Shown here: positions 1 to 64,000 of the stretch, piece after piece
Layout: each line of letters opens with the position of its first letter
Position numbering within the stretch: position 1 is the first letter of the stretch
Assembly (NCBI GenBank): GCA_003278705.1
Contig: QCDR01000005.1
Coordinates: forward strand, 18,794 to 82,793
Length of the DNA: 64,000 nucleotides
Direction of reading: 5' to 3'
Source of the DNA: Prochlorococcus sp. AG-355-J23
GTDB lineage: Bacteria > Cyanobacteriota > Cyanobacteriia > PCC-6307 > Cyanobiaceae
The notes under the pieces: model-generated
Told to the model about the DNA's origin: nothing
Databases searched by the model: none
What the model saw: the letters and a program-made list of their open reading frames with translations, nothing else
Position numbers and translations under genes: made by a program

Positions 1-1080
1 CATCCAATTCTTGCAAACATACTTTTAACAGCTGACGAAGGAACTAATAAAATTAGCGTAACAGGATTTGACTTGAATTTAGGAATTCAAACTTCTTTCG
101 ATGGAACTGTTAAAAATAGTGGAGCTATTACTATACCTTCAAAACTTTTATCCGAAATAGTAAATAAACTACCTAATGAAACTCCTGTTTCTCTCGAAGT
201 AGACGAGAATTCAGATAATATTCTAATAAAAAGTGACAGAGGTTCTTTTAATCTAAAAGGGATACCTTCTGATGAGTATCCTAATTTACCATTTGTTGAA
301 AGCGGTACTTCATTGAATATTGATCCTAGTTCTTTTTTAAAGGCTTTAAAATCTACCATTTTTGCAAGTAGTAATGATGATTCAAAGCAACTACTCACAG
401 GTGTTAATTTTACCTTCAAACAAAATTATTTAGAGTCTGCTTCTACTGATGGCCATAGATTGGCCGTTGCTTTAATTGGTAATGAAGAACATATTGAAAA
501 TAAAGAAAACTTATCTTCAAATGTTGATGATTTATCGGTAACTATCCCAACTAGATCACTAAGAGAAATTGAAAAACTAGTATCTTTGAGAAGCTCAGAA
601 AATTCAATTAAGCTTTTCTATGACAAAGGTCAAGTAGTATTTATATCTTCTAATCAAATAATTACTACAAGAACTTTAGAAGGTACTTATCCTAATTACT
701 CACAATTAATTCCCGATTCTTTTTCTAAAATTCTAAATTTTAATACAAAAAAATTAATTGATGCATTAGAAAGAATTGCTGTTTTAGCTGATCAGCAAAG
801 TAGTGTTGTAAAGATTAAATTAGATGATACAGATTTAGCTTCAATCAGCGCAGATGCTCAAGATATTGGAAATGCAAATGAATCAATACCTGTTTCTTAT
901 TCTGGAGAAAATTTTGATATTGCATTTAACGTAAGATATCTGTTAGAAGGTTTAAAAGTTATTGCTTCTGAAAATGTACTTTTAAAGTGTAATATTGCAA
1001 CGACTCCAGCTGTTTTTGTACCAGAAGATAATCTTAACTCTTTTACTTATTTAGTTATGCCTGTGCAGGTTCGTTCTTAA
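1..1080 (+). CDS. dnaN: DNA polymerase III beta subunit (sliding clamp), 5' truncated by window
   Basis: Frame is open from base 1 (HPILANILLTADEGTNKISVTGFDLN...) into the 73..1080 ORF; C-terminus YLVMPVQVRS is typical of DnaN. Confidence 0.95.
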   Translation, partial: HPILANILLTADEGTNKISVTGFDLNLGIQTSFDGTVKNSGAITIPSKLLSEIVNKLPNETPVSLEVDENSDNILIKSDRGSFNLKGIPSDEYPNLPFVESGTSLNIDPSSFLKALKSTIFASSNDDSKQLLTGVNFTFKQNYLESASTDGHRLAVALIGNEEHIENKENLSSNVDDLSVTIPTRSLREIEKLVSLRSSENSIKLFYDKGQVVFISSNQIITTRTLEGTYPNYSQLIPDSFSKILNFNTKKLIDALERIAVLADQQSSVVKIKLDDTDLASISADAQDIGNANESIPVSYSGENFDIAFNVRYLLEGLKVIASENVLLKCNIATTPAVFVPEDNLNSFTYLVMPVQVRS

Positions 1081-1081
1081 T

Positions 1082-1789
1082 TTGAAATTACCTAAAGAAA
1101 TTTTATTAAGTGAATTACTAAATTATAGTGTTAAGGGTAATATGGTCCTTAATTATGGAAATGGTGAAAATGTTTGGATGCATCCTCCAGTTCACCGGAT
1201 TCTAGGATGGTACTCTCGTCCTTCAAATTTTGATTTAAAAAGAAATGTTTGGCGATTAAATCAAATTACTCAAATAATAGATAATGAAATTTATGTCAAA
1301 GGCGATCCAGCTATTTCGGATTTAGCAACTTTAAATAGGTTTCCAACTTTAATAGAAGCCAATCTTATAAATATAAACGGATCAAAAATAGGAGTCATTG
1401 CAGATTTTTTATTTGAAATGAAAACAGGAAAAATTAAATATTACTTGGTTTCTAGATCTAATCCTAAGATTCCAGGTTCTAGTAGATGGAAATTAAGTAT
1501 TGATAATATTAACGACCAACAACCGGGATTGGTATTCTGTGAAAGTAATTCTTTAGAGGATTTATCCTTAATAAAATCAAGTATTAAAAATGAATTTATC
1601 CAAAAAGGAAAAAAAATTTTTGATAGATTTGATGATATGAAAAATATTGCTTCCAGTAGATTAGAGGAATGGCTTGAAGATGATGAAGATATTAACCAAA
1701 ACTTAGATTTTAAACAAAAAAGTTTTTATAATAATGAGAGAACATCTATACCGTTTAGTGAAAAAAAAGAAGATGACCCTTGGATATAA
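1082..1789 (+). CDS. Conserved cyanobacterial protein, possibly PRC-barrel-like
   Basis: ORF directly after dnaN, TTG start; middle region resembles PRC-barrel (IGVIADFLFEMKTGKIKYYLVSRS). Confidence 0.6.
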   Translation: MKLPKEILLSELLNYSVKGNMVLNYGNGENVWMHPPVHRILGWYSRPSNFDLKRNVWRLNQITQIIDNEIYVKGDPAISDLATLNRFPTLIEANLININGSKIGVIADFLFEMKTGKIKYYLVSRSNPKIPGSSRWKLSIDNINDQQPGLVFCESNSLEDLSLIKSSIKNEFIQKGKKIFDRFDDMKNIASSRLEEWLEDDEDINQNLDFKQKSFYNNERTSIPFSEKKEDDPWI

Positions 1790-1792
1790 ATA

Positions 1793-4132
1793 ATGATAAA
1801 TCAAGAAAATAATGATCTATATGATCTTAATGAAGCACTACAAGTTGAAAATTTAACACTTAATGATTACGAAGAAATTTGCAAAAGATTAAAGAGAAAA
1901 CCTAACAGAACGGAATTAGGCATGTTTGGCGTTATGTGGTCCGAACATTGTTGTTATAGAAATTCAAAACCTTTACTATCTAAGTTTCCCACTAAAGGTA
2001 AAAATGTTTTAGTTGGACCTGGAGAAAATGCTGGCGTTATTGATGTTGGAAATAATCAAAAACTTGTTTTTAAAATAGAAAGTCATAATCATCCTTCTGC
2101 CATTGAACCTTTTCAAGGCGCAGCAACAGGTGTAGGAGGAATTTTAAGAGATATATTTACAATGGGTGCAAGGCCAATCGCAGTCTTGAATTCATTGAGA
2201 TTCGGCAACCTTGATAAATCATCGAATGTTGATTTACTGCGAGGAGTTGTATCCGGTATTGCACATTATGGAAATTGCGTAGGTGTGCCGACTGTTGGAG
2301 GTGAAATTGACTTCGATGATAGTTACTCTGGAAATCCTCTAGTGAATGTTATGGCTTTAGGACTTTTAGAGACCGAGGAAATCGTTTGTTCTGGAGCTAA
2401 AAATGTAGGATCACCAGTGTTATATGTTGGAAATACAACTGGCAGAGATGGTGTTGGTGGTGCTAGTTTTGCTAGTTCAGAATTAACTACAACTTCATTG
2501 GATGACAGACCTGCAGTGCAGGTAGGTGATCCATTTGTTGAGAAAAGTCTTATTGAAGCTTGTTTGGATGCTTTCAAAACAGGTGATGTAATTGCAGCTC
2601 AAGATATGGGTGCTGCAGGTTTAACATGCAGTAGCGCAGAAATGGCCGCAAATGGAAATTTAGGAATATCTATAGATTTAGATTTGGTCCCTTCTAGAGA
2701 AGATGATATGTCTTCATACCAATATTTATTATCTGAATCGCAAGAAAGAATGTTGTTTGTCGTTAAAGAAGAAAAAATTAATGATCTTATTGCAAAATTT
2801 AATAAATGGGGATTATATGCAAGTGTTATTGGTGAAGTAATAGGAACTGATGAGGTAATTATTTCTCATAAAGGTAAAATTGTGGCCAAAATACCTACTT
2901 CTGCCTTATCTGATGATACTCCTGTAAATTTTCACAATGTGATTAATAATCCACCCGATGATCTTTTAAAAAAATGGGAATGGAAAGAAAATGATTTACC
3001 AGAAATTCATGAGCAAAAAATATTTTCATTGAAGGAAAATAAGAATTTTTCTTATTCAGAAATCATTTTAAAACTACTCTCTAATCCATCAATAGCTTCT
3101 AAACGATGGATTTATAAACAATATGACTCGCAAGTTCAGGCAAACACAGTTTTTAAACCTGGAAAATCAGATGCAGCCGTAGTAAGACTAAGGGAACAAA
3201 ATAAAAAAAATAAAAGTAAAGTATTTTCTGGTGTCGCTGCTTCCGTTGATTGCAATAGTAGATGGGTTGCCCTTGATCCTTTTAGAGGATCAATCGCTGC
3301 AGTTGCAGAGTCCGCTAGAAACGTTAGTTGTGTTGGTGCTGAACCAGTAGCAATTACAAATAATTTAAATTTTTCTTCTCCTGAGAATGAAATAGGATAT
3401 TGGCAACTCTCATCTTCATGTAATGGAATTACTGAAGCCTGTAAAGCTTTAGAAACTCCTGTTACAGGAGGTAATGTATCCTTATATAATGAATCTAAAA
3501 ATAAAGATAATCTAATTACTCCTATTAATCCTACTCCTGTTATTGGAATGGTTGGAAAGATAGATAATGTTGAAAAAGCTATAAGTAGTGAATGGAAAAA
3601 TATTGAAGATCAAATCTGGTTAATTGGTTCTTCCAAATCAGAAACAAAAATTGCAGCTAGTTCTTATCTGGAATATTTTCATGGAGAAATTACAGGTCGG
3701 CCTCCAAAAATAGATTTGTTGGATGAAAAGTTTTGCCAGAGTTTTTTAAGAAATGCGATTTTAAACAGTCTTGTAGTTTCTTCTCACGATATAAGCGACG
3801 GAGGTTTAGCTATAGCTTTAGCAGAGTCTTGTATTTTGTCTGCAAGGGGTGCAACTATAGAATTAGAGAAAGATTTTAATAGAGTTGATAATTTATTGTT
3901 TGCCGAAGGGGGTTCAAGAATTATTTTTTCAATTAGTAAATTGAAACAAAATGAATGGTTTAATTATTTAAAACAAAATCAAATAAATTTTCCATCAAGT
4001 GTTTATGTAAAAAATATAGGATACGTTTCTAGTGATACTCTGAAGATAAAAATCAACGAAAAAAATATTTGCAATATTAGGGTTGAGGAATTAACCGAAA
4101 AATTTAATAATAGTATTTCAGATTACTTTTAA
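1793..4132 (+). CDS. purL: Phosphoribosylformylglycinamidine synthase II
   Basis: 779 aa; [18 protein letters not shown] and [26 protein letters not shown] motifs. Confidence 0.97.
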
Positions 4133-4179
4133 ATATGAAAAACATTTTTCAACTATTAATCATTTTAAGATATTAAGTT

Positions 4180-5640
4180 ATGTGCGGAATAGTTGGAATC
4201 GTTTCTTCAAATGATGTAAATCAACAAATTTACGATAGTCTTTTGCTTTTGCAGCATAGAGGTCAAGATTCAACAGGTATAGCAACAATGGAAAATACTG
4301 TTTTTCATATACATAAGGTTAAAGGTCAGGTCAACACTGCTTATAGAACAAGAGATATGAGGAATTTAATTGGCAAAATTGGACTGGGTCATGTTAGGTA
4401 TGCAACAAAGGGATCAGCAGAAAGTGTAGAAGAAGCACAGCCTTTTTATGTTAATGCTCCTTATGGAATTGTTTTGATACATAATGGAAATTTGACTAAT
4501 ACCAGAGATTTAGAAAAACAGTTATTTAATGTCGACAAGCGGCATACAAATTCTTCAAGTGATACTGAAATGTTGTTAAATGTATTTGCGACAGAATTAC
4601 AAGAACAAATTCATAATCAAGAATTAGAACCTGATATTATTTTTAATGCAGTCAAATCTTTACATAAAAGAATTCAGGGGTCATATGCTTCAATTGCATT
4701 AATTTCCGGACATGGTTTATTAGCATTTAGAGATCCTTTTGGTATTAGGCCTTTAGTCATAGGGAAAAGACTTTCATTAACCACAAAAAAAGAAGAATGG
4801 ATGGTTGCAAGCGAATCTTTAGTACTAGAGAATAATGATTATGAAGTAGTTAGAGATGTAGATCCAGGAGAAGCTGTTTTTATAAATCTTGATGGGGAGT
4901 TTTTCTCTAAGCAATGTTCTGAAAATCCAATGTTATTTCCCTGTGCTTTTGAATATGTTTACTTAGCTAGGCCAGATTCAATTATGAATGGAATTTCAGT
5001 CTATAAAGCTCGTTTAAAGATGGGAGATTTTTTAGCAGAAACAATAAAAGAAACAATCAATTCTGGAGATATTGATGTAGTTATGCCTATTCCAGATTCT
5101 TCTCGACCCGCGGCAATGCAAGTTGCAAGACAGTTAGGGATAGAATATCGGGAAGGTTTTTTTAAAAATAGATATGTTGGCAGAACATTCATAATGCCTG
5201 GTCAGCAGAAACGTAAGAAATCTGTAAGGCAAAAATTAAATGCCATGAGTGCAGAGTTTAAAAATAAAAATGTACTAATTGTTGATGACTCGATAGTAAG
5301 AGGTACTACTTCAAAAGAAATTGTTCAGATGGCTAAAGATGCGGGAGCAAATAAAGTTTTTTTTACATCAGCAGCTCCTCCAGTTCGTTATCCTCATGTT
5401 TATGGAATTAATATGCCTAATAGAGATGAATTAATAGCTCATAATAGGACAATAAGTGAAATCGCTGATAAGCTTGAAATTGATAACCTTGTTTATCAAA
5501 GTGTTGAAAGTTTGCGTAAATCTATAATTGGTGATTCTCCTATTAAAGGTTTAGAGATGAGTTGTTTTACTGGTGATTATGTAACTGGAACAGTAAATCA
5601 AGAATACTTAAATTGGGTTGAAAATGAATATAAATCTTAG
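4180..5640 (+). CDS. purF: Amidophosphoribosyltransferase
   Basis: [11 protein letters not shown]-terminal glutaminase and PRPP-binding [18 protein letters not shown] motif. Confidence 0.97.
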
Positions 5641-8078
5641 TCGAGAAAGTTTTCAAGCCGGAAACAATTTTCAAGGTATTCATCATTATCTAATTTTAAA
5701 AAATCAATCAAAAAGTTTGATTTATTTGATTTGAAATTTAATTTATTTAGGTCTAGTCTTGCAGATTTATTTTTATTAGTTTCAATATCAAGGTAATGGT
5801 TACTTGCCATTATTTTTAGGAAGTAATCGTTTTTAAGTTGTGTTTTTTCATTCAAATATCCCAAACTGTATTCATTTGAGCAGTAAATTTCTTTGCTATT
5901 TATGCAAAATATTTTTCCTTGTTTAGATATTAAAAAAATATTTTCTCCATCATGAAATGTACAACAAGAAACGATTTTTTCAGATGGTAAAAGTTTTGCA
6001 ATTATTAATCCTTGGGATTGTTTAGAAGTTGGCGTTAAAAATTTATTTGATAAATTAAATTTAAAAATTCTTCCTATCGAGGTTAATATTATTAAATTTT
6101 TGCTTTCATTAGAAATAAAAGAATCAATTGTTTTTAAATTATTTTTTAATTTTGTAATAGTAAAAGATCTATTGCTTTTAATCATATCTTCATCAAATAA
6201 TACTTTTTTAAATCTTCCATCTGAATTTAATATGCATAAATAATTTCTAGTTTCTTTTTTAATTGAATGAAAATTTATTATTTCATTAGGATGAATATTT
6301 CCAAGAATTTTATTATCTAATTTATAGTCTTTATTAATACTTGATTCCCAATCAATGTTAAATACTTTTCCCGTATTAGTGATTCCAATTAATTTTAAAT
6401 TTTTTTCAATATTACATATAAATTTTTGAATATTTTTATTATCTATAATTTTATTTACAACCTCAAACGATTTCTTGTAATTACCTAAAATCATCTTTTT
6501 TAAATAAAGCCTATTGTCTATATATAATTTTGTTTTTTTATTTATAAAGTCTTCTAATATCTGATTATTAAGCGTTTCTAATTCTTCATTTTGATTTATA
6601 TTTTTAATTATTTTAGTTTTACGTATAACATTGTATTTTTTCTTTAATATTAATAATTCTTCTATAAGTAATTCAAGTAATAATCCTCTTTCGTTCAATA
6701 ATTTTTGAAAATAATTCTTTTTTTCTTCTAAAAATTTTATATCGTTATCAATTTGATTTTTTTCTAGATTTGTTAATTTTTTTAGTGGCATATCCAAAAC
6801 TGAATTTGCTTGTTTTTCACTTAAGAAAAAATTTTCTACTAATTTTGATCTCGCTTGCACAGAATTTTCTGATTCTTCAATGATTGCAATAACTTTTTTT
6901 ATGTTTTTTGTAGCTTTAGATAAACCTTCTGATATTTCAAGTTTATTAAGGGTGTTTTTTAAAAAATAAAAAGTTCTTTTTCTAATTGTTTCTTCTCTAA
7001 ATTCAAGAAAATAGTTGAGATATTTTTTCAGATTTAGTTGAACAGGTTTCCCTTTAATTAAAGCTAAGAATATTGCGCCAAAGTTTGTTTGGAGACTTGT
7101 TTTTTTATATAAATTAGAAATAACAAGTTCAGAATTAGAATCTTTTTTTAGTTCTACTACAATTCTCATTCCATCTCTGTCGCTTTCATCCCTAATATCA
7201 GAAATCCCAATAATCTTGCCTGAATTAACAAGTTCTGCGAGTTTTTCAATCCACCCTGCTTTATTAATTTGGTAAGGAAGTTCAGTAATAATTATTGCAT
7301 TCTTTTTATGTTTCCCTTTGCCTAAATTTATCTCTTCCGAATTTACAACTCCTCTTATCGTTATAGATCCTTTTCCAGTTTGATAAAGTTCTTCTATTGC
7401 ACGACTATAAATCAATTCTCCGCCTGTAGGAAAATCAGGTCCCTTGATAATGTTAGAAAGTTTTTTATCGCTTATATCTTTATTTTTAACTAAGGCAACT
7501 AAACCATCTATTATTTCGCCTAAATTGTGAGGTGGAATATTTGTTGCCATGCCAACAGCAATACCTGATGACCCGTTTAACAATAAAAATGGAAGTTGGG
7601 CTGGAAGAACATCCGGTTCTTTTTGAGAACCGTCAAAGTTATTTGAAAAGTTTACTGTTTCTGATGCAATTTCTTCAAGAAATCCTTTATGAGCTATTGG
7701 AGCTAATCTGGTCTCAGTGTACCTCATTGCTGCTGGCGGATCATTATCCACAGATCCGAAATTTCCATGGCCGTCAAGAGTAGGATATTTGGTTGAGAAG
7801 TTTTGTACCAGCTTTACTAATGCATCATAAACTGCTTGATCTCCATGAGGATGGTATTTCCCAAGTACATCTCCAACAACTCTTGCACACTTCCTGAATG
7901 GTTTATCAGGAGTTAAACCTAATTCATACATCGCAAATATGATTCTTCTTTGTACAGGCTTTAGACCATCTCTTGCATCGGGCAACGCACGTCCAACTAT
8001 GACGCTCATCGCATACTCCAAATAAGAACGTTGCATTTCTTCTTGAAGCGAGATGGAAGTGAAGTTTTTCTTATCCAT
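5637..8078 (-). CDS. gyrA: DNA gyrase/topoisomerase IV subunit A
   Basis: [36 protein letters not shown] and [10 protein letters not shown] motifs; converges with purF with a 4-bp overlap. Confidence 0.9.
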
Positions 8079-8155
8079 TGGAGCGCAAAATTGAATAATT
8101 ATTAATTAACTAAATTAAGACTAATAGGTAAAACAATATTTACCAGTATTGAACA

Positions 8156-9019
8156 TTAAGATGATTCACTTATTTTGGATTTTGCCAGTATTACATCTTT
8201 TTTTAATTGTTCATTTTGTAAAAGAATTTCTGTAGAGGCTTGTAATTTTTCTCCCCATAACTGTTCTTTTCTATAATCATAATTAACATATTTGGGATCT
8301 TTATTTAAAGCCTTTTTTGCCAGCTGAATTGCTAATTTATTATCTTGGATATTCATACATGAGGCTAGGCCTAGTAATGGTTCAGCATTCTCCTCGATTG
8401 AGATTGCACTTTCAAAAAGTTTGATTGCCATATTGATTTTGTTTTTTTCGAAATAAGCTAAACCTTGATTATTTATTGCTTGCCAGAAATCAGGCTTAAT
8501 TTCTATAGATTTATCAAACAATTTGATAGCTCCCAAATAATTTTTTTCCATTAATAAAATATTTCCTAATTGAAAAATAGCTTTGTGGTTATTGGGCTCA
8601 ATCTTTATTCCTTTTTCTAAAGCATTCTTTGCTTTTTTCTGTTGGGAAATTTTTAAAAAAACAGTACTTTTAGCAAAATATATTTCGCTAATATTTGAAT
8701 TGATCTGTTCTGCTTTATTAAGAGAACTTAATGCGTTTTTGTATTCTTTGTTAGCTATTTGTGCTTCAGCTAAAATCAACCATAGTTTTTCATTTTTTGC
8801 ATTTATTTTTACTGCTAATTTGGCTAAATTAAGACTGTCTTCATATTGACCAAAATAAAGAAGTTGATATGCATTTTTGCCAATATATAAACTTTGCTTT
8901 TGTAAATTTTTTATTGTTGGGAAATAATAATAGGGAACTATTGCTCGAACTATTTCTATTTGAAAAAAATAAAAACAGATCAAGGAGATCCAGATTGTTT
9001 TTTTTAAAAACGACTTCAT
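8156..9019 (-). CDS. TPR-repeat protein with N-terminal signal/TM segment
   Basis: Multiple TPR-like repeats (ALEKGIKIEPNNHKAIFQLGNILL...). Confidence 0.75.
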   Translation of the reverse strand: MKSFLKKTIWISLICFYFFQIEIVRAIVPYYYFPTIKNLQKQSLYIGKNAYQLLYFGQYEDSLNLAKLAVKINAKNEKLWLILAEAQIANKEYKNALSSLNKAEQINSNISEIYFAKSTVFLKISQQKKAKNALEKGIKIEPNNHKAIFQLGNILLMEKNYLGAIKLFDKSIEIKPDFWQAINNQGLAYFEKNKINMAIKLFESAISIEENAEPLLGLASCMNIQDNKLAIQLAKKALNKDPKYVNYDYRKEQLWGEKLQASTEILLQNEQLKKDVILAKSKISESS

Positions 9020-9972
9020 ATTTGAATTTTTTTATTCTTTATATTTGCTTGTATATTTCTTTTCCACATCCATGGTTTAATTCTTTTTAAGGTAGTTCCT
9101 TTAAGATTTTCTTGCCACGTTTTATCGTCCCAATTGAGGGACTCAATATTAAGATTTTTAATCCATTCTTTCGGTGTGGTTTCATGATTATTGTTGTATG
9201 GCACTGATTTATTCCATGGACAAACATCTTGACAAATATCACATCCTGCAACCCATCCACCTAAATTTTTTTCTATTTTCTTTGGAATAGTTTTATCTCT
9301 ACTCTCTATTGTGTGATACGCAATGCATAAATCTGATTGTATTACAAATGGTTCTACAATTGCCTTTGTGGGACAATGTTCAATACAAATATCACATTTT
9401 CCACAAAGTGATTGATGAGGTTTATCTGGCATTAAATCTTTTGTGAGAATCATAAAACCCAAAGTAAACCAAGAACCATTTTTTTTGCTGATTAAATTAC
9501 TATTTTTACCTATCCAACCAATCCCTGCTTCCTCTGCCCATGCTTTTTCAAGAAGAGGAGAGGTATCAACACATATTTTCCACTTGCAATCAGGGATTTC
9601 TATGTTGATCCATTTACCAATATTCTTTAATTTTTTGCGAATCACTTTATGATAATCCTCACCTTGGCTAAATTTAGCTACCTTGAGAAAATTATTATTC
9701 CTGTTTTGTGAATTAATATAAGTAAATCCAACGCTTAAAACACTTTTTGCATCTTCAAAAAGTGAGCCTATATTTTTTCTTTTTTCTGCTTCCATCCAAT
9801 TCATTTCAGCATGATAATTATTTGACAACCATCTTTCTAATGCATTAGTCCTTAATTTTACACGCGAACTACCTGGGATTGAAGCTATCCCGGCAACTGT
9901 AAAACCCTCAAAAATAGCTCTTTCTTTTAATTTTCTACTTATTTCTTTTTTGTCTTGAATTGTATCAATCAT
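9016..9972 (-). CDS. queG: Epoxyqueuosine reductase
   Basis: Two 4Fe-4S motifs (CGKCDICIEHCPTKAI; GCDICQDVCPWN) and VDTSPLLEKAWAEEAGIGWIGKN. Confidence 0.92.
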   Translation of the reverse strand: MIDTIQDKKEISRKLKERAIFEGFTVAGIASIPGSSRVKLRTNALERWLSNNYHAEMNWMEAEKRKNIGSLFEDAKSVLSVGFTYINSQNRNNNFLKVAKFSQGEDYHKVIRKKLKNIGKWINIEIPDCKWKICVDTSPLLEKAWAEEAGIGWIGKNSNLISKKNGSWFTLGFMILTKDLMPDKPHQSLCGKCDICIEHCPTKAIVEPFVIQSDLCIAYHTIESRDKTIPKKIEKNLGGWVAGCDICQDVCPWNKSVPYNNNHETTPKEWIKNLNIESLNWDDKTWQENLKGTTLKRIKPWMWKRNIQANIKNKKIQI

Positions 9973-10118
9973 TTCTCTTTCTTTATAGCATTTCTTTTAA
10001 AAGTTATGTTTGAGAGAAAAAAACTTATAAATAAAATAGATATATTTAAAAAAAATATATCCTAAGTGAGTAAAAACAGTTAAATTATTAGTAAAGTTAA
10101 TATAGTTAAAACGTTATT

Positions 10119-10853
10119 TTGGTTGAATCTAATCAAAATCAAGATTCCAATTTAGGATCTAGGCTTCAACAAGATCTCAAAAATGATCTTATTGCGGGGT
10201 TGTTGGTTGTAATACCCTTAGCAACAACAATCTGGCTTTCATCATTAGTTAGTAAATTTGTTTTAACGTTAGTTACTTCTGTCCCAAAGCAACTAAATCC
10301 TTTTATTACTTTAAATCCTTTATTACAAGATTTAATTAATCTCACCTTAGGTTTAACCGTTCCTTTATTAGCTATTTTGCTTATAGGGCTGATGGCGAGA
10401 AATTTTGTAGGAAGATGGTTATTAGAATTTGGAGAAGGTACTTTATCAAAAATTCCAGTAGCTGGAGCAGTTTATAAAACTCTTAAACAATTGCTAGAAA
10501 CTTTCTTGAGTAATAAATCTAATAGATTTAGACGAGTTGTTTTAGTAGAATATCCTCGTGAGGGATTATACAGTGTAGGCTTTGTAACTGGAGATGTAGG
10601 ACCCTCTCTACAGCAAGAATTGGAAGAAAAGTTACTTAGTGTTTTCATCCCTACAGCACCAAACCCAACTACTGGATGGTACACACTCGTTCCTGAGTCT
10701 TCCGTTAAGGATTTGGATATTTCTGTTGAAGATGCTTTTAGAACAATAATTTCCGCTGGGATAGTTAATCCAGATGAGAAAAATAACACCACAAATCCAA
10801 CGTTTTCAAAATTGTTTTCTCAATTACGAGCTTCCACTAATACTTCTTCTTAA
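10119..10853 (+). CDS. DUF502-family membrane protein
   Basis: LIAGLLVVIPLATTIWL... and GEGTLSKIPVAGAVYKTLKQLLETF signatures. Confidence 0.8.
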   Translation: MVESNQNQDSNLGSRLQQDLKNDLIAGLLVVIPLATTIWLSSLVSKFVLTLVTSVPKQLNPFITLNPLLQDLINLTLGLTVPLLAILLIGLMARNFVGRWLLEFGEGTLSKIPVAGAVYKTLKQLLETFLSNKSNRFRRVVLVEYPREGLYSVGFVTGDVGPSLQQELEEKLLSVFIPTAPNPTTGWYTLVPESSVKDLDISVEDAFRTIISAGIVNPDEKNNTTNPTFSKLFSQLRASTNTSS

Positions 10854-11474
10854 TTGATGCATAATAGATCCCTTTCTAGAGAATTATCTTTAATTTCTCT
10901 TGGCCTTATAAAAGATAAAGGTGATTTTAAATTAAATAAATTTCAGATAGAAGAAATTTTTGAATCTGCTTTGGATTCTCTAATAAATCATTGCAGAGAG
11001 GAATTAGATAATTGCGAGTCAGAGTTAGAAAATGCTTCACAAAAAATATTAGATAGTGAATTGCAAGAAGGTTTTGATTCCTCTTATTCAAATGTTCGAG
11101 ATGAGTTAAAAAAATCTCTTACAAAAATTGAAACCGTAATGAATACACTCTCTGTTACTCTAGATTTTCCGAAATTAATTGTTTCTAGCGGTCAAATAGA
11201 TATTAGAGAGGATGTAAATCAAAGGATTTGTAATATAATTAATAATCTAAAAAGTATTGATTCTGATATCGATCAAGTAATGGAGGGCTGGAGATTAAAA
11301 AGATTACCAAGAATTGATAGGGATATTCTGCGTCTTGCTTACGTGGATATTAATTTTTTGAACACGCCTATCGCTGTTGCTTGTGATGAAGCTGTTAACT
11401 TAGCTAATAAATATAGTGATTTGCAAGGAAGAAAATTTATTAATGGAGTTTTAAGGAGATTACAAACAATTTAA
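10854..11474 (+). CDS. nusB: Transcription antitermination protein NusB
   Basis: RDILRLAYVDINFL...ACDEAVNLANKYSDLQGRKFINGVLRR. Confidence 0.9.
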   Translation: MMHNRSLSRELSLISLGLIKDKGDFKLNKFQIEEIFESALDSLINHCREELDNCESELENASQKILDSELQEGFDSSYSNVRDELKKSLTKIETVMNTLSVTLDFPKLIVSSGQIDIREDVNQRICNIINNLKSIDSDIDQVMEGWRLKRLPRIDRDILRLAYVDINFLNTPIAVACDEAVNLANKYSDLQGRKFINGVLRRLQTI

Positions 11475-11540
11475 TTGTCATAATTATTTGATATAAATAA
11501 ATAGTATTTAGAAAATTTTAATTACGAACTATCTATAATA

Positions 11541-12800
11541 ATGACTAATACTGATTCTGATAATTCTCGTGAATGGGCTGCACAAGCTTATGCGCTTTTA
11601 AAAAAACGACAGGAAGAGCAAAAGCAAGAATTAAAGAAACAGGAAGAGCAAAAGCAAGAATTAAAGAAACAGGAAGAGCAAAAGCAAGAATTAAAGAAAC
11701 AGGAAGAGCAAAAGCAAGAATTGCTTGAAATTCCTAATAAAGAAAATATTGCTGGACAGTCTAAAACTGTTCCTGAAGCTGAATTAGGCGAATTTGATGA
11801 TAATTTTACTTGGTCTGCAATGGTATTAGCTGCTCAAGGAAAAAAAATAAATCAAATATCGATTGATGAAATTGATTGGTTAACTAAGTTGCGGAGAGGA
11901 TTAGAAGAAACCCGAAAAGGATTTGTTACTGAATTATTGGATAAATTGGGAGATGATCCTCTTACTCCTGAATCTCTTGATGATTTAGAGACTCTATTAA
12001 TAAGAGCTGATGTGGGGATTGATTCAACCGATAAAGTTATAAGTTCTCTTAGAACAAAATTAAATGAGGAAGTCGTGGGTGGAGAAGCAGGAATAAAATT
12101 CTTGAAGAAGGAATTAAAATTAATTATCGATAAACCAATTAAAAATTCGGGCTCTGATATTTTAGTTCCCCAAAAGGGTAAGTTAAATGTCTGGTTATTA
12201 GTAGGAGTTAATGGTGTTGGTAAAACTACTACATTAGGAAAATTAGCATATTTGTCATCAAAAAGTAATTATAAAACTTTGATTGCTGCTGCTGATACTT
12301 TTAGGGCGGCCGCAGTAGAACAACTTAAAGTGTGGGGAGATAGAAGTAATGTTGAAGTTATATCTAATCAATCAAAAAATGCTGATCCAGCTGCTGTAGT
12401 TTTTGATGCGATTAATTCTGCAAAAAAAAGAAACATTGATTTATTACTTGTTGACACAGCTGGTAGATTGCAAACAAAAAACAATTTGATGGATGAATTA
12501 GCAAAAATAAAAAAAATTATTGATAAAAAGGTCCCTGATGCAATTGTTGAATCATTATTAGTTTTAGATGCAAGTCAGGGACAAAATGGCTTAAAACAAG
12601 CAAAAAGTTTCGCTAAATCAGCAGATTTAAGTGGAGCAATTATTACAAAATTAGATGGCACTTCTAGAGGAGGTGTCTCTTTAGCTGTATCTGAAGAAGT
12701 AAATTTGCCTATAAGGTTTATTGGGGCCGGAGAAGGTATAAAAGATTTGAGACCTTTTAATAGTTATGAATTTGTAGAGGCTATGCTTGCAGATAAATAA
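11541..12800 (+). CDS. ftsY: Signal recognition particle receptor FtsY
   Basis: GVNGVGKTTTLGKLA, DTFRAAAVEQLKVW, DTAGRLQTKNNLMDEL, TKLDGTSRGG motifs. Confidence 0.96.
   Translation: MTNTDSDNSREWAAQAYALLKKRQEEQKQELKKQEEQKQELKKQEEQKQELKKQEEQKQELLEIPNKENIAGQSKTVPEAELGEFDDNFTWSAMVLAAQGKKINQISIDEIDWLTKLRRGLEETRKGFVTELLDKLGDDPLTPESLDDLETLLIRADVGIDSTDKVISSLRTKLNEEVVGGEAGIKFLKKELKLIIDKPIKNSGSDILVPQKGKLNVWLLVGVNGVGKTTTLGKLAYLSSKSNYKTLIAAADTFRAAAVEQLKVWGDRSNVEVISNQSKNADPAAVVFDAINSAKKRNIDLLLVDTAGRLQTKNNLMDELAKIKKIIDKKVPDAIVESLLVLDASQGQNGLKQAKSFAKSADLSGAIITKLDGTSRGGVSLAVSEEVNLPIRFIGAGEGIKDLRPFNSYEFVEAMLADK
11611..11722 (+). repeat. Perfect 30-bp tandem repeat (3 full units plus a 22-bp partial) in the ftsY acidic N-terminal region
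   Basis: Unit aggaagagcaaaagcaagaattaaagaaac at 11611, 11641 and 11671, partial at 11701; encodes repeated EEQKQELKKQ. Confidence 0.97.
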
Positions 12801-12867
12801 ATATTAAATCAATTTTTTTTAAAAACTTAAATTTAATGTTAAAACATATTTATCTATTAGATTTGTT

Positions 12868-14211
12868 TTGACAAATAATCAAAAAGAAAAAATATTTTCG
12901 AATAAATTTATCCAAAATTTTTTAGAAAACGATCCTAAAGTAACTCTAAAAAATAAATATAAATTTGCTGAAATTGCATCTTCCTTAGCATATTATTTAA
13001 AATCATTTTCCAACATAAATAAACTATTAGATTATGTATGCTTAATTTTTAAACATATTTTTTCTGAGAATATAATCTTAATTATTCCTTTGAATTATGA
13101 GGGAGAAATATGGAATGAAAATATAAAAATTTCTGTTAATCATGAATTTTTAACAATTCAAGAAGAGATTAATAGTTTTTTGGATCAATTTCATTTTGCA
13201 AAAAATTTTAAAATAAAAGAAATCCTGACTTTTGAAAATGCTTTAAAAAATAAATTTAAAGATTATAAAATTGAACCAAAAAAAATTATATCTAGAGGCA
13301 AATGTAGGGGATTTATTTATATTTTTAGCGCAGATATTTCAAGACCATCGATTACTGAAGATAGTAATTTTAACTTTATTAAAAATTGTCTAGCTGTTGG
13401 ATTAGAAAATCACTTCTTAATAAAAACAAAGAAAAAGCATGAAAATGTTGATAGAGAAATTTCCACTGGTGCTGAAATTCAATCTCAATTACTCCCGGAT
13501 TATTGTCCAATTATCCACGGTATAGACCTTGCTGCACATTGTAGACCAGCTCTTCAGCTCGGTGGAGATTACTATGATTTTATGTGCTTAAAGACGAATA
13601 TCTCTGAAAAAAGGAAAGAAAAATCAAGATGGGCATTTGTAATAGGTGATGTCATGGGTAAAGGGATTCCAGCCGGTCTTTTAATGACTATGTTAAGAGG
13701 AATGCTACGTGCAGAGGTTCTTACAGGTCTGCCTCCAGATAGAATTTTGCATGATTTGAATCAGCTAGCAATAAATGATTTAGATCAATCGCATAGATTT
13801 GTGACATTATTTTACTCAGATTATGATCCTAGAACTAGAAAATTGAGATTTGCAAATGCAGCACATAATCCTCCTCTGCTTTGGAAAAGTTCAGATCAGA
13901 AAATTATTAAATTAGATGCAAAAGGATTTGTACTCGGACTACAAAAAGATGCTGAATATCATTGTGGTGAAATCAAGCTTAATCAAAATGATTTAGTTCT
14001 TTATTATACCGACGGAGTAATTGATACTTCTAACTCTTTAGGACAAAGATTTGATGAGGAAAGATTAATTAAAACCCTTACAAAATTATGCAAGCAATCT
14101 TATACATCACAAGAAATTTTAAATAAAATATTTAAAAAGTTAGATGATTTTACAGGGCAAAATAGACATCTTGAAGATGATGCCTCGATGGTTATTTTTC
14201 AATTGAAATAG
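12868..14211 (+). CDS. PP2C/SpoIIE-type serine phosphatase (RsbU-like)
   Basis: EIQSQLLPDYCP...GGDYYDFM...GDVMGKGIPAGLLMTMLRGMLRAE...FANAAHNPPLL...YYTDGVID. Confidence 0.9.
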   Translation: MTNNQKEKIFSNKFIQNFLENDPKVTLKNKYKFAEIASSLAYYLKSFSNINKLLDYVCLIFKHIFSENIILIIPLNYEGEIWNENIKISVNHEFLTIQEEINSFLDQFHFAKNFKIKEILTFENALKNKFKDYKIEPKKIISRGKCRGFIYIFSADISRPSITEDSNFNFIKNCLAVGLENHFLIKTKKKHENVDREISTGAEIQSQLLPDYCPIIHGIDLAAHCRPALQLGGDYYDFMCLKTNISEKRKEKSRWAFVIGDVMGKGIPAGLLMTMLRGMLRAEVLTGLPPDRILHDLNQLAINDLDQSHRFVTLFYSDYDPRTRKLRFANAAHNPPLLWKSSDQKIIKLDAKGFVLGLQKDAEYHCGEIKLNQNDLVLYYTDGVIDTSNSLGQRFDEERLIKTLTKLCKQSYTSQEILNKIFKKLDDFTGQNRHLEDDASMVIFQLK

Positions 14212-14273
14212 ATATTTTTTGTCACTTATATAAAAAAATGCTTTATTAGAGATACTTAAAGTTACTAATTGAT

Positions 14274-15653
14274 ATGGCAAAAGTTTGGAGTAAAAGGTTT
14301 GACAATGCACTTGACCCTTTTATTGAAAAGTTTAATGCCTCAATTGGTTTTGATAGAAAGCTTATTTTAGAAGATTTAGATTGCTCGATTGCTCACGCGA
14401 AAATGCTTGGTAAAACAAAAGTTTTATCCTCTGCTGAAACTTTGCAAATTATTAATGGTTTAGAGTTAATAAAAGTTGAATATTTGGAGGGTAAATTTTC
14501 TCCTAGTCCACCTTCTGAAGATATTCACTATTGCATAGAAGAAAAGCTGATAAGTTTAATTGGTGAAACTGGAAAAAAATTACACACAGGTAGAAGTAGA
14601 AATGATCAAGTAGGTACAGATATAAGATTGTGGCTAAGAAAAGAGATTGACAATATTGAAATTTTAATAACCGATTTGCAAAAATCCTTCTTAAAACTTG
14701 CGAAATCCAATATTTATACCTTAATTCCTGGATATACCCACATGCAAAGAGCTCAACCATTGTCTTTGGCTCATCACTTATTGGCTTACATAGAAATGCT
14801 CCAAAGAGACCGTGAAAGATATAAAGAAGTACGCTCAAGAGTTAATATTTCTCCTTTAGGAGCTGCAGCATTAGCTGGAACAAAAATAAAAATAGATAGG
14901 CACTTTACAGCTGCAGAATTGGGTTTTAAAAAGATTTATAAAAACAGTATTGATGCAGTAAGTGATAGAGATTTTTGTATAGAGTTTGTTTCTGCATCTG
15001 CTATATTGATGTCTCATTTAAGTAAAATTTCAGAGGAAATAATTTTATGGGTAACTGATGAATTTTCTTTTGCAAAATTAACAGATAAATGTGCCACAGG
15101 AAGTAGTTTAATGCCGCAGAAAAAAAATCCTGACGTTCCAGAATTAATAAGAGGTAAGACAGGAAGAGTATATGGACATCTCCAGGCATTGTTAACTATG
15201 GTCAAAGGGGTTCCACTTTCTTACAATAAGGATTTTCAAGAGGATAAAGAGCCAATATTTGATACTGCAGAAACAATATCTTCTTGTATTAAAGCAATGA
15301 CTATTTTAATTAATGAGGGCATTGAATTTAATATTAAAAATCTATCTGATTCCGTAGAAAACGACTTTTCTAATGCTACTGATTTGGCAGATTACTTAGT
15401 TGATAAAGATGTTCCTTTTAGAACTGCCTATCAAGTTGTTGGTCAAATGGTTAAATATTGTCTCGAGAGAAAAATGTTATTTAAAAATCTTAAAATTGAA
15501 GAATTTAAAAAATTTCATCCCGAATTTGATGAGGATGTTTTTTTGGATCTTAAACCTCTTAATGTCGTTAAATCAAGAAATAGCGAAGGCGGTACAGGTT
15601 TTGTTCAGGTAGAAAAAGAGGTAAATAATTGGCAAAAAAGATTGTTACTTTGA
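14274..15653 (+). CDS. argH: Argininosuccinate lyase
   Basis: [17 protein letters not shown] and [12 protein letters not shown] signatures. Confidence 0.97.
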
Positions 15654-15764
15654 ATCTCAATTATTTTTTTTACAACAAGGGTATGCTTTGAAGTAGAATA
15701 GTAAAGCAAAGTTATAAGACTACTAATTGTAGTTTTTTTAGGTAAATTTTTTGTTGAGTTTAAA

Positions 15765-16223
15765 GTGAGTATTTTTGTTGGCAATTTGCCGTTCCGCGCA
15801 GAGCGTGAAGATGTTATACAGTTGTTCGCCCCTTTTGGTGAGGTTCTAAATTGTTCTCTTCCCTTGGAGAGAGATACTGGAAGGAAAAGAGGATTCGCAT
15901 TTATTGAAATGGCAGATGAATCGATTGAGTCAAAAGCTATTGATGGTTTGCAAGGCACGGAACTTATGGGTAGACCTTTAAGAATTAATAAAGCTGAACC
16001 TAGAAGTTCTGGTGGTTCTCGTAGAGGAGGAAGAGGCGGTAACAATGGAGGCTACGGCGGTGGTAATGGATCTAATACTAACGCTAACAAATCTTCTGGA
16101 GCAGAAGGTTGGGAAGACAGAAGTTATGGAAATTCTTCTGATAATTCTGAATATGAAAATGGGAGGAGCAGAAGAAAAAGGGGAGTATCTAATGAGAGTA
16201 ATGCTTCAAACGAGACAAATTAA
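15765..16223 (+). CDS. RRM-type RNA-binding protein with Gly-rich C-terminus
   Basis: SIFVGNLPFRAEREDVIQLF / KRGFAFIEM RNP motifs followed by GGSRRGGRGGNNGGYGGGNG. Confidence 0.92.
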   Translation: MSIFVGNLPFRAEREDVIQLFAPFGEVLNCSLPLERDTGRKRGFAFIEMADESIESKAIDGLQGTELMGRPLRINKAEPRSSGGSRRGGRGGNNGGYGGGNGSNTNANKSSGAEGWEDRSYGNSSDNSEYENGRSRRKRGVSNESNASNETN

Positions 16224-17224
16224 TAACCCATTTCTTCAAGCTCTGTTGTTAATTTAAATAGATATTCAATATTTAATTCTTTTTTAATAGATTTATTTGA
16301 AATTTGATTTCTCCAAATTTTAGCTTTTGGTATACCTTCAACTAAATTTATAAGATGTTTACAAATATCCCAAGATTTTCCTCCATTACTTAAATGCTTT
16401 TCTATGTATGGAATTAAGGAGAATAAAATTTTTGAAGCAGATTTGGGTTTTTTATTAATTCCATAAATCTTATGGTCAATTTCAGACCATCTCAAGGGAT
16501 GTTTATAAATTGATCGTCCAATCATGACCCCATCAAAATCATTCAAGGCTTTTAATGATTCATCGATATTTGTTAAACCCCCATTGATTTCTATTAATAA
16601 GTCTGGGTTTAATTTTTTTAATTTTTTTACTACATCATAATTTAGTGGCGGTATGGTCCTATTTTGTTTTGGATTTAGACCTTTTAATATGGCTTTCCTT
16701 GCATGAACGGTAAATCTTTCTGCACCAGCATTTGCAATAATTCTTACGAAATTATTCAAGTTAACGAAACTATCATCATTGTCTATACCGATTCTGTGTT
16801 TGATCGTAACCGGTAAGTTGCAATTATTTTTTAAGGATTCTATACATTTTGCTACTTTTTTAGGGTCTTTCATAAGTGAAGCGCCAAAATTTCCAGAACA
16901 CACTCTTGGACTCGGACAACCAACATTAAAGTTTATTTCGTCATAACCCCAATCTTGAGCCATTTGGGCTGCCTCTTTAAGTATTTTAGGATCGTCTCCA
17001 CCAAACTGAATTGATATCGGATGTTCTTCATCATTAAAATCTAGAAAGTTTTCTTTTTTATTCGTATAAACTAAACTCTGGGCTACAATCATTTCCGTAT
17101 ACAATAAAGCTTCAGAACTGATTTTTCTCATTATCATTCTGAAGTGTTTATCAGTACAATCCATCATTGGAGCAATACTTAATTTATGAATATTTTTTAT
17201 AGAATTAGGCTGAATGAAATTCAT
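16220..17224 (-). CDS. dusA: tRNA-dihydrouridine synthase (DusA type)
   Basis: LSIAPMMDCTDKHFRMIMR, FNVGCPSPRVCSGNFGASLM, GVMIGRSIYKHP. Confidence 0.9.
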   Translation of the reverse strand: MNFIQPNSIKNIHKLSIAPMMDCTDKHFRMIMRKISSEALLYTEMIVAQSLVYTNKKENFLDFNDEEHPISIQFGGDDPKILKEAAQMAQDWGYDEINFNVGCPSPRVCSGNFGASLMKDPKKVAKCIESLKNNCNLPVTIKHRIGIDNDDSFVNLNNFVRIIANAGAERFTVHARKAILKGLNPKQNRTIPPLNYDVVKKLKKLNPDLLIEINGGLTNIDESLKALNDFDGVMIGRSIYKHPLRWSEIDHKIYGINKKPKSASKILFSLIPYIEKHLSNGGKSWDICKHLINLVEGIPKAKIWRNQISNKSIKKELNIEYLFKLTTELEEMGY

Positions 17225-17246
17225 TACTTTTTTGTGATTTAAATAT

Positions 17247-17741
17247 ATGAATCAATTTCTATCAAGAAGAACTTTTATTCTAATTCCTACGATGTCAATT
17301 TTAAAAATAATTTTTAAACCCATCCAAGTATTAGCATCTTCACTAGCTTCTAAACAAGAGTGGAATTTCTCAAAAGACGAATGGAAAGCCAGGCTTAGTC
17401 CAGAATCCTATTATATTTTGAGGGAGGAAGGGACTGAAAGAGCTTTTAGCAGCTTATTAAATAATGAGAAAAGAAAAGGATTTTTTCACTGTGCAGGATG
17501 CGATTTGCCGCTTTTTTCCTCAGATAAAAAGTTTGATAGTGGTACAGGATGGCCAAGTTTTTGGGATTCAATTCAAGGATCAGTAGAAACAAAAGTTGAT
17601 TTCAAGTTAATAGTCCCTAGAACTGAATATCATTGCTCTAGATGCGGAGGTCATCAAGGACATGTTTTCAATGATGGTCCACTTCCTACTGGCAAAAGAT
17701 ACTGCAATAATGGATTGGCATTAAGGTTTGTTCCTGACTAA
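17247..17741 (+). CDS. msrB: Peptide-methionine (R)-S-oxide reductase
   Basis: [11 protein letters not shown]...[12 protein letters not shown]...[19 protein letters not shown]...[11 protein letters not shown]. Confidence 0.95.
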
Positions 17742-17815
17742 ATATTTGTGCGGCCTTCCGCAACTTGTTTTGTGCATCACTTTATTGGAGAATAGTTTTA
17801 TTAAATTTTAGAAAA

Positions 17816-18535
17816 ATGATTGAAAATCAATCAGACAATATTGCTAATAAAGAAATTGATGATTCTATCCAGGATAATGTTCCTGAGGATATATCATCTA
17901 CTCAAAATTCAACCACCGAAAATGATGAATTATCTGCTCAAAAAACAGAAGAAATAAATACTGAAGAATTAAAAAATACTATTTCAAATAATGATGCAAG
18001 ATTAGAGCAATTAGAAAAAGAGCATGAAACATTAAAAAATCAATATATAAGGATTTCAGCAGATTTTGACAATTTCAGAAAAAGGCAGTCTAGAGATCAG
18101 GACGATTTAAAAATTCAACTCGTTTCAAAGACTTTAACTGCAATTCTTCCTATTGTTGATAATTTTGAGAGAGCAAGACAACAACTTAAACCAGAAAGTG
18201 AAGAAGCCCAAGCTCTTCATAGAAGTTATCAAGGATTGTATAAACAATTGGTAGAAGTTTTAAAACAACAGGGAGTTTCACCCATGAGAGTTGTTGGTCA
18301 GCAATTTGATCCAAACTTGCATGAAGCTGTATTAAGAGAACCTAGTGAAGAGTTTGAAGAGGATTTTATTATTGAAGAATTACAGCGAGGATATCATCTA
18401 GAAGGTAAGGTTTTGAGACATGCATTGGTTAAGGTTTCTATGGGACCTGGCAAACAAAATTCACAACAGGAAGTAGAACAGGATACAGTTGAAGGGGATG
18501 TTAATTCAGAGGCAAATACTTCTGAAGATGTATAA
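17816..18535 (+). CDS. grpE: Nucleotide exchange factor GrpE
   Basis: Track ORF starts at 17765, but the in-frame ATG at 17816 (MIENQSDN) fits better; [16 protein letters not shown]...[10 protein letters not shown]...[16 protein letters not shown]. Confidence 0.94.
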
Positions 18536-18564
18536 ATTCCAAATTCTTATTTGAGCATTATCTA

Positions 18565-19692
18565 ATGGCTGATTTTTACCAAATACTTGGAGTTTCAAGA
18601 GATGCTGATGCTGATACCTTAAAAAGGGCTTATAGAAAATTAGCACGACAATACCATCCTGATGTTAATAAAGAACCTGGAGCGGAAGATAAATTTAAAG
18701 AAATTGGTAAGGCTTACGAAGCATTAGCTGATCCTGAAACTAGAGCAAGATATGACCAATTTGGAGAGGCTGGCCTTGGGGGTGCAGCTGGAATGCCTGA
18801 TATGGGAGATATGGGTGGCTTTGCAGATTTATTTGAAACTTTTTTCAATGGCTTTGGGGGGCAAAATCCACAAGGAGGAAGAACACAAAGAAGAGGTCCT
18901 CAACAAGGTGATGATCTAAGGTATGACCTTAATGTTGACTTTAAAGATGCAATTTTTGGCCAACAAAGAGAAATTAAAATTCCTCATTTGGAGACATGTG
19001 AAGTCTGTAGGGGAACAGGTGCAAAACCAGGAACCGGTCCCAAAACTTGTTCAACATGTGGTGGAAGTGGACAAGTTAGAAGAGCTACAAGAACACCTTT
19101 TGGTAATTTCACACAAGTAGCTGAATGTCCTTCATGTAATGGTGTTGGCCAGATAATTGCAGATCCATGTGTAACTTGCGGTGGAAATGGCGTAAAGCAA
19201 GTCAGAAAAAAATTAAGAATTAATATTCCTGCAGGAGTTGATACTGGTACTAAATTAAGAGTTTCCGGCGAGGGAAATGTTGGTTTGAAAGGAGGTCCAC
19301 CTGGAGATCTTTATGTTTTTATAAAGGTTAAGAATGATTCAAAACTTAAAAGAGATGGTGTAACTATTTACTCAGAAATAGCAGTAAGTTATTTACAGGC
19401 TATTTTAGGTGACACTGTTGAAATTACTACTGTTGATGGAAATGTTAATTTAAAAATTCCAAGTGGTACGCAGCCAAATACAACTCTTTCTCTTGAGAAT
19501 AAAGGAGTACCTAGACTGGGTAATCCGGTTGCAAGAGGAAATCATGAAGTCTTAGTAAAAGTAAAATTACCGACTCGTATAACCGACGCAGAACGAGAGC
19601 TTTTAGAGGGTTTAGCTTCTCAATATTCAGATAAAAATATTAATTCCAGTAGTGGACTTTTTAGTAAATTATTTGGTAAAGAATCTTCATGA
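18565..19692 (+). CDS. dnaJ: Chaperone DnaJ
   Basis: [33 protein letters not shown] plus four CxxCxGxG zinc-binding repeats. Confidence 0.96.
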
Positions 19693-19919
19693 CTTCCTTA
19701 AAGCATTTGGATCTTAAATCTGTTCCATGTCCTTTAAATGTAGTCAAAATTAAATTGGCTTTGGAGAAGTTATCTAAAAATGAGCAACTTATTGTTGAAC
19801 TAGATAAAGGTGAACCTGAAGAAATGGTATTAAACAACTTAAGAGAGATGGGATGGCTCTTTAAACAAATTAAAGAAAATGAAAAATTTATAAAAATAAA
19901 AATATTGAATGAAAATTAA
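19689..19919 (+). CDS. TusA-family sulfurtransferase-like protein
   Basis: [22 protein letters not shown] (CPxN/P TusA motif). Confidence 0.8.
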
Positions 19920-20826
19920 TAGTAAATATTTAGGTTTAGTTACAAAAAAATTTAATGATTTTTTTTTAGTTGATTTAAAAAATCAAGAAAACTCTGGAAA
20001 TAGCGAGAAATTTTTATCTAAGGTTAAGAAGTCTATAAATTTCAAGGATCAATTAATTTATGTTGGAGACGAAGTAGCGATTGAAAAAATTGATTTTAAA
20101 AGTAAACGCGCAGTGATAACAAGTCTAAAAAAAAGAAAAAATCTTTTAGTTAGACCCTCAGTTGCAAATATTTCTAACATATACGTTACTTTTTCCGTTG
20201 AAGAACCAGAGTTAAATTTATCTCAAGTTAATAGGTTTTTGATATCAGCAGAATCAATGGGAGTTGAAGTCTCATTAGTTTTGACAAAGTGTGATTTAAT
20301 TTCTGATAAAAGAAGATCATATCTAATTGATAAATTTGAGAAATGGGGTTACCAAGTAATAACTTTAAATTTACAGAAATCTGAATGTTTTAAAAATTTA
20401 TTAGCCGAGTTAAAGCAAAAAGAATGTTCAATTTTTATGGGCCCTTCAGGCGTTGGCAAAACTACTTTGCTAAATATGATTATTCCAGGTCTTCAAAATA
20501 GTACTTCTCCAGTTTCCAATAAAATTAAGAGAGGAAAAAATACTACTCGAAATGTTGAGTTATTTTCTATGTCAAATCAAAGTTACATTGTGGATACTCC
20601 TGGTTTTAATATGCAACCCCTAGATGTTGATATTAAGTTGTTACCAAATCTTTATTCAGAAATATATAAACAGGTAATCGAAGAAGGAATTAAGTGTAAA
20701 TTTCGTAATTGCTTACATTTAAACGATGAGGGATGTAATTTAAATAAATCCTTCGAAAGATATTCTTTTTATAAAGAAATGATTGAGTCGTCTAAGAGTC
20801 ACTATTATCAAAACCAGGAAGATTAA
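19909..20826 (+). CDS. rsgA: Ribosome small-subunit GTPase RsgA
   Basis: Circularly permuted GTPase motifs [23 protein letters not shown], plus C-terminal Cys/His zinc motif [14 protein letters not shown]. Confidence 0.92.
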
Positions 20827-21142
20827 GATTTAATCCACCAGTCAAATCATTCATCCTTTCTTTCATAGTTGTAGTTGATAATTCATGAGCTTTTTGAATA
20901 GCTTGTAGAATGTTTTGCTCTATTTTTTCTTTATCTGCATTTAAAATATTTTCTTGTACTTCAACCTTTAAAGGAAGTTGGTTGCCACTTATCCAAACTT
21001 TTATCATCTCATCATCACTTTTGCCTTCAATCTCCATATTTTCAAGTTCATCTTGTAATTTTTGAGCATCTTGCTGAATTTGTTTAGCTTTTTTAAAAGC
21101 TTCTGTAAGTTGTCCAAAGTTAGGAAGTCCAAAACCCGCCAT
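20792..21142 (-). CDS. YbaB/EbfC nucleoid-associated protein
   Basis: [40 protein letters not shown]... Confidence 0.88.
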
Positions 21143-21159
21143 TTTGTAAAAACGTTTCT

Positions 21160-22053
21160 TTAGTTAGGATAGTCAAAACCAATCATTCTTACTTCTGGTT
21201 GCAAATAAATCCCTTTGTTTTGTAGTACTTTTTGTTGAATTACTGTTATTAATTCATAAATATCTTTTGAACTTGCTGAAGAAGTATTAATTATAAAATT
21301 TGAATGCATTGTAGAAATTTCAGCACCGCCAATTTTAAATCCCTTTAAACCCATATCATCAATTATTTTTGCAGCATAATTATTTTCAGGATTTTTAAAA
21401 ACACTACCAAAACTTGGTTGATGATATGGCTGTGTTTCTGTTTTTAATTTAAGGTTATTTTTGGTTGTTTGAATTAATTTTTCTATATTTCCATTAGGTT
21501 CAAAATGTAATCTTGCACTAATAATTGATAAATCATTTCTTTGAAAAGAGCTAAATCTATATTCAAAATTGATATCTTTTTTTTCAATTTCAAGTCTTTC
21601 AAGAGTTTTATTATTAATAACTTTTACGGAAATAAGATTTTTTGCTAGCGAAAAATCACCTGTGCCAGCATTCATATAAATTGCTCCTCCTAATGTTCCT
21701 GGAATTCCGACAGCCCATTCCCCTCCTTGTAATCCATTTTTAGCAAGAAAATTAGATAATGTTGGGAGCATTACACCTGCTTCCGCTTCGATAATTCCTG
21801 AATATGGTTCTATCTTTAGTGATTTCAATTTTTTTGTACAAACAACTAAGCCTTTTATGAAAATATTATTTATTAAAAGATTTGAACCTGCGCCAATTAT
21901 TTGACATCTTTGTTTATTTAAATTAGCCCATTTTATTAGATATGAAAGTTCTTCAACGCTTCTTGGCTCAGCGAAATATTCAGCCACTCCTCCCACTTTT
22001 ATAGTTGTATAACTACTTAAATTACAGTTTTCAGAAAAAATTTTTTTATTCAT
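21160..22053 (-). CDS. murB: UDP-N-acetylenolpyruvoylglucosamine reductase
   Basis: [33 protein letters not shown] motifs. Confidence 0.95.
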
Positions 22054-22069
22054 AAATTAGTTATTAATT

Positions 22070-23479
22070 TTAATTATTTTTTTCATTTAAAATTGACCAG
22101 AAATTATGACAATCACCAGCTCCCATATTCAAAATTAAATCCCCTTTTTGAGTTAATTCGTAGAAATTCTTTGTAACTTCATAATAATTATTTATGTAAC
22201 TAACATTTTTATTTTTTTTATAAATCAAATCTGTAATAATTTTAGAAGTAATTTTGTCTTCGTTTCCTTCTCCTGCTCCATAAATACTTGTTACATAAAT
22301 AACATCTGCTTTTGATAATTCTTCAGCGAATTCTTTATTAAATTGCTTTACTCGAGAATATCTATGAGGTTGAAATAAAGCAACTAATCTATTTTTTTGA
22401 AATTCATTATTATTTTTTTGCTTAATAAATAATCTTCCTAATTTAATCGTCTCTTTTATTTCGTTTGGGTGATGAGCGTAATCATCATATAAACTTCTTT
22501 CATCTATTTGGCCTCTAAATTCAAATCTTTTTTTTGGCAGTTTCAAATATTTTAAATTTTTCTTAATTTCTATAAAATCTACTCCTATCATTCTGGAAGC
22601 TGCTATTGCTGCGGTGATATTGGATAGATTGTGTAGTCCTGGAATTGGAATATTTAAATTACTGATAAAATTTCCATTTTCATAATATTCTCCAATTGTA
22701 TACTTTGAATTAATTTCAGTCGGGATTATTGCATATGCTACGTTTTTAGCCGTAGAGTTTGACCACTTACAATTAGAATAAAAATTTTTTCTTGAGTTTT
22801 CACAATCAAAATTAAGTAATAATTTTTTAGAGTTTTTAGCGAAACTTTTAAAAGAAGATATGACTTCACTTAAATTAGAAAAGTGATCGCAATGATCAAA
22901 ATCAATGTTATTGATTATTCCAATATCAGATTTATATCTGTCAATAGTCCCATCAGATTCATCAACTTCAGCTACTAAGTATTTTGTATTTTCTAGATGA
23001 CAATTAGAGTTGTAAATAGGAATTATTCCTCCAGTTATTGAAGAAGAATTACGCGTGCATAACTCAAGTATTGTAGAAAGAAATGTACTAGTTGATGTTT
23101 TTCCGTGGCTGCCTGCTATCGCCAATGCGGTATAAGTGCGCATTAGCATTGCAAGTATCTCTGAACGATGTTTTATTGATAAATTTTTTTCTTTGCAATA
23201 CGAAAATTCTTCATTTTCTGGCTTGATCGCGGAGCTTACAACAAAATTAATCAATCTGTTGGTAAATTTTGAAGTAACAAATTCAATATTTTGTCGAACT
23301 TGAGAAGTAAAGATTACTGCGCCTAGGTTCTCCAATTTATTAGTTTCATCGTTTTTAACTAAATCAGATCCTGAAACTGAACAACCTTTTTTAAGTAAAC
23401 CTATTGCTAATGCTGACATCCCAATACCTCCGATCCCAATAAAATGGAAATGACTTTTCAAAAGTAATTTTTTATCCAA
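22070..23479 (-). CDS. murC: UDP-N-acetylmuramate-L-alanine ligase
   Basis: HFIGIGGIGMSALA, AGSHGKTSTSTFLS, DDYAHHPNEI, QPHRYSR. Confidence 0.96.
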   Translation of the reverse strand: MDKKLLLKSHFHFIGIGGIGMSALAIGLLKKGCSVSGSDLVKNDETNKLENLGAVIFTSQVRQNIEFVTSKFTNRLINFVVSSAIKPENEEFSYCKEKNLSIKHRSEILAMLMRTYTALAIAGSHGKTSTSTFLSTILELCTRNSSSITGGIIPIYNSNCHLENTKYLVAEVDESDGTIDRYKSDIGIINNIDFDHCDHFSNLSEVISSFKSFAKNSKKLLLNFDCENSRKNFYSNCKWSNSTAKNVAYAIIPTEINSKYTIGEYYENGNFISNLNIPIPGLHNLSNITAAIAASRMIGVDFIEIKKNLKYLKLPKKRFEFRGQIDERSLYDDYAHHPNEIKETIKLGRLFIKQKNNNEFQKNRLVALFQPHRYSRVKQFNKEFAEELSKADVIYVTSIYGAGEGNEDKITSKIITDLIYKKNKNVSYINNYYEVTKNFYELTQKGDLILNMGAGDCHNFWSILNEKNN

Positions 23480-23671
23480 TGTTTATCTTTTACTTAAATC
23501 AAAATAACTTCTAGGTAAAATTTTGCTATTTTTTCTTAAAAAAAATGTTTTTTTTTCTTGAATTAATACAAAACTAGACTTATTTGCTTAATAAATCAAA
23601 AAAACCTTACGTTATTGCACAAAATTCAGTATGATCAGCAACTTAGGTTAATCATTTAGAAATTATTAGTT

Positions 23672-24694
23672 ATGACTTTGCGTGTTGCAATTAACGGCTT
23701 TGGCAGAATTGGTCGAAACTTTATGCGTTGTTGGCTTAGTAGAGGGGCTTACACCAATATTGAAGTGGTCGGAATTAACGTTACCTCAGATCCTAAGACT
23801 AATGCTCATTTATTAAAATACGACTCAGTCCTTGGTCAACTTGATGGTGTTGATATTCAATATACTGATGATACTTTTGTAATTAATAACAAAACAATTA
23901 AATGTTTCTCAGATAGAAACCCAATGAATCTCCCTTGGAAAGACTGGGGTGTAGATTTGGTTATTGAATCTACTGGAGTATTTAATACAGACGTAGGTGC
24001 AAGTAAGCACTTAGAGGTAGGAGCAAAAAAAGTTATCTTAACTGCACCTGGTAAAGGGGATGGCGTTGGTACTTATGTAGTTGGAGTTAATGCTGATAAA
24101 TATAAACATAAAGATTACGATATTTTGAGTAATGCTAGTTGTACAACCAATTGTTTAGCTCCAGTAGTCAAAGTTTTAGATCAAACTTTTGGGATTAATA
24201 AAGGTTTGATGACTACAATACATAGTTATACAGGTGATCAAAGAATTTTAGATAATAGTCATAGAGATCTAAGAAGGGCTAGAGCCGCTGCTACAAATAT
24301 CGTTCCTACTTCTACAGGAGCTGCAAAAGCAGTCGCACTTGTATACCCAGAAATGAAAGGCAAATTAACTGGAATTGCAATGAGAGTTCCAACTCCTAAC
24401 GTTTCAGCAGTAGATTTTGTTTTTGAATCTTCTAAATCTGTCACAGCTGAAGAAGTCAATAATGCCCTCAAGGAAGCATCTCTAAGTACAATGAAAGGCA
24501 TTATTAAGTATGGAGATGAACCATTAGTGTCAAGCGATTATGCAGGTACCAATGAATCATCAATTGTAGATAGTGATCTTACTATGTGTATCGGAGATAA
24601 CCTTGTAAAGGTGCTTGCATGGTACGACAATGAGTGGGGTTATAGTCAGAGAGTTGTAGATTTAGCAGAGATTGTTGCTAAAAATTGGGAGTAA
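23672..24694 (+). CDS. gap2: Glyceraldehyde-3-phosphate dehydrogenase, type I
   Basis: [38 protein letters not shown]. Confidence 0.95.
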
Positions 24695-25681
24695 TTAAAA
24701 GTGTTTGAAAGGTGTGTTGTTAAATAATTTGTTTTTTTTATAATCTTTGAATTCTATTGATGGTTCACCATCAGTAAAAAAACCAATTTCGTTAATATTT
24801 TTATCAAGTTTAGATAAATTTTCTGCCCATTTTTTGGGCAATGAGAAAACTAATTCATAATCTTCTCCTCCAAAAAAATAGTATTCGTCCCATTTATCTC
24901 CTTTAGGCCAATCCTTATCTTTAGGTATTTTTTCATAGTTTATGATCGCTTTGCAGTTGCTAGCTATTGCTAAATCTTCTAAGGCTTGAAATAGGCCATC
25001 ACTGCTATCAGTACATCCTATTCTCGTTATATTTTTATTGGAGCGAGTTTTGAGGAGATTATTTAGAAAATCCGGGTAAACTCTAGGGCGACAAAAATGT
25101 TCAATAGACTTAATGATTAATCTTTCATTAAGAGAAAATTCATTATCGAAATTAATTTTATTTTGTATCAAAAATCCCAGTTTGCTAAGACCATGAATTC
25201 CTGTAGTTAAGATTATATCTCCTGGTTTACATGCGTTTCTTCTTAATTCAAGCTCACCTTGAATTCCAAAGGCCGTAATTGAAATGATTTTTTCATTCCC
25301 CTTTGAGCAGTCTCCCCCTAGAATCAATCCGCCATATTCTTTTAATGCTTTATTTATTCCTTTGTATACTTCTTCAACCCAAATCCACTCAGTTCGAGCA
25401 GGTAGAACTAGGCTTACTGTAATACCAATAGTTTTCTTGCTTCCACTAGAAGATAAGTCAGAGATGTTGCTTACAACTGCTTTCCACCCAAGGTCTTGAG
25501 GACAAATACTAATGTCATTGAAATGAACATTTTCTACTAAAGAATCAGTATTAACAAGTAAATTTTCATTTTTAGTTTTGATTAAAGCGCAATCATCTGA
25601 AACTTGATTTTTAGGCATAAATTTTCCTAGCCTATTTATTAATTCTTTTTCCCCTATATCTTCTAATATTTCTTTATGCAT
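24695..25681 (-). CDS. thiL: Thiamine-monophosphate kinase
   Basis: DDCALIKTKNENLLVNTDSLVENVHF, GGDCSKG, DSSDGLFQAL, GGEDYELVFS. Confidence 0.92.
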   Translation of the reverse strand: MHKEILEDIGEKELINRLGKFMPKNQVSDDCALIKTKNENLLVNTDSLVENVHFNDISICPQDLGWKAVVSNISDLSSSGSKKTIGITVSLVLPARTEWIWVEEVYKGINKALKEYGGLILGGDCSKGNEKIISITAFGIQGELELRRNACKPGDIILTTGIHGLSKLGFLIQNKINFDNEFSLNERLIIKSIEHFCRPRVYPDFLNNLLKTRSNKNITRIGCTDSSDGLFQALEDLAIASNCKAIINYEKIPKDKDWPKGDKWDEYYFFGGEDYELVFSLPKKWAENLSKLDKNINEIGFFTDGEPSIEFKDYKKNKLFNNTPFKHF

Positions 25682-26765
25682 TTAATTTGAGGTTTTCAAT
25701 CCCTTCTAAAACATCAATCGAAATTATTGTGTCATCTTTAGTAAGCTCTTCTAATACATCAAATCCATCTACAACGTAACCAAAGGCAGCATTCCTTCCG
25801 TCAATTAAATTGCGGCCCGCTGGATTTAATTCTGCTTCATATAAAAAGAAGAAAAATTGCGATGATCCATCATCAACTGCGGCATTCGAATGGGACCATC
25901 CTAGAGTTCCAAGTGTTGCAAAAGGTAATGTTGGTGTCTCTGTGTAAAGACCTAAATCTTCAAAAGTTTGATTGTAAAAAGTATCTTGTTCATCAGGAAT
26001 TCTTATTTCTAAGGGAACGTGACGTTCTTCGTTTGTTTCAGGATCTATGTACCCAATATCATCACCAATTGGATCACCTGTTTGCAGTACAAAAAATTCT
26101 TCTGCTCTGTTAATGGGTAAATCTTTGTAGAAGTTTTTTGAAGATAAATCTATAAATGCTCCTGCTGTAAGTGGGGCGTTAAATCCATCCACAATTGCTT
26201 GCATATCTCCTTTGGAGGTTTTTATATTGACTTTTGCTCTGCCTAGTAATCTTGGTAAATTATCAAATTCCTGGGGAATAGAGTATGGAAATTCTTTTGG
26301 TAAAAAATATTCTTCTAATCCACCTATTTTATCTAAAGCATTTCTTCGAGTGGCTATAAACGAGTATTTATCCTTAGATTTAGAGTAATCTTGAAGGCTA
26401 TCAAAATTTTCTTTGAGTTCTAAAAATGTTTTTTCAGCAATCTTCTTTTTATCTTTTGGTAATTCTTGAATAATTTTACTTTGGTATTTTTTCAGCAAAG
26501 ATTGACATTTTGTAACAGTTTTCGTAAGAGCGGGCCATCTTCCTCCTCTTACAAGGTCACTAGTTTCTTCCAATTTGTGTTGAATTTCTTGTAACTCAAC
26601 TTGCTTGATAGGGAGTGCGTTTCTGAGGATTGCATTAGGGTCTTTTACTGCATTTCCAGTAGGTAAATCAGCTAATACTTGAATAGGTTTTAAAAGAAAA
26701 AACTGTAAAATTACAATTGATATAATTAAGAAAAGTTTGTTCTGATTTGATAAGAATTTTTGCAT
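25674..26765 (-). CDS. Cyclophilin-type peptidyl-prolyl isomerase, secreted/lumenal
   Basis: N-terminal signal, C-terminal cyclophilin-like KGDMQAIVDGFNAPLTAGAFIDL...SQFFFFLYEAELNP. Confidence 0.85.
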   Translation of the reverse strand: MQKFLSNQNKLFLIISIVILQFFLLKPIQVLADLPTGNAVKDPNAILRNALPIKQVELQEIQHKLEETSDLVRGGRWPALTKTVTKCQSLLKKYQSKIIQELPKDKKKIAEKTFLELKENFDSLQDYSKSKDKYSFIATRRNALDKIGGLEEYFLPKEFPYSIPQEFDNLPRLLGRAKVNIKTSKGDMQAIVDGFNAPLTAGAFIDLSSKNFYKDLPINRAEEFFVLQTGDPIGDDIGYIDPETNEERHVPLEIRIPDEQDTFYNQTFEDLGLYTETPTLPFATLGTLGWSHSNAAVDDGSSQFFFFLYEAELNPAGRNLIDGRNAAFGYVVDGFDVLEELTKDDTIISIDVLEGIENLKLNA

Positions 26766-26809
26766 AGCACTCTTGCAGGTTTATGATCCTTGGGGGATGT
26801 AATACAGGA

Positions 26810-27370
26810 ATGATTTCCAGTAACGATTTTCGCACAGGTACCACCATCGAATTGGATGGACAAGTTTGGCGTGTTGTAGAATTTCTACATGTCAAGCCTG
26901 GTAAGGGTTCTGCTTTCGTACGAACAAAATTAAAATCAGTTCAAAGCGGCAACGTTGTTGAAAAAACTTTTCGAGCCGGAGAATCAGTACAGCAGGCTAT
27001 CCTTGAGAAGTCTAACCTGCAGCATACTTATGTGGAGTCTGGTGATTATGTTTTTATGGACATGACAAGTTTTGAAGAGACAAGACTCACTTCTGAACAA
27101 ATAGGTAAAGGCGCAAAGTATTTGAAAGAGGGAATGGAGGTTAATGTAATTTTCCATAATGGTAAAGTTTTAGAAGTAGACCTTCCAATATCTATTACTT
27201 TGAAAGTTACAGAGACTGATCCAGGAGTTAAAGGTGACACTGCTAGTGGGGGCACGAAACCAGCTATTCTTGAAACAGGTGCTCAAGTTATGGTTCCTTT
27301 ATTTATTTCTGTAGGAGAAATGATTAAAGTTGATACTCGAAATGACACTTATCTTGGACGTGAAAATTAA
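26810..27370 (+). CDS. efp: Elongation factor P
   Basis: [41 protein letters not shown]; in-frame ATG at 26810 preferred to the track start at 26783. Confidence 0.95.
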
Positions 27371-27876
27371 TGGCTATGAAATTAGATCATGATGACTTAG
27401 ATCGCTTAATAGAGAAAATCTCTACAAGTGATATACAAGAGTTCTCGCTAGAGGGAGAAGATTTTAAACTCGAAATAAAAAGGAATTTATCTGATCAAAG
27501 CCAAGTTACTAAAAATTTAGTTTCTAATAATGCATTTGATAAGCAAACAATTGCTAATCAAAAAACTATTAATGATAATATCCCAATTGTCAGTGAGCCA
27601 GAAGCTCCACAGGTAGCACCTCCAGGGAGTTCTGACCTAACTGAAATTACTTCCCCTATGGTTGGGACATTTTATAGGGCTGCAGCGCCTGGCGAGGAGC
27701 CATTTGTCGAAGTTGGAAATACCGTTAAGGTTGGTCAAACTATTTGTATTTTAGAAGCAATGAAGTTAATGAATGAAATTGAATCTGAATTTAATGCTGA
27801 AATAGTAGAGATTCTCGTAGAAAATGGAACACCAGTTGAATTTGGTCAAGTTTTAATGCGTATTAAGCTGTCTTGA
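27370..27876 (+). CDS. accB: Acetyl-CoA carboxylase biotin carboxyl carrier protein
   Basis: C-terminal ICILEAMKLMNEIESE biotinylation motif. Confidence 0.95.
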   Translation: MAMKLDHDDLDRLIEKISTSDIQEFSLEGEDFKLEIKRNLSDQSQVTKNLVSNNAFDKQTIANQKTINDNIPIVSEPEAPQVAPPGSSDLTEITSPMVGTFYRAAAPGEEPFVEVGNTVKVGQTICILEAMKLMNEIESEFNAEIVEILVENGTPVEFGQVLMRIKLS

Positions 27877-28887
27877 CTTGTTAGTCATTTCTATAGCAGC
27901 TTTTATAGCCTCAATCATGCTCTGTGATTGTGCAATGCCTTTGCCAACAATATCAAATCCCGTTCCATGATCTGGAGATGTTCTTATAAAAGGTAATCCG
28001 ATTGTGGTATTAACTGAGTAATTAAGAGCTATCACTTTCATTGGTATTAAACCTTGATCATGATACATAGCAAGAATGCCATCGTGCTTATCAGCATTAT
28101 TTTCACTCCAGGCTTTTACGGAAGAATTCCAACAACTATCTGGAGATAAAGGGCCTAATAATCTAATATCTTTATTTTTCTCATTCCACGTAATTAGTGC
28201 ATCATTTAGCCAATCCTTTTCTTCATGACCTAAAATACCCTCTTCGCCGGCATGAGGGTTTAATCCTGCAACTTTTAAAGTAGGTTTATCAGTATAGTAA
28301 TTACAAAAATCTTTGAAAAGATCCAATTTAGAGTGAATTAATTCTGTAGTTAATTTCTTGGGAACTTCAGAAAGGGATATGTGAGTTGTAGCTAGTAAAG
28401 TATTAAATCTCCAACCCGTAATTGGTGATTTTGCTGTAAATAACATTCCAATGTTTTTTACTTCACATGCTTTTGCTAGTACTTCAGTTTGACCAGAAAA
28501 GTAATGACCTGCTAGGGACCATGATTTCTTGCAAATTGGTCCAGTTACAAGTGCTGAATTGGGAGATTGTTTTACAATATCTATTGCTTTTCTTAAATAT
28601 TGGAAACTTGAATTACCGTAACTTGATTGAGTGTCATTATCTGATGAAGAAATTTCTAGATCATGTATCTTTAAATTTTTAGGATTTGCAATGTTTTCTA
28701 ATCCTAAGGATCTAAGGTGTCTATACGTATTTTGTAGATTTTTTTTTGATCCAACTAATATATAGTCAATATTTTCTGGTATCTCATTAGAACAAAGTGC
28801 TTTTAAGATTACTTCAGGTCCAATACCTGACTCATCTCCGACGCTTAATACTACCTTCAATATTTTATTTGTATTTTGAAAATTCAT
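27853..28887 (-). CDS. pdxA: 4-hydroxythreonine-4-phosphate dehydrogenase
   Basis: SVGDESGIGPEVILKAL, GLNPHAGEEGILGHEE, MYHDQGLIPMKVIA, RTSPDHGTGFDIVGKG. Confidence 0.94.
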   Translation of the reverse strand: MNFQNTNKILKVVLSVGDESGIGPEVILKALCSNEIPENIDYILVGSKKNLQNTYRHLRSLGLENIANPKNLKIHDLEISSSDNDTQSSYGNSSFQYLRKAIDIVKQSPNSALVTGPICKKSWSLAGHYFSGQTEVLAKACEVKNIGMLFTAKSPITGWRFNTLLATTHISLSEVPKKLTTELIHSKLDLFKDFCNYYTDKPTLKVAGLNPHAGEEGILGHEEKDWLNDALITWNEKNKDIRLLGPLSPDSCWNSSVKAWSENNADKHDGILAMYHDQGLIPMKVIALNYSVNTTIGLPFIRTSPDHGTGFDIVGKGIAQSQSMIEAIKAAIEMTNKSRQLNTH

Positions 28888-28909
28888 AAAAAGTTTTTAA
28901 GTTTATTTT

Positions 28910-29788
28910 TTAACTATTCAGATAGCAATTTTTCAAGCCTATTTTATAATTTTTATAAATCAGTTTATATCCGAGTGTTTCGCATAAAAGTTTGTTAGAA
29001 ATTCTTCTATTTTCCATCCAAAAAGATTGAGCGATAGGTGATAATTCATCTTTTGCATCCTCAAATAATATTGGCTTTGGCATTGTTAAACCAAGTAAAT
29101 CGTAACAATACTGAATAACTTCTATCTGAGAACATGGTTCATCATCAGCAATATTAATGATTTGGTGAAACTTTAAACAATTTTTATTTTGTAATAAATA
29201 AATAATCGCATGTGTAATATCAGCAACATGAACTCTTGAAAATACTTGAGCTTTTTTTGAGATAACTCGAATTTTTTGATTTTTGATTGCTTCAAACGTG
29301 GATCTTCCAGGTCCATATATTCCAGGTAATCTAAAAATTTGCACGGGCAAACTGGAATCAATCCATTTTTTTTCGCAATTTAATCTATTATGACTTCTTT
29401 TTTGAAAAGGATTAGGCTGATCTATCTCAGAAACCCAACCACCTTCAGTGTTTCCATAAACTCCCGTGGTAGATAAGTATCCAACCCATTCAAGGGATAA
29501 ATCTTTTAGTTTATTTTGAAGTCTTTTTAATACAGGATCATTACCATTTTTGTCAGGAGGTATGCAACTAAGAACATGCGTGACTCCATCAAAAATTTCT
29601 TCATTAGGAATCATATTGTTTTCACTGTTGAAAATAAAACTATTTGGATCTTTGCTTGCAGATCTTGAGCTTGTTAAAACAGTGCAACCGAATTTTCTAA
29701 TAGTGTTTGCAAAAAAACTACCGCTGAAACCACATCCCAAGATTAAAAATTTATTTTTTTTTCCGAGTAAACTTGCAGGTTTTTTCAT
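28910..29788 (-). CDS. NAD-dependent epimerase/dehydratase-like protein
   Basis: Rossmann FLILGCGFSGSFFANTI; YLSTTGVYGNTEGGWVSE; RLPGIYGPGR. Confidence 0.8.
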   Translation of the reverse strand: MKKPASLLGKKNKFLILGCGFSGSFFANTIRKFGCTVLTSSRSASKDPNSFIFNSENNMIPNEEIFDGVTHVLSCIPPDKNGNDPVLKRLQNKLKDLSLEWVGYLSTTGVYGNTEGGWVSEIDQPNPFQKRSHNRLNCEKKWIDSSLPVQIFRLPGIYGPGRSTFEAIKNQKIRVISKKAQVFSRVHVADITHAIIYLLQNKNCLKFHQIINIADDEPCSQIEVIQYCYDLLGLTMPKPILFEDAKDELSPIAQSFWMENRRISNKLLCETLGYKLIYKNYKIGLKNCYLNS

Positions 29789-29817
29789 GCTAGACTAAAT
29801 TAGTACATATGTATTAA

Positions 29818-30051
29818 TTGATTATGAAGATAGCTCTTGAGCCCGATTTAAAATCAAAAACTTTTCTTATTAGCAAAAATTACCCCCGTCTTGTAGATAA
29901 AGAAGAAAGTTTCGTTTATTTTAAATTCTACCAAAAGTTATTTGTCTTTCTTATTTCATTTTCGACAATTTTAATATTCCCAGAATCACCAAGAGAATTG
30001 GAAAAAATATGTAAGAGTTTTAACTCTATAAAAGTATGTAATGTTTGGTAG
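29818..30051 (+). CDS. Hypothetical small protein
   Basis: 77-aa ORF in a gap between divergent genes; no recognised domain. Confidence 0.4.
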   Translation: MIMKIALEPDLKSKTFLISKNYPRLVDKEESFVYFKFYQKLFVFLISFSTILIFPESPRELEKICKSFNSIKVCNVW

Positions 30052-30453
30052 TCAAGCTGCTTTATATTCTGAGGCATCTTTTATATAATTTTTATTTTTT
30101 ATCTTAAAATTAGGATTAGCCCATTGTAGTAATCTAATAGCTAATCTTAAATCTCCTTCTAACCAAGCTCTTATAGCCATTGCTCTTCGAGGATCATAAA
30201 ATTTTTGTCTTCTATACCAATACAAAGCATTTTCATCTGATTTATCCCCATTACAGGAAAGACAGGCAGGGACGCAGTTTTCTGTTGTACTTAAGCCTCC
30301 TTGGCTTTGTGGTATTACATGGTCAATAGATTCAGATGGTTTTCCGCAATATATACAACTTTTTCCTGTAAATTTATGAATAGACTTCCGCCATTGTCTA
30401 AATCTGAACTTAGGACATAAATCCTCTAAAAACACCGCATCATTAATATGCAT
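30052..30453 (-). CDS. HNH endonuclease family protein
   Basis: CIYCGKPSESIDHVIPQSQGGLSTTENCVPACLSCNGDKSD. Confidence 0.9.
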   Translation of the reverse strand: MHINDAVFLEDLCPKFRFRQWRKSIHKFTGKSCIYCGKPSESIDHVIPQSQGGLSTTENCVPACLSCNGDKSDENALYWYRRQKFYDPRRAMAIRAWLEGDLRLAIRLLQWANPNFKIKNKNYIKDASEYKAA

Positions 30454-30616
30454 TCAGAATATTTAGTTAAATAAATAATGGCTTGAATATATTAAAAGTC
30501 AATATTTATTTTTGCTTTTTAGCCTAAATTTGCCAGTAAAATGTGATTTAGTGTTTTTAGATACAAAATAAAATTAATTAAATTTGGCCAAAAGTATTAT
30601 CTGTCTGAAACCTCAA

Positions 30617-31081
30617 TTAGTAACTATATCTATCAAGTGTTTCATCAGTAAAGTTTTCAGAAATTTCCTCATTAGCTTCTTCTAATTCTTTTTCTAATTT
30701 TTTTCTTTTATTTTCTCTATCTTTTGCTTCTTTTTCTTTTCTTTCTTCTTCTTTTTCTAAATCTCGAATTAGTTTTCTATTTGGATGCAGATTATCTAAA
30801 TATTCAACGCAATAACTAAATTTTTCTCTTTCTCTTATAACTGTTTCAGTAATTTGCGCTGCTGCATTTTTAGGTGAAACTTTGAATAATCCCCCCTTTT
30901 GTTTTTTAATATATGTGTAAGCTGCATCCCAACTACTCTCATGGTCATTTCCACCATCTCTCATAGTACAAAAAATTTCTGCTCCAAATGAACTTGCATT
31001 GACTCTTGGCGTAGTAAGGGTTAGAGGAGCGAAAATTCCCAACGCTAATGGTATTAGTTTTTTTTTCTTTAATCTTTGCAT
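30617..31081 (-). CDS. Conserved secreted hypothetical protein with charged coiled C-terminus
   Basis: Signal-like N-terminus, highly charged EKEEERKEKEAKDRENKRKKLEKELEEANEE. Confidence 0.65.
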   Translation of the reverse strand: MQRLKKKKLIPLALGIFAPLTLTTPRVNASSFGAEIFCTMRDGGNDHESSWDAAYTYIKKQKGGLFKVSPKNAAAQITETVIREREKFSYCVEYLDNLHPNRKLIRDLEKEEERKEKEAKDRENKRKKLEKELEEANEEISENFTDETLDRYSY

Positions 31082-31137
31082 TAGGCTTTTATCTTCTATT
31101 TAAAAATATCTTTAATTGTCAATATGTCTATAGAAAT

Positions 31138-31659
31138 TTAAGATTTAATCACTCCAAATATATTCAAGCATTTCACAACTAAAGGAAGAATTAAGAGTAC
31201 AGTAATCAATCTTACAGCGTGTAAAGTCGCTACTGCAGGCCCTACTCCGTACTCTGACCCTACAAGACTCATTCCGCTAATTCCCCCTGGTGCAGCTCCT
31301 AGAATTGTTGTAATGATATCTATATTAAGTAATCTGCTTGTCCATAATCCAATTGCTAATCCAGTAATAACTAAAGTAAAAGTTATTAATATAGCTGGCC
31401 TCCATAAATTTTGAATATCAACTAATGAGTCTTTTGTTAAGGATGTACCAATGACTGTTCCAATTCCGATTTCTAAAATTGTCCTTGTTCCGATTGGCCA
31501 CTCAGCCATGTCGACTTTGCCACTTATGCTAAGTATGCTTGCGCCTATTAAAGCACCTGCTAGAGGAGCCGCAGGAATACCTGTTTTAAGAGCTAAAGCT
31601 CCAAAAATACAACCTGCAATAAGATAGTAGATTAGATTTATGTTAGGCATAAATTTCAA
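31138..31659 (-). CDS. AbrB-type (ammonia monooxygenase-like) membrane protein
   Basis: GTSLTKDSL..., LGAAPGGISGMSLVGSEYG, hydrophobic segments. Confidence 0.75.
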   Translation of the reverse strand: MKFMPNINLIYYLIAGCIFGALALKTGIPAAPLAGALIGASILSISGKVDMAEWPIGTRTILEIGIGTVIGTSLTKDSLVDIQNLWRPAILITFTLVITGLAIGLWTSRLLNIDIITTILGAAPGGISGMSLVGSEYGVGPAVATLHAVRLITVLLILPLVVKCLNIFGVIKS

Positions 31660-31783
31660 GGATGTTTGAACATAATATTAGAAAAATTTTTTTTTGTTTA
31701 AGTTTATAGTCAAATAATATTTTTAGTTTTCTCTCGTAATGTCCCCTTTTGTTGGCATAATATTAACTAAAGCATGATTTTTT

Positions 31784-31981
31784 ATGTCTCCACAAATTTC
31801 TTACAAAGATAATAAAAACCGCATAAAGAAAAAATTATCTTTTTTTGAGGGTGGTCACCAGCTCGAAAAATTAGAGTTTGCCCTTGCAATAGCTCAAACT
31901 AAAGGTGATGAAAAAAAATCAATCGTTCTTCGAAAAAAGATTGTTGAATTAGGTGGAAATGTTGAAGAGCCAGGTACTTAA
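31784..31981 (+). CDS. Conserved small hypothetical protein
   Basis: 65-aa ORF between genes; no overlap with better candidates. Confidence 0.55.
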   Translation: MSPQISYKDNKNRIKKKLSFFEGGHQLEKLEFALAIAQTKGDEKKSIVLRKKIVELGGNVEEPGT

Positions 31982-31982
31982 C

Positions 31983-33146
31983 TTAATTTTCTTCTAGACA
32001 TTTTGATACCATAACCAATGCTTCACCAGCTTGTTGGGCTGTTATTTTACCGAGGTTGAGAAGTGTATTACTCATAGCAGAAACTACCGTAATAATATCT
32101 CTATCATTTACATAACCTAAATGTCCGACTCTGAATATTTTTCCCTTCAGATGATCTTGACCACCTGCAAGTAGAATATCAAAATTATTCTTTATTGTTT
32201 TTCTAAACTCTTCAGCATCAATTCCTTCAGTTTTTATTGCAGTAATTGAAGGACTTAAATATTTTTCATCAGCAAATAATTTTAGATTTAAAGCCTTTAC
32301 TGCATTGCTCATCGCCAATTTGTGTTTATTGTGTCTTAGGAAAATGTTATTTAGGCCTTCTTCTCTCATCATTTTTAAAGCTTCATCTAAAGCAAAAACT
32401 AAATTAACTGCAGGGGTGTATGGATTACTGTTAGCTAAAAGACTTTTTCTGTAGGATTTTAAATTTAAATAAAATTTTGGTAAATTAGATTTTTCTGCAG
32501 CTTCCCATGCTTTTTGGCTCATTGCTATAAAGCTCAGCCCTGGAGGTATCATATATCCCTTTTGTGATCCGGAAGCAACGATATCTAATTTCCATTCGTC
32601 TACTGGTACATTGCAAGCTCCAAGACTTGTAACGCAGTCAACAATTGATAGGGCTGTGTTGTGTGCACGAATATATGAACTAATAGTTTCTAAATCATTA
32701 ATTACGCCTGTTGAGGTTTCAGAATGAGTCAAAATAACCGCCTTTATTTCTTTTTGTTTATCTTCCTCTAATACGTTTTTGAATTCTTCTGGATCAAGTG
32801 GAGTACCCCATTCGGAATCAATTTTTATTACTTCCAGACCAAATTCTTTAGCAACTTTTACCCATCTTTCGCCAAATTTTCCATTTTCTCCACAAATTAC
32901 TTTATCTCCTCTGCTTAAGGTATTTATGATTCCAGCCTCCATTGCGGCAGTCCCACTTCCAGTGATTGTTAGAACATCATTTTGAGTTTGATGAAGCCAC
33001 TGTAAATTTTTAGTTGTACTCTCAACAAGATCTTGAAATTCTTTACTGCGATGGCCAATTGGATGCTTACTTAATGCTTGTAAAACTTTTTCTGGAACTG
33101 GTGTGGGTCCAGGAATCATCAATGATAATTTTTGTTGTATGGCCAC
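31983..33146 (-). CDS. Class V aminotransferase (serine/alanine-glyoxylate type)
   Basis: MIPGPTPVPEKVLQAL, GSGTAAMEAGIINTLSRGD, ASGSQKGYMIPPGLSF (PLP lysine). Confidence 0.92.
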   Translation of the reverse strand: MAIQQKLSLMIPGPTPVPEKVLQALSKHPIGHRSKEFQDLVESTTKNLQWLHQTQNDVLTITGSGTAAMEAGIINTLSRGDKVICGENGKFGERWVKVAKEFGLEVIKIDSEWGTPLDPEEFKNVLEEDKQKEIKAVILTHSETSTGVINDLETISSYIRAHNTALSIVDCVTSLGACNVPVDEWKLDIVASGSQKGYMIPPGLSFIAMSQKAWEAAEKSNLPKFYLNLKSYRKSLLANSNPYTPAVNLVFALDEALKMMREEGLNNIFLRHNKHKLAMSNAVKALNLKLFADEKYLSPSITAIKTEGIDAEEFRKTIKNNFDILLAGGQDHLKGKIFRVGHLGYVNDRDIITVVSAMSNTLLNLGKITAQQAGEALVMVSKCLEEN

Positions 33147-33206
33147 TTTTTATTAAATAGGTCATTCTTAGATTAGTTCTCATTATATATTTTTCAATTA
33201 CTTGAT

Positions 33207-34319
33207 TTGAAAAAAGGATTTTCTTTACCTTTGTGGGTTGCTGGAGCTGCTAGGTCAGCATTAAATAAACTAGTAGGGTTACCATTTAAGAATTATGAAC
33301 TAATAAAAATTCCTAATGAAAAAAAAGAAATAAAAATCGAGATTCATTCCGTTGGTTTACTTAAAGATGACTTGCATGCATTAGGAATTACCTTTGCAAA
33401 GTCTGGCTTAGATCTTGACATTACTCAAAACTTAGAGATATGGACAATAGCCTCTTTAGAAAAAATTTCTTTTAATAATCCTGTTCAAACATTTCCAATA
33501 AATATTATTGCAGGATCTGGTGTAGGCATAAAAGAAGATACATCAGAGATATGCATTTCTAATTTTGCCAAAGAAGTTTTATATGAAAATTTAATAGATA
33601 ATATTCCTGCCGGCTTTATTTTGAAATTAGAAATTATTTTTCCAAATGGAGCGTTTTTAGCAGAAAGAACTAGTAATAAGTCATTTGGTATTGTTGATGG
33701 ATTATCTATCATTGGTACTTCTGCTGAGACTTATTCGAGTGCTTCACCTGATCAATTAGAAGAGGCTAAAAATAATCTAGCAAAGTTAACTCAAAATGAT
33801 TTTAAAGGGGAAGTTATATTTGTTATTGGTGAAAATGGGTTAAATTTGGCCAAATCTTATAATGTTAATTTACCAATTATCAAAATCGGAAATTGGATAG
33901 GACCACTATTAGTTGATGCTGCAATAAAAAAAGTTAGAACTGTAATTCTTTTTGGTTATCACGGGAAATTAATTAAATTAGCAGGCGGTATTTTTCATAC
34001 ACATAATCATTTGGCTGATGCAAGAATTGAGATTCTTGTTTATTTAGCCGTTCAAGAAAAGTTACCACTTGAAATAATACTTGAATTATCTCAGTTAGAT
34101 AATCTTGAGAATGCATTACAACTTCTTGAAAGATTTAATAAATCTTTAGCTGATAAATTATTTAAGAATTTATCAAATACGATCGAGAAGCGTTCTTTTA
34201 CTTACGTAAATAGGTATGTAAAAACCGATATGGAAATCGCATCAATCATTTTTGATAGAAAAAGAAAAATCAGGTGGGCTGGCATTAACGGCAATAATTA
34301 TATTTCTTATTTTCAATGA
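33207..34319 (+). CDS. cbiD: Cobalt-precorrin-5B C(1)-methyltransferase
   Basis: AGSGVGIKEDTSEI, GIVDGLSIIGTSAETYSSAS, GYHGKLIKLAGGIFHTHNHLADAR. Confidence 0.92.
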   Translation: MKKGFSLPLWVAGAARSALNKLVGLPFKNYELIKIPNEKKEIKIEIHSVGLLKDDLHALGITFAKSGLDLDITQNLEIWTIASLEKISFNNPVQTFPINIIAGSGVGIKEDTSEICISNFAKEVLYENLIDNIPAGFILKLEIIFPNGAFLAERTSNKSFGIVDGLSIIGTSAETYSSASPDQLEEAKNNLAKLTQNDFKGEVIFVIGENGLNLAKSYNVNLPIIKIGNWIGPLLVDAAIKKVRTVILFGYHGKLIKLAGGIFHTHNHLADARIEILVYLAVQEKLPLEIILELSQLDNLENALQLLERFNKSLADKLFKNLSNTIEKRSFTYVNRYVKTDMEIASIIFDRKRKIRWAGINGNNYISYFQ

Positions 34320-34373
34320 GATTAATTTGTGATTCATTATGCTTTTGTAAATAAATTGAGTTAACTTTTATAC

Positions 34374-35960
34374 ATGAGTCAAATAATTTTAAAAAAAGAA
34401 AGAGATCCTTCAATATTAATTTTGGATTTCGGTTCTCAATATTCTGAATTGATTGCTAGAAGAATTAGAGAAACTAATGTTTTTTCTCTTGTAGTAAGTA
34501 ATTGCATTTCAATTGAGGAAATTAAAAATATTAATCCTAAAGGGATTATTTTGAGCGGAGGCCCAAATTCTGTATATGAAAAAAATGCGCCTAAATGTGA
34601 TGAAAAAATTTTTAATTTAGGAATTCCTATTCTTGGCATTTGCTATGGAATGCAATTAATGGTCAAAGAACTTGGAGGATCTGTTATTTCAGCAACCAAA
34701 AGAGCTGAATATGGTAGAGCACCAATAAAAATAGATCAAGAATCTGACCTTCTTTCTGATGTGGAAGATAAATCAATTATGTGGATGAGTCATGGCGATT
34801 CTATTAATTGTATGCCTGATGGATTTAATAAGATTGCTCATACGGAGAACACACTCCATGCAGCAATTTCAAATGATTTAAAGAAATTATTTGGCGTACA
34901 ATTTCATCCTGAAGTTATTCATTCAGAGTTTGGGATGACAGTAATTAAAAATTTTGTTTATAAAATTTCTAGTTGTGCAGCTGATTGGACAACCGAAACC
35001 TATATAGAGGAAACTATTCCAAGGATAAGAGAGCAAGTTGGTAATAAAAAAGTTTTGCTTGCCTTATCTGGAGGAGTTGATTCTTCAACTCTTGCTTTTC
35101 TTCTCAATAAAGCTATAGGAAATCAGCTTACATGCATGTTTATAGACCAAGGTTTCATGAGAAAAGGTGAACCAGAATTTTTAATGAATTTTTTTGATAA
35201 GAAATTTCATATAAAAGTTGAATACATTAATGCAAGAGAAAGGTTTATTACCAAATTAAAAGGTATTACTGATCCAGAACAAAAAAGAAAAATTATAGGT
35301 GAAGAATTTATTAGAGTATTTGAGGAAGAAAGCAATAGATTGGGACCTTTTCAGTATTTAGCCCAAGGTACTCTTTATCCTGATGTTATTGAAAGTGCTG
35401 GGACTAATATTGATCCTAAAACAGGAGAAAGAATAGCTGTAAAAATAAAGAGTCATCATAATGTGGGTGGATTGCCAAAAGATTTACAATTTAAATTAGT
35501 TGAGCCATTAAGAAAACTTTTTAAGGATGAAGTCCGAAAAGTGGGAGCTGCTTTAGGTTTGCCGGATGAAATTATAAAAAGGCATCCATTCCCAGGACCA
35601 GGATTAGCTATAAGAATTTTGGGAGAGGTGAATAATGAAAAACTTGATTGTTTAAGAGATGCAGACTGGATAGTAAGAGACGAAATTAAAAAAGCAGGAC
35701 TTTACAATGATATTTGGCAAGCTTTTGCAGTATTGCTACCTGTAAAAACAGTAGGAGTTATGGGTGATAAGAGGACTTATGCATGGCCAATAGTTTTACG
35801 TTGTGTATCTAGTGAAGATGGTATGACAGCCGATTGGTCAAAAATTCCTTTTCAGATTTTGGAAAGGATTGCAAATAGAATCGTAAACGAAGTAAGTTCA
35901 GTTAATAGAGTTGTTTATGATATTACAAGTAAACCTCCAGGAACTATTGAATGGGAGTGA
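34374..35960 (+). CDS. guaA: GMP synthase (glutamine-hydrolysing)
   Basis: [41 protein letters not shown]-terminus [10 protein letters not shown]. Confidence 0.98.
35940..35960 (+). repeat. att-like core, proximal copy (guaA 3' end)
   Basis: GGA ACT ATT GAA TGG GAG TGA; matches 37474..37494 at 18/21 positions, all differences synonymous or stop-to-stop. Confidence 0.85.
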
Positions 35961-35998
35961 AGAATAGGTTATAAACCCAGTTATAGACTCAAAAAGTT

Positions 35999-36020
35999 GG
36001 TTTCCCTTAGGTTTCCCTCA
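35999..36020 (+). repeat. Tandem 11-bp repeat pair (site A)
   Basis: ggtttccctta|ggtttccctca. Confidence 0.9.
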
Positions 36021-36059
36021 GAATTTCTGTATCCTATTTGCAATGGATCTTAACAGCGT

Positions 36060-36081
36060 GGTTTCCCTCAGGTTTCCCGTG
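36060..36081 (+). repeat. Tandem 11-bp repeat pair (site B)
   Basis: ggtttccctca|ggtttcccgtg. Confidence 0.85.
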
Positions 36082-36166
36082 GAGTGAAAATCCTGTCTCT
36101 ATAGAGAAATCGTAGAGTTTTAAATTTCTCTACACTTTGTATTCAAAATTCAATTTTTTTATGCTC

Positions 36167-36295
36167 TTAATAATGAGGTGGTTCTGATTCTTCTGGAGGG
36201 AAATAGGTATCCTCATCATTACTTTTTCTCTTCTTTTTAAAATACTCTTCGGATGGATCTAATCCATCATTATCATAATTGCGTTCTTGTTCCAT
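36167..36295 (-). CDS. Small acidic/charged hypothetical protein (42 aa), not in ORF track
   Basis: MEQERNYDNDGLDPSEEYFKKKRKSNDEDTYFPPEESEPPHY*; ATG overlaps the stop of the upstream 36295..36768 ORF by one base (TAATG). Confidence 0.5.
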   Translation of the reverse strand: MEQERNYDNDGLDPSEEYFKKKRKSNDEDTYFPPEESEPPHY

Positions 36296-36768
36296 TAAAA
36301 ATAATCCCTATATGGTGCTCCATCTTTGTTGTATCTAATTCTATATCTACCTCCTCTTTCTCCATAAAAAACTTCTTCTTTTTGACTTCCTACTAAACCT
36401 CCGCCAATTTTTTTTACCTCTCCCGCAATTCTCCCTTCATTAACTGCTTCATTATATTTTCTTGCTCTTTCCTCGCAAAATTTTTGATATTTTTCACTTT
36501 TATAGTAATCATCAGGTAAAGTTTTTTTCTCTAATTTTGCTTGAGTTGTTTGCTCTAAATTAGATTCTCTTGCTTCCTTCCACCTTTTATATGCTTTATC
36601 GTTTTCTTCTGCTTGTTTTTTATCAAATTTATGTTTTTTAAAAGTAACTGATCTATTTTCTCTCTCACCAAACTTTTTACCCTTTCTGACGGTCATATCA
36701 TATTCATTTTGATACCAAGCGATTAACAAAATTAATAAAGGGATCCCTAAAAGAATTACTATTTCCAT
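36295..36768 (-). CDS. Hypothetical protein, N-terminal TM segment, charged body, C-terminal GGRYRIRYNKDGAPYRDYF
   Basis: 157-aa ORF inside the putative guaA element. Confidence 0.65.
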   Translation of the reverse strand: MEIVILLGIPLLILLIAWYQNEYDMTVRKGKKFGERENRSVTFKKHKFDKKQAEENDKAYKRWKEARESNLEQTTQAKLEKKTLPDDYYKSEKYQKFCEERARKYNEAVNEGRIAGEVKKIGGGLVGSQKEEVFYGERGGRYRIRYNKDGAPYRDYF

Positions 36769-36941
36769 AAATTTATTTTTCTAAATGTGATTTGAATAAT
36801 GCTGCTGAAACTAAATCAATAATTCTTATCGCCTTAAAAAGTGAATAAATTCCATACACATAACGTACTAATATCATAAAATTTTGAACTTATTACAAAC
36901 AATCTTAAATTAAAAATTGAGATCTACAAAGTTAAATAAAC

Positions 36942-37088
36942 ATAAAATAAGAGGGCATTTGTTTGCCCTCTTCGAGTCTTATGCACCTCGCTGTCCACAA
37001 AGTCGATGAAGTGCTTTTGACTCCTGAATTATTTCTACTCCTACTGAATAGAAAAAGATAGTCGTACAAACCACAAAGCACTTCTACT
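36942..37088 (-). ncRNA. Predicted structured small RNA (minus strand)
   Basis: Minus-strand TATTAT at 37095-37100 as -10; closing stem GAAGTGCTTT (37008-37017) / AAAGCACTTC (37075-37084); 3' hairpin AAGAGGGCA-loop-TGCCCTCTT (36949-36972) followed by ATTTTATG on the minus strand. Confidence 0.45.
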
Positions 37089-37156
37089 CGGGTAATAATA
37101 CTCTATGAATTTCAAGTTAATAGGAGGACAATATAGATATAGATCTAGGAGGTCTT

Positions 37157-37339
37157 ATGAAACTATTCAATCAATTCAATGTCCTTCCAAGATACCTAAC
37201 TGCATTTAATTATGCAGGGTTAAACTTGAATGAAACCCCTCAAGAACTTGAAAAATGTACTCCTGAGTTTCAAAATTTTTGGGAGAAAGAATGTAGAGAA
37301 CATCCAACAAATCAAAATTGTTTAATTTACTGTGACTGA
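37157..37339 (+). CDS. Small Cys-containing hypothetical protein (60 aa)
   Basis: Strong Shine-Dalgarno aggaggtctt-ATG; MKLFNQFNVLPRYLTAFNYAGLNLNETPQELEKCTPEFQNFWEKECREHPTNQNCLIYCD. Confidence 0.5.
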   Translation: MKLFNQFNVLPRYLTAFNYAGLNLNETPQELEKCTPEFQNFWEKECREHPTNQNCLIYCD

Positions 37340-37384
37340 GTAATTAATTTTGAGTTTTTGTTTAATAAAACCTGCCTAAAAAGA

Positions 37385-37406
37385 GGTTTCCCTCAGGTTT
37401 CCCTCA
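37385..37406 (+). repeat. Tandem 11-bp repeat pair (site C)
   Basis: ggtttccctca|ggtttccctca (perfect). Confidence 0.92.
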
Positions 37407-37473
37407 GGAAAATGTATGTTATCATGGGTTCAAACATGTTGGTATCACTACGTTTATGACTGCCTTATTTCTC

Positions 37474-37494
37474 GGTACTATTGAGTGGGAGTAA
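37474..37494 (+). repeat. att-like core, distal displaced copy of guaA 3' end
   Basis: GGT ACT ATT GAG TGG GAG TAA encodes GTIEWE* like the guaA terminus. Confidence 0.85.
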
Positions 37495-37567
37495 GTCTTC
37501 AAATTTTAAAAACAATTTAAAGTTTTTTTATTTAAGCAAGAAATTTTTGAATGAGATTTAAAACCTA

Positions 37568-38281
37568 ATGCCAGATATTATTAAATTAAGTCGATCTACA
37601 GTTGAGAAATATCTTAGTTGTCCAAGATGTTGTGTACTGGATAAAAAATATCAAATAAAACCGCCATCATTGCCATTTACTTTAAATATAGCTGTAGATA
37701 ATTTATGTAAAAATGAATTTGATTATTATAGAAAAATTCAGGAGCCGCATCCTTTATTTATTGAATATGGAATTGATGCTGTTCCTTTCAAACACAAAGA
37801 TTTAGAACGTTGGAGAAGTAATTTTCAAGGGATAAGATATCTGTCAATAGAACACAACTATGATTTTGGTGGTGCTGTCGATGATATTTGGCAGAAAAAA
37901 AATGGTGATCTTATTATTGTTGATGTGAAAGCAACTTCTAGAAATAATTTTGATTGGTCTGAGACTTTTAATAAATACGAATATGCAAAAGCCTATAAGA
38001 GACAATTAGAAATGTATCAGTGGTTATTTAAAAAAAATGGTTTTCAAGTGGCTAATGAAGCTTATCTTTTATATTTCAATGGAAAGAAAAATGAAGAGTT
38101 ATTTAATAACCAATTAAATTTTGACGTACATCTAATTAAATTAGATTGTTCTACTTCATGGGTAGAGAATAAGATAATTGATACGGTTAATTTATTACGT
38201 TCGGATAATTTCCCCAAACCTTCATTAAAGTGTGAATACTGTAATTATTTAAAGAAGCGTTGGCAGTTATCAATAACTTAA
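37568..38281 (+). CDS. PD-(D/E)XK superfamily nuclease, Cas4/RecB-like, with N- and C-terminal cysteines
   Basis: GGAVDDIWQKKNGDLIIVDVKAT; YLSCPRCC at N-terminus and CEYCNY at C-terminus. Confidence 0.75.
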   Translation: MPDIIKLSRSTVEKYLSCPRCCVLDKKYQIKPPSLPFTLNIAVDNLCKNEFDYYRKIQEPHPLFIEYGIDAVPFKHKDLERWRSNFQGIRYLSIEHNYDFGGAVDDIWQKKNGDLIIVDVKATSRNNFDWSETFNKYEYAKAYKRQLEMYQWLFKKNGFQVANEAYLLYFNGKKNEELFNNQLNFDVHLIKLDCSTSWVENKIIDTVNLLRSDNFPKPSLKCEYCNYLKKRWQLSIT

Positions 38282-38361
38282 TATTCATAGGATAATTTTT
38301 CATATTTCTGGAAAAATAGTGAATAAAAGATAATCTTTAATTAGATTAATAATTTAGACTT

Positions 38362-38970
38362 TTGATAAATTCGAAAAATTCTGAAAGAAAGATAACTAAT
38401 CATCTGCAACAAGATGTAGTCAAAGTATCTGGCAAAACAATTTTTATTAATCCTTTTTTATATTGGAGAAGATTTGACGAAAACACTAATAGATGGCTTA
38501 GAGAACCTGGTCAAATGTCAGATGATCAAATTGCACCAAACAGGAATCGTTTTTATCCAGAAATAGAGTGGGCTGATTTGAGTCATGAGCAGAAGCTCAT
38601 AAAAGATGCAACTGTTGAGATGTTTTTAAAAACTCTTGAATTGATAAGTACATTTCATCCTTATCTTAGTTCTGGACAATTATTAGAAGTGGAGAGGAAG
38701 ATGGCGATTACAAAAAAAACTCCTTTCGAAAAATGGGTAACAAAATCTTTCGCCAAAAAAACGAGATTATTAGAAAATGAAAAAAGAAAATTTCAAAGAG
38801 AAAGATTTTTTAATAGCTGGAGAGAATGGTTCAGTCTTACAAATACTCAACAAGCAATTTTGCCGTTAATTGTCACGATATTTATTTCTTCGTTTGTTGG
38901 GTGGTCTTTAGGGATATCAAAGAATAGTTGTAATCCTTATTTTGAACAAAATATAAATAAATTAAATTAA
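38362..38970 (+). CDS. Conserved hypothetical protein with C-terminal TM segment
   Basis: 202-aa ORF, hydrophobic AILPLIVTIFISSFVGWSLGI near the C-terminus. Confidence 0.7.
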   Translation: MINSKNSERKITNHLQQDVVKVSGKTIFINPFLYWRRFDENTNRWLREPGQMSDDQIAPNRNRFYPEIEWADLSHEQKLIKDATVEMFLKTLELISTFHPYLSSGQLLEVERKMAITKKTPFEKWVTKSFAKKTRLLENEKRKFQRERFFNSWREWFSLTNTQQAILPLIVTIFISSFVGWSLGISKNSCNPYFEQNINKLN

Positions 38971-39079
38971 TTTGTTTTTGATATTTTTTAAGTATCTAAG
39001 TAAAAATAATTTTGAAAAAATAAATTTGTTATTTAGAATTCCATTAATTGAAATAATTGCTTAAAAAAGTATAAGTTTT

Positions 39080-39223
39080 ATGAGTGAAAATTTAAAATCA
39101 AATAATCTTGAAAATGACGAGTTCGATCTGAACAATGAAGATAGTGATTTTCAAGATTTAATCAATAGACTTAAAGAGATAAAATCAACCATTGCTTTAT
39201 TGGAAAAAACAATATTTAAATAA
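39080..39223 (+). CDS. Small acidic protein (47 aa), not in ORF track
   Basis: MSENLKSNNLENDEFDLNNEDSDFQDLINRLKEIKSTIALLEKTIFK*; overlaps the annotated start of the downstream PBP ORF. Confidence 0.5.
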   Translation: MSENLKSNNLENDEFDLNNEDSDFQDLINRLKEIKSTIALLEKTIFK

Positions 39224-41024
39224 ATTTATATTTTTGATAAAAACAAGTCCTAATAAAAAACTTATTTCATTAAAAAGACAACCACTAGTCTTACTTATTT
39301 TTTCTTCTGTTTCCTTTTTTTTGATTCTATTTAGGTTAATTTTTTTACAACTTTTAAATTATGAATCTTTTAAGAAAATGTCAGATGAGAATAGGATCAG
39401 ACTTATTGCTTCGCAGCCAATACGTGGAAGGATACTAGATAAAAATAGTAATGTTCTTGCAAATAGTAGAGTGAAATATTCTTTAATAATAAAGCCTCAA
39501 TATGTTAAAAAAAGCAATTGGGAACAACATAAATCAATTATTTCTAATTTGTTAAATATTGATAGTAATGTAATTCAAAAAAAATACTCTGATGGTCTGA
39601 AAAATCAGAAACTCTCAGTAGTTATTCTTGATGATTTAAATGTAGATCAATTAATAAAATTTAAGGAGAATGAAGGTAATTTAATTAGTTTTGAAATAGC
39701 TACCAATTTAATTAGAAATTATCCTTATAAATCCCTTGCTGCCCATGTGATTGGTTATACTCAGCCAGTTACTGAATTAGAATATAAATTTTTATCTAAG
39801 AAGGGTTATAAATTAAATGACTTAATCGGTAGGACGGGAATTGAATATGTTTACGAAGATTTTATAAGAGGTGAATGGGGCGGAGAAATGGTTGAAGTAA
39901 ATTCATTAGGAAAATTTCAAAGATCATTGGGTATAAGACCTTCAGTACAAGGTAATGATATTCAACTAACAATCGATCTTAATCTGCAGTTAGTTGCTGA
40001 GGAGGTTCTTAAAGATAAAAAAGCTGGAGCCATAATAGTAATGGATCCAAGAGATGGTGCAATAAGAGCCATGGCAAGTAAACCTACATTCGATTTAAAT
40101 TTTTTCTCAAAGGATTTTAAACCTGAGAAAGAATATAATACACTTTTTAATTCTCCTGAAAAACCTTTATTTAATAGAGCATTAAATGCCTACGATCCAG
40201 GAAGCGTTTGGAAAATTGTAACGGCTTTAGCTGGCTTGGAAAGTGGAAAATTTCCTAGAGAAACAATGTTAGATACGAAACCATGTATCACTTATGGAAG
40301 CCAATGTTTCAGGGAACACAATGATTTAGGTTTTGGAGTAATAGGTTATGAAGATGCTTTAAGAGTTTCGAGTAATACATTTTTTTATCAAGTCGGATAT
40401 GGTGCAGGAGTTGATGAAATTCATAAGGTTTCTAGAAAACTTGGTTTTAATTCTTTATCTGGAATTGAAATTTCTGAACAAGAAAATAAAGGATTAGTAG
40501 CAAGTAGTGAGTGGGCTAAAAAAGGCAGAGGATGGGGGCAACCAGGAAGAACTCCATGGGTCCCAGAAGATATTGCCAGTATGTCTATTGGACAATTTGT
40601 TGTTCAAGTTACTCCTATTCAAATAGCTAGAGCTTATGCTGCTATTGCAAATGGAGGTTATTTAGTTACTCCACATTTGACTAAAAAAGATGAAGAAAGT
40701 CTTTTAGATAAAAAACGTATTCCAATTGACATTGACCCACAAAATATTCAATTGATAAAAAGTGGTCTCCGGAAAGTAGTAGAGTCTGGCACAGGAGTAT
40801 CAATTAATTATGGAGTTTCAAATTTACCTCCAGTGTCAGGTAAAACAGGAACTGCTGAAGACGGTGAAGGTGGCTCAGATCATGCTTGGTTCGTTTGCTT
40901 TACACCCTCTGAAAATAGCGAATTACTTGTAGTTGCTTTTGCACAGAATACTCCTGGTGGTGGATCTGTTCACGCCCTGCCAATGGCAAGAGAAATTTTA
41001 AAAGTTTGGAATGAGAAAAAATGA
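39192..41024 (+). CDS. mrdA: Penicillin-binding protein 2
   Basis: RGRILDKNSNVLANSR, YDPGSVWKIVTALAGLE (SxxK), VSSNTFFYQVG, SGKTGTAE; true start may be downstream of 39192. Confidence 0.92.
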   Translation: MLYWKKQYLNKFIFLIKTSPNKKLISLKRQPLVLLIFSSVSFFLILFRLIFLQLLNYESFKKMSDENRIRLIASQPIRGRILDKNSNVLANSRVKYSLIIKPQYVKKSNWEQHKSIISNLLNIDSNVIQKKYSDGLKNQKLSVVILDDLNVDQLIKFKENEGNLISFEIATNLIRNYPYKSLAAHVIGYTQPVTELEYKFLSKKGYKLNDLIGRTGIEYVYEDFIRGEWGGEMVEVNSLGKFQRSLGIRPSVQGNDIQLTIDLNLQLVAEEVLKDKKAGAIIVMDPRDGAIRAMASKPTFDLNFFSKDFKPEKEYNTLFNSPEKPLFNRALNAYDPGSVWKIVTALAGLESGKFPRETMLDTKPCITYGSQCFREHNDLGFGVIGYEDALRVSSNTFFYQVGYGAGVDEIHKVSRKLGFNSLSGIEISEQENKGLVASSEWAKKGRGWGQPGRTPWVPEDIASMSIGQFVVQVTPIQIARAYAAIANGGYLVTPHLTKKDEESLLDKKRIPIDIDPQNIQLIKSGLRKVVESGTGVSINYGVSNLPPVSGKTGTAEDGEGGSDHAWFVCFTPSENSELLVVAFAQNTPGGGSVHALPMAREILKVWNEKK

Positions 41025-41048
41025 GATTAATTTTTAGCTATTAAAAGT

Positions 41049-41573
41049 TTATGTTTTTAATTTTTTCATTTGTAAAAGTCTTTGAATAATATCTTCAATA
41101 GTTTTTGTATCTATAGGTTTACTATATGACGACAAAAGTTGTCTTCCTAATACTTGACTTCCTAAATGAACTAATTGAATTCGTAATGAGGTCAGTAGTT
41201 CTAACCCTATCCCACCAGAAAATGTTGCAATTGCAATAGGTTGACCATTAAATAAATTCCTAAAGTCATCTCCCGAAATAGATAGCCATGCTATGAAGTT
41301 GGAGAGAATGGGAGGTATAGATCCATTATATTCAGGCGCACAAATCACCCACCTTTCAATCTCGAAAAGCTTTTTTTTTAATTCTTCTATTTCATTTGGA
41401 ATATTTTCTTTGCTGTGAATTCTTGGATTAAATAATGGAATATCAAGAGTAGTAAGATCTAAAATTTCAGAACTTATGTTCAGTTCATTACTTTTTTCAA
41501 GAAATTTTTCAGAAAGTTCTAGATTTTTACCACAACTAGCCGTAATGATTATTAGATCTTTTGTTTCAGTCAT
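41049..41573 (-). CDS. NADPH-dependent FMN reductase family protein
   Basis: CAPEYNGSIPPILSNFIAWLS...GQPIAIATFSGG. Confidence 0.85.
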   Translation of the reverse strand: MTETKDLIIITASCGKNLELSEKFLEKSNELNISSEILDLTTLDIPLFNPRIHSKENIPNEIEELKKKLFEIERWVICAPEYNGSIPPILSNFIAWLSISGDDFRNLFNGQPIAIATFSGGIGLELLTSLRIQLVHLGSQVLGRQLLSSYSKPIDTKTIEDIIQRLLQMKKLKT

Positions 41574-41590
41574 AAATTAGATAAATAAAT

Positions 41591-43393
41591 TTAATAGTTA
41601 GCACCTGTTTTGCGGTGATGAACTGCCGTTAGACTATCGGATTTTAGTATATTACCGTGTAGTACTTCGGCGTATATTACCCAATGATCTCCACATTCCA
41701 TTCTCTCTTTTACAGAAGCATCTAACCATGCTAGCGATTCAGGAATTATTATCTGTTCATTAGGAGTTAATTCAATATTTAATCCTTCAAATCTATCTTC
41801 TCCAGGTGCAAAGGGCTTTGTGAATCTTTTCAAAGGTTCTTTAAAATCTTTTTCACTAAGAATATTTAATGCGAATGAATCTCCTACTTGTAGAAGAGAT
41901 TCTACTGATCTATCTTTTGCTACTGCAATACTTAACCCAGGAGGTGAAAAACTTGCTTGACTAACCCAAGATGCAAGCATGGCTCCTTTAATATTATTCT
42001 CATCTTTGCCTTTAGAGGCTGTCAGGACACAAAGTGAACCAATAACTCTTCCAAGAGCTTGTAGCTTTGGATCCGTTTTGCTTGTAATCATTCCAGTATC
42101 TGATTTCCTGGGTTTTTTCTTTGCTTTTTTTATAATTTTTCTTCCAAAGTGAGTTCCTATTTCTTCTAATTCTTTAATCTTTGGCTTATTTGGACTGAAT
42201 TTAATCCTAATAGGGTCAAAACTAAACTTAAAACCACCATCTTTTAATTTTGTTTCAAGTAAATCTATAGCTTCGCCGCTCCAGCCAAAACTACCAAAAA
42301 TTCCCACTGGCTTATCTCTATTACCCTCTGATAATAATGTTCCTAGTGCACTTACTATTGGAGTTGGGGCATGCCCACCTAGTGTTGGTGATCCTATTAA
42401 ATAACCATCAGCGTTTTTGATAGATTTTATTAGTACATCATTTGGTGTAAATTCACAATTTATACTTTCAACTTCGACAGAAGTTCTATTTATTCCTTTA
42501 GCCAATGCATCGCCTATTGAGGCTGTATTTCCATATGCACTTGCATATATCAGAGCGATCTTAGGATTATTTGTTGAGAGATTTTCACCCCATCTAATGT
42601 AGTCATTTAAGAAGCTTTTTAAGCTATATTCGATAGCGGGACCATGTAATGGCGCAATAGTTTTAATATCGTAATCTGCAATTTTTTCAGTTATTGATAT
42701 TACTTGATTAGACATTGGTGCCATTAAGCAATCATAAAAATGTTTCCTATCAATTTCTGTACTAACTCGATTTGTTTCAGACCAATCTGAAGAAGCAATG
42801 TGAGCAGAAAAAATTTTTTCACTTAGAAGGATTTCTTGATTACGTTCATAAATTATCAGACCTCCAGGCCAACGTGCTGTTGGAATAGGAATTAACTCTA
42901 ATGAAATGTTATCTAATTCTAAATTTTGCTCCTTTTTGACTATGTTTATTTTAGGTAATTGAATTTCAATAAAGTTTTCTAAGGTAGGATTTCTTTGGTT
43001 CCAAAGTTCGCTAATAAGTTTATAACCTGGATTAGAGCAAGTAATAGTTGTATTTTGAAATTGGGTACTTATGTTCTTTATAGTTTCAATAATTTGGGGA
43101 TTAATATGACCAGAAATGAAGTTGACATTACTTAATTTAAATTGATCGCAAAACCTAGAAATTACTTTATTAAACGAATCTAAATATTGTTTCTCAGGTG
43201 GATGAATAATAAAAAGTTCCTCATGACTTCTAATGAAAAAAGTATTAAAAGAGGTTCCTTTTTCAAGGTTAAATTCAAGTTCAAATCTTTCTTTATTTTG
43301 ATCTAGGAATCTTACACAAGAAAAATTTTCAGTAATTTTAAATTCTGATATATTTTGATTTTCTGTAAGTAAGCCTATATTAATATCCGACAT
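41591..43393 (-). CDS. Flavodiiron protein (Flv) with C-terminal flavin reductase domain
   Basis: beta-lactamase-like N-terminus, flavodoxin ALIYASAYGNTASIGDALAKGI, flavin-reductase GSLCVLTASKG...ASWVSQASFSPPG. Confidence 0.9.
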   Translation of the reverse strand: MSDINIGLLTENQNISEFKITENFSCVRFLDQNKERFELEFNLEKGTSFNTFFIRSHEELFIIHPPEKQYLDSFNKVISRFCDQFKLSNVNFISGHINPQIIETIKNISTQFQNTTITCSNPGYKLISELWNQRNPTLENFIEIQLPKINIVKKEQNLELDNISLELIPIPTARWPGGLIIYERNQEILLSEKIFSAHIASSDWSETNRVSTEIDRKHFYDCLMAPMSNQVISITEKIADYDIKTIAPLHGPAIEYSLKSFLNDYIRWGENLSTNNPKIALIYASAYGNTASIGDALAKGINRTSVEVESINCEFTPNDVLIKSIKNADGYLIGSPTLGGHAPTPIVSALGTLLSEGNRDKPVGIFGSFGWSGEAIDLLETKLKDGGFKFSFDPIRIKFSPNKPKIKELEEIGTHFGRKIIKKAKKKPRKSDTGMITSKTDPKLQALGRVIGSLCVLTASKGKDENNIKGAMLASWVSQASFSPPGLSIAVAKDRSVESLLQVGDSFALNILSEKDFKEPLKRFTKPFAPGEDRFEGLNIELTPNEQIIIPESLAWLDASVKERMECGDHWVIYAEVLHGNILKSDSLTAVHHRKTGANY

Positions 43394-43409
43394 TTCAAAG
43401 ACTTATTTT

Positions 43410-45185
43410 CTAATAGTGATTAGCAACTTTTCTGTGATGAACTGCTGTCTTACATGATAAGTCAGAAACATTACCATTTTCAACAATTCCGTAAATTATC
43501 CAATGGTCTGGAGTCTCCAGTCTTGAACTGACTTTACAATCTAAAAAGGCGAGTGAATCTGAGAGAACAGGTCCTCCTTCAGCGATGTTGCTAATTACAT
43601 CTACATCCGCAAATCTATCAGCTCCAGGGGCAAATCTTTTTAAAAAATGTCTGAACATTTTTTGATAGTTATCTTCTCTCAAGATATTCACAACAAAACC
43701 TTTACCAACTTGCATATATGATTCAATAGCTCTATCTTTTGCTACTGCAACTGTAATACCTGGTGGAGAAAAGCTTGCTTGACTAACCCAACTTGCGACC
43801 ATTGCACTTTGTCTAAATGTCGAACCTTCCCCTTGACTAGCTGTTACTACATATAATCCTCCACTTAATCTACCTAACGCTTTATCTAAATTTGAATCAA
43901 GGCTCTTCATAGAGGCAATATTCTTCTTTTTATTGATCAATTGACCCAAATCAGTTCCAGCTTCTTCGAATTGTTGATAAACAATCGGATCTGGAATATT
44001 TTTAACTCTTAATGGAGAGAAAGCTTCTTTTTGACCAAGTTCTCTTAATTTATTTGCTAAGGAATCTATAGGTTCATCATTTCCACCAAATGCATCATAA
44101 ACTGCAGTAAATTGTTTTGGCTTTAGTGCTGCAAATAAAGTACCGAGAGATTCTTTTAATTCATTATCTGAGTCTACAGGCCATGTGGGAATGACTACTG
44201 CTTTTGATTCGGAAATTAAACTTGTTAATTCTTGCGGGTCAGAAGATCTTAGATCAATTAACTGAACCTGAGCATCTGCTTTGCTTATTCCATGAGATAT
44301 CGCTTGACTGAGTCGATCACAATAACCATAGTCGCTTATGTAGCAGACTGACACAAAATCATTGCCTTTGCTTTTATTGCTACTCCATTCAAGATATTTT
44401 CCTTTCCAAAAATTGACCTGATTATGGAGCAAAGGCCCATGACCCACAGCTATTGTTTTTAATTCAGGTAGCTTATCTATTCTTTTAATTGCCTGCATAA
44501 CGCTTCTAGCGTTTGGACCCATAAGGCAATCGTAATAAAAACGGAAATCATCGTATATTTCTTTTTGATCAGTGTCAAAAAATTCGTCAGAACAATAATG
44601 TAGTCCAAAAGCATCGCATGTATAGAGAACATTTGTGCTGTGATCATATGAAAATATGGTATCTGGCCAATGCAAATTTGGTGCACTTATGAATTCAATA
44701 TTATGTTCTAAACCACTATTAGGATTAGTTCCGAGATTTAAAAACTCTCCGCTCTTAACCTCTAGACTTTTAAAGGGAATATGTATTTGGTCTTCAATAA
44801 ATTTAAGTGCTAATTTTGATCCAACTACTGTGATATTTTGGTTTAATTCTAAAAGATTACCTATTAAACCAGAATGATCAGGTTCTGTATGGCTAGTAAT
44901 TAGATAATCAACTTCTTGCGGATTCACCTTTTTCAGTAATTCTTCAAACCATAATTCTTCAAACTTTGCGTGACTAGTATCAATGATTGCTAGTTTCTCG
45001 CCTTTAATAATAAAACTATTGTAAGTAGTTCCATTTCTTAAACCAAATTCAATATCAAATCTACTGCGATCCCAATCCAAAGATCTTATGGCACAAGAGT
45101 CATCAGCAAAGTTTTGAGATTGAACCGTCAACTTGTTATTAGTTTGTGCCAATTTAGAATTACTTGTCTGGGCAGAGGCTATCAT
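43410..45185 (-). CDS. Flavodiiron protein (Flv), paralogue with intact HxExDH-type ligands
   Basis: YLITSHTEPDHSGLIGNLL (diiron site), flavodoxin and flavin-reductase domains. Confidence 0.92.
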   Translation of the reverse strand: MIASAQTSNSKLAQTNNKLTVQSQNFADDSCAIRSLDWDRSRFDIEFGLRNGTTYNSFIIKGEKLAIIDTSHAKFEELWFEELLKKVNPQEVDYLITSHTEPDHSGLIGNLLELNQNITVVGSKLALKFIEDQIHIPFKSLEVKSGEFLNLGTNPNSGLEHNIEFISAPNLHWPDTIFSYDHSTNVLYTCDAFGLHYCSDEFFDTDQKEIYDDFRFYYDCLMGPNARSVMQAIKRIDKLPELKTIAVGHGPLLHNQVNFWKGKYLEWSSNKSKGNDFVSVCYISDYGYCDRLSQAISHGISKADAQVQLIDLRSSDPQELTSLISESKAVVIPTWPVDSDNELKESLGTLFAALKPKQFTAVYDAFGGNDEPIDSLANKLRELGQKEAFSPLRVKNIPDPIVYQQFEEAGTDLGQLINKKKNIASMKSLDSNLDKALGRLSGGLYVVTASQGEGSTFRQSAMVASWVSQASFSPPGITVAVAKDRAIESYMQVGKGFVVNILREDNYQKMFRHFLKRFAPGADRFADVDVISNIAEGGPVLSDSLAFLDCKVSSRLETPDHWIIYGIVENGNVSDLSCKTAVHHRKVANHY

Positions 45186-45304
45186 AGAATAATTAGCTAT
45201 ATAAATTAACTTTAGTTATATAGAATATAAATTCGCGTGATTATCTTTGCGAAATAACCGAAATTACGCTTTTCTTTAATTTTTAATCTTCTTATTCTGG
45301 ATAA

Positions 45305-47965
45305 ATGACATCTCAATTAATTAAAAAAATAGTTACTGGAGATGAGATAAGAAATGCTTTTTTAAAATTTTACAGTGAAAAATTACATAAAATCATTCCA
45401 AGTGCATCTTTGATTCCAGATGACCCTACGGTTATGCTCACAATTGCTGGAATGCTACCTTTTAAACCAGTTTTTTTAGGTTTAAAAGAAAGACCATCAA
45501 AAAGGGCTACATCTAGCCAAAAGTGCATCAGAACAAACGATATAGAAAACGTTGGAGTTACAGCTAGACACCACACTTTTTTTGAAATGCTTGGTAATTT
45601 CTCTTTTGGAGATTATTTTAAACGAGAGGCTATTCAATGGGCTTGGGAATTAGTTACTAATATTTATCAACTTTCTGTTGAAAATATAATTGTGAGTGTT
45701 TTTCACGAAGACGAAGAGTCTGCAAAAATTTGGAGAGATGAAATTGGTATTCATCCAGATAGGATAGTCAAACTAGGTGAGGAAGATAATTTTTGGTCAT
45801 CTGGCAAAACAGGTCCATGTGGACCTTGTTCAGAACTTTATTATGATTTTCATCCTGAAAAGGGTCTGCAGAATATTGATTTAGAAGATGGAGATCGTTT
45901 TATTGAATTTTATAATCTTGTTTTTATGCAATATAATCGTGATCCTAATGGAAAATTGACAGATTTAAAATTTAAAAATATTGATACAGGAATGGGTCTT
46001 GAAAGGATGGCTCAAATACTACAAAAAAAGCAAAATAATTATGAGACAGATTTGATTTTTCCTATTATTCAAAAAATTTGTGAGATTGCAAATATTGATT
46101 ATTTTTCTTCAGATGATAAAAACAAAATTTCTTTAAAAATTATTGGTGATCATACAAGAGCTGTTATTCATTTGATTTCTGATGGAGTATCAGCAAGTAA
46201 TCTCGGTAGGGGATATATATTAAGAAGGCTTATTAGAAGAATGGTCAGACATGGCAGATTATTAGGTATAACAAATGAATTTTTACCTCATATTGCTACT
46301 GTCGGAATTAACTTAATGCAAAATAATTATCCTGATTTAAAAAATAATAATGATTTAATTTTGAATGAGATAAAAATTGAAGAAATAAGATTTAGGGAAA
46401 CTCTTGAAAGAGGAGAGAAATTGCTAGATGAGTTAATTTCTTCAGGGCAGAAATTAATTTCTGGTTTTAAAGCTTTTGAACTTTATGATACTTATGGATT
46501 TCCTCTAGAACTTACTGTAGAAATTGCTGAAGAACATAGTATCAGTGTAGATGTAAAAGGTTTTGAAGAAGAAATGAATGTACAAAAAGAGAGAGCTAAA
46601 GCTGCTTCAAGTAATATTGATTTGACATTAGAGGGATCATTAGAGCGAGAAATAGATGTTTTTAACAAAACTGTCTTTAATGGTTATGAGTCACTCCTTT
46701 CGGAAGCTGAAGTAAAGGGTATATTCTTGGATTCAACATTGGTTAAGGAAGCAAGTGAAGGTCAGAAAGTTTTAATTGTTCTTGATCAGACAACTTTTTA
46801 TGGAGAATCTGGCGGGCAAGTTGGTGATATTGGAACGATATTTTCAAACGATGTTGAGGTCTTGGTTGATAATGTCATGCGAAAGAAAAATGTTTTTTTA
46901 CATTATGGAATGATCAAAAGAGGAAAATTAACTATTGGACAAAAAGTTAAGACTAATGTTAGCTCCTCTAAAAGAGCTAAGGCTGCTGCAAATCATACAG
47001 CTACTCATTTATTACAATCTGCACTTAAATCAGTTATTAATGAAAGTGTTGGACAAAAAGGTTCATTAGTAGCCTTTAATAAATTACGATTTGATTTTAA
47101 TTCCTCTAATCCTATTTCTAAAGATCAAATTTCTAAGATTGAGACTTTAGTGAACTCTTGGATTATGGAAAATCATGCCCTAGAAATAAAAAATATGTCT
47201 AAGAGTGAGGCTCTTGAAAAGGGTGCAGTCGCCATGTTTGGAGAAAAATATGATGATGTAGTGCGCGTTGTTAATGTACCAGGAGTTTCAATGGAACTTT
47301 GTGGTGGCACACATGTTAAAACTACATCCGAATTAGGTTCTTTCAAAATAATTAGTGAGGAAGGAATCTCAGCTGGAGTCAGAAGAATCGAAGCATTATC
47401 AGGCCAATCAGCATTAGACTATTTCAGTGATAGAAATGCATTAGTAAACCAACTAAGTGATTTGTTAAAAGCAAATCCTAATCAACTTTTTGAAAGGGTT
47501 AATAATTTGCAAGCAGAGCTTATTAATAAGAATAAAGAGATACAAAAAATGAAAGATGAAATTGCATATTTTAAATACTCTTCTATAAAATCATCCGCAG
47601 AAATAGTAAATTCTTTTTCAATTTTAGTAAATCAGATTGATGGCTTAGATGGGAATTCATTGCAATCTGCAGCACTTAATTTAACTTCTCATTTGGGAAA
47701 TAAAGCAATAGTGATTCTTGGGGGAATACCAAATCCAGAAAATAGAAAGTTGTTATTTGTAGTTTCTTTAGGTGATGAAGCAGTAAAAATAGGCTTGCAT
47801 GCAGGTAAATTAATTAATGAGATTGCAAGAATTTGTTCGGGAGGTGGAGGAGGAAAGCCTAACTTTGCTCAAGCAGGTGCTAAAGATATTGATAAGTTAA
47901 GTGATGCTTTAGATTATGCTAAAAATTATTTGCAAAAAACATTAGTTAGTCATTCTGATAAATAA
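45305..47965 (+). CDS. alaS: Alanyl-tRNA synthetase
   Basis: 886 aa; [64 protein letters not shown]. Confidence 0.98.
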
Positions 47966-49896
47966 CTACTTTTTCTGAGACTAATTTCGATTTGATCCAT
48001 TAATTTCCTTGCTTCTTTAATAGTTAATTTTTTTTGATCAATTGCTGATTCAGTATTAATTCTTATAGATTCAACCAAAGAAGCTGAACTGTAATCTAAT
48101 AATTGTAAAATTTCAGATTTACTGTCCTCTTTAATAATATTTCTGACCTTATATGAATTATCTTGATTTATGTCTATATGAACAACGTTGGTACTGCCAA
48201 ATAAATTGTGTAAGTTTCCTAATGCTTCTTGATAGGCTCCAGTCATAAAAATTCCAATTAGGTAATCTTTATCTTCTTCTGGCTTATGTAAATTCAGTAG
48301 TGATTTAGTTTTTCCATTATCAATAAAATTATTTAGTTTCCCATCTGAATCACAAGTTAAATCTGCAAAGTTGCCTTTGCAGAACGGCTCCTCTAAGTGC
48401 CTATGTATTGGTACTATTGGAAAAATCTGATTTATTGCCCAGCTATCAGGAATAGATTTAAATATAGATAAATTTGCATAATAAGTTGATGCAAGAGTTT
48501 CTGTAATTTCAGATAAATCAGGGTGATTGATTTCATCATTATTCAGGTTATCAGAAATTTCTTTTGCGCAAGCCCAAGTAAGTTCTTCGGCATAAGCTCT
48601 TTCTGCCAAACTTAAAAATCCTAATCTAAAAGCGACTAAGCAATCTTCTTTAAACTTTTTTGCATCATTCCATAGTTCAATTATTTGAGATAAATTGATT
48701 TTTTTATTTTTAAGTTTTTTTAATTCATAGAAAGTATCAAGTAAATTTGAAATTATTAATTGTTGATTTTTTTTATCAAAAATTTGTAGTTTGGAACTGA
48801 CATGACTTGTTCCTAAGACATTAAAAATTAAAACTGAACAATGACTAATTATTGCTCTTCCACTTTCTGAGATTATGGTTGGATGCTTGATATTATTTAA
48901 TTCACATGAATCCTTAATAGTTGCAATTACATCGTTAGCATAATTTTGGAGAGAATAATTGGTAGAAGTGTTGGAGGAGGTTTTAGTTCCATCAAAATCT
49001 ATTCCTAATCCACCCCCAACGTCGATATATTGCATTGGGGCTCCTAGTTTGCATAGTTCAACATATATTTGACTCGCTTCTTGTAATGCGTCTTTGATCA
49101 CAGCAATATCACTTATTTGACTGCCTATATGAAAATGGAGCAATTTCATTTCGTTGATAAGATTTGCTTCTTTTAGTTCTTTTATTGTCAACATAATTTC
49201 TGGGATTGATAATCCAAATTTGGAATTATCTCCAATAGATTTACCCCACCTACCACTACTTTTACTTGATAACTTTGCTCTAATTCCTATCAATGGAGTC
49301 GCGTTAAGTTCTTGAACTGCTTGAATAATTCTTTTTACCTCATCTCGTTGTTCAATAACTATTATTGGATTTTTGCCGAGTTTTCTGGCCAAAGTAGCAA
49401 TCTCAATATATTTTTTATCTTTATATCCGTTGCATATTAGTAATGAATTTTGGTTTTCAAGAAGTGCAAGGCCAATTAATAGTTCTGATTTACTTCCTAC
49501 TTCTAAACCAAAATTCCATTGGCTACCAAACTCTATTATCTTTTCTAGGACATTTTTCTGTTGATTACATTTGACAGGAAAAACGCCTTGATAAATGTTC
49601 TTATATTTATAGGTTTTTATTGCTTTTAAAAAAGAGTCATGTAATGCATTTATTCGGTCTTTCAAGATATCATTAAATCTTATGATTAATGGAGGATTTA
49701 TTTCTCTACTCTTAAGTTCTTTGACAAGCTTAAAAAGATCAATCTTATTTTCAGATTTTATATCTTTAGTTATTGATATATTTCCTTTGGAATTTATAGA
49801 AAAATATTTATCTCCCCATTTGTCTATGCTATAAGTCGAAATACTATCTTCAATAGTCCAAATATTCTTGAATTTTTTCGGCTCAAAATTGGTCAA
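47950..49896 (-). CDS. speA: Biosynthetic arginine decarboxylase
   Basis: [44 protein letters not shown]. Confidence 0.95.
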
Positions 49897-50018
49897 TTTA
49901 TGTCTTAGTGATTAATAAATGTTTTTGAAAATAACTCAAAACAATATCTTTTATTTTAATGATTACTTGCCAAGTTACCACCCAAAAGTTGAATATACAT
50001 AGAGTGATTATTAACTAA

Positions 50019-50477
50019 ATGACCAAAGAGAGAACCTTTATTGCAATTAAACCAGATGGAGTTCAAAGAGGATATGTTTCTGAGATTATTGGCAGATTTG
50101 AAAAAAAAGGATTTAAATTGGTTGGATTAAAGCAATTAATTCCTTCAAAAGAACTTGCTCAAAATCATTATGGAGTACATAGAGAAAGACCCTTTTTTGG
50201 TGATTTAGTAGACTTTATTTCAAGTGGTCCTGTTGTAGCAATGGTGTGGGAAGGCGAAGGAGTTATTTTGAGTGCTAGAAAACTAATAGGTGCAACAAAA
50301 CCTCTGGAAGCAGAGCCTGGAACAATTAGAGGTGATTTAGCTATTGATATTGGGAGGAATATTATTCATGGTTCTGATGGAGAAGATACTGCAAAATTTG
50401 AAATTGATTTATGGTTTAACGACAAGGAATTATGTGAGTGGGAAACTTCTGATTCGAAATGGCGATCTGAAAATTAA
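50019..50477 (+). CDS. ndk: Nucleoside diphosphate kinase
   Basis: [50 protein letters not shown]. Confidence 0.97.
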
Positions 50478-50480
50478 AAT

Positions 50481-51590
50481 TTAAATCGCAAATCTATCTA
50501 AACTAAATTTTTCTAAAAAGCTTTTCTCTATTTCTTTGAGATTTTTATTTTGAACTATTTTCAAAAGAAGATCACTTGTTATTGCAGAAAATAAAACTCC
50601 ATTTCTGTAATGTCCTGTAGCTATATAAAGATTTTCAATTTTTGATTTTCCAATTATTGGTTTTAGATCTGGTGTGCAAGGTCTAAAGCCCCACCAATGT
50701 TCCATTTGTGGCCAATTAATAGCTTCTGGTAATAAAGAGCGAATGCCTTCTTGCAGTTGTTTTATTCCATTAGGAGTATTACCTTGATTAAATTTTGAAT
50801 CTTTTTCAACTGTCGCTCCAACTATAATAAGTCCATCATCACGGGGAACTAAATAAGTTTTTGGACCAAAAATAACCCTTTTCAAAAAATTTGTTGGACC
50901 TTGTATTGATAGCATTTGTCCCTTTACAGGAAAGACTGGAATCTTATTAAAAATTTTTTTACTCCACGCACCGCTGCATATAATTGCTTTTTCGCAGTTA
51001 ATTTTTTTTATTTCCCCAGTGGCACATAAAACTGTTGCACCTGTAATTTTGTTTTTTTCGAATGTCAAATCCTCTACTTCTGATCCCTCTTGAAATTCGA
51101 CTCCATTCAAGGAGCATGCTCTCTCAAGAGCACGCATCAGTTTTCTTCGGTTATCTATTTGACCATCTTGTTCAAAAAGTAAACCATGTTTCCAAATAGA
51201 ATTCATTCCATTGATTTCTGTTTGAAGATCTTTGTGATTTAAATATTTTCCATATTCATAAGTGGGAAACTCTTCAAGATCTTCTTTGTTTTTAAAAGGT
51301 ACTACTATGCCACATTTTTTTAAACCGCATTTAATATTACTATCTTGTTCAATACTTTGTATCCACTTTGGAATTAGATTTTGACTTTCTTGGCCAAATT
51401 TTAGTAATTCATCTTCGAGTCCTTCAGCATGAGTAGCTAACATTCCTGCAGCAACAAATCCAGCTGATTCATTTCTGTTTTTGCTTAAAACTAAAACTTT
51501 GAAGTTATTTCTAGAAAATTCATAAGCAATAGATAAACCTAAAAGTCCACCTCCAATGATTAATATTGAATTTTTGGTTTCTTGTGCCAT
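50481..51590 (-). CDS. FAD-dependent amine/glycine oxidase (ThiO-like)
   Basis: SILIIGGGLLGLSIAYEFSRNNFKVLVL; WWGFRPCTPDLKPIIG; ATGHYRNGVLFSAIT. Confidence 0.82.
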   Translation of the reverse strand: MAQETKNSILIIGGGLLGLSIAYEFSRNNFKVLVLSKNRNESAGFVAAGMLATHAEGLEDELLKFGQESQNLIPKWIQSIEQDSNIKCGLKKCGIVVPFKNKEDLEEFPTYEYGKYLNHKDLQTEINGMNSIWKHGLLFEQDGQIDNRRKLMRALERACSLNGVEFQEGSEVEDLTFEKNKITGATVLCATGEIKKINCEKAIICSGAWSKKIFNKIPVFPVKGQMLSIQGPTNFLKRVIFGPKTYLVPRDDGLIIVGATVEKDSKFNQGNTPNGIKQLQEGIRSLLPEAINWPQMEHWWGFRPCTPDLKPIIGKSKIENLYIATGHYRNGVLFSAITSDLLLKIVQNKNLKEIEKSFLEKFSLDRFAI

Positions 51591-51669
51591 TTAAAAATTA
51601 ATATTTTTATTTGTGTTTTGGTCCTCTTTTCCTTTATATCCAATAGTATTAATAAAGAGACTTTTAATA

Positions 51670-53142
51670 ATGAACAATTTGGAATCTTGGGAAGCTGTGA
51701 TTGGTTTGGAAACTCATGTACAGCTTAATACGAAAAGTAAAATATTCACATCTGCGTCAACAGCTTTTGGTGATGCACCTAATACCCATATAGATCCTGT
51801 AGTTTGTGGTTTGCCAGGAACTCTTCCAGTTCTGAATGAAACTGTTCTTGAGTATGCTGTAAAAACTTCGTTAGCATTAAATTTAAATGTTGCAGAACAT
51901 TGTAAATTTGATAGAAAACAATATTTTTATCCTGATCTTCCTAAAAATTATCAAATTTCACAATTTGATGAGCCACTAGCTGAAAATGGTTGGTTAGAGG
52001 TTGAAATAATTGAAAAGGACAAAGAACCTTATATAAAAAAAATTGGTATAGAAAGGCTACATATCGAAGAAGACGCTGGAAAACTAGTCCATTCAGGAAG
52101 TGATAGATTAGCTGGCTCTAAGTATTCTTTAGTAGATTACAATCGTGCCGGAATAGCATTGTGTGAGATTGTAAGTAAACCAGATATTAGATCAGGTAAA
52201 GAGGCATCTGAATATGCTTCAGAGATTAGAAGAACAGTTAGATATCTAGGGGTATCAGACGGAAATATGCAAGAGGGTTCATTACGCTGCGATGTCAATA
52301 TTTCAGTTAGAAAAGGACCTAATGCTCCATTTGGTACCAAAGTGGAAATAAAAAATATGAATTCATTTTCTGCAATTCAAAAGGCTTGTGATTATGAAAT
52401 AGACAGACAAATAGAAGTTTATGAAAATGGAGGAAAAATTTTCCAAGAAACAAGGTTATGGGATGAAGCTAAGCAATTAACCAAAAGTATGAGATTAAAA
52501 GAAGGTAGCAGTGACTATAGATATTTTCCTGATCCTGACTTAGGTCCAATTGAAATAACAAAAGCCCAACAAGAAATATGGTTTAAAGAACTACCAGAAT
52601 TACCTTCAAAGAAAAGATATAAATACGTAAGTCAATTTGGGTTGTCTGCATATGATGCAAGGGTAATTTCTGATGAAATAAGCATGGCAAACTTTTTTGA
52701 AGAAACAGTAGCAAATGGTGCTGAGGTTAAACTAGCTTCAAATTGGGTAACAAGTGATATTATGGGCTATTTAAAATCAAACAAACTAAGTTTTAGTGAA
52801 TTAAAGCTTAGTCCTGAAAATCTTGCTGAAATGATTAACATGATTTCAAAAAATATAATTAGTGGAAAAATTGCAAAAGAAATTTTACCTGAACTTATTC
52901 AAAAAAATATTTCCCCGAAAAAATTAGTTGAAGAAAAAGGGTTGGCAATGATATCTGATTCTTCAAGTATTTCACCAATAATTGATGAACTTATAAATGA
53001 ACATCCAAATGAAGTTCAAGCATTTAAAAATGGCAAAACTAAGTTACTTGGTTTTTTTGTTGGTCAACTTATGAAAAGAACAAAAGGTAAAGCAGACCCT
53101 AAACTTGCAAATAAACTTCTTATGGAAAAATTAAATAGCTAA
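51670..53142 (+). CDS. gatB: Aspartyl/glutamyl-tRNA amidotransferase subunit B
   Basis: WEAVIGLETHVQLNTKSKIF...; ATG at 51670 preferred to the track start at 51613. Confidence 0.96.
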   Translation: MNNLESWEAVIGLETHVQLNTKSKIFTSASTAFGDAPNTHIDPVVCGLPGTLPVLNETVLEYAVKTSLALNLNVAEHCKFDRKQYFYPDLPKNYQISQFDEPLAENGWLEVEIIEKDKEPYIKKIGIERLHIEEDAGKLVHSGSDRLAGSKYSLVDYNRAGIALCEIVSKPDIRSGKEASEYASEIRRTVRYLGVSDGNMQEGSLRCDVNISVRKGPNAPFGTKVEIKNMNSFSAIQKACDYEIDRQIEVYENGGKIFQETRLWDEAKQLTKSMRLKEGSSDYRYFPDPDLGPIEITKAQQEIWFKELPELPSKKRYKYVSQFGLSAYDARVISDEISMANFFEETVANGAEVKLASNWVTSDIMGYLKSNKLSFSELKLSPENLAEMINMISKNIISGKIAKEILPELIQKNISPKKLVEEKGLAMISDSSSISPIIDELINEHPNEVQAFKNGKTKLLGFFVGQLMKRTKGKADPKLANKLLMEKLNS

Positions 53143-53145
53143 ATC

Positions 53146-53763
53146 TTAAAGAAGCTTTTTTATCGTATTGATCCATTTATTTTGATCATCCGAATTCTCT
53201 AAAATAATATCTGAGAATTTTCTTTTTTCTTCAAAACTTAATTGAAAATTTATCAATTCATATGCTTCTTTTTCGCTAATTTTATCTCTTGTGATAAGTC
53301 TGTTTTTTTGTATTTCTTTAGGACATTTAACTAACCATATTTCAGTGCAAATATCTTCAAATTTTGCTTCAAACAATAATGGAATAACCAATACTATAGT
53401 TTGATTATTTCTGTATTGACTGCATTCTTCTATCATTCTTTCTTTAATTAAAGGGTGAAGTAGTTTTTCAATCCATTCCTTGCTTTCTGAATGTTTAAAA
53501 ATAATGTTCCTTAAAATTTTTCTGTTTATTTCCCTTTCTGAATTGCTTTTATTATCAATAATTTTATTTCCAAAATAATCTAAAATTTTCTTATATCCAT
53601 ATGTGTTTGGTTTGATTAATTCTCTTGAAAAATGATCTGCATCTAATATTGGTATGTTTTTATGTTTTCTTATGTAATTAGTTATAGTTGTCTTCCCACT
53701 TGCAATACCTCCTGTTAAACCAATCCTTCTTTGGTTGTTTTTTAATTTTTGAAGAATATCCAT
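53146..53763 (-). CDS. coaE: Dephospho-CoA kinase
   Basis: RRIGLTGGIASGKTTITNYI, DADHFSRELI, PLLFEAKFEDICTEIWLV. Confidence 0.94.
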   Translation of the reverse strand: MDILQKLKNNQRRIGLTGGIASGKTTITNYIRKHKNIPILDADHFSRELIKPNTYGYKKILDYFGNKIIDNKSNSEREINRKILRNIIFKHSESKEWIEKLLHPLIKERMIEECSQYRNNQTIVLVIPLLFEAKFEDICTEIWLVKCPKEIQKNRLITRDKISEKEAYELINFQLSFEEKRKFSDIILENSDDQNKWINTIKKLL

Positions 53764-53839
53764 ATAATTAATAATAATCTAATTACTTAGTTTCTTTAGT
53801 TTTAAAGAGTAGTTAGTATGAATTAAAATACCAAAAAGT

Positions 53840-55078
53840 TTGAGCCAGTTAGATTCCAATTGGTCGTTTGTTGATGACAGTAAGGTAACACCCAAGGGGT
53901 TTCTTTTTGCTGGGATATCTGCTGGTTTAAAAGCTTCTAATAAAAAAGATTTAGCACTAATACTCGCTCCAGAAGGAAGTATTTTTAGTGGAATGTTTAC
54001 CCAGTCAATTGTTCGAGCTTCTTGTGTGGATATTTGTGAGGAAAGGATTAAAACAACTTCAGGTTTTGTAAGAGCAATATTAATTAATTCTGGTCAAGCA
54101 AATGCATGTACAGGCAATCTTGGCATTCAACATTTTCAAATTGCTACAGGAAAGATTGCGGAACTTTTAGGAATAAAAGAAGAAGAAGTTTTAATGTGCT
54201 CAACTGGTGTAATTGGTGTCCCAATACAAATAAATGATTTAGTAAAAAATTTACCGAATTTAGTTAGTGATTTAAAGGGTAATAATTTTGCAAATGCAGC
54301 AGAAGCAATTTTAACTACTGATTTGACTTTGAAAAAAGTGTCAATAGAGACGATTATTCAAGGTAGAAAAATAAAAATAGCAGGATTTGCAAAAGGTTCA
54401 GGAATGATTTACCCCAACATGGCTACAATGCTTGCTTTTCTAACCTGTGATGTGGGTATTCAAAAAGAAGAATGGGACAACATGATTGCTATTGCGGTTC
54501 AAAAATCTTTTAATGCAATATCAGTTGATGGAGAGACAAGCACAAATGATTCTTTTGTTGGAATAAATGCAGGAGAGAAAATTGAAAAAAGGTTTTTTCC
54601 AATTATCCAACAAGGGATTGATATTGTATGTCAGAACTTGGCAAAAAATATTGCAAGGGATGGAGAGGGAGCAAATTGTTTATTAGAAGTTTTGGTTCAA
54701 GGAGCAAAAAATACAGATGATGCAATTATGATCGCGAAATCTATTTGTAATTCTGCTTTGGTAAAAACTGCGATACATGGTTGTGATCCAAATTGGGGAC
54801 GAATCATTTCTGCTGCAGGTAATTCTGGAGTTAAATTTAATTTAAATGACGTTGACTTGTATATAGGAAACGCCCACATTTTGGAAAAAGGCAAGTTAAA
54901 TAAATATGATCCACAAAAAGTCACAGACTATATTAAGTCCAGAATGAAAGGTAGATATTTGGTAGATGATATTGTAAAAATTATGATTAATCTAAATTCA
55001 GGCGAATCGAAAGGCACAGCTTGGGGGTGCGATCTTTCTAAAAAATATGTTGAAATAAATAGCGAATATACTACATAA
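53840..55078 (+). CDS. argJ: Bifunctional ornithine acetyltransferase/N-acetylglutamate synthase
   Basis: INSGQANACTG, GSGMIYPNMATMLAFLTCD, CDPNWGRIISAAGNSG; C-terminus YVEINSEYTT. Confidence 0.96.
   Translation: MSQLDSNWSFVDDSKVTPKGFLFAGISAGLKASNKKDLALILAPEGSIFSGMFTQSIVRASCVDICEERIKTTSGFVRAILINSGQANACTGNLGIQHFQIATGKIAELLGIKEEEVLMCSTGVIGVPIQINDLVKNLPNLVSDLKGNNFANAAEAILTTDLTLKKVSIETIIQGRKIKIAGFAKGSGMIYPNMATMLAFLTCDVGIQKEEWDNMIAIAVQKSFNAISVDGETSTNDSFVGINAGEKIEKRFFPIIQQGIDIVCQNLAKNIARDGEGANCLLEVLVQGAKNTDDAIMIAKSICNSALVKTAIHGCDPNWGRIISAAGNSGVKFNLNDVDLYIGNAHILEKGKLNKYDPQKVTDYIKSRMKGRYLVDDIVKIMINLNSGESKGTAWGCDLSKKYVEINSEYTT
55046..55078 (+). repeat. att-like core, proximal copy (argJ 3' end)
   Basis: TAT GTT GAA ATA AAT AGC GAA TAT ACT ACA TAA; last 21 bp match 56361..56381 at 20/21. 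Confidence 0.9.
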
Positions 55079-55123
55079 TTGCAAATCCATTGCAGGGCAA
55101 CAGAAGTCAGGAACTATTAAAAA

Positions 55124-55145
55124 AATATGACACTAATATGACACT
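55124..55145 (+). repeat. Tandem 11-bp repeat pair (site A')
   Basis: aatatgacact|aatatgacact (perfect). Confidence 0.92.
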
Positions 55146-55199
55146 AAATTCTAATCTTATTGGTTGAAATTTCTTACACAGAAACTTATAGAAAATTTT

Positions 55200-56111
55200 T
55201 TAAAAAAAAGAAGTTTGGATTCCACTTTTTTCTTTTAATTCCTTAAGACTATTTATTTTTAATTTTGAAGTTTCCCAGTTTTCATGTGTGCCTGATACTA
55301 ATCCAATATTATCTCTCAACCACTTTTTCATTTCTTTTTCAAGTTTTAATATCTCTTTACCCCAATGAGGTCCACTCTTATCGATTTCAATCCAACCTAA
55401 AGATCTATGTGCTCTCAACCTTTGTGTGAAATTATTTGTTATGCCAATTTGTTGTTCTCCTTTTCTTTCTAGTAAGTAAAACCAAGATTGTTTCCCTGGA
55501 TTAAAACCATACTCTGCACAAACTGGACAACCTGTCTTATCTCTACCAGTTCTTTCATAAGGAGTTGTTTGCCAAGTATGACCTTTATTACATTTCCATT
55601 TTTTAACTTTATTACTTCCTGAGGTTACAGTTTTTGGATCCCAACCATCTGCCTCTGCAGCAATATTTGGAAACAGAGTTTCTAAATCATTAAATCCCAA
55701 ACTAACTTTTTGGTTACTGCAAAATGGACAATTACTTTTGCTCTCTGTTCTATGTTTAATCATAGTTTGCCAAGTATGACCTTTATTACATTTCCAGGGC
55801 ATTTTTGTATGACTTCCTGCACCGATCTGTTTAGGATCCCAACCATCTGCCTCTGCAGCAATATTTGGAAACAGAGTTTCTAAATCATTAAACCCAGTCC
55901 ATATTTTTCTATTTGCACAATATGGGCACCATGTATTGTAAGAAATCCGATCATTTATTTTTACTTTCCAACTATGACCTTTTTTGCACTTCCAGGTCAT
56001 TTTTTTATTACTTCCTGAGGTTACAGTTTGAGGATCCCAACCATCTGCCTCTGCAGCAACTTTTGGATGCAAAGTTGCTAAGTCATTGAGGCCAGGAATC
56101 AGTTTTCGCAT
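55200..56111 (-). CDS. Triplicated zinc-ribbon (treble-clef-like) protein with GIY-YIG-like C-terminal region
   Basis: Three ~66-aa units GFNDLETLFPNIAAEADGWDPK...WKCNKGHTWQ...CPxC; C-terminal FYLLERKGEQQIGITNNFTQRLRAHR. Confidence 0.75.
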   Translation of the reverse strand: MRKLIPGLNDLATLHPKVAAEADGWDPQTVTSGSNKKMTWKCKKGHSWKVKINDRISYNTWCPYCANRKIWTGFNDLETLFPNIAAEADGWDPKQIGAGSHTKMPWKCNKGHTWQTMIKHRTESKSNCPFCSNQKVSLGFNDLETLFPNIAAEADGWDPKTVTSGSNKVKKWKCNKGHTWQTTPYERTGRDKTGCPVCAEYGFNPGKQSWFYLLERKGEQQIGITNNFTQRLRAHRSLGWIEIDKSGPHWGKEILKLEKEMKKWLRDNIGLVSGTHENWETSKLKINSLKELKEKSGIQTSFF

Positions 56112-56220
56112 AAAACTAATTTACTGCAATTAAGTAAATTAGAAATCTAAAAGTTTTCAATAAAAAAAGATGTTATCCATGCTTAATTTCGTTCGCAGAA
56201 AACTATTCATAATCCTTATG

Positions 56221-56242
56221 AATATGACACTAATATGACACC
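56221..56242 (+). repeat. Tandem 11-bp repeat pair (site B')
   Basis: aatatgacact|aatatgacacc. Confidence 0.92.
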
Positions 56243-56282
56243 TCTTCAGTTGTATCAGGAGGTTTGATTAGGTTGCGTAAAC

Positions 56283-56304
56283 GATATGACACCAATATGA
56301 CACT
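56283..56304 (+). repeat. Tandem 11-bp repeat pair (site C')
   Basis: gatatgacacc|aatatgacact; a further half-site gatatgact lies at 56327-56335. Confidence 0.9.
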
Positions 56305-56348
56305 AATTTAATCCTTGAAATCAACTGATATGACTGACTTTTACTCTG

Positions 56349-56381
56349 TATGTTTTTATCAATAGCGAATATACTACTTAA
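56349..56381 (+). repeat. att-like core, distal displaced copy of argJ 3' end
   Basis: TAT GTT TTT ATC AAT AGC GAA TAT ACT ACT TAA; last eight codons (INSEYTT*) differ only at third positions. Confidence 0.9.
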
Positions 56382-56616
56382 GTTTTAGTAAATCTAATGG
56401 TAGATATTCATTTATATATAGAAACAGTATTGTTAAAGTTCCAATTACAGAGCCTATAAAACCTCCAAAAAAATTAACTAATAATCCAGATTGTCTAATT
56501 ATTGCTTCTTCTTTTTTTTCTTCTTCAAAATTAGGAGAATCAACTACTTTTAAGCGCTTATTGGTTGTTGGTTGTTTAAGTTGTTGGTGTCGGATGAGGG
56601 CTTCGAAATCAGGCAT
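56374..56616 (-). CDS. Small membrane protein downstream of ParA
   Basis: MPDFEALIRHQQLKQ...LLVNFFGGFIGSVIGTLTILFLYINEYLP; ATG at 56616 preferred; stop lies inside the distal argJ-end copy. Confidence 0.6.
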   Translation of the reverse strand: MPDFEALIRHQQLKQPTTNKRLKVVDSPNFEEEKKEEAIIRQSGLLVNFFGGFIGSVIGTLTILFLYINEYLPLDLLKLK

Positions 56617-57221
56617 GGAATTTGTGAGGCAATTGAACAATAAGCAGACCAGCCCGTCATTCGACGAGGATCTGATCTGCCTAAATCGTCTACAGCTTCA
56701 AATACAGCATTGCCGGAGGCTTCTGCTTTATCAAATGCTGAGAGTAAGGGTATAAATGTATCAAAAACATATAAACCAAAATTTTCTAGAGCTGCTTTGG
56801 CTTGTTGCGCTGCTTTTTGCTGTCTAAAATCAACTTTTACTATTGCTACAGCATGGTTAACTTTTAAGTTGCTTAATAAATTAGCTAGTTCAACAGTTAA
56901 TTCTACTGATCTTGCTTTTGCAGTTGTAGGTAAGATAACTAAATCTGAACCATACGCTAAGTGTTTAAGTTCTTCTTGATCACTGCTAGCTTGGCCATCA
57001 GTTATTACAATTTCTGATGATCTTGATGCTTTAGCAGCTGAATTGACGGGGAAAACTGGAAATGGAAGGTTGCCTCTTGATGCGTATGCTAAAGCAGATC
57101 TATTCTTGTCGGCATCGACTATGCAAACTTTTTTACCTTCAGAATGCCAAACACTTGCAAGGTGAATACTTGTACAGGTCTTGGCCACCCCCCCTTTTTG
57201 TCCGCAAACGGTAATGAACAA
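56550..57221 (-). CDS. ParA-family ATPase (orphan)
   Basis: Deviant Walker A GQKGGVAKTCTSIHLA, CIVDADKNRSALAYA. Confidence 0.9.
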   Translation of the reverse strand: MFITVCGQKGGVAKTCTSIHLASVWHSEGKKVCIVDADKNRSALAYASRGNLPFPVFPVNSAAKASRSSEIVITDGQASSDQEELKHLAYGSDLVILPTTAKARSVELTVELANLLSNLKVNHAVAIVKVDFRQQKAAQQAKAALENFGLYVFDTFIPLLSAFDKAEASGNAVFEAVDDLGRSDPRRMTGWSAYCSIASQIPCLISKPSSDTNNLNNQQPISA

Positions 57222-57371
57222 TTTTTTATTTTTATTTCTCTTACTTTGGAGAATAATTTCTTAATGTCAAGAGAAATTGATTTTTAATTCTTTAAAACTT
57301 ATTTTTTGAAATATTTTAAAGAAGTTAATATTTTTAGATAACCTTATAAAGTTCCTTATTTAAATTGGCTA

Positions 57372-58334
57372 GTGAAGAAAAGAATTGGATTAGGTACGTG
57401 GTCCTGGGGGAATAAGCTTTTCTGGAATTACCAATCTACAAATGACGATGATTTACGTGAGACATATGATGAAGCGTTACGAAGAGGTTTTGATCTAATT
57501 GATACTGCAGATTCTTACGGTACTGGGAATCTTCAGGGTAGAAGTGAATTGTTGATAGGAAAATTTTTACTAAATACTCCTTCAGCAAAGAAAAAAAGAA
57601 TTCAAATAGCAACCAAACTTGCACCTTATCCCTGGAGAATAGGTAATAGAGGCTTCAATAAACCTTTTTTGAAAAGTTTAGAGAGACTTAATAACAAATT
57701 AGATATAGTGCAATTACATTGGTCAACTGCAAAATACAATCCTTGGCAGGAATTAGGGCTGTTGAATAATCTTTGCGATTTTAAAGATGAAGGCTTTGAT
57801 TTTCAAATAGGTTTATCAAATATAGGCCCTAAAAGATTGATGAAATTAATTAATTTTTTAGCAAAAAGAGATCAGCACTTAAAGAGTGTTCAAATACAGT
57901 TTTCTTTGCTTGCTCCCGATTTAGGAAAACAATATCAGGTAAAAAAAATTTGCGACGAAAATAATATTGATTTCTTTGCTTATAGTCCTTTGTCCTTTGG
58001 AATACTTTGTATTGATCCGGATAAAGAAGAAAATAAAGAAAAAAGTTTTATTCGTAATTCCTTATTTGAAAACTATAAAAAACCAACATATGAATTGCGG
58101 AGGTGTCTAAAAAGAATTGCGCATCAAAGATCAGTTTCCCAAGCGCAAGTAGCAATTAATTGGTGTTGTTATCAAGGAACTATTCCATTAGTTGGAATGC
58201 GAAAAAAATCTCAAGTTATAGATATATCTAATGTATTTAATTGGAATTTAAAAAAAAATGAATTTAAAGTACTTCAGGAGGTTTCACAAAAATGTTTAAA
58301 AAAAATGCCGAAAAATCCTTTTTCGAGTAATTAA
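57372..58334 (+). CDS. Aldo/keto reductase
   Basis: IGLGTWSWGN, FDLIDTADSYG, ATKLAPYPWR, IQFSLLAPDLGKQ. Confidence 0.9.
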   Translation: MKKRIGLGTWSWGNKLFWNYQSTNDDDLRETYDEALRRGFDLIDTADSYGTGNLQGRSELLIGKFLLNTPSAKKKRIQIATKLAPYPWRIGNRGFNKPFLKSLERLNNKLDIVQLHWSTAKYNPWQELGLLNNLCDFKDEGFDFQIGLSNIGPKRLMKLINFLAKRDQHLKSVQIQFSLLAPDLGKQYQVKKICDENNIDFFAYSPLSFGILCIDPDKEENKEKSFIRNSLFENYKKPTYELRRCLKRIAHQRSVSQAQVAINWCCYQGTIPLVGMRKKSQVIDISNVFNWNLKKNEFKVLQEVSQKCLKKMPKNPFSSN

Positions 58335-58342
58335 TTAAATTT

Positions 58343-58480
58343 TTAGCTAGCTATGTTCTTATTTTTTTTGATTTGACAACCACTATTCCATAGTTCATTG
58401 GGAAATTTTTCACCAGTGAATCTAATAACTTTTGGTTTGAGATTTATTATCAAGTCATTTAGTTTTTTATTAGATTCCAT
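58343..58480 (-). CDS. Small hypothetical protein (45 aa), not in ORF track
   Basis: MESNKKLNDLIINLKPKVIRFTGEKFPNELWNSGCQIKKNKNIAS*. Confidence 0.45.
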   Translation of the reverse strand: MESNKKLNDLIINLKPKVIRFTGEKFPNELWNSGCQIKKNKNIAS

Positions 58481-58634
58481 TTTGCAAGATTGGATTTCTT
58501 AATAAGATAAATTAATTTAAAACTTATCTTCTCAGTATTTATACTTATAAAATTAAAAAAATTCTTTTTAATACAATTAATTGCAGCAATATTTACACTC
58601 TCATAAATTATCCACTACAACTTCTTAGTTATTT

Positions 58635-58660
58635 AAAAAAGTGGAGTCCTTCCAGACTCC
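58635..58660 (-). terminator. Rho-independent terminator of ssrA
   Basis: Minus strand GGAGTC-TGGAAG-GACTCC stem-loop followed by ACTTTTTT. Confidence 0.8.
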
Positions 58661-58664
58661 TCGT

Positions 58665-58925
58665 ATCATTTGGTTGATAAGGCTGATATAACCCCATCTC
58701 CTTTAGGATCAAGCAGCAACTGGTGCTGTTTGACGGGAGAAACTAACGATTTTGTTAGCATTTGTGTTTTTGCTCTAACCGAGCCGGCTTCAGTCACCTT
58801 CCTTATGCCCCGTCGAAACCATTACAACCCCAAATAGTGGAGTTGAGCGGAATCGAACCGCTGTCCGAAACATCGGTTGAGATCACCTAGTCCAATTGGA
58901 CATTTATATTCTGACAGGCAAAATG
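58665..58925 (-). ncRNA. ssrA: Circularly permuted two-piece tmRNA (approximate ends)
   Basis: Minus strand: TPsiC arm GGTTCGATTCC and CAACTCCA precede the 5' half GGGGTTGTAATGGTTTCGACGGGG; tag ORF 58709-58759 encodes ANKIVSFSRQTAPVAA*. Confidence 0.93.
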
Positions 58926-58961
58926 GTTATTGAATAGTTTTTTTACTAAGTTTTATCGTAT

Positions 58962-60086
58962 ATGAATGTAGTGGCATCATCTCCGGAGGGACTAGAGAAA
59001 TCTTTAGCAGAAGAAATTTCAAATTTAGGCGGCTTTAATATTAATACTTATAAAAGATTTATTAATTTTGAATGTGATTTTGAAACTTTTTATAGAGTTC
59101 ATTTCTATTCCAGATTAGCTTTTCGTTTTTATAGAGAAATTGCAAGTTTTAATTGCTATGACAAGCAATCTTTATATGCGGGGGTTAGAGATTCATTTGA
59201 TTGGTTAAATTGGTTGCACTTTGATAAAACGTTTAATGTTCAAGTGACTGGGAGAACATCTTCTTTAAGTCATACTCATTTCACTGCTCTTGAAGTAAAA
59301 AATTCCATAACTGATTTGCAACAGGCAGTTTGGAATAAAAGATCAAATATTTCTCTAGCTAATCCTGATTTTATAATTCATCTGCATTTAAATAATAATA
59401 AAGCAATTCTCAGTCTTCAAAGCAGCGTTGAAAGCTTACACAAAAGAGGTTATAGACCCGCAATTGGAAATGCTCCATTAAAAGAAAATTTAGCTTCTGG
59501 ATTAATAAATATGACTCAATGGAATGGCAAAGTTCCATTAATAGATTTTATGTGCGGTTCGGGAACTTTTTTAATTGAGGCAGTCAACCAATACCTTGGA
59601 GTTCCCATAAATATTGATCAAGTATATCTTTTTGAGAATTGGTTGGACTTTAGGAAAGATATTTATCTTAATGAAAAAAATAAGGCAAAAAATAAAATTA
59701 TAAATTATGAAAAATTGCCAACAATAATAGGATGTGAAATTAATAAAAAGGTTTTTGAGCAGGCGAATGTAAACATATCATTAGCTGGACTAGAAAATTA
59801 TATTGAGCTTATAAATAATGATTTTTTAGCACTTCAATTAAGTTGTACTCCTGGGATAATCATATGTAATCCTCCATACGGCAAAAAATTAGGCGATGAA
59901 AATGAATTGATTTATTTATATGAACAAATGGGAATCTTCCTAAAGAATAATTTTTCAGGTTGGGAATTTTGGCTGCTAAGTGGAAATCCAAAACTTACAA
60001 AATACTTGAAAATGAAATCTTCATTGAAAATTCCTGTTAGTAATGGGGGAATAGATTGTAGATGGATAAAGTATTTAATAAGGTAA
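58962..60086 (+). CDS. THUMP-domain / UPF0020-type RNA methyltransferase (RlmL-like)
   Basis: ASSPEGLEKSLAEEISNLGG, DFMCGSGTFLIEAV, IICNPPYGKKLG. Confidence 0.88.
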   Translation: MNVVASSPEGLEKSLAEEISNLGGFNINTYKRFINFECDFETFYRVHFYSRLAFRFYREIASFNCYDKQSLYAGVRDSFDWLNWLHFDKTFNVQVTGRTSSLSHTHFTALEVKNSITDLQQAVWNKRSNISLANPDFIIHLHLNNNKAILSLQSSVESLHKRGYRPAIGNAPLKENLASGLINMTQWNGKVPLIDFMCGSGTFLIEAVNQYLGVPINIDQVYLFENWLDFRKDIYLNEKNKAKNKIINYEKLPTIIGCEINKKVFEQANVNISLAGLENYIELINNDFLALQLSCTPGIIICNPPYGKKLGDENELIYLYEQMGIFLKNNFSGWEFWLLSGNPKLTKYLKMKSSLKIPVSNGGIDCRWIKYLIR

Positions 60087-60087
60087 T

Positions 60088-60489
60088 TTATTTTTTGCCT
60101 AAAACGGCTTTTGTTGTCTTGCCTAAACCCTCTAATGTTTGAGGAAGATATGGTCCTTTGGCTAATTTTCCTCCAAGTTTTAAACTTAAGCCTGCAAGAA
60201 CTAAATCGATAAATATTATTAGTAATAAATTATATTCAATATTCCAGTTATTATATTTTGTTAGAAAAAGGTAGAAAATAATATGTATGCAAATTAGTAC
60301 TAATAATAATAATGTGCTGCCAATTGCCAAAAATATTCCACCACTAATTAATCTTCTTTTTTCTCTATCTACTTCTTGAAGAGCTATTCTTACATGCAAA
60401 TCCATAACTGAACTTGCAATCGCTGAAATTCTGGAGGCGGTATTTGCAAAGTTTTTATTTTTTGGTTTTTCCATATTATTTTCTACCAC
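60088..60489 (-). CDS. Phage holin superfamily/DUF1469-like membrane protein
   Basis: Two hydrophobic segments, ASSVMDLHVRIALQEVDREKRRLISGGIFLAIGSTLLLL. Confidence 0.65.
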   Translation of the reverse strand: MVENNMEKPKNKNFANTASRISAIASSVMDLHVRIALQEVDREKRRLISGGIFLAIGSTLLLLVLICIHIIFYLFLTKYNNWNIEYNLLLIIFIDLVLAGLSLKLGGKLAKGPYLPQTLEGLGKTTKAVLGKK

Positions 60490-60937
60490 TGTTTAGTAGC
60501 GTTCCTATTAGTAAACCAATACCAGCCGCAATAGCAATAGATAATAATGGTTTTTTTCTTATAGGACTTTCTATTTTTGGTCTAAGTGTATCGTTAAGTT
60601 CTTCTAATAATTCTTCTAATTGACTTTCTATAGGCTCAATTTTTTCTGATATTTCCCAATTGTTTTCTCTTATTGAATCAATGATTTCAAATAGTTGGCT
60701 TTTTATTCTAATTGCTGAGGTTCCACTATGGCTTGCTATTACTTCAACTAAATCGTCAATACTTCCTTTTGTGGCTTCAAGGGTTTGTTGTGCAATGTCA
60801 GGCCATTTTTCTTTTATTAAAGGTATTAAACTGTCAATTTTTTCGAGTAACCATTTTTCCAAGAGAACCTCTCTTTCGGGAAGATTAGATTTATCTTCTT
60901 TATCTTCTACTTCTTTGGGAGGATGATAAGTCTCCAT
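60476..60937 (-). CDS. Conserved hypothetical membrane-anchored protein
   Basis: C-terminal PLLSIAIAAGIGLLIGTLLNSGRK; overlaps the next minus-strand ORF by 14 bp. Confidence 0.7.
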   Translation of the reverse strand: METYHPPKEVEDKEDKSNLPEREVLLEKWLLEKIDSLIPLIKEKWPDIAQQTLEATKGSIDDLVEVIASHSGTSAIRIKSQLFEIIDSIRENNWEISEKIEPIESQLEELLEELNDTLRPKIESPIRKKPLLSIAIAAGIGLLIGTLLNSGRK

Positions 60938-61106
60938 TATTCAAACTTATTTATTTTAAGATTAGACCCATTTTCTTAATTTGGAACCCTTATCTAAATA
61001 ATTGTGGGATTTATATAGAATAAAAACATATAAAAGTTTATTTACATTTTATTTATCTACTCTGTTCTGCAAGAAGCTTTTGTTAAGCTATTACTGGAAT
61101 TATTAA

Positions 61107-61262
61107 ATGAGTTTAAATTTCATCATGGATATTACATTTGCATCATTAATTTTTGCATCTCGCACAATCCCTACAGATTTTGGATTAGTAGCTGCAGCTA
61201 TTGCTGGAGCTGGAAGTTTGCTATTCATCGCTTTAAGATTTGTTCCTGATGCAGGTAATTAA
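61107..61262 (+). CDS. Small single-TM protein (51 aa), not in ORF track
   Basis: MSLNFIMDITFASLIFASRTIPTDFGLVAAAIAGAGSLLFIALRFVPDAGN*. Confidence 0.65.
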   Translation: MSLNFIMDITFASLIFASRTIPTDFGLVAAAIAGAGSLLFIALRFVPDAGN

Positions 61263-61345
61263 ATAAAAGGGACCATCTTTAAGAAAAAATATCTTTATCT
61301 TAACTTTGTTTTGATAATAGATTTTATTTTTTGATCCACCAGATA

Positions 61346-61708
61346 ATGAATAAATGGGTTTTGCTTGAACATAAAGTTTATTCTGCTAATTCTATTGATA
61401 TTCATTATGATTTTCTCGTTGAAAATGGAATAGATTGCTTAACTTGGAAATTTTTAAAACTGCCTTTATTAAATCAAGCTTCTATAGAAATTTATAAGCA
61501 GCCAAATCATAGACTCGTATGGCTATCTAGGATAGAACATGAACTTTCTGATAATAGAGGGTTTGTAAAAAGAATTGATCATGGGATATTTAAAAACGTT
61601 TCTGATAAATTTGACTCTGAATTTTATAGATTTATTTTGGATGGTGAACTTCTTAATGGTTTGTTTGAAATTTCGGCTAATTTTTGCCGATTGAGCAAAA
61701 ATTATTAA
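61346..61708 (+). CDS. LigD 3'-phosphoesterase-domain-like protein
   Basis: WVLLEHKVYSANSIDIHYDFLVENG...HRLVWLSRIEHELSDNRGFVKRIDHG; ATG at 61346 preferred to the TTG at 61331. Confidence 0.6.
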   Translation: MNKWVLLEHKVYSANSIDIHYDFLVENGIDCLTWKFLKLPLLNQASIEIYKQPNHRLVWLSRIEHELSDNRGFVKRIDHGIFKNVSDKFDSEFYRFILDGELLNGLFEISANFCRLSKNY

Positions 61709-61790
61709 TATTCATTTATAAATAAACGTAATAATTCTATTGAGAATTTTTGCAAATTAGTTATTCTTATTTAGCTATTGAGACTTGAGA

Positions 61791-64000
61791 TTGGTACATA
61801 TCAACCAGGTCGAGTTTGAAAATTTTAAATCTTTTGGGGGGAATGTAAAAATTCCTCTTGAAGAAGGTTTTACAGTGGTTACAGGTCCTAACGGTTCTGG
61901 GAAAAGTAATATTTTAGATGGAATTTTATTCTGTTTAGGTTTAGCTAATAGTAGAGGGATGAGGGCTGAAAGATTACCAGATCTTATAAATAACTCTAAA
62001 GTTAAAGAGGGTAAGTCATCAGAGACATCTGTATCGGTAAAGTTTAATATTCAAGATTGGTCTCCCAGAGAGGATCTTCCGCCTTTGGAAATAGAAGAAG
62101 AAGAAATTTCCCTTAATAAAGATCAAAAAGAATGGGTAGTTTCTAGAAAATTAAGGCTTATGCCAGGTGGTTCTTATGCTTCGACTTATACTTCTGATGG
62201 AAAACAATGTACTTTGCAACAAATACAGAGAATATTAAGGGATATTAGTGTTGATCCAGATGGTAGCAATGTTGTTATGCAGGGTGATGTAACAAGAATA
62301 GTATCAATGAATAATAAAGAGAGGAGAAATCTTATTGATGAATTAGCAGGAGTAGCACTTTTTGATACAAGAATAGAACAAACTAATGCAAAGTTAAATG
62401 ACGTATTCGAAAGACAAGAAAGATGTGAAATTTTAGAAAATGAGTTGCAATCTAGTAAAAGTAAGCTTGAAAAAGAATGTGAAAAAGCAAAGCGATATAA
62501 AGAGTTTAAGGCAAAACTTCTTACTCTAATGGATTTAGAGAAAGTTCTTATTTATGATAAACAAGTTAAGCATGTTGAATCTATAGAAAAAAAAGAAACT
62601 GAAATTGAAAAAAATAAAATATTATTTAATAAACAAAAAGAATCTATTAGTAAAGAAATATCAGTTTTAGAAGATGCTTTGAAAATACTGGTTGATGAGC
62701 TTAAGGAGAAAGGAGAGGATACTTTGATAAAAGTGAATTCTGATATTGGAAGTATTAATTCAAGCTTGAGAGAACTTGATAGGATATCAAGTCTTAATAA
62801 AGAAGAAGGTATTAAAATACAAAAGCAGAGAGATGAAATTTCAATTTCTAAGAGGAATATAGAGTCTGAAAAGATGAGACAAGAAAATTTCGATGATAAT
62901 TTTTTAAATCAATTGAACGTGCAAATTGATGATCTCACTTTAAAACACAAATTATCCAGAAAAAAACTTTCTGATGCGGCTGGAGAATCTGGAGAATTTT
63001 CAAAACAAAGTATCAAATTAAATGCTGAGCTTGAAAGTATAAAAAATCAAATTAATCCTTTGGAAATAAAAAAAAGGAAAATTGAAGAAGAAACTATTCA
63101 AAATAATATTCAAAAAGATGAGATATTGTCTCAGATTGACGCTTTAGACTTAGAAAAGCAAAAACTTTTTGAGGGAAACCAAAGAAAAAAAGAGACATCC
63201 GATACAAAGAATAAAAACTTGGTAAGTAATGGCTCAGAAATTAATTCTTTAAAAAATGAAATTGATTTATTAATTAAAACTAAATCAAGGCTAAACAACG
63301 AGCAATTAAGGCTTGAAAAGGATTTATCTAGATTCGAAAGCAGGAAGGAAGCTTTAAATGAATCTAGAGGTTCATATGCTCTCAGAATTCTCTTAGAGGC
63401 AGGGTTAGAAGGTATACATGGTTATGTAGCTCAACTTGGAGAAGTCAGTGAGAAAAATAGATATGCATTAGAAATTGCTGCTGGAAATAGATTAGGACAA
63501 ATTGTTGTTGACCATGATTATATTGCCGCTAAAGCAATTGAAATCCTTAAAAAGAAGAAAGCTGGGAGATTAACTTTCTTACCTTTAAATAGAATTAAAA
63601 GTCAAAAAAAGAATTATGCAATTTCAAGATTTGAAAATAACAGGGAGAATGGATTTATTGATAAAGCTATTAATCTAATTACTTTTGATGAAGTCTATTC
63701 AGATGTTTTTCGATATGTTTTTGGAGATACTTTGGTTTTTTCAGACTTATCCTCAGCTAGGTTATCTACACAAAAAAATAGGTTGGTTACCTTAAGTGGT
63801 GAATTATTAGAAGCAAGTGGAGCTATTACAGGAGGAAGTAAGTTAAATAAAGATTTGGCTTATAGGTTTGGAATTAATAATGATATTGATGATTCTAGTC
63901 CTATAAAAGAAAGATTATTAGTTATCGAAGAAGCTTTAAAAGAGTCAAATAATGATTTGATAATAAAAAATAATAGACTTAGTAAATTAGATTCTAACCG
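61791..64000 (+). CDS. smc: Chromosome segregation protein SMC (3' truncated by window)
   Basis: TTG start; INQVEFENFKSFGGNVKIPLEEGFTVVTGPNGSGKSNILDGILFCLGL (Walker A), long coiled coil, hinge region; absent from the track because it runs off the end. Confidence 0.95.
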   Translation, partial: MVHINQVEFENFKSFGGNVKIPLEEGFTVVTGPNGSGKSNILDGILFCLGLANSRGMRAERLPDLINNSKVKEGKSSETSVSVKFNIQDWSPREDLPPLEIEEEEISLNKDQKEWVVSRKLRLMPGGSYASTYTSDGKQCTLQQIQRILRDISVDPDGSNVVMQGDVTRIVSMNNKERRNLIDELAGVALFDTRIEQTNAKLNDVFERQERCEILENELQSSKSKLEKECEKAKRYKEFKAKLLTLMDLEKVLIYDKQVKHVESIEKKETEIEKNKILFNKQKESISKEISVLEDALKILVDELKEKGEDTLIKVNSDIGSINSSLRELDRISSLNKEEGIKIQKQRDEISISKRNIESEKMRQENFDDNFLNQLNVQIDDLTLKHKLSRKKLSDAAGESGEFSKQSIKLNAELESIKNQINPLEIKKRKIEEETIQNNIQKDEILSQIDALDLEKQKLFEGNQRKKETSDTKNKNLVSNGSEINSLKNEIDLLIKTKSRLNNEQLRLEKDLSRFESRKEALNESRGSYALRILLEAGLEGIHGYVAQLGEVSEKNRYALEIAAGNRLGQIVVDHDYIAAKAIEILKKKKAGRLTFLPLNRIKSQKKNYAISRFENNRENGFIDKAINLITFDEVYSDVFRYVFGDTLVFSDLSSARLSTQKNRLVTLSGELLEASGAITGGSKLNKDLAYRFGINNDIDDSSPIKERLLVIEEALKESNNDLIIKNNRLSKLDSN

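Follow-up and report, generated by a model that had tools for sequence, protein, structure and literature searches.

The window, that is, the whole 64,000-nucleotide stretch of Prochlorococcus DNA that was analysed, carries argJ followed by a short insert, a conserved host gene convergent with argJ (orf88) and a gene for a ParA-like ATPase. The 3' end of argJ recurs at the far end of the insert, and pairs of a short motif lie inside both of its ends. ARAGORN returned a single match in the window, a tmRNA at 58618-58927. The features of the locus are as follows.

53840-55078, forward strand: argJ, the target gene (PF01960, E = 1.5e-128).
Within 53840-55078, forward strand: last argJ codon and stop (ACA TAA), supplied by the insert (36 of 37 empty sites end ACT TAA).
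55058-55078, forward strand: proximal att copy (attL-like), AATAGCGAATATACTACATAA, defined by the repeat and by comparison with other genomes.
55064-55071, forward strand: inferred crossover, inside GAATATAC.
55126-55144, forward strand: left arm-type pair ATGACAC-N4-ATGACAC, 11-bp period.
55200-56111, reverse strand: cargo gene, 303 aa, with three DUF4379 treble-clef zinc fingers and a predicted C-terminal GIY-YIG-like nuclease domain.
56223-56241, forward strand: outer right arm-type pair of ATGACAC, 11-bp period.
56285-56303, forward strand: inner right arm-type pair of ATGACAC, 11-bp period, 62 bp from the outer pair.
56361-56381, forward strand: distal att copy (attR-like), AATAGCGAATATACTACTTAA, which runs on into empty-site sequence.
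56374-56640, reverse strand: orf88, conserved gene of the host, convergent with argJ and with its stop codon inside the distal att copy.
56550-57221, reverse strand: ParA-like ATPase gene (PF01656, E = 2e-12), host flank, directly downstream at empty sites.

The argJ 3' end at 55046-55078 is repeated directly at 56349-56381, with 28 of 33 nucleotides identical (85%) and an offset of 1,303 bp, the distal copy lying downstream. No further part of argJ is repeated downstream, and this 33-nt end is the sole repeated argJ sequence. Allowing up to 3 mismatches, AATAGCGAATATACTACWTAA occurs at two places in the 64 kb, both of them argJ-end copies, against a chance expectation of 0.01. The original prediction, that the argJ 3' end is duplicated 1.3 kb downstream and that the terminal eight codons differ at two third positions only, held on both counts. 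It had also counted the preceding YV codons as shared; that match is real, but the upstream TATGTT lies outside the core. We place the core common to both copies at approximately AATAGCGAATATAC(T)AC and exclude TATGTT because the distal copies of other genomes diverge to the left of the core.

We compared argJ loci in GTDB species genomes, taking 80 in order of their similarity to the window argJ; the sample is biased toward argJ genes close to that of the window, and many of the genomes are draft single-cell assemblies. Thirty-seven loci were empty, 37 were filled and 6 were undetermined at contig ends. At empty sites argJ and orf88 meet end to end, orf88 ending at or overlapping the argJ stop, and parA lies about 175 bp further. 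The filled loci, one of them in the named strain MIT 9314 (L018), hold inserts of 0.2-9 kb (median 1.8 kb, below 2 kb in 20 of 37) with unrelated cargo. The ArgJ C-terminus INSEYTT followed by stop (in fuller form KYVEINSEYTT) is retained in all 37 filled loci, where the last codon is ACT in 17, ACC in 9, ACG in 7 and ACA in 4, and the stop is TAA in 13, TAG in 13 and TGA in 11. At empty loci the last codon is always ACT (37/37), and the stop is TAA in 36/37. The right half of the distal copy is empty-site sequence (exactly TACTTAA) in 30 of the 37 filled loci; distal copies match the empty site on the right of the core and diverge on its left, and proximal copies show the opposite. Our inference, from sequence alone, is that the last bases of the empty site double as the overlapping end of orf88, a constraint from which insertion frees the proximal copy. 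GAATATAC is the most constant stretch, and the crossover is placed there by inference. Inserts of differing kinds sit at the same base positions, and the empty sites are precise.

Empty and filled sites, the duplicated core and the kept ArgJ end are thus shown at the sequence level. The 37 genomes in which argJ stands directly before the sequence found downstream of 56381 support the reading of the argJ end as an attachment site, and many different cargos were found in the argJ-parA interval. That the argJ end serves as an attachment site is strongly supported, with excision and transfer remaining inferences. In the pairs compared, cassettes were no more similar to each other than were their argJ and parA flanks; recent transfer is therefore undemonstrated and the age of the movements undetermined.

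The sequence TATGACACYAATATGACAC, absent from the original prediction, occurs three times in the window insert (55126, 56223 and 56285; expected 0.00). It was found in 8 of 200 genus genomes. The window and the genomes with flanks fetched were confirmed to carry it at argJ; for one matching contig (G059:C227) only the first 2.25 kb were examined, and it was not placed. We then searched 59 elements longer than 300 bp for exact 7-mer pairs at spacings of 8 to 15. Pairs at spacing 11 were present in 30/59 left ends and 32/59 right ends, other spacings giving 0-1, and internal control DNA yielded exact 7-mer pairs in 3 of 255 cases. The heptamers fall into the classes ATGACAC, ATAACAC, AAAACAC, ATAAACC, ATACCAC, TGCTTAC, TGTTCAC and TGTGATT. 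Most classes place the left pair at about +47 and the right pairs at about -71 and -132 (about 5 bp more when measured from the core). The exception is the TGTGATT class, at about +69 and -89. Within an element the left arm resembles the right: the mean match was 14.7/18 against 12.8 (sd 0.18) under permutation, a value reached by 0 of 20,000 permutations, without correction for elements related by descent. Where both ends could be classed, left and right classes agree in 29 elements and differ in 3. Some ends have no recognisable arm pairs, possibly through decay. This arm anatomy is shown; that a tyrosine recombinase uses the 11-bp pairs as arm-type sites is an inference from where they lie and how they are spaced.

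The window insert contains one cargo gene of note between its att copies, and no integration or transfer genes. The 303-aa product matches PF14311 (DUF4379, E = 4.8e-36) and the PHROG endonuclease family phrog_681 (E = 1.3e-29). Although its match to PF01541 (GIY-YIG, E = 0.0029) is below the cut-off, the key residues (Y, G-I, R, H, E and N, invariant in 5 relatives) and the predicted C-terminal topology (beta-beta-alpha-beta-alpha in an AF2 model, pLDDT 89) fit; the GIY-YIG-like assignment is a prediction, and nuclease activity is inferred. A fold search with the protein returned mitoribosomal proteins only, presumably matched through the zinc fingers, and no GIY-YIG structure. PADLOC assigned the gene to no clear defence system. 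Relatives of the DUF4379 gene lie in the argJ inserts of four other genomes. Relatives were also observed outside argJ, at L136 (near tRNA-Thr), L135 and L138; the DUF4379 cargo family is therefore common to several genome positions.

Other argJ inserts carry SRA-HNH, Z1 helicase-like, PEBP-like (PF01161) and YadA-anchor proteins, among others. Integrase-less inserts are the commonest form, with the same end anatomy and unrelated cargo. Internal core (att) copies divide many inserts into units, that is, tandem cassettes. In about 100 genomes sampled across genera of the family, 15 genomes from 12 further genera (counted from the match list) had the argJ tail repeated on one strand within 20 kb, and BLAST located argJ beside the copies in 11 of the 12 regions fetched. 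Copies in these genera occur in rows, as in G250, which has five within 3.9 kb. Tandem copies and use of the site across genera are shown, and in Prochlorococcus and its relatives the argJ end is very probably a shared landing site for small, mostly integrase-less cassettes, single or in rows.

Some argJ inserts do encode an integrase. A tyrosine recombinase lies inside the inserts of L060 and L075 (PF00589, one below the cut-off; phrog_1), and the insert of L114 encodes a tyrosine integrase with 57% identity to that of L075. In other genera, integrases were found in the argJ inserts of L202 (two), L203, L205 and L207. The argJ-insert integrases form two clades with full support, and arm geometry differs by clade. 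Clade I has its left pair near +70 and its right pair near -84 to -95; the exceptions are L075, whose pairs lie further out (left near +91), and L114, for which a left pair was not found. Clade II, the L060 type, has its left pair near +47 and its right pairs near -77 and -138, those of L060 itself lying about 10 bp further out. The window insert has clade-II arm anatomy, yet lacks an integrase. PDB profile matches of clade II fell on ubiquitin chains at the variable N-terminus and were judged an artefact. As separate observations, L202:1123-18674 holds two tandem argJ elements with one clade-I integrase each, the second being 11.5 kb long with large unidentified genes of 518, 439 and 1041 aa, and argJ at L114:10465-11704 reads as two overlapping ORFs, where an assembly error is possible.

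Strong matches to the argJ integrases were obtained in 3 of 267 genus genomes, the weaker ones including guaA- and trmD-linked relatives. Filled sites, by comparison, make up half of the argJ sites scored, so cassettes far outnumber integrase carriers. No argJ-type integrase was found in the window's own genome, which is 85% complete, so a helper could sit in the missing part. No integrase with ATGACAC arms was found, and no helper was identified for the window's arm class. The elements of L075 and L114 combine the tyrosine integrase with a small serine recombinase. The relatives that carry an integrase, part of whose genes are unidentified, showed no recognisable conjugation genes. IMG/VR contained neither the argJ att nor either integrase clade, and INPHARED contained no L060 integrase. 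Arm-motif matches on three IMG/VR contigs were set aside; the nearby ORFs look like those of unrelated phages.

The window contains a further element at the end of guaA (35934-37494), in which the guaA tail recurs near 37465 and GGTTTCCC pairs with an 11-bp period lie at 35999, at 36060 (61 bp apart) and at about 37385. Its arm layout is the mirror image of the argJ layout, and it has two small genes in common with argJ inserts, one of 60 aa (97% identical) and another (90%). The mirrored arms and the shared genes indicate that the two systems are of related kinds and that cargo passes between them. The claim of a second, independent element needs qualifying on this point. In other Prochlorococcus genomes, tyrosine integrases of two distinct clades occupy the guaA-PBP2 interval or lie directly after guaA (L116-L119, L163). 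At L115:8568-13650 a 505-aa integrase directly follows trmD, and FRIGNGYD, encoded at the trmD end, recurs about 4 kb on, where ispF begins; this may point to a third protein-gene integration site, at trmD/ispF, an inference resting on the repeat.

We consider it likely that the 1.3-kb segment is an integrase-less, CIME-like, non-autonomous cassette at an argJ site, probably moved in trans. The attachment site would be the last argJ codons, overlapping the end of convergent orf88. A clade-II (type L060) tyrosine recombinase encoded outside the cassette would bind the ATGACAC pairs, one on the left and two on the right about 62 bp apart, and recombine the att of the cassette with AATAGCGAATATACTAC on the chromosome. 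As the same final codons are also present in the cassette, the protein end of argJ would be kept at the proximal copy and that of orf88 at the distal copy. Repeated insertion at either copy would produce tandem arrays. The cargo would be free to vary. The predicted circle junction of the window element is TTTTTATCAATAGCGAATATACTACATAATTGC. Trans action on integrase-less cassettes, the exact crossover, excision and cell-to-cell transfer are all inferred from sequence alone, with no read-level evidence of excision, circles or transfer.

The best surviving alternative is a decayed remnant, in which a larger argJ-integrating element lost its integrase and is now immobile. This remains possible: the cassette has no integrase, no argJ-type integrase is present in the 85% complete genome, and some inserts lack arms on one side. 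Against it, the core and three arm pairs are intact in the window, and the commonest inserts are integrase-less with the same ends and unrelated cargo, which is hard to obtain by independent decay. Small cassettes with intact ends thus seem to speak against plain ICE/IME decay, without excluding decay. A free-standing homing endonuclease, whose GIY-YIG-like gene would cut argJ and insert itself with a replacement tail, is very unlikely. The nuclease-like cargo has zinc fingers of DNA-binding type, and homing genes may carry a recoded tail. However, nuclease-dependent insertion, by which such a gene would be recognised, is not met, the same site and ends bracketing unrelated cargos; the DUF4379 family also occurs near tRNA-Thr and elsewhere, and the arms match those of integrase-carrying elements. 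Tandem duplication, or homologous recombination copying the argJ end alone, would explain a direct repeat of argJ coding sequence but is all but excluded, because the repeat is confined to the core and argJ has left no other remnant, the empty sites are precise, and diverse inserts sit at the same base positions.

The trans-mobilised cassette, our preferred reading, can be extended to a bolder one: a family-wide, non-integron cassette system whose arrays stand at argJ and also, with the arms mirrored, at guaA, served in trans by rare clade-I and clade-II integrases. Here each cassette would bring a full arm set and a spare argJ tail, and the arm classes would mark distinct helper specificities; we see as much reason to doubt this extension as to accept it. 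With the argJ site, an attachment site in a protein gene joins the sources of genome plasticity in an abundant marine phototroph, and much of the exchange there may involve tiny integrase-less cassettes, not large islands. The fixed arm anatomy would allow cassettes to be found by sequence and integrase-cassette matches to be predicted, and trans-mobilisation is therefore directly testable. As several cargos are nuclease-like or defence-like, the site may be a route for anti-phage genes. No joint description of argJ, integration site and integrase was found in the open-access literature searched, which did not cover Hackl et al. 2023. The original suggestion that the attachment site may be new holds provisionally, and argJ is likely a new target.

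Among the features of a tyrosine-recombinase element, a duplicated core with clean empty sites is present, as are arm-type repeats at both ends, whose function is inferred; an integrase at the same site is met by relatives (L060, L075, L114, L202, L203, L205, L207) but not by the window element. The 11-bp arm pairs and the argJ core are unlike integron attC. Tycheposons (Hackl et al. 2023, as described in PMC10872708 and PMC10187409) are Prochlorococcus tyrosine-recombinase islands with site-specific integration and modular cargo. The DUF4379 family near tRNA-Thr recalls them; however, argJ is a protein gene and the tRNA criterion is not met, the window element lacks a recombinase, and the argJ integrases, compared by BLAST at 1e-3, matched none of the sampled tRNA-Thr/Tyr-linked integrases, which served as proxies for tycheposon integrases. 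Flamholz et al. (PMC10187409) described a family of divergent tyrosine integrases from Prochlorococcus and Synechococcus, often accompanied by a small serine recombinase and reported upstream of tRNA-Phe or tRNA-Cys; L075 and L114 share the serine recombinase pairing but use argJ instead of these tRNA genes. IMEs such as Gisul2, which integrate at the guaA 3' end (PMC5704250), likewise have their tyrosine recombinase site where a protein gene ends, whereas here the target is argJ, and most cassettes lack an integrase and many stand in arrays. The closest likeness is to the cis-mobilizable element (CIME), defined together with tandem accretion in PMC5704250: the window element keeps attL and attR without integrase or transfer genes, meeting that definition, and argJ cassettes stand in tandem with other elements at a gene 3' end. 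They differ in that argJ is not among the sites in the passages of PMC5704250 consulted, and in that argJ units are mostly small and single-cargo, have conserved arm pairs of several classes, and far outnumber integrase carriers.
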